From: Acholeplasmatales bacterium
GTDB taxonomy: Bacteria; Bacillota_I; Bacilli_A; Acholeplasmatales; Acholeplasmataceae
Reading direction: 5' to 3'
DNA length: 34,351 nt
NCBI GenBank assembly: GCA_003249785.1
Contig: QKIB01000034.1
Location: 1-34,351 of the forward strand
The notes under the pieces: generated by a model
What the model was told of the DNA's origin: nothing
Seen by the model: only the letters and a program-made list of their open reading frames with translations
Databases searched by the model: none
Translations under genes and position numbers: made by a program
In this document: positions 1 through 34,351 of the stretch, piece after piece
Position numbering within the stretch: position 1 is the stretch's first letter
Layout: the number at the start of each line of letters is the position of its first letter

Positions 1-1471
1 GCGCATTACGCCATTTTTCATCATTGACTTCAATCAGTTCACAAAGTGGTCTGACTCTGACATCTTTCTGATAGTGACTGGATAAGCCGTCATTGATTGC
101 CCGAATCAGATTTTCAACATAGATTGGATAAGTCTTCACATGACGTTTAAGTTGATTTAAACGTTGCCCAGATGCTCTAATCTGTTCAGATAAATCGCGT
201 TTTTCTGATTCCAATTTGTCTTTTTCAATATGAAATGCCTGAAGATAAGATTGCACTTCAGTATTGAGGAGTGTCAAATGATGGGTCAAATCATCTGAAG
301 TGATCTGATCTTCATTGGTCTGATAATAGTTGACGAATTCTTTGATGGTGACATTGGGCAGCAAATTCAGAAGTTCTTTCATCGTATTGAATTCTTTAGA
401 AAGTAAATCCTTAACAGCACGCAGTGCTTCTTTTTGTTGTTCGTATTCCTTGGATTTCTTTTGAAGTGCTTCTTGATAACTGGATAAGGTACGTGATAGA
501 TCGTTATCATTTTTTGCACGTTCCAAATTCAAGATCGCTTGGTCGTTTTCTTCAATTTGTGTATCAACTTGCGATTTTGCTTCTCTTAAGTAGTCCAAAC
601 GACCTTCGATTTCCGAAAGTCTTTCCTGGTTCTGTTTGACATAAGACTCACGTTTTTCAACCCAGTTCAACTGATCAATGAGTTCATTGATGCCTTGTTG
701 TTCTTTATTGAGTGTGATATCTTCACCGGTTTGAACAATCAAATCCAGCTTTTCAAGTTTTTCCTTATCACGTTTAATCTGAAGTTCAACTTTCTTCAGT
801 TGAGCCACATTGTTTTTAAGGGATTGAATATCGATGGGATCGTCATCTAGCAAGAATTCAAAGACAAATGCTTGTAAGTCAATGGATCTGAATGCAAGTG
901 CTTTAGGCAGAATCTTCGCATACTTCGTCGCATCCATCCCAAAGAAACGTGCAAGCGCATCTCGATATTTTTTCTGTGAGTCAAACGGAGAAAATTCGAT
1001 GTCCAAAGACTTTAGGTAAGCTTTCATGCTCTTGTAATCTCTTGGATATTTCTTTTCGAGAAATAGACTGTCATGGATGGAAACATTATCTAAAAGATAA
1101 AATCTTTCTTTCAAATTGGATGATTTGGGCAAATCTAAGATACAACCGATGGTTGAGAATTTCTTACTCTGCTCATCAAAAAACTCCAATGCAAGATGGG
1201 TGATGACATCACCATTTCGCAAGTATTCCTTGTTTTCAGCACCAATTCGTCCTCTGATATATCCTTCAAGGGTACGTTTGGCATCATCGGTTGCTGCAAT
1301 ATTGAATTTGGATCCTGCTCTGCCACCGACAAACAAAAACTGCATGGCATCAAGGAGCGTTGACTTACCAGATCCGTTTTCACCTGAGATCAGTGCATTA
1401 TCCTTGATCTCAATCGTTTGATTGGAAAATAGGTGCCAGTTGACTAGCTTAATCTTCGTCAGTTTCTTCAT
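1..1471 (-). CDS. jetC: Wadjet JetC-like (MukB/SbcC-type SMC ATPase), N-terminal ~490 aa, truncated by window edge
   Basis: Manual translation of the minus strand from ATG at 1471: MKKLTKIKLVNWHLFSNQTIEIKDNALISGENGSGKSTLLDAMQFLFVGGRAGSKFNIAATDDAKRTLEGYIRGRIGAENKEYLRNGDVI..., followed by ...KILPKALAFRSIDLQAFVFEFLLDD and a Lys/Glu/Gln-rich coiled coil. Frame appears open to position 1. Walker A is GENGSGKST. Overlaps the jetB 3' end by 23 nt. Missing from the ORF track because it runs off the window. Confidence 0.88.
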   Translation of the reverse strand, partial: MKKLTKIKLVNWHLFSNQTIEIKDNALISGENGSGKSTLLDAMQFLFVGGRAGSKFNIAATDDAKRTLEGYIRGRIGAENKEYLRNGDVITHLALEFFDEQSKKFSTIGCILDLPKSSNLKERFYLLDNVSIHDSLFLEKKYPRDYKSMKAYLKSLDIEFSPFDSQKKYRDALARFFGMDATKYAKILPKALAFRSIDLQAFVFEFLLDDDPIDIQSLKNNVAQLKKVELQIKRDKEKLEKLDLIVQTGEDITLNKEQQGINELIDQLNWVEKRESYVKQNQERLSEIEGRLDYLREAKSQVDTQIEENDQAILNLERAKNDNDLSRTLSSYQEALQKKSKEYEQQKEALRAVKDLLSKEFNTMKELLNLLPNVTIKEFVNYYQTNEDQITSDDLTHHLTLLNTEVQSYLQAFHIEKDKLESEKRDLSEQIRASGQRLNQLKRHVKTYPIYVENLIRAINDGLSSHYQKDVRVRPLCELIEVNDEKWRNA

Positions 1472-2087
1472 CTTCGTCAGAACCTCCTTCCACATAGCCT
1501 TCCAGTTTTTGGACAACCTCTTTGATACTGTCGAGATTGGTTACATAAAGGATGGTTGGATAGATTTTGATACGGGCATCATCATGAAGCCCTTTATCGA
1601 TATAGTCAATAATGTTGTACGTTCTAAGAAAACTCAAAGCGGGTTTGAGCTTATCTTTGGTGATTCGTTTGTGATCGAGATAACCGATTCTAGTGAGTTC
1701 ACTATGGATTTCATGCAAGTAGATTTCAACATTTTCATCTAAAGTGACAAAATCTTTTTTTCTCTGATAAATGATTCTGATGACCAAAATCATGAGACTT
1801 TCTGTTTTTCTGAGTCTCATATGGTTATAGAGATTATCATTCTTGATATGAACGACTTCGTCTTCACGATAGACATCCATTGAAAAATCAGTCAACGTGA
1901 AAAATGCTTCAAAAAGATCCTTATAGGCAAGAATAAACCGATAATCATTGGTATCACCAGGTTTTTTCTTGGTGATGAAATTGACTTGAAACAATTTGTT
2001 TGTAATTCTTGAGAAGATGGTTTTTTCACCTTCTTTAAGGGTTACAAAGATGTCATTGAATTGTTTAGCTGCTGCTGTCTTATTCAT
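1449..2087 (-). CDS. jetB: Wadjet JetB-like (MukE-like, DUF4194 family)
   Basis: 212 aa ORF between JetA-like and JetC-like genes, ATGA overlap with jetA; acidic C-terminal tail GGSDEDEETDED. Confidence 0.85.
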   Translation of the reverse strand: MNKTAAAKQFNDIFVTLKEGEKTIFSRITNKLFQVNFITKKKPGDTNDYRFILAYKDLFEAFFTLTDFSMDVYREDEVVHIKNDNLYNHMRLRKTESLMILVIRIIYQRKKDFVTLDENVEIYLHEIHSELTRIGYLDHKRITKDKLKPALSFLRTYNIIDYIDKGLHDDARIKIYPTILYVTNLDSIKEVVQKLEGYVEGGSDEDEETDED

Positions 2088-3466
2088 GCTTTTACCTCTT
2101 TGATTCTAAAGTTTTGGAAGGTAACATAGTTATTTCTGATTTCCTTACCGAGTGGAACGACATCATAATGCATGCCCACAGATTTGGAATAAAGGAAAAT
2201 CAAGATAAGTCTCACGTAATCTTCTTGGGTTTCAAGACTAATCTGAGATGCATCAATCGATGGATTACCATCCAAAAGCATTTTCACATGCTGATCAATT
2301 TCCTTTTTACCGTAAATATTGTTTTTAAGGAGTGCCTTGATCTTTTCTTGACGATACTCATCAGAGATGAGATCTTCATCAAAGGTGATTTCTTCAGCAA
2401 TCGTATCGATGCGCATTCTTCTTTGATTGTATAACGATCCGGTATCGACATTTCTTGCTTGAGTCAGGTAGAATAACTGCGTATAATCGAAATCTCTTTG
2501 ACCTAAAACGATCTGGAAGAGTCTGTTGAAAATCCCTTCAATATCGTCTGATTGGTTTGTGAAAAAGAGAATTTTAGCCGCTGCTGCACTGATGTATTGT
2601 TCATTCTTTCTGTCAATTGCCAGAATTAAATGCTCGAGTGCTGTAAAGCTTTCAGTGATGAATCGAAGTCTGTCTTCAATATAGAGAAAGGCTTCATTAT
2701 AATCTTCGATACGTTTAATCTTCTGAACCATCAATGCCAGATTATCCATGATCTGTTCATCGTTTTGAATTTTGGAAATGGATTCTAAAATAGCGCGTTT
2801 ATATCTGGGTAAACTGTCTGTGGTTTTTAAGTTATAATACGCTGAATCAAAGAAGTTTTGTTTATACTCAACGAGTAGCTTTTCTAATAAAATCTGTAAA
2901 TCTTGTTTGGATTGTTTTTTAGTGATGTCATAATAATAGCGGTAGATATTCGCCTTGAGGGACTTCAGTTTTCTAATGATGTCATTGGTCTTTTGATAAG
3001 CTTGTTCTAAGACACCTATCCCTTCATCGACTGTAAAAGAAGACAAAAGAGAATACACAGTGAAAATCTCACCTGTATACTCACTTTGGCGATTGTTTTG
3101 GATACCTTCTAGAATATCGATAATTTGGATGGAATAATCAAAGAGATTGAGTGATGTTTTATAATCACCAAGTTCTTCTTCACCCAGCCATCCGTTGCGC
3201 TTAAGAACGTTAATGACATGCAATGCTTTTTGTCTGCTGGTTCTTGCTGGTTCGTCTTCATCAACATCAACAAACTCTTCTGTGGTTTGTTCATCAAAAT
3301 AATCGACGAGCCTTGAAACGATAAATTCTCTATCCCCCTGATAAGCATCTTCGATACTGTCAATTGCCCGATAAATGATAAAAATACAATCGATGTATGT
3401 TTTTTTATTAGGGGAGGAAAGCACACTAAAAAAATTACTGTTGATCTTGTCAAAGAGATGTGCCAT
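2084..3466 (-). CDS. jetA: Wadjet JetA-like (MukF/kleisin-like, DUF5716-type)
   Basis: Likely start MAHLFDKINSNFFSVLSSPNKKTYIDCIFIIYRAIDSIEDAYQGDREFIVSRLVDYF; ATG at 3466 preceded by an AAAGGAGG SD. Track start at 3535 looks too early. Gene order A-B-C as in Wadjet. Confidence 0.86.
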   Translation of the reverse strand: MAHLFDKINSNFFSVLSSPNKKTYIDCIFIIYRAIDSIEDAYQGDREFIVSRLVDYFDEQTTEEFVDVDEDEPARTSRQKALHVINVLKRNGWLGEEELGDYKTSLNLFDYSIQIIDILEGIQNNRQSEYTGEIFTVYSLLSSFTVDEGIGVLEQAYQKTNDIIRKLKSLKANIYRYYYDITKKQSKQDLQILLEKLLVEYKQNFFDSAYYNLKTTDSLPRYKRAILESISKIQNDEQIMDNLALMVQKIKRIEDYNEAFLYIEDRLRFITESFTALEHLILAIDRKNEQYISAAAAKILFFTNQSDDIEGIFNRLFQIVLGQRDFDYTQLFYLTQARNVDTGSLYNQRRMRIDTIAEEITFDEDLISDEYRQEKIKALLKNNIYGKKEIDQHVKMLLDGNPSIDASQISLETQEDYVRLILIFLYSKSVGMHYDVVPLGKEIRNNYVTFQNFRIKEVKA

Positions 3467-3494
3467 CAGATCCTCCTTTATTTTTATAAAATAA

Positions 3495-3540
3495 AAAATA
3501 TGAATATCATATTCATTGTAACATGAAATACTCATATTTT
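3495..3540 (-). promoter_or_regulatory. Putative jetABC promoter (extended -10 TGTTACAAT, + strand 3515-3523) with inverted repeats
   Basis: AAAATATGA (3495-3503) and TCATATTTT (3532-3540) are perfect inverted arms around the -10; a smaller ATGAATA-TCA-TATTCAT palindrome lies at 3500-3516. Confidence 0.5.
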
Positions 3541-3554
3541 CTATGTTTTTTCGA

Positions 3555-5186
3555 TTATTTGTTTCGAATGATGGCTATCTTGATTTTCTTGCCATTGAAG
3601 AATTTGCCGTTTACTGCATCTAGGCGTTTGATAGCTGCTGGATGAATCTGGAATTCTGTCTGGTTTTCACCAATGACGATATCACCGACATTTTTAGGAT
3701 ACATATCCGCATTTTTCTTGAAATAATCAAGCAAGGTCACTGGACGGATGCCGTCTTCTTTACCTAAATTGATACTTGCGAGCTTATATAATCCTTGTTG
3801 ACGTTTGTTCTGATATTCGCCTTGTTTGCGATCTTTTTTGAATGTGCCTTGTGAAGCTTCATGACGTTTTTTCGCTGGGATTTCAATGGGTTCATAGGTC
3901 TTCTTTTCTATGGTTTGCTTGGAAAGAAGGGCATTGATGATCGCTTCATCGTCAAATCCGTCTTGATGCAATCTTTCGATAACATCATCATAACTTGATT
4001 CGTTCTTTGAGATGATTTCCTTTAGCTTCTTGTAATTTCTTGCTTCTTGCTTTTCGATGATGTCAGTTTCTGATGGAATTTCCAATTCAGTCATCTTGGT
4101 CTTGATGTAACGCTCAATCATCTGGAGTTTACCTCTCATACTTGGATAAACCAAGGAAACAGATAATCCAGATTTGCCGGCACGACCGGTTCTACCGATT
4201 CTGTGGACATAGACTTCGTCTTCAAATGGAATTTCATAATTGATGACCATATCGACATGAGAGATGTCTAACCCGCGCGCAGCAACATCAGTAGCAATCA
4301 GATATTTCAGTTTCTTCGCTCTGAATCTGTTCATGACATAGTCTCTTTGACTTTGCTTCAAATCCCCGTGAATCGCATCCGCTTCATAATCATGTTTTTG
4401 AAGGTATGCAGATAGATTGTCAACATCTACTTTCGTATTGGCAAAGATGATTGCTGAATTAGGATCATAATAATCCAATAATCTAATCAAGAGATGATCC
4501 CGATCTGATTTTTTGACTTGATAATAAATCTGGTCTGTTTTAGAAACGGTTAACGTAGGTGTTTCAATTTGAATAATCTCAGGTGATTTCTGATATTTTT
4601 GAGCAACCTTCTTGATGAAAGGTGGAATGGTTGCTGAAAACAATGCGGTCTGTCTGTCTTTTGGTGTGTCTCTTAAGAGTGTTTCCAAGTCTTCTTGAAA
4701 GCCCATCTTTAACATTTCATCCGCTTCATCTAAAACGAGAATCTTCAGATTACTGAAATCTACAGTATTCCGATTCAGGTGATCAATCGCACGTCCTGGG
4801 GTTGCTACGACAATCTGTGGATTCATCGACAACGCTTTAAATTGCTTGTTGTAAGATTCTCCACCATAAATTGCAGTCACTTTGACTGCCTTGTTGAATT
4901 TGACGAGTTTCAAAAATTCTTTATAAACTTGAAGCGTCAGTTCTCTGGTTGGACAGATCACTAATGCTTGAACGGCTGTTTCATTGGCATTGATCTGTTC
5001 TAAAATCGGGATGGCAAAGGCAAAGGTTTTGCCTGTTCCCGTTTGTGCCTGGCCAATCAAATCTTTCCCTTCGAGCATCTTGGGAATGGCGTGATGCTGT
5101 ATGGATGTTGTTTCTATGAGTCCCAAAGATTCGATTGCCTGTTTTGTTTCTTCTAAAATGGGTAAATCGTTAAATAAAATGTTCAT
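3555..5186 (-). CDS. DEAD-box ATP-dependent RNA helicase (CshA/DeaD-like) with C-terminal DbpA-type RNA-binding domain
   Basis: AQTGTGKT, PTRELTLQV, VLDEADEM, SAT, VHRIGRTGRAG motifs; C-terminal domain ...DYFKKNADMYPKNVGDIVIGENQTEFQIHPAAIKRL...; start MNILFNDLPIL with a GAGGAAAA SD. Confidence 0.95.
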   Translation of the reverse strand: MNILFNDLPILEETKQAIESLGLIETTSIQHHAIPKMLEGKDLIGQAQTGTGKTFAFAIPILEQINANETAVQALVICPTRELTLQVYKEFLKLVKFNKAVKVTAIYGGESYNKQFKALSMNPQIVVATPGRAIDHLNRNTVDFSNLKILVLDEADEMLKMGFQEDLETLLRDTPKDRQTALFSATIPPFIKKVAQKYQKSPEIIQIETPTLTVSKTDQIYYQVKKSDRDHLLIRLLDYYDPNSAIIFANTKVDVDNLSAYLQKHDYEADAIHGDLKQSQRDYVMNRFRAKKLKYLIATDVAARGLDISHVDMVINYEIPFEDEVYVHRIGRTGRAGKSGLSVSLVYPSMRGKLQMIERYIKTKMTELEIPSETDIIEKQEARNYKKLKEIISKNESSYDDVIERLHQDGFDDEAIINALLSKQTIEKKTYEPIEIPAKKRHEASQGTFKKDRKQGEYQNKRQQGLYKLASINLGKEDGIRPVTLLDYFKKNADMYPKNVGDIVIGENQTEFQIHPAAIKRLDAVNGKFFNGKKIKIAIIRNK

Positions 5187-5255
5187 GCTTTTCCTCAATT
5201 CTTATAAACCTTGAATACTATACCACATTCATTGATAAAATACTATCAAAACCAT

Positions 5256-5276
5256 AAAAAAAGACTCAAAGAGTCT
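5256..5276 (-). terminator. Intrinsic terminator of FrnE-like gene
   Basis: Minus strand AGACTC-TTT-GAGTCT followed by TTTTTTT; abuts or overlaps the TGA stop. Confidence 0.8.
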
Positions 5277-5911
5277 CATTTTTCACAATTTTCGCCTTCG
5301 CAGTATTCATTCTTCGTATATTGTGCACTCGCTCTGGCAAGTTGCTGTAGTAAAGCCTTGTATGGATGGTATCCATTCAATCTGATTTTACCGTCAATAC
5401 GCATGTGTGGAAGCTCGAAAATCCCTTTTAAAATCGCATTTTCACGGTTGGACTCGACAGCGTTTAAATACTGATCAGAAGCTAAAACTTCTTCGACATG
5501 ATTGATGTCCAGACCTGATTCTACAGCAATGGACTTTAAAACCTCATGATCGCTGATATCTTTGTTTTCTTCGTAAAATGCTTTAAAGACATTCTTGTTG
5601 AACAAGAATGCACAGTCTTCTTTCTTCGCCAAATGGGATAAACGGTGTGCATCACAAACAGGTACAGGCTTGATGTCCGGATGAATTTCAGGCAGAATCT
5701 TTCTCGCTTCTTCAATTGAGATCACATGGTGTTTACTCAAGATCACATCAAAAGAACAATCCTGTTCTGGTTCAAAGTATGGAATCATCTCATAACTGCG
5801 GTATAAGAGTTCAAGATCTTTGAAGATGTAGTTGTCAAAAAGTGTCTCAAGACTCTTGTGCTGCAAATAGCAGATAGGGCTTAAGTAATCTAGCCAAAAT
5901 TCCAGTTTCAT
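5276..5911 (-). CDS. DsbA/FrnE-like thioredoxin-fold oxidoreductase
   Basis: MKLEFWLDYLSPICYL... (position of the usual CPWC), MRIDGKIRLNGYHPYKALLQQL, C-terminal CEGENC tail typical of FrnE/DsbA-like proteins. Confidence 0.75.
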   Translation of the reverse strand: MKLEFWLDYLSPICYLQHKSLETLFDNYIFKDLELLYRSYEMIPYFEPEQDCSFDVILSKHHVISIEEARKILPEIHPDIKPVPVCDAHRLSHLAKKEDCAFLFNKNVFKAFYEENKDISDHEVLKSIAVESGLDINHVEEVLASDQYLNAVESNRENAILKGIFELPHMRIDGKIRLNGYHPYKALLQQLARASAQYTKNEYCEGENCEK

Positions 5912-6001
5912 GTATACTCCTTAAATCATTCAAAGATAATCTTTGATTATATCTATTATAGAATCTCTACTTTGACTTGTCAAAAGAGTCGACTTGAAAG
6001 C

Positions 6002-7483
6002 CTATTTTTCCTTTTGAAAAACAACTTTTTCATCGATAATCGTCCATAAAACTTTTGTGGTTTCAAACTCGGGTTCCGAGAGTTTTTCAAGGTCTTTTTC
6101 AAACCCAGTCAAATCAGCAATATACCCTTTTTTCAAATATCCTCGATTGGACTTCATCGTTGAAAACTGTACGCTCGTCGTATAGAGTTTAATCGCATCA
6201 AAGATTGGTATCGCTTCTTTTAGTCCATATGCCTTGTGGTCATGATCAGAAATCCGATAAACGAGTGCACGAATGCCTAATAAGGGATTAGGAATTTCAA
6301 TAGGTGCATCTGAACTACCTGCAAGAATGATGTTGTGATCAAGTAATGTTTTCCATGGGAAAACAAGTTCAGGGGTCTTTTCAAAATAATCAAATGCCCA
6401 AGGGAGATCACTTGATAAAAATTGTGGTTGGATATCAATAGATAATGCCATGCCTTTGAGGTAATCCGGTGTCTTTTGATCCATCCATGGTGTATGAATC
6501 AGACGGTCAAACTGACCTTGTTTCGGTGGATATTTCTTTAAAATCTCAATGACTTCCAAAACTCCTTGATCTCCGATCACATGAATCGCTGCCGTCAGAT
6601 GATGCGCTCTCACTTTCTGGATCATTCGCTCAAATTCCAGCTTTTCATGAATTCTGAGTCCATGCATATCTGTGTTGCGATAGGGTGCTTTCATCAGAGC
6701 AGTTTTCGATGACACAGTTCCATCATAAAACATCTTGATAGATCCAAGCTGTAAATAAGGTGTCTGATCCATGTATGTTCGACCCGACTTGAGGAAGTCA
6801 TCCAAAACATGATGATGCACCAAAAGATGTGTTCTAAAGGGTATGACATTGAGAACTTCATCAAAGACAGAAAGTGTTTCATCGAAACTGTTGTAGTAAG
6901 AAAGATCATCAGAGTGACCACCAGTGATGCCAAAAGCATTCAATTTTTGAATGGATTTTTTCAAAAAATCCTTGAGATCTTCAAAAGTATGCGGCGGAAA
7001 AAGACGCATCGCTTGTTCTGCGCTTTCTTCCGTTAGAACGCCATCTTCTGATTCGTAATCCATCATGTTAAGGACTGCATCGTTGACCGTAAGGCTATGG
7101 TAATCATTATGTCTGACCATAATCAGTTCTTTATTGCTGATTTGATTCAAATCAGATTTGGTGAGTCCACATTCAAAATAACCTTCTGCAAATAACGGCT
7201 TATCTTGATAGGCTTTTTCTAAGATAGCAATGACTTGATCTTTATCCTTGATTTTATTGAGGTTGGGTCTTGAAAGCATTCTGCCATAACCTAAAAGATG
7301 TAAGTGAGCATCAACAAACCCAGGGTAAATGTGTGCACCTTTCAAATCGATAATCTCATCAAAAACTATCCCATCTATGTCATCATCAAATCCGACGATT
7401 AAGCCTTGATCGGTTGCCATTTGATGTTTGACTGCACCTGGTTTTTCCATAGTATGAAAGATTCCATTGATCCATTTTTTCAT
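6002..7483 (-). CDS. YtcJ-like metal-dependent amidohydrolase
   Basis: GAHIYPGFVDAHLHLLGYG, AAIHVIGDQGV, ILAGSSDAPIEIPNPLLGI, IADLTGFEKD; amidohydrolase_3/YtcJ pattern. Confidence 0.88.
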   Translation of the reverse strand: MKKWINGIFHTMEKPGAVKHQMATDQGLIVGFDDDIDGIVFDEIIDLKGAHIYPGFVDAHLHLLGYGRMLSRPNLNKIKDKDQVIAILEKAYQDKPLFAEGYFECGLTKSDLNQISNKELIMVRHNDYHSLTVNDAVLNMMDYESEDGVLTEESAEQAMRLFPPHTFEDLKDFLKKSIQKLNAFGITGGHSDDLSYYNSFDETLSVFDEVLNVIPFRTHLLVHHHVLDDFLKSGRTYMDQTPYLQLGSIKMFYDGTVSSKTALMKAPYRNTDMHGLRIHEKLEFERMIQKVRAHHLTAAIHVIGDQGVLEVIEILKKYPPKQGQFDRLIHTPWMDQKTPDYLKGMALSIDIQPQFLSSDLPWAFDYFEKTPELVFPWKTLLDHNIILAGSSDAPIEIPNPLLGIRALVYRISDHDHKAYGLKEAIPIFDAIKLYTTSVQFSTMKSNRGYLKKGYIADLTGFEKDLEKLSEPEFETTKVLWTIIDEKVVFQKEK

Positions 7484-7494
7484 GTTTCACCTCA

Positions 7495-7538
7495 AAATAA
7501 AAAGCTCTTACCATGATTTTACCATGAGTTGAGCTTTT
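7495..7538 (-). terminator. Intrinsic terminator downstream of recX
   Basis: Minus strand AAAAGCTC ... GAGCTTTTTATTTT; loop contains a tandem CATGGTAA repeat. Confidence 0.6.
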
Positions 7539-7541
7539 CGT

Positions 7542-8294
7542 TTAGCCAATGACTTTCTTGATGTCCTCGATCTTGAATCCTTTGGCATATAGTTTTTGTG
7601 TGACAAAATAATTGAGTTCTTTTGCTTCTACCTTGTCCTTATATTTTTTCATGAGCTTTTGTGCTTCTTTTTTAATCAGATCAATTTCATTGACCTGATA
7701 ACTGGACAGGTTCTTCTTGATGACTTGATCAACAGCATCTAGAGAAAATCCTTTACGAAGATAATATCCTTTGAGTGTCTGGATCATCTGTTTTTTGGAT
7801 TTGTTCTTAATGGATGCCATCTTCTTCGGCAAACTTTCTTTTAGGATGAATGGTTCATCAATCTGCGATGTCATCTGATCGACAATTTCTTTGGAGATAC
7901 CTTTCTCTCTTAATTTGTTTTCAATGGCTTTGGGTCCATCTGTCGTTTTCTTGAGTTGCGTATAAAGTTTCGCATACTGAACATCATCTAAGTATTTCTT
8001 CTTAATGAAGTCATGAATGAGTTGCTTAATGATGACATCCTTGGCACCTTTCAGAGAAAGGTATGCTTTCATTTCATGGATGGTCATCATACGTTTCAGC
8101 TTTGCAATTCCTAGTTTTTGATAATAGAGATACTCATTTTCTACAATCAAATTCTGATAGGTTTTCTCATCCAGTTCATCCTGAAGTTTGAGATGATATT
8201 TGACCATGAGATCTGGTTCGATTCTAATGGTTTCAACTCCAAAGGTTACATCATAACCCTTAGCCTTTTTTTCAATCGATTTAACCGTCTTCAT
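7542..8294 (-). CDS. recX: Regulatory protein RecX
   Basis: Repeats typical of RecX: AYLSLKGAKDVIIKQLIHDFIKKKYLDDVQYAKLYTQ, KAIENKLREKGISKEIVDQM, GYYLRKGFSLDAVDQVIKK. Confidence 0.88.
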   Translation of the reverse strand: MKTVKSIEKKAKGYDVTFGVETIRIEPDLMVKYHLKLQDELDEKTYQNLIVENEYLYYQKLGIAKLKRMMTIHEMKAYLSLKGAKDVIIKQLIHDFIKKKYLDDVQYAKLYTQLKKTTDGPKAIENKLREKGISKEIVDQMTSQIDEPFILKESLPKKMASIKNKSKKQMIQTLKGYYLRKGFSLDAVDQVIKKNLSSYQVNEIDLIKKEAQKLMKKYKDKVEAKELNYFVTQKLYAKGFKIEDIKKVIG

Positions 8295-8295
8295 T

Positions 8296-9801
8296 TTAGC
8301 TTTCCAAAAGGGTCATCAAATCCTGAAGTTGGTTGTCATATTGAATGTCATTCATTCTTGCCATGTATAAATCATTGATGGCATTTGCAGTTTCTCTATC
8401 TAATATACCATTAACCGTCAAGCCTTGTTCTGTCTGGAAAGTTTCAATGATGCTTTGGGTTGCTGCATCAAAATAGCCATCAGTTCTTAAACTGTTCATC
8501 GTATTTAAACCGTAGTAATAATTAAAGAAAGCTTGATAACTACCTAAGTAAGTTGACACTTCGTCAGTTTGGACTTCTCCGCCATAGACTGGCATTTCTA
8601 ATGCGTGAATGCCTGTTTGTTCAATCTGATTGACAGTCAAAGGATCGGTCATTACATTTTGGTTGTCTCCATAGAACCATTCACCTTCAGTATAAACCAG
8701 TGAATATCGCATATTGTTTAAATCCAATAGATTAATGGTATTTTGATAGACACCTTTGCCATAGGTATTGGTTCCATAAAGTGCATAACCACCATATGAA
8801 CTGAGTGCTGATGCAAGGACTTCTGCTGCAGATGCAGAATGTCCATTGACAAGTCCTACGATTTGGTAAGGCTTAGCAGTTGACAAAGATCCATAGAATG
8901 TTCTGGTATCTCCGACGCGTGGTATCATTTCAAACACCGGTTTTTCAACATTATAGGTAAAAAGTTGCTGAATGATACCTGGAATCAATCCTGATTGATT
9001 GGAATTATGAAGTGCAGTTAGTGCACCGCCTGGATTATCTCTTAAGTCAATGATGAGTGTCTTGGTTGATGGGTCAGTCATCAGACTGTTGGATTCCAGG
9101 GTGTTGAGCACTTCACTGAAAACTTGACTGGTGCCTGGTGTCACATCGGCAACATATCCAGAGAATTTCGTAATCTTGATATATGATAAATCCGCATAAG
9201 GCATGGTGAGACTATAAGCGGTCGGAGTTAAAATTTCCTTATATGTAATATCAACTTGATTCTCATTGCCATCTGGATCTAGTACAATCAAGGTCTTAGT
9301 TTCATCTAGAGCACCAGAAAGATAACTCATAACTTCTGTTTCTGATGAAAGTGTACTAAAGTACAAAGGTGAATTGTCGACAACAATACCTGTCACCAAG
9401 TCATTTGGATATAGTTTATCAACAGCCGCCCCTTGAGGGTAAACATAGGTGATTCTTAAATCCAAATTTTCCATAACAAAACTGACGCCAATGCCAATAA
9501 AGGATTCGTCACCATTGGGTGCAACACTGAGTGAATTCGCAACAAGTCTCGTATAAGGATCATTGTTTGCTTCTCCATATGCTTTGATGGTTGCTTCCAT
9601 TGATGCGACAAAAGCATCTTGAGTCTGTGCATCCGTGATGTCATAGTAATAATAATTCTGGAAAATCTGTGTCAGTGAAGATATTGAATTGATACCGTTA
9701 TTCGTATTGGACACAGGAATCACCTGTTCGATGAAGTATCCTGCAAAGAATGCGACAAGAACACTGAAGATGAATAAAATGCCTAGTTTTTTAGTTCCCA
9801 T
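8296..9801 (-). CDS. S41 family C-terminal processing peptidase with PDZ-like region and C-terminal peptidoglycan-binding-like domain
   Basis: N-terminal TM; LIIDLRDNPGGAL, GHSASAAEVLASAL (catalytic Ser), GTNTYGKGVYQ (catalytic Lys); LRTDGYFDAATQSIIETFQTEQGLTVNGILDRETANAI resembles PG_binding_1. Confidence 0.92.
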   Translation of the reverse strand: MGTKKLGILFIFSVLVAFFAGYFIEQVIPVSNTNNGINSISSLTQIFQNYYYYDITDAQTQDAFVASMEATIKAYGEANNDPYTRLVANSLSVAPNGDESFIGIGVSFVMENLDLRITYVYPQGAAVDKLYPNDLVTGIVVDNSPLYFSTLSSETEVMSYLSGALDETKTLIVLDPDGNENQVDITYKEILTPTAYSLTMPYADLSYIKITKFSGYVADVTPGTSQVFSEVLNTLESNSLMTDPSTKTLIIDLRDNPGGALTALHNSNQSGLIPGIIQQLFTYNVEKPVFEMIPRVGDTRTFYGSLSTAKPYQIVGLVNGHSASAAEVLASALSSYGGYALYGTNTYGKGVYQNTINLLDLNNMRYSLVYTEGEWFYGDNQNVMTDPLTVNQIEQTGIHALEMPVYGGEVQTDEVSTYLGSYQAFFNYYYGLNTMNSLRTDGYFDAATQSIIETFQTEQGLTVNGILDRETANAINDLYMARMNDIQYDNQLQDLMTLLES

Positions 9802-10655
9802 TGTGCTGCCTCCCTGGAAAAACCCAGTCCCAATGCTTCTTTTGTTCTGGTAAAGAATGTAAATGCTTTAGGATCTGCTGCTTTAATGATATGTTTGAAC
9901 TGATAAATCTGCAATCTATCAATCATGCAAATAATCAAGTCTTTTTCAAGTTTGGAATATCCCCCGATGACTTTGACTTTGGTCATGCCTCTTTCCAGTT
10001 TTTCATAAATCGCTTTTTGAATTTCATCGCTGTGATCAGTAACAATAAATGCTGTATACCCTGATTTGCCTTCAATAGATAACCTGTCAACAAGCAGTCC
10101 GCTTAAAATCATGGCACCTACTGCATAAAGCCCGAGTTGGAAGTTCACGAGCATGGCAATCAAAATCACCAAACCATCGGTTAAATACATCGCAAAAGAA
10201 AATGGTATATGAAGATATTTGTTCATGATGTTCTGGATGATATCAACCCCACCTGTGGTTGCGTTGTTCCTAAGAACAACACCAAGTCCGACACCAATCA
10301 AAAGACCACCGAACAATGCGCCAAGTAATAATGGGCTTTCTGTTAAATGCTGCATAAAAAAATTCTTATCAATAGTCAATTCTAAAATCCAAATGATCGT
10401 TGGTGAAAGCAAGGTTGCATAAATGGTCTTGAGGAAAAAAACTTTCCCCAAGAAGATTAAACCGATTAATAGTAAGATAGTATTGGCGATATACATAAAG
10501 GTACTAACGGAAATGTAATTTTGCAATAAGACAGAAACACCCATCACACCTCCAATCACCATGTTTAATGGTAATAAGAAAAAATAGAAACCCAGAGACA
10601 TGATAATGACGCCTGCAGTGATTTCTAAGATTTCACGGACTTTTGCTTTATTCAT
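9783..10655 (-). CDS. YitT family membrane protein (DUF161 + DUF2179)
   Basis: Likely start MNKAKVREILEITAGVIIMSLGFYFFLLPLNMVIGG (10655, or 10661); NNATTGGVDIIQNIMNKY; C-terminal DUF2179 FIVTDHSDEIQKAIYEKLERGMTKVKVIGGYSK. Track start at 10823 runs through the prfB coding region. Confidence 0.92.
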   Translation of the reverse strand: MNKAKVREILEITAGVIIMSLGFYFFLLPLNMVIGGVMGVSVLLQNYISVSTFMYIANTILLLIGLIFLGKVFFLKTIYATLLSPTIIWILELTIDKNFFMQHLTESPLLLGALFGGLLIGVGLGVVLRNNATTGGVDIIQNIMNKYLHIPFSFAMYLTDGLVILIAMLVNFQLGLYAVGAMILSGLLVDRLSIEGKSGYTAFIVTDHSDEIQKAIYEKLERGMTKVKVIGGYSKLEKDLIICMIDRLQIYQFKHIIKAADPKAFTFFTRTKEALGLGFSREAAQWELKN

Positions 10656-11748
10656 GATCATCACCTGCTTTAAGATAAGCATTAATGAAACCATCCAGAT
10701 CCCCATCCATGACCAAATCCACTTGACTAACTTCATAATTGGTTCTGTGGTCTTTGACCATCTGATAAGGATGGAAGACATAAGATCTAATTTGTGAGCC
10801 CCAGGCAATATCCTTTTGCTCACCTTGGATATTTTTCAACGTTTCTTCTTGTTTCTTGATTTCTTCTTGAACAAGTTTTGCTTTTAGAACACTCATAGCT
10901 GCTTCCTTGTTCTTGAGTTGACTACGTTCATTCTGGCAGGTCACGACAATCCCCGTAGGCAGATGCGTGATTCTCACGGCAGAGTCTGTGGTGTTGACAG
11001 ATTGTCCACCTGCACCTCCACTGCGATAAACATCAATCTTGATATCTTCATCTCTGATGTCGATATCGATTTCATCATTGATTTCTGGTAAGACATCACA
11101 AGATGCAAACGAGGTATGTCTTCTCGCATTCGAATCAAATGGTGAGATTCGAACCAATCGATGAACACCGCGTTCCGCTTTCAAATACCCGTAAGCATAA
11201 GGACCTTTGATGAGCATCGTCACGCTTTTAACACCGGCTTCATCACCAGCTTGATAATCGAGGATTTCAACTTTATAGCGTTTTTTCTGGGCATAGCGTG
11301 AATACATGCGAAAGAGCATGTCACACCAATCCTGGGATTCGGTACCACCGGCACCAGGATGTAATTCTAAAATTGCATTACTCGAATCATAAGGTCCATT
11401 CAAAATGGTTTCAATTTCAAATGCCTTAAGTTCTTTTTGCAAAACATCGATATCTGCTTCTAAAAGGACCCATTCTTCTGTACCTTCTTCAGAAAGTTGA
11501 AACCAGTCTTCAAGATTTTTATATTTATTTTTCAAAGACTGGAGTTGATCGAGTTTTGATCGGATATCAGTCGATTCCTTGGTTAATTTTTTGGCGTTTT
11601 TCGTATCGTTCCAGAAATCAGGCTTTTGCATTTCAAGATTCAAAGCTTTGTATTGTTCTTCCAGCTTTGCTGGTTGAAGGGCACGATTGAGATCATCGAT
11701 GGTTTCTTTGAAACCTGCAAGAATCTTATTGACTTCATATGTTTCCAC
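10648..11748 (-). CDS. prfB: Peptide chain release factor 2
   Basis: LHPGAGGTESQDWCDML, RSGGAGGQSVNTTDSAVRITHLPTGIVV (GGQ), RSYVFHPYQMVKDHRTNYE; single uninterrupted ORF. Confidence 0.96.
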   Translation of the reverse strand: METYEVNKILAGFKETIDDLNRALQPAKLEEQYKALNLEMQKPDFWNDTKNAKKLTKESTDIRSKLDQLQSLKNKYKNLEDWFQLSEEGTEEWVLLEADIDVLQKELKAFEIETILNGPYDSSNAILELHPGAGGTESQDWCDMLFRMYSRYAQKKRYKVEILDYQAGDEAGVKSVTMLIKGPYAYGYLKAERGVHRLVRISPFDSNARRHTSFASCDVLPEINDEIDIDIRDEDIKIDVYRSGGAGGQSVNTTDSAVRITHLPTGIVVTCQNERSQLKNKEAAMSVLKAKLVQEEIKKQEETLKNIQGEQKDIAWGSQIRSYVFHPYQMVKDHRTNYEVSQVDLVMDGDLDGFINAYLKAGDDHE

Positions 11749-11760
11749 AAAAACACCTCC

Positions 11761-14229
11761 TTATCTCCAAGGTAACTGTCTTTGTCCCCTGTTTTTTCTT
11801 ACTTTTGGTTTTTTGGGTTTTGCATCCGAACGACCTTCGTTGGTTGCTGTATTCTTTACAACTGCTTCACGTTCGACATTGTAATTGATTTGTGCACGAA
11901 TTGCATAGCGTGTGATATCAGTTGCGATGTTATCAACCATTTCATTGAATTTTCTTAAACCTTCGGATTGATAAATGACCAATGGACTTTGTTGTGCATA
12001 AGATTGTAGAGTTACCGATTGTCTAAGTTCACTCATCGTATCGATATGACGCATCCAATAGGTGTCGATGACTCTCAGCATAACGACTTTCAAGAATTCA
12101 TTGAATACAGCTGGTGGTACAGCATCTTTCTTGCGATCAATTTCATTTTCTGCTAATTCAAGAATGAATTGACGCAATTCATTTTCATCCATCTTTTCAA
12201 TTTCTTCTTTTTTGAGTGTGTCAGGTGGAAAGATATTACCATTAAATTGGACAATGATACTTTCATCTTCAATCTTGAACTGGTTCTTTCCAACTTGATG
12301 AATGAACTGATCCAATGTCTTGATCAGTGAACGATCAACTGTCTTTCTAACTTCATCTTCGATGGATTCCAAAGTCAGGACATCTCGACGTTCTTTATAA
12401 ATGATTTCTCTTTGCTTGCGCAGAACATCATCGTATTTCAAGACTTGCTTACGTGTATCGTAGTTGTTACCTTCAATACGTTTTTGAGCACTGGTGACAA
12501 AACGTGAGAATAATTTCGATGATAAAGGTTCTCCAGTTGTATTGATTCTTTCAAGCATTTCAATTCTTCGTTTAAAGGATTCTCCGCCGAATCGCATCAT
12601 CAGCTCATCTTCAGCAGAAAGATAGAATCTGGAGTATCCTGGGTCTCCCTGACGTCCACTACGACCTCTTAACTGATTATCGATACGACGCGATTCATGA
12701 CGTTCACTACCTAAGACGGCAAGACCACCTAATTCAACAACACCAGGTCCGAGTTTGATATCAGTACCACGACCAGCCATATTGGTTGCAATCGTCACTG
12801 ATCCCATTTGTCCAGCTTTGGCAATAATTTCAGCTTCACGTGCATGGTTTTTCGCATTCAGGACTTCATGAGGTATCCGTCTTGCCTTGAGCATTCTGGA
12901 TAGATCTTCTGAAGTTTCTACGGCAATTGTACCAACCAATAAAGGTTGACCTTTTTGATGTCTTTGTTCAATTTCATTCACGAGCGCTTCAAACTTGTCT
13001 TTAAGATTTGCATAAATGAAATCAGGCTCATCCTTTCGGATGACTGGAGCGTTGGTTGGAACTTCAACAACATCCATGTTATAGATTTCTCTGAATTCTT
13101 CTTCCTCGGTTTTTGCAGTTCCTGTCATCCCAGAGAGTTTCTTATACATTCTGAAGAAATTCTGATACGTGATGGTAGCAACCGTGACAGTTTCTTTTTT
13201 GACCTGTACGTTTTCTTTAGCTTCCAAAGCTTGATGCAGTCCTTCAGAAAACTGTCGTCCTCTTAAGATACGACCAGTAAACTGGTCGACGATCAAGACT
13301 TCATCGCCATCAACGACATAATCTTTGTCGCGAGCCATGATGTGATTCGCACGCAGTGCATTATTGATATGGTGAACCAATGTCACGTTTTTCAAATCAT
13401 ATAGATTTTCTAATTGGAAAATTTGTTCAGCCTTCTGAATTCCAGAAGGAGTAAGTGCAATCGCTTGAGCTTCTAAATCAATTTCATAATCAGGATCACG
13501 CAGTGATTTTGAGAAACGATCTGCAGCCTGATAAAGATTGTGATTGTTCTTTGAACCACCAGAAATGATGAGTGGGGTTCTCGCTTCATCAATTAAAATC
13601 GAGTCAACTTCATCGATGATGGCATAATTGAGTCCACGACGAGCAACCATGTCCTTTGCAAAAAGGACCATATGATCACGCAAATAGTCAAAGCCAAGTT
13701 CGCTATTCGTTGAGTAAAGGATATCACAATCATATGCTTCTTTTTTCTGTTCTCTGGTAATGTCTCTGACATTCAAACCAACCGTCAATCCCAAGAATCT
13801 GAACAGATCACCGATCTCACCTTCAGCTTCACGTCTAGCCAAATATTCGTTGACAGTAACGATATGAACACCTTCACCATTTAATGCGCTTAAATAAGCT
13901 GGCATAACAGCTGTCAATGTCTTACCTTCACCGGTTTTCATTTCGGCAATATTCCCGTGGAAAATAGCAACCGCTCCGCAAACCTGCACATAATATGGGA
14001 AAAGCTTGGTGACACGTCTTGAAGCTTCTCTGACAACAGCAAAAGCCTCTGGCATCAATTGATCCAAAGTTTCTCCTTCTTGGAATCTTTTTCTAAAGCT
14101 TAAAGTTTTTTCTCTGATCCCGTCATCTGTGAGTTTTGCCATCTCATCTTCATAAGAAAAGACGACATCTGCTATTTTTTTAGCATCTTTTAATTCTTTT
14201 TTACCTGGATCAAACCACTTTTTGAGCAT
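11761..14229 (-). CDS. secA: Preprotein translocase ATPase SecA
   Basis: GEGKTLTAVMPAYLSAL, VNEYLARREAE, DEVDSILIDEARTPLIISG, GTDIKLGPGVVELGGLAVLGSERHESRRIDNQLRGRSGRQGDPG; no C-terminal CxCxS zinc motif. Confidence 0.98.
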   Translation of the reverse strand: MLKKWFDPGKKELKDAKKIADVVFSYEDEMAKLTDDGIREKTLSFRKRFQEGETLDQLMPEAFAVVREASRRVTKLFPYYVQVCGAVAIFHGNIAEMKTGEGKTLTAVMPAYLSALNGEGVHIVTVNEYLARREAEGEIGDLFRFLGLTVGLNVRDITREQKKEAYDCDILYSTNSELGFDYLRDHMVLFAKDMVARRGLNYAIIDEVDSILIDEARTPLIISGGSKNNHNLYQAADRFSKSLRDPDYEIDLEAQAIALTPSGIQKAEQIFQLENLYDLKNVTLVHHINNALRANHIMARDKDYVVDGDEVLIVDQFTGRILRGRQFSEGLHQALEAKENVQVKKETVTVATITYQNFFRMYKKLSGMTGTAKTEEEEFREIYNMDVVEVPTNAPVIRKDEPDFIYANLKDKFEALVNEIEQRHQKGQPLLVGTIAVETSEDLSRMLKARRIPHEVLNAKNHAREAEIIAKAGQMGSVTIATNMAGRGTDIKLGPGVVELGGLAVLGSERHESRRIDNQLRGRSGRQGDPGYSRFYLSAEDELMMRFGGESFKRRIEMLERINTTGEPLSSKLFSRFVTSAQKRIEGNNYDTRKQVLKYDDVLRKQREIIYKERRDVLTLESIEDEVRKTVDRSLIKTLDQFIHQVGKNQFKIEDESIIVQFNGNIFPPDTLKKEEIEKMDENELRQFILELAENEIDRKKDAVPPAVFNEFLKVVMLRVIDTYWMRHIDTMSELRQSVTLQSYAQQSPLVIYQSEGLRKFNEMVDNIATDITRYAIRAQINYNVEREAVVKNTATNEGRSDAKPKKPKVRKNRGQRQLPWR

Positions 14230-14321
14230 ACAAACACATCCTTTACGTTCTTTATTATATTACTATAATAAGGCTACTTTAGCAAGAGATATCCATGTTT
14301 ATGGATATTTAACACAATTGG

Positions 14322-14358
14322 AAAAGAAAAGAACATCTACCATTTTGGCATCTGTTCT
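14322..14358 (-). terminator. Candidate terminator downstream of lemA
   Basis: Minus strand AGAACA-N17-TGTTCT followed by TTTCTTTTC; stem is imperfect internally. Confidence 0.45.
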
Positions 14359-14422
14359 ATTGAAATCAAGCATAATCGCTTAACAAAAGCATTTAAAAAG
14401 GATTGAAATGTGCATCATTTCA

Positions 14423-14977
14423 TTAAAAATCGAATTGTACATCTTGTTTCTTGACATCTTCTGTTTCAAAGAAATCGCGCTTTTCGAACTTCTTCCAATT
14501 GGCAATGATGTTGCTTGGAAAAACGACGACTCTTTGATTATAGATCGAGACATTGGAATTATAGATTCTTCTTGAAGCTTGTAGGTTTTCCTCGACTTCA
14601 ATTACTGCATCTTGAAGTTTGATGACATTTTCAGCAGACTTGAGTTGTGGATATTGTTCAACAGTCAAATTAAGTGATTGTAAACCTTTAGCTACTTCAT
14701 TAGCAAACTCTTGTTTTTCCTGAATGGAAGCACTGTGTTCAGGCTGTCTCATTTCAACAACTTTAAGTAAGGTTTCTTGTTCGAACTTCATGATACCTTT
14801 AACAGCAGAAAACATCTTAGTTAGTACATCAAAACGTTTAGTTAGCGAAACATCGATACTGGACTCGGATTCATCGATTTTCACAAGCATTCTGCGAAAA
14901 GCATTGGTGGTTCCGATCGCCCAGAAAACGACAATGAGTCCGATTAGGACAACAACGAGTAAAAAGTATAGCCACAT
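14423..14977 (-). CDS. lemA: LemA family protein
   Basis: N-terminal TM; RMLVKIDESESSIDVSLTKRFDVLTKMFSAVKGIMKFEQETL, ASRRIYNSNVSIYNQRVVVFPSNIIANWKKFEKRDFFE. Confidence 0.92.
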   Translation of the reverse strand: MWLYFLLVVVLIGLIVVFWAIGTTNAFRRMLVKIDESESSIDVSLTKRFDVLTKMFSAVKGIMKFEQETLLKVVEMRQPEHSASIQEKQEFANEVAKGLQSLNLTVEQYPQLKSAENVIKLQDAVIEVEENLQASRRIYNSNVSIYNQRVVVFPSNIIANWKKFEKRDFFETEDVKKQDVQFDF

Positions 14978-15053
14978 AAGTCTTTTTCTCCCTTCAAGAG
15001 CAATCCATTGGTCTCAGATATGACATCGTTTGTCACACTGTGTTGACTCTATT

Positions 15054-16202
15054 TTATAATAGTTCAGAGAATATTGCAATTCTATCTGTCTTTTCCCATG
15101 AAAAGTCTTTTTCATCTCTTCCAAAATGACCATATGCAGCCGTTTTTTTATAGATTGGACGTTTCAAATCGAGAGTCTTGATGATCCCTGAAGGTCTTAA
15201 GTCAAAATTGGATTTGACAGCTTCATAAATTTTCTCTATCTCAACTTTTTCAGTTCCAAAGGTATCTATGTAAAGACTCACCGGTTCAGCAACACCTATT
15301 GCATAGGCAATTTGGATTTCACATGCATCTGCAACACCGGATGCCACGATGTTTTTAGCAATATAGCGTGCCATATAAGCTGCACTTCTATCAACCTTGG
15401 ATGGATCTTTGCCGGAGAATGCACCACCGCCATGTCGTGCATATCCTCCATAGGTATCAACGATAATCTTTCTACCTGTCAAACCAGCATCTCCATCTGG
15501 CCCACCGATGACAAAACGTCCGGTAGGATTGATCTGATAAATGGTATGTTCAGTATCATATCCTCTTAACACTGGCTCAATCACATGATCGTGCATTGCT
15601 TTTTTCAGATCTTCTTGAGTCCATGATTCATCATGTTGCGTCGATAAGACAACAGTATGAATCGATACGGGATAATGGTTTTCATCGTATTCAACTGTAA
15701 CTTGTGTTTTTCCGTCAGGACGAAGACCTTTCACGATGTTTTCTTTTCTGACATATGCAAGTCTTTGAGAAAGACGATGGGCTAAAAAGATGGGCAATGG
15801 CATCAGTCCAATGGTTTCATTGTTGGCATAGCCAAACATGAATCCCTGGTCACCTGCACCTTGCTCACGATTCTCTTTTTCATCAACACCTAATGCGATA
15901 TCAGAGGATTGGGGCTTGATTCTAACATCAATTTTGACGTGATCGACATTGAACCCTGAATCTGGTTGATTATATCCAATGGATTGGATGGCTTTCTTAA
16001 TGATGGTATCAAAGTCCAAAACCGCATTGGTCGTGATTTCACCAAATAACAAAACATAGTTTGTGGTGACAGCAGCTTCGCAAGCCACACGAGAATTGGG
16101 ATCTTGCTCTAGACAAGCATCCAATATGGAATCTGAGATCAGGTCTGCGACTTTATCTGGATGTCCCTCAGTAACGGATTCACTGCTAAATAGTTTTTTC
16201 AT
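15054..16202 (-). CDS. metK: S-adenosylmethionine synthetase
   Basis: [98 protein letters not shown]. Confidence 0.98.
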
Positions 16203-16218
16203 ATGCTCTCCTTTTCAT

Positions 16219-16248
16219 AAAAAAATGCGCTTTCCCAAGGAAAAGCGC
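16219..16248 (-). terminator. Rho-independent terminator (riboswitch expression platform) upstream of metK
   Basis: Minus strand GCGCTTTTCC-TT-GGGAAAGCGC (near-perfect stem) followed by A then TTTTTTT. Confidence 0.9.
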
Positions 16249-16262
16249 CTCATGTCGGATTT

Positions 16263-16357
16263 TCCTTATTGATGGGTTATACCCCTCGTGATAAGCACCT
16301 AATTTAAGTAGGTTGCTGCTACTTCGTCGGTCACTAGCCTCTGTAGCTCTGAATAAG
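16263..16357 (-). ncRNA. SAM-I (S-box) riboswitch aptamer, divergent
   Basis: Minus-strand RNA CUUAUUCAGAGCUACAGAGGCUAGUGACCGACGAAGUAGCAGCAACCUACUUAAAUUAGGUGCUUAUCACGAGGGGUAUAACCCAUCAAUAAGG: P1 CUUAUU/AAUAAG, P2 CUAC/GUAG, GCAACC motif, P3 CCUA/UAGG followed by GGUGCU, pseudoknot GUGA/UCAC; upstream of metK. Confidence 0.88.
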
Positions 16358-16385
16358 TAAGACTTATTTTTTTGTTTGCTCATTC

Positions 16386-16414
16386 ATATTACATGATTAA
16401 GCGTTGATTGTCAA
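16386..16414 (-). promoter_or_regulatory. metK promoter
   Basis: Minus strand TTGACA-N17-TAATAT, upstream of the riboswitch. Confidence 0.85.
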
Positions 16415-16429
16415 CTGATAATGATGATT

Positions 16430-17737
16430 TTAGAAATTATTATACATTTCAGCAAACTCATCGTGGAACTTAAGAAATCTTTCCTTTAAATCATAATCGA
16501 AATAGTTAGCGAGTTCACTTTGATAAAGTTTCATGACCATGGAATGAGCCATTGGTCTTTTAAAGGGTTTCGGTCCTCTCATGGTGATGTAAAGATCACA
16601 CAACAAAATGATTTGTGCTTCGATTTCAGGTTGGATAATGAGCATTTCCTTTAGGAAATTCTCATTGGCTGTATCTTCGATATGCGCTCTTGCGATATCT
16701 TCACACTTCTGGGCAAGCTGCATGCGTTTGGCAATCTGGGATCCAAGTTCAGTCTTTTCTTTGAGCATGTCATAAGTTTGCTCATCAAAGGTGTTCATGT
16801 CATTCAAGAGATTTTTGATTTCCTGATACTGAAGATGAACTAGCGCATATTTGTTCATCGATTCGATCTTTGCTTGTGGCAAGCCATAGTTATTGGCTAG
16901 CTTTTCGCTCATCATTTGGACTTGATGTGCATGTCTTTTGTCCATGAGTGTATAACTGCTGGAAAAGACAACAGAGAACAAGTCACCAACAATATGCGAG
17001 AAATCGCCTTGAACCTGTCGACGTTTGATGAGTTCCTTCTTACGTTCTTCTTGCATATACTGTCCCATTGAAACAATTGCGTAGACAACAAAGTAGAATA
17101 AAATGAATAATAAAGTCCTTAAAAGAATATCACTGAACTCTGGCAATTGCACAAAGGCAGGTAGAAATTCAACAAAGGTTTGTCCGTTGACCAAGCCATG
17201 AAAATTGTAGGTCCAAATCAGATGGATCGCAGTGAGTAAAGCAAGCAGTGCCTGAAAACTACTACTTAATAGTCTTTTCTCCTGATAAAGTGAGATAACG
17301 ACAACTGCATAGTACATTAGAATATAAGCACCTGTTTCAAAATATTGATTTTGATAGAGACGTGCATAAATCAAAACGGATGAGAAGAAAATATAGAACG
17401 CAGCAACATACATCGCAACCATCTGTTTGGTCTTATCCTCAGGATCCATATTGATGAGCTTACGAAGTAATTTATTGATCACATAAGTAAGTGGTAAAGC
17501 AATAATCGTTACAACCCAGTCACTGGTCTGTCCACTGCTTAAAGACAAAATCAATAAAATGATGGAATACATAATATTGGATAAGAAAATGATATTCTTA
17601 ATAACAACATTTCTTCGGTATAACACAGCTGTATCATTGGTAATGTCTACGCCTTGTTCAAAACCAAAAAACTTGGCAAAAATATTTTTACCAAAGGCTT
17701 TCAAATTCAAGATGCCTCGTTTTTTGGGTTCAGCCAC
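16430..17737 (-). CDS. Multi-TM membrane protein with degenerate HD/HD-GYP-like cytoplasmic domain
   Basis: N-terminal hydrophobic segments, then KRHAHQVQMMSEKLANNYGLPQAKIESMNKYALVHLQYQEI...ARAHIED...EAQIILLCDLYITMRGPKPFKRPMAHSMVMKLYQ, which follows HD-GYP spacing without a canonical HD or GYP motif. Confidence 0.6.
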   Translation of the reverse strand: MAEPKKRGILNLKAFGKNIFAKFFGFEQGVDITNDTAVLYRRNVVIKNIIFLSNIMYSIILLILSLSSGQTSDWVVTIIALPLTYVINKLLRKLINMDPEDKTKQMVAMYVAAFYIFFSSVLIYARLYQNQYFETGAYILMYYAVVVISLYQEKRLLSSSFQALLALLTAIHLIWTYNFHGLVNGQTFVEFLPAFVQLPEFSDILLRTLLFILFYFVVYAIVSMGQYMQEERKKELIKRRQVQGDFSHIVGDLFSVVFSSSYTLMDKRHAHQVQMMSEKLANNYGLPQAKIESMNKYALVHLQYQEIKNLLNDMNTFDEQTYDMLKEKTELGSQIAKRMQLAQKCEDIARAHIEDTANENFLKEMLIIQPEIEAQIILLCDLYITMRGPKPFKRPMAHSMVMKLYQSELANYFDYDLKERFLKFHDEFAEMYNNF

Positions 17738-17753
17738 TCATCATCATCCTATC

Positions 17754-18332
17754 TTATAAATCAAATATACTGAAACGTTTAACACCAATATCTTCATGTG
17801 CGATTTCTTCGTTCATGACTTGAGCAACTCTTGTGGATGCTGCTGCTGCAATCGCACCGACGATGTCATCCATGAATGTATGACAGATTCCGTCTTCTTT
17901 TCCGGCATCATTGAGTCGTTTTACAATGCCATGCTTGTTGACGTCAATGTCCCCAAAGTTGGTTTGTCCGATGGTTCCATATAAACCAGAAACATCAAGA
18001 CCCATGGTTTCATCAATTCCGAACAATCCCAGATCTTCATAGATGATGTCTTGGATTGGGCCTTTGAACATGCCTTCTTCTGCCAATCGATCAATTTCTG
18101 CTGCCAGCTGAACGTGATGAAAGACATCACGCAGTGATAAGATCTTTTCTACTGATTCAATACAGATGTCACGAGAGATATCATCTGTATATTTGGATTG
18201 TTGCTGAAATGAAATTTCTGCAATCGCTTCAATGGTCACACCTCGATTAAGTAAAGTCTTTTTATTGAAGTCAAACATTTCCTGTCTTGTAAAGATAATT
18301 TTCTTGGCGTTTTTATGCACCATATGAATCAT
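17754..18332 (-). CDS. Phosphatidylglycerophosphatase A-like (YutG/PgpA) protein
   Basis: LLNRGVTIEAIAEISFQQQSKY, IIYEDLGLFGIDETMGLDVSGLYGTIGQTNFGDIDVNKHGIVKRLND, CHTFMDDIVGAIAAAASTRVAQ. Start could also be MVHKN at 18323. Confidence 0.85.
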   Translation of the reverse strand: MIHMVHKNAKKIIFTRQEMFDFNKKTLLNRGVTIEAIAEISFQQQSKYTDDISRDICIESVEKILSLRDVFHHVQLAAEIDRLAEEGMFKGPIQDIIYEDLGLFGIDETMGLDVSGLYGTIGQTNFGDIDVNKHGIVKRLNDAGKEDGICHTFMDDIVGAIAAAASTRVAQVMNEEIAHEDIGVKRFSIFDL

Positions 18333-19254
18333 TCCCTTCTATGAAGTCATCACCCTTTTGGATGATGGTTTGTCCATTAAGAAAATCCTTGATTGCCATC
18401 CGTTTTTTCCCTTGAACTTGTATTTCAAGGATTTCTACAGCTTTGTCAGCGGCTTGTATGATGAGTTCCTTTGTTGCCTCTAGAACTCGGCCAGGTTTTT
18501 GCTTAGTTTCTATTATATCACTGATTTGTGCTTGATAGAACTTGATCAGCTGATTTTTAAACATGATATATCCGCCTGGTTCAGGCGATAAACCTCGTAT
18601 TCTGTTCACGATGTGATCAGCATTTTGATTGAAATCAAGATGTTCATCTTCTCGTTTGAGTGTATATGCAAAAGTGACTTCATCAGGATTTTGTTTGGTT
18701 TTTGGTGCTTGATGATTTTGAAGTTCAGCAAGAACACCTAGAATCATCTGACTTCCAAGGATACTCAATTTATGAGATAAAGAACCATAGGTATCCTTTG
18801 GGTCTATCTTGAGTCTCTCTTGTCTGATAAGATCGCCACTATCCATCTCATAAGCCATATGCATGATGGTAATCCCGGTTTCATTACAGCCATCAAAAAG
18901 CGCATATTGAATGGGAGCACCGCCTCTGTATTTAGGGAGGAGTGAGCCATGAACATTAATCGCTGGAACAGCATCTAAAAGTGCTTTGGGAAGCATTTGT
19001 CCATACGCTGCTGTTATCAATAGATCTGGATTGAGTTCAATGATTCTTTGATATGATGTTCTCAGTTTTTGAGGTTGAAACACATCAAGATGATGTTTTT
19101 CTGCAAACACCTTGACTGGAGATGGAGTCAACATCTTCTTTCTTCCAGTTGGTTTGTCTGGTTGTGTGACAACCAGGCATATGTCATGTTTTTCTCTGAT
19201 TTTTTCAAAGATTGGAACTGCAAATTCTGGTGTTCCCATCACAACAATTTTCAT
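18313..19254 (-). CDS. fmt: Methionyl-tRNA formyltransferase
   Basis: MKIVVMGTPEFAVPIFEKI, VTQPDKPTGRKKMLTPSPVK, NVHGSLLPKYRGGAPIQYALFDG, GLSPEPGGYI. Confidence 0.97.
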   Translation of the reverse strand: MKIVVMGTPEFAVPIFEKIREKHDICLVVTQPDKPTGRKKMLTPSPVKVFAEKHHLDVFQPQKLRTSYQRIIELNPDLLITAAYGQMLPKALLDAVPAINVHGSLLPKYRGGAPIQYALFDGCNETGITIMHMAYEMDSGDLIRQERLKIDPKDTYGSLSHKLSILGSQMILGVLAELQNHQAPKTKQNPDEVTFAYTLKREDEHLDFNQNADHIVNRIRGLSPEPGGYIMFKNQLIKFYQAQISDIIETKQKPGRVLEATKELIIQAADKAVEILEIQVQGKKRMAIKDFLNGQTIIQKGDDFIEGNDSYGA

Positions 19255-19262
19255 ATGATCAC

Positions 19263-21581
19263 CTACACTATATCTAGATTTGGATAATATCTGAATGTGA
19301 CATCTTTTTGTTTCATGGCATCTATCAGGTGAAAGATCTTTGCATCGAAAGGCTTTTCTGACTTGGTGGAGACAACAAATCTGAATTGATCCCTGATTCT
19401 CTGAATCATGGCAGCTGTTGGTCCTAAAACGTCCAGACCTTCTTGAGCAAATTTCTTCTTAAGTAAGAATGCCTGTTGATACGTCTTGAGATACTGCTCA
19501 CCCTCAACCAATACCTGTGCTGTATGTTTAAAAGGTGGATAATCTCCTAATTTTCTATAATAGATGGCTTCTTTATAAAAGTCATCATAGGTCGTTTTAA
19601 CATTTTGGATGGCATAATGATCTAGATCATAGCCTTGAATGATGGCTTCACCGGGTAAGAATCTACCGGATCGACCAGTGACTTGAGTCAAGAGCATGTA
19701 TGCATCTTCACTTGCGTGAAATGATGGAACACGTAGTGCCATATCAGCCATGAGGACACCAACAAGCGTTACATTAGGAAAATCAAGTCCTTTAGCAACC
19801 ATTTGTGTGCCTAACAAAATATCTGCTTTCTGGTTCATGAAATCAACCCATAAGGCTTCATGTTTACCTTTGTTTTTAGTCGTTGTGGCATCCATGCGAA
19901 TGATCTTTGCCTCTGGGAGTGCTTTTTGCAACATCTTTTGGACATATTCAATACCTACACCGACAGGTTTAACCGTTTCCTGTCCACAAACTTCACATGT
20001 TTGTTCATAAGGCCTTTCGTATCCACAATAATGACACTTCAGTGTTTTCTTATCCTCATAATAAGTCAAAGAAATATCGCAATGCGGGCAAGTTGGGACA
20101 TCACCACATTGTCTACACATCACAAATGGAGCAAAACCCTTTCGATTGAATAAAAGAATGGTTTGTTCATGTTTATTGAGTCTCTCTTCCATTGCAGAAA
20201 GGAGTTTCCTAGAAAATATTGATGTATGTTTCTCTTTAAGTTCTTGTTTCATATCAACGAATGTAATCTTAGGCAATTGATGATGATCAAACCTGTGATT
20301 CAGTTCTAAAAGTTCAATTTCATGATTCAAAGCGCGATACATCGTGACGACACTGGGTGTCGCACTTCCTAAAACAACAGGTATTTGGTGAATCTTTGAG
20401 CGGAGATCAGCAATTGATCTCGCATCGTAATAGACACCTTCTTGTTGTTCATAAGACTGATCTTGTTCTTCATCAATGATGATGAGACCCAGTTGATCGA
20501 TTGGTTGAAACACAGCACTTCTTGTTCCAAGTAGAATATGTGCTTCATTTTTCTGAATCAGTTGGTATTGATCATAAAGTTCCCCTTGAGAAAGACCACT
20601 ATGATAAAGGGCAACATGTTCAAATTTGGACTTTAGTCGTTGTGCCATAGGTCCAATCAAAGTGATTTCCGGTACAAGAATCATCACATTTTCTTTATTG
20701 TTGATCACATCTTCAATCAGTTTGATATAGACTTCTGTTTTGCCTGAACCTGTGACACCTTTAAGAAGAAAGGTTTGTTTGGATCCAAATCCGGATTTGA
20801 TTTTTTGATAAGCGTGTTTTTGCTCATGATTGAGAACCACTTTCTTGTCTTCGAGCTCAAAATGATGTCCTATGGTTCTAGATGTTTCTTTTAAATCAGG
20901 TATCAATACCTCATGTTTTACCAAAGTGTTGATGTTGGATTGAGACAATCCAAGGTCATGCAATGCCTTTTTTTCATAGGTGTGATTGGTCATATATGCA
21001 TCAAGCACTAATGGATAGAGATCAATTTTCTCATACGTATGGTTCACATTAAACGTATAGAATGTTTTCTTAATCGATGATCCTTTTTGCTTGTAGATAC
21101 GTTTGATATCGATGATTCCGGCATCATAAAGTCTTTTGATCTGAGGATAATATGTAATGTCTTCTGTTTTACTCAGTCTCCATAATCCTTTTGAATTGAA
21201 TTTGTCTTTAAACTCAGCTGGTATTTTCTTTTCATCCAAAAGCACAATCTCTTTTTGGTATTGCATTTGTAATCCAATTGGTAAGACGGTTGCAAAAACT
21301 GAACTATATAAGTTGGGGGATGTTGCCAAAATCGCATCAATCATCATAAATGTTTCATCGGTGATGGATGGGAGAATATCGAGAACTTCCATGATTTCTT
21401 TGGTTGCTTCCTCACTTTGTTCAACCAACTCGATGACATATCCCATTCTGATCATGGATCCAAAGGGAACCATGACGCGCATGCCACGCATCAAAAAACC
21501 ATCAAAACGAGAAGGTACGATATAGTCGAAAATCTGATTCACTTCTTCATGTTTGATATCAATGATGAGCTTTGCAAACAT
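19263..21581 (-). CDS. priA: Primosomal protein N' (replication restart helicase PriA)
   Basis: LLKGVTGSGKTEVYIKLIE, IIDEEQDQSYEQQEGVYYDARSIADLRS, LGSATPS, zinc cysteines CRQCGDVPTCPHCDISLTYYE...CHYCGYERPYEQTCEVCG, DILLGTQMVAKGLDFPNVTLVGVLMAD. Likely start MFAKLIID. Confidence 0.97.
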   Translation of the reverse strand: MFAKLIIDIKHEEVNQIFDYIVPSRFDGFLMRGMRVMVPFGSMIRMGYVIELVEQSEEATKEIMEVLDILPSITDETFMMIDAILATSPNLYSSVFATVLPIGLQMQYQKEIVLLDEKKIPAEFKDKFNSKGLWRLSKTEDITYYPQIKRLYDAGIIDIKRIYKQKGSSIKKTFYTFNVNHTYEKIDLYPLVLDAYMTNHTYEKKALHDLGLSQSNINTLVKHEVLIPDLKETSRTIGHHFELEDKKVVLNHEQKHAYQKIKSGFGSKQTFLLKGVTGSGKTEVYIKLIEDVINNKENVMILVPEITLIGPMAQRLKSKFEHVALYHSGLSQGELYDQYQLIQKNEAHILLGTRSAVFQPIDQLGLIIIDEEQDQSYEQQEGVYYDARSIADLRSKIHQIPVVLGSATPSVVTMYRALNHEIELLELNHRFDHHQLPKITFVDMKQELKEKHTSIFSRKLLSAMEERLNKHEQTILLFNRKGFAPFVMCRQCGDVPTCPHCDISLTYYEDKKTLKCHYCGYERPYEQTCEVCGQETVKPVGVGIEYVQKMLQKALPEAKIIRMDATTTKNKGKHEALWVDFMNQKADILLGTQMVAKGLDFPNVTLVGVLMADMALRVPSFHASEDAYMLLTQVTGRSGRFLPGEAIIQGYDLDHYAIQNVKTTYDDFYKEAIYYRKLGDYPPFKHTAQVLVEGEQYLKTYQQAFLLKKKFAQEGLDVLGPTAAMIQRIRDQFRFVVSTKSEKPFDAKIFHLIDAMKQKDVTFRYYPNLDIV

Positions 21582-21597
21582 AGTTTCACCCATTTTT

Positions 21598-21606
21598 ATT
21601 ATATCA
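21598..21606 (-). promoter_or_regulatory. Putative priA extended -10 (TGATATAAT)
   Basis: Minus strand TGATATAAT directly before AAAAATGGGTGAAACTATG; weak -35. Confidence 0.5.
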
Positions 21607-21616
21607 TCAAATAAAC

Positions 21617-21640
21617 AAAAAAAGTAACCTAGGTTACTTT
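21617..21640 (-). terminator. Terminator of rimP-...-rbfA operon (20-bp perfect palindrome)
   Basis: AAAGTAACCTAGGTTACTTT (21621-21640) followed on the minus strand by a T tract; rbfA TAA stop lies in the stem. Confidence 0.8.
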
Positions 21641-21975
21641 AATGTTTTTAAAAGCTTATCGATATGATTTCCGTAAGCAAGTGCTTCATCATATTTGAAG
21701 ACCAACTCAGGAATCTTTCTAATGTTCTTGATTTTTTTTGCCAATTCCATACGAATTAATACCTTGCTTTCATCGATGGCATGGTGAGCTTTTTCAATGA
21801 CTTTAGGATCATCGCTTAAAATGGTGTAGAAAATCGTTGCAAAACTCAAGTCCTTGGTGACTTTGACTTCAGTTAAATTGATGTAACCAAAGCTTTTGTC
21901 CTTAACGGCTTGATTGACAATGGATGCAAGTTCTCGTTGAATGAGACTTGCCAGACGGTCTGTCGTAATTGACAT
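21634..21975 (-). CDS. rbfA: Ribosome-binding factor A
   Basis: MSITTDRLASLIQRELASIVNQAVKDKSFGYINLTEVKVTKDLSFATIFYTIL...IRKIPELVFKYDEALAYGNHIDKLL. Confidence 0.93.
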   Translation of the reverse strand: MSITTDRLASLIQRELASIVNQAVKDKSFGYINLTEVKVTKDLSFATIFYTILSDDPKVIEKAHHAIDESKVLIRMELAKKIKNIRKIPELVFKYDEALAYGNHIDKLLKTLK

Positions 21976-21976
21976 G

Positions 21977-23824
21977 TTATTCCACCTCAACTTCCTTCAT
22001 TTGTGAAGCTTCAATGATGTCACCAATCTTGATGTCATTATAATTTTCAATACTGAGTCCGCATTCGTAGCCATTCTTGACTTCTTTTGCATCATCCTTG
22101 AACCGCTTGAGTGATGCAAGCTTGCCTTCATAAGCAACAATACCGTCTCTGATGACACGGACTAAAGCATCACGTTTGATGACGCCATCCGTGACATAAC
22201 AACCTGCAATGGTTCCCACTTTGGAGACTTTGAAGGTTTCTCTAACTTCAGCTTGACCAGTAACAATTTCTTCAAAGGTTGGTTCGAGCATCCCCTTAAG
22301 AGCTGCTTCAATATCTTCTTGGACACGATAGATGATGTTATAAAGTCTGATTTCAACACCTTGCTGATCAGCAACTTGCTTGACGGCAGATGTTGGTCTG
22401 ACATTGAATCCGATGACAATTGCATTGGATGCATTCGCTAAGGTCACATCACTTTCAGTGATGGCACCTACGGTTGATCTAACGACATTCACGTGGAATC
22501 CATCAATATCGATTTTCTCAAGTAAACCCTTTAGGGCTTCAATCGATCCATGAACATCACCTTTGATGATGATATTCAGTTCTTTTTCTGTGCTTTCCAT
22601 TTGACCCAACATAGAATCAAGTGATGTTTTCTTGACCGCTTTGAGTTCTGTTTCTTTTTGTCTGGATTGACGTTCACTTGCAATCTGTCTTGTAATCTTT
22701 TCATCTGTGAACGCCATGAAAACATCTCCGGCAAGTGGGACTTCATTTAAGCCAGTAATTTCAATTGGCTGTGAAGGTACTGCTTCATTATAACGACGTT
22801 TGAGGTCATCTTGCATGGTACGGATTTTGCCATATGTGTTACCAATGACGATATAATCACCAACATGCAAGGTTCCAGTTTCAACGATTAAGGTTGCTAC
22901 GGCACCTCTGCCTTTATCCAGTCTTGCTTCAATGACTGTGCCTTTGGCCAAACGATTCGGATTGGCTTTAAATTCTTCAATTTCACTCAAGAGTTGAATG
23001 ACATCCAGGAGTTCATCAATACCTTGTTTTTTAAGTGCAGATACACGAACAAATGGTGTTTTACCACCCCATGCTTCAGGTACAAGTCCTTTTTCTGATA
23101 ATTCTGTCATGACGCGATCAGGATTAGCTCCTACTTTATCCATCTTGTTGACAGCAACAATGATGGGCACTTTTGCCGCATTGGCATGATCAATTGCTTC
23201 AATGGTTTGTGGCATGACGCCATCATCAGCAGCTACAACTAAAACAACGATATCGGTGACTTTAGCACCTCTTGCTCTCATTTCAGTAAATGCAGCATGA
23301 CCTGGGGTATCAATGAAGGTGATTGGTTCACCATTTCTAATGACCTGATAAGCACCAATATGCTGAGTGATACCTCCGGCTTCACCTTCGACGACTCTGG
23401 ATTTTCTAATGGCATCCAGTAACGTTGTTTTCCCATGGTCAACATGTCCCATGACGGTGACAATCGCTGGTCTTTTTTTCATATCATTGGGATCATCGAC
23501 GATTTCCATTTCATCAAAACGGGTCACATCAGTGATCACTTCGTCTTCGACTTTATAACCTTCATCAAGAGCAATGACTTCAATGGTATCACGATCAATC
23601 ACCTGATTGATCGATGTCATCAATCCAAGTTGCATCAGCTTTTTGATCATGGCAGCATTGCTTAGGTTCAAACCTTCTGCGACTGCTGCGACATTCATGT
23701 CTGGCTTATAGATGAATATTTTGTCTCCTGTTTGCTTCTTTTCTCTTTTTGGACCATGATTAACTGGTCGCTTATTTGAGAAGTTTTTCTTGTTGTTGGA
23801 TTTTCTGTTGTTTGCAGGCATCAT
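21977..23824 (-). CDS. infB: Translation initiation factor IF-2
   Basis: [80 protein letters not shown]; short N-terminal region. Confidence 0.98.
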
Positions 23825-23837
23825 ATCACTTCCTTCT

Positions 23838-24116
23838 TTAATGCATCAATAGTTGAGCGAACCCCCTGTCGGTCAGACCAATCACTTTGATGTCTTGTTT
23901 GCCTATAGATTGAGATAATTCTAAAGATGAATACTTTTCGATGACTTCAACTGCATATGACTTGGATTTGTCATAGATTTTTTTCTTCGTCAAATCCGAT
24001 GCATCTGTAGCCAGTAAGATGAGAAAAACCTGTCCGTTTCTGAGCGCCTGAATGGTCAGTTCAGTGCCAACTGTGACTTTTCTTGCCCGATAGGCAAGAC
24101 CGATGTTATGATTCAT
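23838..24116 (-). CDS. ylxQ: L7Ae-family ribosomal-like protein YlxQ
   Basis: Small L7Ae-like fold sequence ([42 protein letters not shown]) between ylxR and infB. Confidence 0.85.
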
Positions 24117-24375
24117 GAATCAGCTTCAGCAAATCTTCATAAATCTGATCAGGAACCAAAACTTCGAGTTTCTTGTCAAGTGCTTTGTTTTTCTTAGCAA
24201 GCAAAATCACGTCTTTGTTCAGTTTGAGATACGCACCACGACCTGGTGCTTTGCCATTTAAATCAATGGAGACAACACCTTCTTTGGTTGCTGCAATACG
24301 AATCAATTCTTTTTTAGGACAGACTTCCTTAGTGACGACACAAGTTCTCATGGGTATTTTCTTGACTTTAGCCAT
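24106..24375 (-). CDS. ylxR: YlxR family protein (RNase P modulator RnpM)
   Basis: KKIPMRTCVVTKEVCPKKELIRIAATKEGVVSIDLNGKAPGRGAYL; nusA-ylxR-ylxQ-infB synteny. Confidence 0.93.
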   Translation of the reverse strand: MAKVKKIPMRTCVVTKEVCPKKELIRIAATKEGVVSIDLNGKAPGRGAYLKLNKDVILLAKKNKALDKKLEVLVPDQIYEDLLKLIHES

Positions 24376-24398
24376 CTAGTTCACCTCTTTATTAAACG

Positions 24399-25469
24399 TT
24401 AATATAAGATGCCTTCGCCTTGAGCCATGGTTTCGCTCTTGATATCAATGGACCATCCGCATGCTTGAACTGCAAGTTTGACGTTTTGTCCGAGTTTACC
24501 GATTGCAAGCGATAACTGATTGTCAGGTACGATGGCGAGGGCTGTCTTTTCCTTTGGATTCACTCTGGTGACTGCAATGACTTCAGCAGGTTGAAGCGCA
24601 TTGGCAATCAATTCTTTTTCATTGTCGCTCCAACGGAATAAGTCTATCTTTTCATCACTGAGCGCTTTAACGATTTCACGGATTCTAGCTCCGCCTTCAC
24701 CAACACATGCTCCAATAGGATCGACTTTGGGATCATTGGATTTCACACCAATCTTGGAACGATCACCTGGATCACGAGAAATCCCCATAACTTCGATGAT
24801 ACCGTCTTTGATTTCTGGTATGAAGCTTTCCAAAAGACGGATAATCAGACTAGGATGTGAACGTGTAACGAACACTTTTGGCCACTTGGTCTTCATTTCT
24901 ACATCTGAAACATAAACTCTGACATAATCTCCGATATGGAAATTGTCCTTAGGGAGTGCTTCCTTCTTAGGCAATAGTGTGGTTAGATCTTTACCGATAT
25001 CGAGTCTGAAATGATCATCAGCTACGTCAATGACGCGTGCAGTGAGCATTTCATGCTCATATGCCTTAAAGTGCTTGTATAAGTTTTCCTTTTGGAAATT
25101 GATCAATGTTTCATTGAGTCTGCTCTTGAAGTCGCGAACTGCAAAGTGTCCGAATTCTTTGGGATCAATTTTTTGTTCAAGAATATCACCGACTTTGATT
25201 CTTGAATTGATTTGTTTTGCTTCTTCTAGTAGTATTTGTGTGTAATTCTTGTCTGCATCCATGCTGTATTCATCTACAACTAGATGTTGCTTATACACGA
25301 GAATCTCTGCTTTTTCTTCTTTAATTTCAACACGGCAGGAACGCACGTCATGTGCTTTCTTGCAGCCTGCGATCATCCCTTGGACAAACGCTTCAACGAC
25401 TTGGTCATGTGATAATTCTTTTTCATCAGCAACTGCATCGATGTTTTTGAAAAATTCTTTGCTTATCAT
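24399..25469 (-). CDS. nusA: Transcription termination/antitermination factor NusA
   Basis: MISKEFFKNIDAVADEKELSHDQVVEAFVQGMIAGCKKAH, VTRSHPSLIIRLLESFIPEIKDGIIEVMGISRDPGDRSKIGVKS, DPIGACVGEGGARIREIVKAL. Track start 25520 too early. Confidence 0.97.
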   Translation of the reverse strand: MISKEFFKNIDAVADEKELSHDQVVEAFVQGMIAGCKKAHDVRSCRVEIKEEKAEILVYKQHLVVDEYSMDADKNYTQILLEEAKQINSRIKVGDILEQKIDPKEFGHFAVRDFKSRLNETLINFQKENLYKHFKAYEHEMLTARVIDVADDHFRLDIGKDLTTLLPKKEALPKDNFHIGDYVRVYVSDVEMKTKWPKVFVTRSHPSLIIRLLESFIPEIKDGIIEVMGISRDPGDRSKIGVKSNDPKVDPIGACVGEGGARIREIVKALSDEKIDLFRWSDNEKELIANALQPAEVIAVTRVNPKEKTALAIVPDNQLSLAIGKLGQNVKLAVQACGWSIDIKSETMAQGEGILY

Positions 25470-25479
25470 TGTTATCCTC

Positions 25480-25920
25480 CTAAAATTTGATTGACGTACG
25501 CATCTTGCTGGCATCATCAAATTTGATTTCGATTTTCTTGAAACGACCTCTGTCGTTGATTTCCAATACTATTATATCATTTTCAAATGATATCAGTGTT
25601 CCAGTTCCCTTATATTTTGGCGATGCTAGAAAAATATAGGAACCGACTGCTTTTGTAAGGGATTCTCGATCCTCAATGGGGCGCTCTGCACCTAAAGATG
25701 AGAGTTCGAGATAATAATCAGGATCGAGATCATCATCAGTGAGTGATTCTTGAAATTCAAGATGGATCTTTTCGAGTTCATCGATATCGATGGTATCGGT
25801 ATCAAGTAAGATCTCAACGATTTTCTCTCCATATTCCCTTTTGAGCTTAATGCTGTAGATTTCCAACCCACTACGATCAAGGATTGGGATTAACTTTTTT
25901 CTCATATTTTCTAAATTCAT
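25480..25920 (-). CDS. rimP: Ribosome maturation factor RimP
   Basis: 146 aa; LELSSLGAERPIEDRESLTKAVGSYIFLASPKYKGTGTLISFENDIIVLE; immediately upstream of nusA. Confidence 0.9.
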   Translation of the reverse strand: MNLENMRKKLIPILDRSGLEIYSIKLKREYGEKIVEILLDTDTIDIDELEKIHLEFQESLTDDDLDPDYYLELSSLGAERPIEDRESLTKAVGSYIFLASPKYKGTGTLISFENDIIVLEINDRGRFKKIEIKFDDASKMRTSIKF

Positions 25921-25930
25921 TTTGACCTCA

Positions 25931-25959
25931 ATAAAACGAGTGGAATCATCATCCCACTC
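25931..25959 (-). promoter_or_regulatory. Terminator-like hairpin in rimP-nusA leader (candidate attenuator)
   Basis: Minus strand GAGTGGGA-TGATGA-TTCCACTC (8-bp stem, one G.U) then GTTTTATT, between promoter and rimP ATG. Confidence 0.6.
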
Positions 25960-25973
25960 ATGTTTAGGCTTCT

Positions 25974-26002
25974 AGTATAGCATTTTTTTAATTAAATTTC
26001 AA
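25974..26002 (-). promoter_or_regulatory. rimP operon promoter
   Basis: Minus strand TTGAAA-N17-TATACT with TGC immediately 5' of the -10. Confidence 0.75.
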
Positions 26003-26048
26003 TTTAATGATTAAATTTCATGCATTTTGTAATTCTTCATAATTTAAA

Positions 26049-26063
26049 TGCGAATCATTTGCA
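26049..26063 (+). promoter_or_regulatory. Zur-like operator box 1
   Basis: TGCGAATCATTTGCA, 7-1-7 inverted repeat overlapping the -35 (TTGCAA). Confidence 0.8.
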
Positions 26064-26086
26064 ATAAGCAGGTTCTATGATATAAT
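26059..26086 (+). promoter_or_regulatory. znu operon promoter
   Basis: TTGCAA-N16-TATAAT with extended -10 TGA-TATAAT. Confidence 0.8.
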
Positions 26087-26091
26087 CATAT

Positions 26092-26106
26092 TGCGAATCA
26101 TTTGCA
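26092..26106 (+). promoter_or_regulatory. Zur-like operator box 2
   Basis: Identical TGCGAATCATTTGCA, 43 bp downstream of box 1, near the expected +1. Confidence 0.8.
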
Positions 26107-26121
26107 ATAAGGAGTCTATAC

Positions 26122-27054
26122 ATGAAAAAAATGATCTTTTCTTTATTTATCTTATCAATACTCTTGATGATGTCATCTTGCAGTGCTGCACCAAGCTATG
26201 ATATTGTGACGACTATGTACCCACAATATGACTTTGCAAAGCAGATTGTTGGCGACAAAATGACCATCCATCAAATCATACCTCCAGGAGCTGAAGTTCA
26301 TGAGTATGAAGCAACCAGTCAGGATATGGTGACGATTAAAGAAGCCAAACTATTTATTTATACCAGTACAAGTATCGATACATGGATCAAAGATCCTTCG
26401 ACCATCGGTGGAACGAACACGATTGTGATGAATTTATCAAAACATTATACACCTGTTGACTATCCATATGCGATGAATCTTTCAGCAGATGAAATCGCAG
26501 CAAACGCCATTCATTTCTGGACAGATCCCGCCAATGCTGTTCAGCTCATACAAGCCATTGTCGAACAGATTGTACTTATTGATCCAGCTAACGAGCTTTA
26601 TTACAGACAAAATGCACTTGATTATATCAATCAAATCAATGCACTCAGTCAAGAAATGATGGATTATTTTACAAGTCCTACTTATCTTGGATCAACTATT
26701 TACTTCGCTGGCCACAATGCACTTGGATCTTTAGCATCAAGATATGGACTTTTCATCGTTCCCTTGTTTGAAGAATTCAAGCCCGATGCTGATTTGACTT
26801 CTAGTGAACTGATCACATTCACCAATGAAGTTAAAGACGCTGGAACGCACTATCTATTTATTGAAGATTTAGCTTTACCAAAAGCAGCTAACACCATCAA
26901 AGATCAACTGGCTTTGGATGGTTATAATCTGACTTTACTCAAACTTTATGCATTTGAAAATGTATCTACTACAGACTTTGAAGGGCATGTGACCTATCTC
27001 GAGTTGTTACAGCGTGATTTCGATCAGCTGAAACTTGCATTGGCCACCACTTAA
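26122..27054 (+). CDS. znuA: Zinc ABC transporter substrate-binding lipoprotein (ZnuA/AdcA-like)
   Basis: Signal peptide with lipobox-like MSSC; VTTMYPQYDFAKQIVGDKMTIHQIIPPGAEVHEYEATSQDM, HFWTDPANA, AGHNALGSLASRYGL. Confidence 0.9.
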   Translation: MKKMIFSLFILSILLMMSSCSAAPSYDIVTTMYPQYDFAKQIVGDKMTIHQIIPPGAEVHEYEATSQDMVTIKEAKLFIYTSTSIDTWIKDPSTIGGTNTIVMNLSKHYTPVDYPYAMNLSADEIAANAIHFWTDPANAVQLIQAIVEQIVLIDPANELYYRQNALDYINQINALSQEMMDYFTSPTYLGSTIYFAGHNALGSLASRYGLFIVPLFEEFKPDADLTSSELITFTNEVKDAGTHYLFIEDLALPKAANTIKDQLALDGYNLTLLKLYAFENVSTTDFEGHVTYLELLQRDFDQLKLALATT

Positions 27055-27058
27055 ACTT

Positions 27059-27730
27059 ATGATCGATTATCAAAACGTATCCGTTTCCTTTGGAAAATTC
27101 AATGTGCTGCATGATGTCAATTTCCATGTCAACAAAGGGGATTTCTTGCATATCATCGGCCCCAATGGTAGCGGAAAGACGACACTTGTCAAATTGCTTG
27201 TTGGTTTGATAAAGCCAACATCAGGCATCATCAGTATCAATCAGTCGATGCACATGGGTTACTTACCTCAAAAATTGAATACCAAAACGAATTTCCCAAT
27301 GACAGTCCAGGAAGTTATCTATAGTGGTTTTAGAAAACAGAAACTTATACCTACTAAAACAGAGATTGATTTGATTCAAAAATGGCTTGACAAAATGGAA
27401 ATCCCACAGCTCATGCATGCGAGCATGTCCTATCTTTCTGGTGGACAACAGCAACGTGTCTTTTTGATCCGTGCACTGATCGGTCATCCGGATCTGCTCA
27501 TTCTGGATGAACCAACATCTGCACTTGATCCTTCGTTTAGAGAAAAGTTTTATCAGATGCTCTATGAGTTCCAACAAAATGAAGGGATGACTATCATTCA
27601 TGTCACGCATGACTTAACCGATGCAGTTAAGGATCAATGTAAAACCATGTATGTGGATCAAACGATTAAGTTCTTTGGATCATACAGAGATTTCCATGAA
27701 TTTGAACATAGGGGGCATCATCATGTTTGA
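27059..27730 (+). CDS. znuC: Zinc ABC transporter ATP-binding protein
   Basis: IIGPNGSGKTTLVKLL, LSGGQQQRVFLIRALIGHPDLLILDEPTSALD, HVTHD; likely start MIDYQNVSV. Confidence 0.92.
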   Translation: MIDYQNVSVSFGKFNVLHDVNFHVNKGDFLHIIGPNGSGKTTLVKLLVGLIKPTSGIISINQSMHMGYLPQKLNTKTNFPMTVQEVIYSGFRKQKLIPTKTEIDLIQKWLDKMEIPQLMHASMSYLSGGQQQRVFLIRALIGHPDLLILDEPTSALDPSFREKFYQMLYEFQQNEGMTIIHVTHDLTDAVKDQCKTMYVDQTIKFFGSYRDFHEFEHRGHHHV

Positions 27731-28529
27731 TTTTCTACAATATGATTTCATCCAGCATGCCTTCATGATCGGAATCGCCTTAGCATTGTCTGCATCACTC
27801 TTGAGTCCCTTTCTTGTTTTAAATCAACAAGCGTTGATTGCTGATGGACTTGCCCATGTCAGTTTTGCTGGAATCATCTTGGGTATGGTTCTCTATAATG
27901 AACCGGTTTATATCGCCATTCCATTTGTCATGGCAGCTTCTCTACTGATTAAATACCTTTCAACAAAAAAGACCATCAATGGAGATGCTGCAATCGGACT
28001 CGTTTCCGCACTCTCGTTTGCGATTGGGTTAATCATCGTTAAAAAAGGTCAAGGATTCAATATCTCGATTGAAAGTCTATTGGTTGGTAATATCTTTACG
28101 GCAACCAGTGCAGAATTGATATTATCGATTGTAATCACTGTCATCATCGCGGTTTATATCCTGTTCTTATATAGACCTTTACTTCTCATGACTTATGATG
28201 AGAGTTATGCCAAATTTTCCAAGGTCAAAACCACATTACTAGGATATGCGCTTGCAGGCTTGACAGCATTCTTTATTGTTATTGGTGTCAGAACGATAGG
28301 AACCTTGTTGATATCAGCACTTGTCATCTTCCCTTCGGTCATCTCGAGTCAGCTTACCAAGAGTTTCAAGAACACGTTGGTATTGGGAATCATTTCATCT
28401 TTCATCATTGTTATTCTTGGAATCTTCATCGCTCACCCCTTACAAATTCCAGTAGGGTCAACCATCGTCGTCATTTATTCAGTATTATTATTGATTTTGA
28501 TTCTTTTCAAAACACTTTTAAGGAGATGA
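27723..28529 (+). CDS. znuB: Zinc ABC transporter permease
   Basis: Likely start MFDFLQYDFIQHAFMIGIALAL; LSPFLVLNQQALIADGLAHVSFAGIILG, VGNIFTATSAEL, GVRTIGTLLISALVIFPSVIS. Confidence 0.93.
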   Translation: MFDFLQYDFIQHAFMIGIALALSASLLSPFLVLNQQALIADGLAHVSFAGIILGMVLYNEPVYIAIPFVMAASLLIKYLSTKKTINGDAAIGLVSALSFAIGLIIVKKGQGFNISIESLLVGNIFTATSAELILSIVITVIIAVYILFLYRPLLLMTYDESYAKFSKVKTTLLGYALAGLTAFFIVIGVRTIGTLLISALVIFPSVISSQLTKSFKNTLVLGIISSFIIVILGIFIAHPLQIPVGSTIVVIYSVLLLILILFKTLLRR

Positions 28530-28533
28530 TACC

Positions 28534-28914
28534 ATGCGCATGACACAACAAAGAAAGAAGATTTTGAATCTTTTAACAGAATCACCTCAGCCTAAAAGTG
28601 CTGAAATGATCTTGAATGAACTCCCTGATCATACGATGAATCTATCAACGGTTTATCGAACATTAGATACATTTTTTGAACAAGGCATGATTTCAAAAAG
28701 CACCATGAAAAACACAGCGTACTATTATATCAACCAGAAAGATCATCATCACTATATGATTTGTATTGAATGCCAGAAAATGTATGAGATCGACTGTCAT
28801 CTTGACCATATCGCTGATCAGATAGCAAAAGATCATCATTTCAAGATTACACATCATGATATGACCGTTTATGGGTATTGTGAAGATTGTCAAAAACGTT
28901 TAGCAGAAAAATAG
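28534..28914 (+). CDS. zur: Fur-family metalloregulator, probable Zur
   Basis: MRMTQQRKKILNLLTESPQPKSAEMILNEL, NLSTVYRTLDTFFEQGMI, HHHYMICIECQKMYEIDC, YCEDCQK; last gene of the znu cluster. Confidence 0.87.
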   Translation: MRMTQQRKKILNLLTESPQPKSAEMILNELPDHTMNLSTVYRTLDTFFEQGMISKSTMKNTAYYYINQKDHHHYMICIECQKMYEIDCHLDHIADQIAKDHHFKITHHDMTVYGYCEDCQKRLAEK

Positions 28915-28942
28915 AGCCGATACCATGTATCAGCTCTTTTTT
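28914..28942 (+). terminator. Terminator of znu-zur operon (probably bidirectional)
   Basis: GAGCCGATACCATGTATCAGCTC + TTTTTT; zur TAG stop overlaps its 5' base. Confidence 0.8.
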
Positions 28943-28943
28943 A

Positions 28944-29774
28944 TTATGACCATTTTCTAGGATCGTCATTGATTGAATCAAGAAAATCCATATCTTTCTT
29001 GTCAATCACAAAGTCGACCTTTGTGTTTTCGATGATTCTGTTTTCATGGGTTGATTTAGGTAGTGGTGCTGTACCTTTTTCAATACAGTATCTGATACTA
29101 ATCTGTGCTGGTGTGACATCATACTTCTTTGCCATATCAATGATGTCAGGATTTTTGAGCAATTGACCAATCGCAAGTGGTGAGTATGCTTCAACCAAAA
29201 TATTTTTCGCTTTGCAATACTCATCAGTTTCTTTTTGATTGTGTCCGATGAAGTATCCAATTTGGTTTACCATTGGGACAATATCACAATGTTCAATGAT
29301 ATTCTCAATATCCTGTGGATTGAAGTTAGAAACCCCAATTGCTTTCGCACGACCTTCAGCGTAAACTTTTTCTAATGCTTTGTAGGCCAAAACATTGCCT
29401 TCTCTGCAATCCTTACCGATCTCACTCCATGGCCATGGCGCATGGATGATGTAAAGATCAACATAATCCAAATCAAGCGCTTTTAAGGATTTTTCAAATC
29501 CTTCGAGTGCACCTTCATACGTCTTGATATGAGATTCAAGTTTGGTTGTTACAAAGATTTCTTCTCTTGGAATACCTGAATCCTTGATTGCTCTACCGAC
29601 AGATTCTTCATTTCTGTATGCAGCTGCTGTATCAATATGTCGATACCCATTTTTCAGTGCCATCAGAACTGATTGATACGCGATGTCTCCATCTGGAACC
29701 TGCCAGGTTCCAAATCCGATTTTTGGCATTTTCGTGCCATTTGTTAATGTGTAAGTGTCTGTGAGTGTTTTCAT
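28944..29774 (-). CDS. Aldo/keto reductase
   Basis: MPKIGFGTWQVPDGD, GYRHIDTAAAYRNEESVGRAI, KLESHIKTYEGALEGFEKSLKALDLDYVDLYIIHAPWP, AIGVSNFNPQDIENI. Confidence 0.96.
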   Translation of the reverse strand: MKTLTDTYTLTNGTKMPKIGFGTWQVPDGDIAYQSVLMALKNGYRHIDTAAAYRNEESVGRAIKDSGIPREEIFVTTKLESHIKTYEGALEGFEKSLKALDLDYVDLYIIHAPWPWSEIGKDCREGNVLAYKALEKVYAEGRAKAIGVSNFNPQDIENIIEHCDIVPMVNQIGYFIGHNQKETDEYCKAKNILVEAYSPLAIGQLLKNPDIIDMAKKYDVTPAQISIRYCIEKGTAPLPKSTHENRIIENTKVDFVIDKKDMDFLDSINDDPRKWS

Positions 29775-29841
29775 TTCTCGTCACCTCTTTCTGATTTAAT
29801 TATAGCATTTTCAAACTGATATTGCCTAGATAAGGCTTGAT

Positions 29842-29866
29842 AAAAAAAAGAATGCCTAAGCACTCT
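29842..29866 (-). terminator. Terminator of small membrane-protein gene
   Basis: Minus strand AGAGTGC-TTAG-GCATTCT (one G.U) followed by TTTTTTT; overlaps the TAG stop. Confidence 0.75.
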
Positions 29867-30254
29867 ATTTGATTTTGATAATTCCATAATGGATAACCAT
29901 GCCACCTAAAGCAATCATCATCAGGATGACACCAGAAACAATCGCTAGAATCATTTGATCAATCCAGCTCATAGTCGATAAGATCAACTGCAAGACATAA
30001 ACACCAAAATAGCCATAAAGCAAATACTTGATCAAATTCATTTCTTGCTTTGTGACGACTGCAACACGATCATCAGATCTGCGATAGATCATATAGCCAA
30101 CCACACCTAAACCAACCAATAAGACGATGATGATATAGCCAATCCATGGTGCGCTTTGACCAAAGAAATGTGTGATGATGATATTCGCACCTATGATAAA
30201 GAATACGAAAAACAAGATAAGTTGTACAACCAAACTTTTACGATAAACATTCAT
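29865..30254 (-). CDS. Small multi-TM membrane protein of unknown function
   Basis: Likely start MNVYRKSLVVQLILFF at 30254 (AAAGGAGATTTGCAAA SD); four hydrophobic segments. The upstream part of the 189-aa track ORF overlaps the divergent coaD. Confidence 0.75.
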   Translation of the reverse strand: MNVYRKSLVVQLILFFVFFIIGANIIITHFFGQSAPWIGYIIIVLLVGLGVVGYMIYRRSDDRVAVVTKQEMNLIKYLLYGYFGVYVLQLILSTMSWIDQMILAIVSGVILMMIALGGMVIHYGIIKIK

Positions 30255-30290
30255 TTTGCAAATCTCCTTTTTATTTTTTTTGTGATTTAA

Positions 30291-30299
30291 TGTTATACT
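30291..30299 (+). promoter_or_regulatory. coaD extended -10
   Basis: TGTTATACT upstream of GAGGTAATGCTATG. Confidence 0.55.
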
Positions 30300-30321
30300 A
30301 ATATTGAAATGAGGTAATGCT

Positions 30322-30813
30322 ATGAAAAAGGCTGTATATCCAGGGACATTTGACCCCTTGACTATCGGACATTTGGACATCATCAAACGTGCTGCGAAAA
30401 TCGTGGATGAACTCCATGTTGTGGTCGCAGACAACTACAAGAAACAACCTACATTCACAACTGAAGAACGGATGGAAATGATCAAGAGAGTCACAACCGA
30501 TGTTGATAATTTGATCGTCACATTCACCAGCGATTTAATCGTCAGATATGCTCAGAAAAATGAGATCGACATCATGGTTCGTGGGCTTCGAAACATTCAA
30601 GATTATGAAAACGAGTATGCTTTGTATCAGTTTAACAGAAACTTAAATCGAAACATTGAAACCATCATTTTGTTTCCATCATCCAGAAACCATTTTGTTT
30701 CATCTTCGGCAATCAAAGAATTGATTGTCCATCATGCAGATATCTCACCCTATGTCCCGAAAGAAATCATCAAGGACGTGCAAGACAAGATTCGTCCTAA
30801 ATTAGATGAATAG
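30322..30813 (+). CDS. coaD: Pantetheine-phosphate adenylyltransferase
   Basis: MKKAVYPGTFDPLTIGHLDIIKRAAKIVDELHVVVADN, VRGLRNIQDYENEYALYQFNRNL, SSSAIKEL. Confidence 0.97.
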   Translation: MKKAVYPGTFDPLTIGHLDIIKRAAKIVDELHVVVADNYKKQPTFTTEERMEMIKRVTTDVDNLIVTFTSDLIVRYAQKNEIDIMVRGLRNIQDYENEYALYQFNRNLNRNIETIILFPSSRNHFVSSSAIKELIVHHADISPYVPKEIIKDVQDKIRPKLDE

Positions 30814-31573
30814 ACTTGAAAAAATCATAAAGCTGATCTTCCTTGATATGAGGAGCAATGTGATCGGCTTTTTCTTTTAGTTTAGCATCGCGTGTGTTAT
30901 CCATCACAATGCCAAGATCTGCCATTTCAATCATGGATATGTCATTGGCGCCATCACCGATGCATATCAGCCGATAATCAGATTCATTTCGAAGCGCTTT
31001 TTTGATCCCAGTTGCCTTGTGGATATGCGCATACACCAAATCCGCTCCAATTCTAAACCAAGGATAGAGTTTGAATTTAGGTAAACGCTCAGTCATTTGA
31101 TGAAGCTTGGTTTCATCTTCTGAAAATAGCCAAAACTCATAGATCAGATGTGATTCATAAAATGCAGCATCTACATAAGGAGACAACCCTCTAACCTGCT
31201 TGAGTCCTTTTTCAACAAAGGTATCCTTGCAATTCAATGCTTCATCATCTAAGCCAACCATACTGACACAAATGTTGTGTTCTTTGGCAATCTTAAGGAC
31301 TTCTAGAACATCAGGCATAGCAATCGGCTCATCAAAAACAACATCTTCACCATGGTAGACCAAAGCACCGTTCATCACAACTTTGTACTTAAACAAAGGC
31401 AAAATATCTTTGATGATTCCAAGTTTTTTCAGACTTCTTCCGGTCGCCAAACCGAGGATGACTTGTTCATTTTTAGAAAGCTCAGTCAATAGTTTTTTGG
31501 TTTGATCTGGAATGCAAGACAATGTGTTGTTGTAAATGGTATTATCCACATCAAAAAAGATAATTGTTTTCAT
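30797..31573 (-). CDS. Cof-type HAD superfamily hydrolase
   Basis: MKTIIFFDVDNTIYNNTL, LGLATGRSLKKL, KATGIKKAL, ICIGDGANDISMIEMADLGIVMDNT. Confidence 0.93.
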   Translation of the reverse strand: MKTIIFFDVDNTIYNNTLSCIPDQTKKLLTELSKNEQVILGLATGRSLKKLGIIKDILPLFKYKVVMNGALVYHGEDVVFDEPIAMPDVLEVLKIAKEHNICVSMVGLDDEALNCKDTFVEKGLKQVRGLSPYVDAAFYESHLIYEFWLFSEDETKLHQMTERLPKFKLYPWFRIGADLVYAHIHKATGIKKALRNESDYRLICIGDGANDISMIEMADLGIVMDNTRDAKLKEKADHIAPHIKEDQLYDFFKSIHLI

Positions 31574-31677
31574 CCGACACCTCAAAAATATTATAGCATA
31601 TTAAGTATTCTACTACCATTTTAAAGAAATATATTATACAATAGTAATGTAATTATTCGCTGCTGGAGGATTTTAAT

Positions 31678-33363
31678 ATGGAAAACCCATTACTCAGTAC
31701 CGGTGAACTCGGCATTTTTGCATTAGGGGGTCTCGGTGAAGTTGGTAAGAATATGTATGTCTATGACATTCACGGAAAAATCTATATCGTAGACGCTGGT
31801 ATTCTGTTTCCAGATGAACATTTATTAGGGATCGACTATGTCATTCCCGATTATACTTATCTCGTTGAAAACGAAGATCGTATCGTCGGTCTTTTCATCA
31901 CGCATGCACATGAAGATCACATCGGTGGCATCCCTTATCTCCTCAAAAAAGTAACAATCCCCAAGATCTATGCAGCTGGTATTGCTGTTGATATGATTGA
32001 ATACAAACTGGGTGAACATCAAGATATCAAATCACCTAAAATTGAAGTCTATAAGAGTCATTATGTGTATGACTTTGACCAAGTCAAAGTTTCCTTTATC
32101 AGACTCAATCACTCTATTCCTGATATGTTTGGTATTGTCTTTAGAACAGAACAGGGTATATTATTTCATACTGGTGACTTCAAGATCGATTTCACACCTG
32201 TCGGTCCTGCAGCAGAATACGATAAACTCGCTGCAATCGGTGACGAGGGTGTCTTATGTATGCTTTCTGATTCAACAAACTCCGAACGTGATGAACTGAT
32301 CCCTTCTGAAAGTAAAATCGGAAAATCAATTAACGAACTCTTTTCTAGAATCGATGGTCGTGTCATTATCGCAACCTTTGCTTCTAACATGTACCGCATT
32401 CAACAGATCATTGAAGCTTCTGTTCTCAATGGTCGTAAAGTCGCTGTCTTTGGACGTAGTATGGAACGTGCGATTGAAATCGGGATGCAAACTGGATACA
32501 TCAAAACTCCGAAAGACACCATTGTCAATGCTGAACAAATCAACCGCATGAAACCTCATGAAGTGACATTGCTTGTCACTGGTTCACAAGGTGAACCATT
32601 AGCAGCACTATCCAGAATCGCAAACGGTAACCACAGACAGATCAAAGCATTGCCTGGAGATACTGTCATCTTCTCTTCTTCACCAATTCCTGGAAACCAA
32701 GAAGGTGTGAACAGAACCATCAACAAACTATTTAGACTGGATGTTGATGTCATCACCAACGGTCCACTTGCTGATACCCATACTTCAGGGCATGGCAGTC
32801 AGAACGATTTAAAAATGATGCTCAGTCTTGTCAAACCTAAATTCTTTATCCCAATGCACGGCGAACACAGAATGTTGAAACTTCATAAACAACTAGCAAT
32901 TGATTGTGGCGTATTGGCTGAAAACATTCTCGTAATGGATAACGGTGACGTTGCAGCACTCACCAAGACTTCAATCAGGAAAGCTGGAGAAGTTACCTCT
33001 GGTGAAGTGTATATTGATGGAACGGGCATCGGTGACATCGGCAGTACCGTGATCAAGGAAAGAAAACTGTTAAGTGAAGAAGGATTATTCTCAGTCATTT
33101 TATCAATCAACACACAAACCAAGAAACTCGTCAATGATCCAACAATCATTTCCAGGGGCTTCATTTATATGAAGGGCAATGAAGAGATCACTTCACAACT
33201 TGCTAATGAAGTTAAAAAAGTTGTTCAGACAGAACTTGGCAGAAAAATGTATAATGAACTCAATTTGAAACAAGCAGTCATCGACAGACTGAATCAAAAA
33301 ATCTATGACATGACACAACGAAGACCTTTGGTCATCCCTGTCGTTGTAGATCTTAAAAATTAA
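31678..33363 (+). CDS. rnjA: Ribonuclease J
   Basis: FALGGLGEVGKNMYVYD, FITHAHEDHIGGIPYLL, FRTEQGILFHTGDFKID, SDSTNSERDELIPSE, TSGHGSQNDLKMMLSLVKPKFFIPMHGEHRML; GGAGG SD. Confidence 0.96.
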   Translation: MENPLLSTGELGIFALGGLGEVGKNMYVYDIHGKIYIVDAGILFPDEHLLGIDYVIPDYTYLVENEDRIVGLFITHAHEDHIGGIPYLLKKVTIPKIYAAGIAVDMIEYKLGEHQDIKSPKIEVYKSHYVYDFDQVKVSFIRLNHSIPDMFGIVFRTEQGILFHTGDFKIDFTPVGPAAEYDKLAAIGDEGVLCMLSDSTNSERDELIPSESKIGKSINELFSRIDGRVIIATFASNMYRIQQIIEASVLNGRKVAVFGRSMERAIEIGMQTGYIKTPKDTIVNAEQINRMKPHEVTLLVTGSQGEPLAALSRIANGNHRQIKALPGDTVIFSSSPIPGNQEGVNRTINKLFRLDVDVITNGPLADTHTSGHGSQNDLKMMLSLVKPKFFIPMHGEHRMLKLHKQLAIDCGVLAENILVMDNGDVAALTKTSIRKAGEVTSGEVYIDGTGIGDIGSTVIKERKLLSEEGLFSVILSINTQTKKLVNDPTIISRGFIYMKGNEEITSQLANEVKKVVQTELGRKMYNELNLKQAVIDRLNQKIYDMTQRRPLVIPVVVDLKN

Positions 33364-33392
33364 AAAAAGAGTCTAGCAAAACGCTAGGCTCT
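33362..33392. terminator. Bidirectional terminator between rnjA and exonuclease gene
   Basis: AAAAAAAGAGTCTAGCAAAACGCTAGGCTCTTTATTT: AGAG.CTAGC/GCTAG.CTCT stem, U/A tracts on both sides. Confidence 0.8.
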
Positions 33393-34223
33393 TTATTTCA
33401 TAGTGTCCAAGAATGCATCAAACACATATTTCGTTACCAAGGCATCATCCTTGGCATCATGTGCTTGATCAAAGTCAACATTGTAATACGTTTTATAAGC
33501 TTTGAACAATCCAAGATCATCGCGCAAATTATAATAATCTTTATGTAATTTTAATAAGTCAACAAATTGTTTTTCATCGGTAAGTGGTTTTTGTTCATGT
33601 AATTGATAGGAATCATTCATTGCAGTGATATCGTTTTTACCCCAAACAACCAGTTTCGGCTGATATTTCTTTAACAGTTTTTTTAGCTTTTGATAAAAGA
33701 CATCATAGGTTACTGCTTCGCTGAAAAACTTTTCTTCATCCAGATTCAAAAACTTCTTGGTTCGTCTGCTTAAAGTCTGATGTTGTTTGGGCATGATGTA
33801 ATACCCATCTTCATGAAGAATCTTGCCTTGGGCTTCAGCAATCACATAACCGACTTGGATGATTTCAGGTCGAAAGACGCGGTCATGATAACCAGGCATG
33901 GTCATTTCAAAATCAATGAATAAATAATGCTTATAGCTATTGAGAACTTCTTTCATGTCCAAACGCATCTGCTTGATATCATAATGCACATAAAAAGGAT
34001 ATAGAGAGATAATCTGATTGAAGTGAGCTACTTGATAAAAGGAGTAAATACCAATTTTTTTCTTGCGGTTGGAAATCTCAAAATCAACAAGAACACCTTT
34101 TCTCAAATACATGAAAAAAGTTTTGGCAAGACGATTGGAAAGGTAGAATCCAATCTTTCTGCCATCGATGATGAGATAGAAAACCTTGATTGAATTATCA
34201 ACGCTGTGAATGATTTTTCTCAT
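33393..34223 (-). CDS. DEDDh-type 3'-5' exonuclease with extra N-terminal domain
   Basis: YLFIDFEMTMPGYHD (DxE), VVWGKNDITAMND, AHDAKDDALVTKYVF (HxAxxD); about 95 residues precede the exonuclease core. Confidence 0.85.
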   Translation of the reverse strand: MRKIIHSVDNSIKVFYLIIDGRKIGFYLSNRLAKTFFMYLRKGVLVDFEISNRKKKIGIYSFYQVAHFNQIISLYPFYVHYDIKQMRLDMKEVLNSYKHYLFIDFEMTMPGYHDRVFRPEIIQVGYVIAEAQGKILHEDGYYIMPKQHQTLSRRTKKFLNLDEEKFFSEAVTYDVFYQKLKKLLKKYQPKLVVWGKNDITAMNDSYQLHEQKPLTDEKQFVDLLKLHKDYYNLRDDLGLFKAYKTYYNVDFDQAHDAKDDALVTKYVFDAFLDTMK

Positions 34224-34351
34224 GAAAGTGCCTCTTTGATCTTTTGAATAACTTCAGCAGGGATACCCAATGATTTTAATGTTTCATCATCAGCTTCTTT
34301 AATATCATCAATACTTTTGAAATGGCTCAATAAAGCTTTTTTTCTTTGCTC
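34220..34351 (-). CDS. uvrC: UvrC C-terminal helix-hairpin-helix fragment (truncated by window edge)
   Basis: Manual minus-strand translation EQRKKALLSHFKSIDDIKEADDETLKSLGIPAEVIQKIKEALS*; UvrC-type HhH tail; ATGA overlap with the exonuclease gene. Confidence 0.8.
   Translation of the reverse strand, partial: EQRKKALLSHFKSIDDIKEADDETLKSLGIPAEVIQKIKEALS

What the first reader, a model, noticed from the sequence alone, without database searches (positions are those of the whole stretch)
1..3540. Left edge carries a Wadjet (JetABC[D]) SMC-type plasmid-defence operon, truncated within jetC
Seen: three tightly overlapping minus-strand genes. A JetA-like 461-aa protein (MAHLFDKINSNFFSVLSSPNKKTYIDC...) is followed by a JetB-like 212-aa protein, then a JetC-like ATPase with Walker A GENGSGKST and a long coiled coil running off the window. 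Established: JetA/B/C are MukF/MukE/MukB-like and JetD is a topoVI-like toprim nuclease; Wadjet cleaves circular plasmid DNA. Inference: jetD should lie just left of position 1. The provided ORF track omits jetC entirely, so an automatic reading would miss the ATPase.
Basis: partly seen in the sequence, partly recalled or inferred. Interest (0 to 1): 0.75.

Follow-up and report, generated by a model that had tools for sequence, protein, structure and literature searches.

The report
Nuclease-less Wadjet motor, likely chromosome condensin
The three genes are real parts of a Wadjet-type DNA motor, but its plasmid-cutting subunit is missing here and in nearly all relatives, which also lack the usual bacterial chromosome-folding machine (Smc-ScpAB), so this 'defence' motor has probably become the machine that organises these bacteria's own chromosome.

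Summary
In detail: jetA, jetB and the 5' half of jetC sit at 2-3466 on the minus strand. The defence reading fails. Window position 1 overlaps another contig of the same MAG (C26; 225 bp, 2 mismatches). C26 supplies the rest of jetC (joined length 1091 aa, ATPase motifs intact), and 50 bp later comes pepC, not jetD. The order DEAD-box helicase-jetA-jetB-jetC-pepC is conserved across Acholeplasmataceae.

Family-wide, JetA occurs in 68/88 genomes and JetC in 71/88; JetD occurs in 1/88, beside a second, divergent JetABC. Smc-ScpAB is absent (ScpA 0/88, ScpB and Smc none over cut-off). Order-wide: JetA 127/160, ScpA 0/160, JetD 8/160. In a class-wide sample, 102 of 115 JetA+ genomes lack ScpA. All 20 jetABC loci sampled from such genomes outside the order lack jetD. 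In the sister family f2, jetC is directly followed by the cell-division gene sepF in 11 of 12 core loci.

Best explanation: a JetD-less Wadjet-group SMC complex that serves as chromosomal condensin in place of Smc-ScpAB, analogous to MukBEF/MksBEF. This is inferred from genomes; no assay was possible. JetD-less Wadjet-group members are known in general; I found no report for this lineage.

The parts
2084..3466 (-). jetA (kleisin, MukF/MksF-like), 460 aa; start ATG at 3466 with GGAGG upstream
   Evidence: PADLOC JetA1 318 bits; Pfam PF18982 271 bits vs cut-off 26.2; AlphaFold2 model (pLDDT 73.8) matches MukF and JetA chains best in the PDB
1449..2087 (-). jetB (KITE, MukE/MksE-like), 212 aa; overlaps jetA by 4 bp
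   Evidence: PADLOC JetB1 214 bits; Pfam DUF4194; AlphaFold2 model (pLDDT 82.3) matches JetB 8dk1/8as8 and MukE
2..1471 (-). jetC (SMC ATPase, MukB/MksB-like), first 490 aa, truncated by the contig end; overlaps jetB by 23 bp
   Evidence: PADLOC JetC1 441 bits; best solved relatives are JetC 8as8 and 8dk2; remaining C-terminal part on contig C26 = L003:3-2030
1358..1384 (-). Walker A motif GENGSGKST of jetC (signature SGGETQ and Walker B IVLFDEAF are on contig C26, L003:1719-1736 and 1812-1835)
   Evidence: all three motifs conserved in 17 aligned family members
1..225 (.). overlap with contig C26 of the same assembly (223 of 225 bases identical), which carries the rest of jetC and then pepC
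   Evidence: same jetC-pepC order on single contigs in L036-L046, L049, L051, L052, L061, L065, L068 (L044 is the exception)
3555..5198 (-). DEAD-box RNA helicase with DbpA-type RNA-binding domain; conserved upstream neighbour, not a subunit
   Evidence: Pfam; conserved next to jetA in most family loci

Best explanation
jetABC here encodes a JetD-less, Wadjet-group (type I-like) SMC complex that works as the chromosomal condensin of Acholeplasmataceae. JetC is the SMC ATPase, JetA the kleisin and JetB the KITE. As in other SMC complexes, the motor would load on chromosomal DNA and extrude loops by ATP hydrolysis to fold and resolve the replicated chromosome. Without the JetD nuclease, complete extrusion of a small circle has no cutting consequence, so this is no longer a plasmid-restriction system. 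Shown: homology, intact ATPase motifs, absence of jetD, vertical and syntenic conservation, absence of Smc-ScpAB. Inferred: loop extrusion, chromosome loading and replacement of Smc-ScpAB function.
For: Subunits and motifs. No jetD: pepC follows jetC; JetD 1/88 in the family and 8/160 in the order. Near-universal: JetA 68/88 and 127/160, JetC 71/88. No Smc-ScpAB: ScpA 0/88 and 0/160, ScpB none over cut-off, Smc none over cut-off, while the ScpA model rings in 9 of 14 control genomes and 181 of 395 genomes of the class. Near-exclusion in the class: of 115 JetA+ genomes only 13 have ScpA; 20/20 jetABC loci from ScpA-negative genomes outside the order lack jetD. Within-genome contrast: G023, G096, G109 and G121 carry a jetD-less core jetABC plus a separate jetABCD. 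Vertical descent: JetD-less Acholeplasmataceae JetC form one clade (58 rows, SH-aLRT 100) that also holds Acholeplasma and phytoplasmas. Jet proteins are more conserved than both flanking genes (85-89% vs 79-80% to G037), dN/dS about 0.03-0.08 where dS is computable. In family f2, sepF and often ileS follow jetC directly. Precedent: MukBEF replaced Smc-ScpAB and MksBEF probably arose by loss of JetD (PMC10586767; PMC7617805).
Against: No functional data. Some lineages of the order lack both JetA and ScpA: genus g14, several phytoplasmas, most of family f4 including near-complete G148 (64% of G148 read, no Smc or Jet genes found), so either a condensin is dispensable there or another one was missed. 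Family f12 keeps Smc-ScpAB beside JetD-less JetABC, so the two are not strictly exclusive. Absences rest on profile searches of MAGs. No JetD-contact residues could be tested: the IFDR motif of JetB is not recognisable even in related JetD-carrying operons.
Confidence: 0.76

Rival explanations
1. Canonical type I Wadjet: jetABC plus a jetD that was lost from view at the contig edge or lies elsewhere in the genome; cleaves circular plasmids.
For: Best models are PADLOC JetA1/JetB1/JetC1. One close relative (G023, strain MO-XQ) does carry a jetABCD.
Against: The edge is resolved: jetC ends and pepC follows, as in relatives on single contigs. No JetD anywhere in G000 or in 87 of 88 family genomes. 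The MO-XQ jetABCD is a second copy, only 30-39% identical to the window's proteins, and it branches outside the core clade.
Confidence: 0.04
2. A defence complex that kept JetABC but uses another, unrecognised effector in trans, or that traps or silences plasmids or phage DNA without cutting.
For: The motor is related to defence systems. JetD-less JetABC in f12 coexists with Smc-ScpAB, so a non-condensin role is possible there.
Against: No conserved nuclease-like neighbour: neighbours are DEAD-box helicase, pepC, sepF, ileS, ychF-like GTPase, glgC-like, i.e. housekeeping and different per family. Near-universal, slow-evolving and syntenic, unlike patchy defence genes. Lineage lacks any other condensin found.
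Confidence: 0.12
3. An accessory chromosome or DNA-repair factor (like MksBEF beside SMC in Pseudomonas) that is not the main condensin; the lineage lives without a main condensin.
For: Genomes without either complex exist in the order. Some phytoplasmas lost jetA and jetC entirely.
Against: Only SMC-type complex detected in nearly all family genomes; operon location next to sepF in f2.
Confidence: 0.08

Closest known systems
Wadjet type I (JetABCD; E. coli GF4-3, P. aeruginosa PA14)
   Same: JetA/JetB/JetC homology and gene order; JetC of 8as8/8dk2 are the best solved sequence matches; JetB fold matches 8dk1/8as8
   Different: No jetD; core, vertically inherited, syntenic chromosomal locus instead of a patchy defence operon; host lacks Smc-ScpAB
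MksBEF (Pseudomonas aeruginosa) and other Wadjet-group members lacking MksG/JetD
   Same: JetD-less Wadjet-group complex; a chromosome role is reported for MksBEF (PMC10586767); several JetD-less members are noted in PMC7617805
   Different: P. aeruginosa keeps Smc-ScpAB beside MksBEF; in Acholeplasmatales the JetABC is the only SMC complex found
MukBEF (Enterobacteria)
   Same: JetD-less Wadjet-group complex thought to have replaced Smc-ScpAB (PMC10586767, PMC7617805); kleisin and KITE folds match MukF/MukE
   Different: Sequence belongs to JetC type I, not MukB (NCBIfam MukB 21.5 bits vs cut-off 699); separate lineage, so a parallel replacement; no MatP link tested
Smc-ScpAB
   Same: Presumed equivalent role
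   Different: Smc, ScpA and ScpB not detected over cut-off in the family

Membership tests
Wadjet (JetABCD) plasmid-defence system | JetA, JetB and JetC subunits in one operon | tested here: met
Wadjet (JetABCD) plasmid-defence system | JetD Toprim nuclease encoded with JetABC | tested here: not met
   pepC follows jetC; JetD absent from G000 and 87/88 family genomes; jetD overlaps or abuts jetC in true Wadjets of related taxa
Wadjet (JetABCD) plasmid-defence system | Cleavage of small circular DNA | not testable with these tools
   needs a transformation or cleavage assay
Wadjet (JetABCD) plasmid-defence system | Patchy, horizontally spread distribution typical of defence systems | tested here: not met
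   JetA 68/88, conserved synteny, one family clade
JetD-less Wadjet-group condensin (MukBEF/MksBEF-like) | SMC + kleisin + KITE trio without JetD/MksG | tested here: met
JetD-less Wadjet-group condensin (MukBEF/MksBEF-like) | Intact SMC ATPase (Walker A, signature, Walker B) | tested here: met
   (motifs split over the two overlapping contigs)
JetD-less Wadjet-group condensin (MukBEF/MksBEF-like) | Takes the place of Smc-ScpAB in the genome | tested here: met
   ScpA 0/160 in the order, Smc and ScpB none over cut-off in the family; exceptions that lack both complexes
JetD-less Wadjet-group condensin (MukBEF/MksBEF-like) | Acts in chromosome organisation or segregation | not testable with these tools
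   only contextual support: sepF adjacency in f2
JetD-less Wadjet-group condensin (MukBEF/MksBEF-like) | Loss of residues that contact JetD (IFDR motif of JetB) | tested here: inconclusive
   motif not recognisable in related JetD-positive JetB either
MukBEF proper | MukB/MukF/MukE sequence family | tested here: not met
   NCBIfam MukB 21.5 bits against cut-off 699; JetC1 best in PADLOC

The most novel reading that the evidence does not exclude
Wadjet motors were converted into condensins several times within this class: JetD-less JetC fall into several family-specific clades (f1; f2+f3+f5+f23+f24; f11+f21+f26+f27; f12; f7; a second f11 group), interleaved with JetD-carrying Wadjets, and all but f12 lie in lineages that lost Smc-ScpAB. 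f12 (Smc-ScpAB plus JetD-less JetABC plus JetABCD) would preserve the intermediate stage. This would be a natural series of 'immune system turned chromosome machine'.
Probability: 0.45. Interest if true: 0.8.

Novelty: new variant of a known kind. Interest (0 to 1): 0.62.

Why it matters
It suggests that Acholeplasmas, most sampled phytoplasmas, and several uncultured gut and environmental lineages fold their chromosomes with a former or sister immune motor instead of Smc-ScpAB. It makes a speculation in the literature (PMC10586767: condensin to Wadjet to MukBEF/MksBEF) testable in another lineage with culturable members, and it warns that automatic defence annotation (JetA1/B1/C1 models hit strongly) can mislabel a core chromosome-maintenance operon as plasmid defence.

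Tried and rejected
Housekeeping MukBEF by sequence: rejected. jetD hidden beyond the edge: rejected by contig C26 and by relatives. JetB IFDR motif as a marker of JetD binding: uninformative. JetA and JetB sequence searches of solved structures gave no hits, so fold comparison was used. The overall TM-scores of the JetA model are low (0.2-0.33), probably because the kleisin's domains are flexibly placed, so that match is supporting evidence only. First impression that phytoplasmas keep jetA alone: corrected, jetB-jetC lie elsewhere in those genomes. Papers on Acholeplasma/Tenericutes/phytoplasma with Wadjet or condensin: nothing relevant found; Petrushenko 2011, which named MksBEF, is not held.

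Full report
What is there. On the minus strand at the left edge of the window lie jetA (2084-3466, 460 aa), jetB (1449-2087, 212 aa) and the first 490 codons of jetC (1471 down to 2), overlapping by 4 and 23 bp, each preceded by a Shine-Dalgarno-like sequence. PADLOC's best models are JetA1, JetB1 and JetC1; Pfam gives 'Wadjet protein JetA' and DUF4194; the closest solved sequence relatives of JetC are JetC of E. coli GF4-3 and P. aeruginosa. AlphaFold2 models place JetA with the kleisins MukF/JetA and JetB with the KITE proteins JetB/MukE.

The edge resolved. The window is contig C65 of a 1.47-Mb, 162-contig MAG. Its first 225 bases match the start of contig C26 in reverse orientation with 2 mismatches. 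C26 carries the rest of jetC with the ABC signature SGGETQ and Walker B IVLFDEAF, stops at base 2030, and is followed 50 bp later by pepC (Peptidase_C1_2) to near its end. Read across the overlap, jetC is 1091 aa, exactly the length in the relative G037. There is no jetD. The mismatches could mean that the two contigs come from slightly different strains, but the jetC-pepC order occurs on single contigs in many relatives, so the arrangement is not an assembly accident.

Whose operon it is. Named relatives identify the family as Acholeplasmataceae: Acholeplasma laidlawii, A. granularum, A. oculi, Haploplasma modicum, Peloplasma aerotolerans and Candidatus Phytoplasma. The order DEAD-box helicase-jetA-jetB-jetC-pepC is kept in genera g1, g10, g12 and g13, with partial versions in others. 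The rest of the window is housekeeping (SecA, RF2, PriA, RecX, PgpA; IF2, NusA and RNase J by reading the translations), not a defence island.

Distribution. In 88 family genomes JetA is found in 68, JetC in 71, JetD in one. That one, G023 (Tenericutes bacterium MO-XQ), has the core jetABC like everyone else and a second jetABC, 30-39% identical to the window's proteins, with jetD attached. ScpA is in 0 of 88, ScpB over cut-off in 0 of 88 and Smc (TIGR02168) over cut-off in 0 of 88, although the same models ring in many control genomes. In the order (160 genomes, 5 families): JetA 127, ScpA 0, JetD 8. In 395 genomes of the class: ScpA 181, JetA 115. Comparing the two lists, both occur in only 13 genomes (7 of family f12, 5 of f17, 1 of f22); the other 102 JetA+ genomes belong to families in which no listed genome has ScpA. 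All 20 jetABC loci sampled from such genomes outside the order lack jetD, as do 15 core loci of f2, f3 and f5, whereas the f17 and f22 operons (except one divergent f17 operon) and the second copies in G096, G109 and G121 have it directly behind jetC. Family f12 has Smc-ScpAB together with a JetD-less jetABC and, in G188, G199 and G216, also a jetABCD.

Descent and selection. On a JetC tree the Acholeplasmataceae sequences, including phytoplasmas, form one JetD-less clade (58 rows, SH-aLRT 100), with the window's fragment inside its own genus. A broader tree puts JetD-less rows into several family-specific clades; at least 8 changes of JetD state are needed, 5 forced by well-supported branches (quick search, so provisional). 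Within the genus the Jet proteins are more conserved than both flanking proteins, and dN/dS is about 0.03-0.08 where dS is not saturated. These are the marks of a core gene.

Context in a sister family. In f2, 11 of 12 core jetABC loci are followed immediately by sepF (PF04472, cell division), often with ileS next and a ychF-like GTPase upstream. No nuclease-like gene is a constant neighbour in any family examined.

Mechanism. From established work on Wadjet and MukBEF (PMC10586767, PMC7617805), JetABC is a loop-extruding SMC motor and JetD is the nuclease fired when a small circle has been fully extruded. Removing JetD leaves the motor. I propose that in Acholeplasmataceae it is the main chromosome-folding complex, in place of Smc-ScpAB. 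Homology, intact motifs, absence of JetD, absence of Smc-ScpAB and vertical conservation are shown; extrusion, chromosomal loading and the segregation role are inferred.

Limits. No experiment bears on it. Absences rest on profile searches of often incomplete genomes. Some genomes of the order lack both complexes (g14, several phytoplasmas, most of f4), so a condensin may be dispensable there or an unrecognised one may exist; reading 64% of f4 genome G148 did not settle this.

Novelty. That some Wadjet-group complexes lack JetD, that MukBEF replaced Smc-ScpAB and that MksBEF probably arose by JetD loss is published. I found no report that Acholeplasmatales and neighbouring lineages use a JetD-less type I JetABC as their only detectable condensin (open-access papers only), so I call it a new variant of a known kind.

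Noticed in passing
L056-L060, L069 (jetA) and L112-L130 (jetB-jetC): In phytoplasmas the operon is split: jetA stands alone and jetB-jetC lie elsewhere in the genome; proteins are diverged (JetA about 33%, JetC 36-40%) but intact.
   Followed up: partly
G046, G047, G049, G055, G063, G064, G065, G069, G072: Several near-complete phytoplasma-genus (g11) genomes have neither JetA nor JetC nor Smc-ScpAB, apparently living without any SMC condensin.
   Followed up: no
L044 (G023:C1:1458000-1476000), 5047-11478: Strain MO-XQ carries a true jetABCD Wadjet in addition to the jetD-less core jetABC: an ideal pair for comparing defence and core versions in one cell.
   Followed up: partly
L173-L182 (family f12, Haloplasma-like): Genomes with Smc-ScpAB, a jetD-less jetABC and often also a jetABCD: looks like an intermediate stage of the replacement.
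   Followed up: partly
L209-L217, L223, L227 (family f2): jetABC is followed directly by the cell-division gene sepF, and often then ileS.
   Followed up: yes
G148 (family f4), L229-L288: A 1.88-Mb single-contig genome of family f4 has neither JetA nor ScpA by profile search; 64% of it was read and only SbcC was found, so what folds its chromosome is unknown.
   Followed up: partly
window 16430-17737 (-): A 435-aa protein with apparent membrane segments and no Pfam match, just left (in coordinates) of the PgpA-like gene at 17754-18332.
   Followed up: no
L123 (Ca. Phytoplasma vitis), G073:C1:482920-483168: A second fragment matching the C-terminal end of JetC lies near the full-length jetC, possibly a partial duplication.
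   Followed up: no
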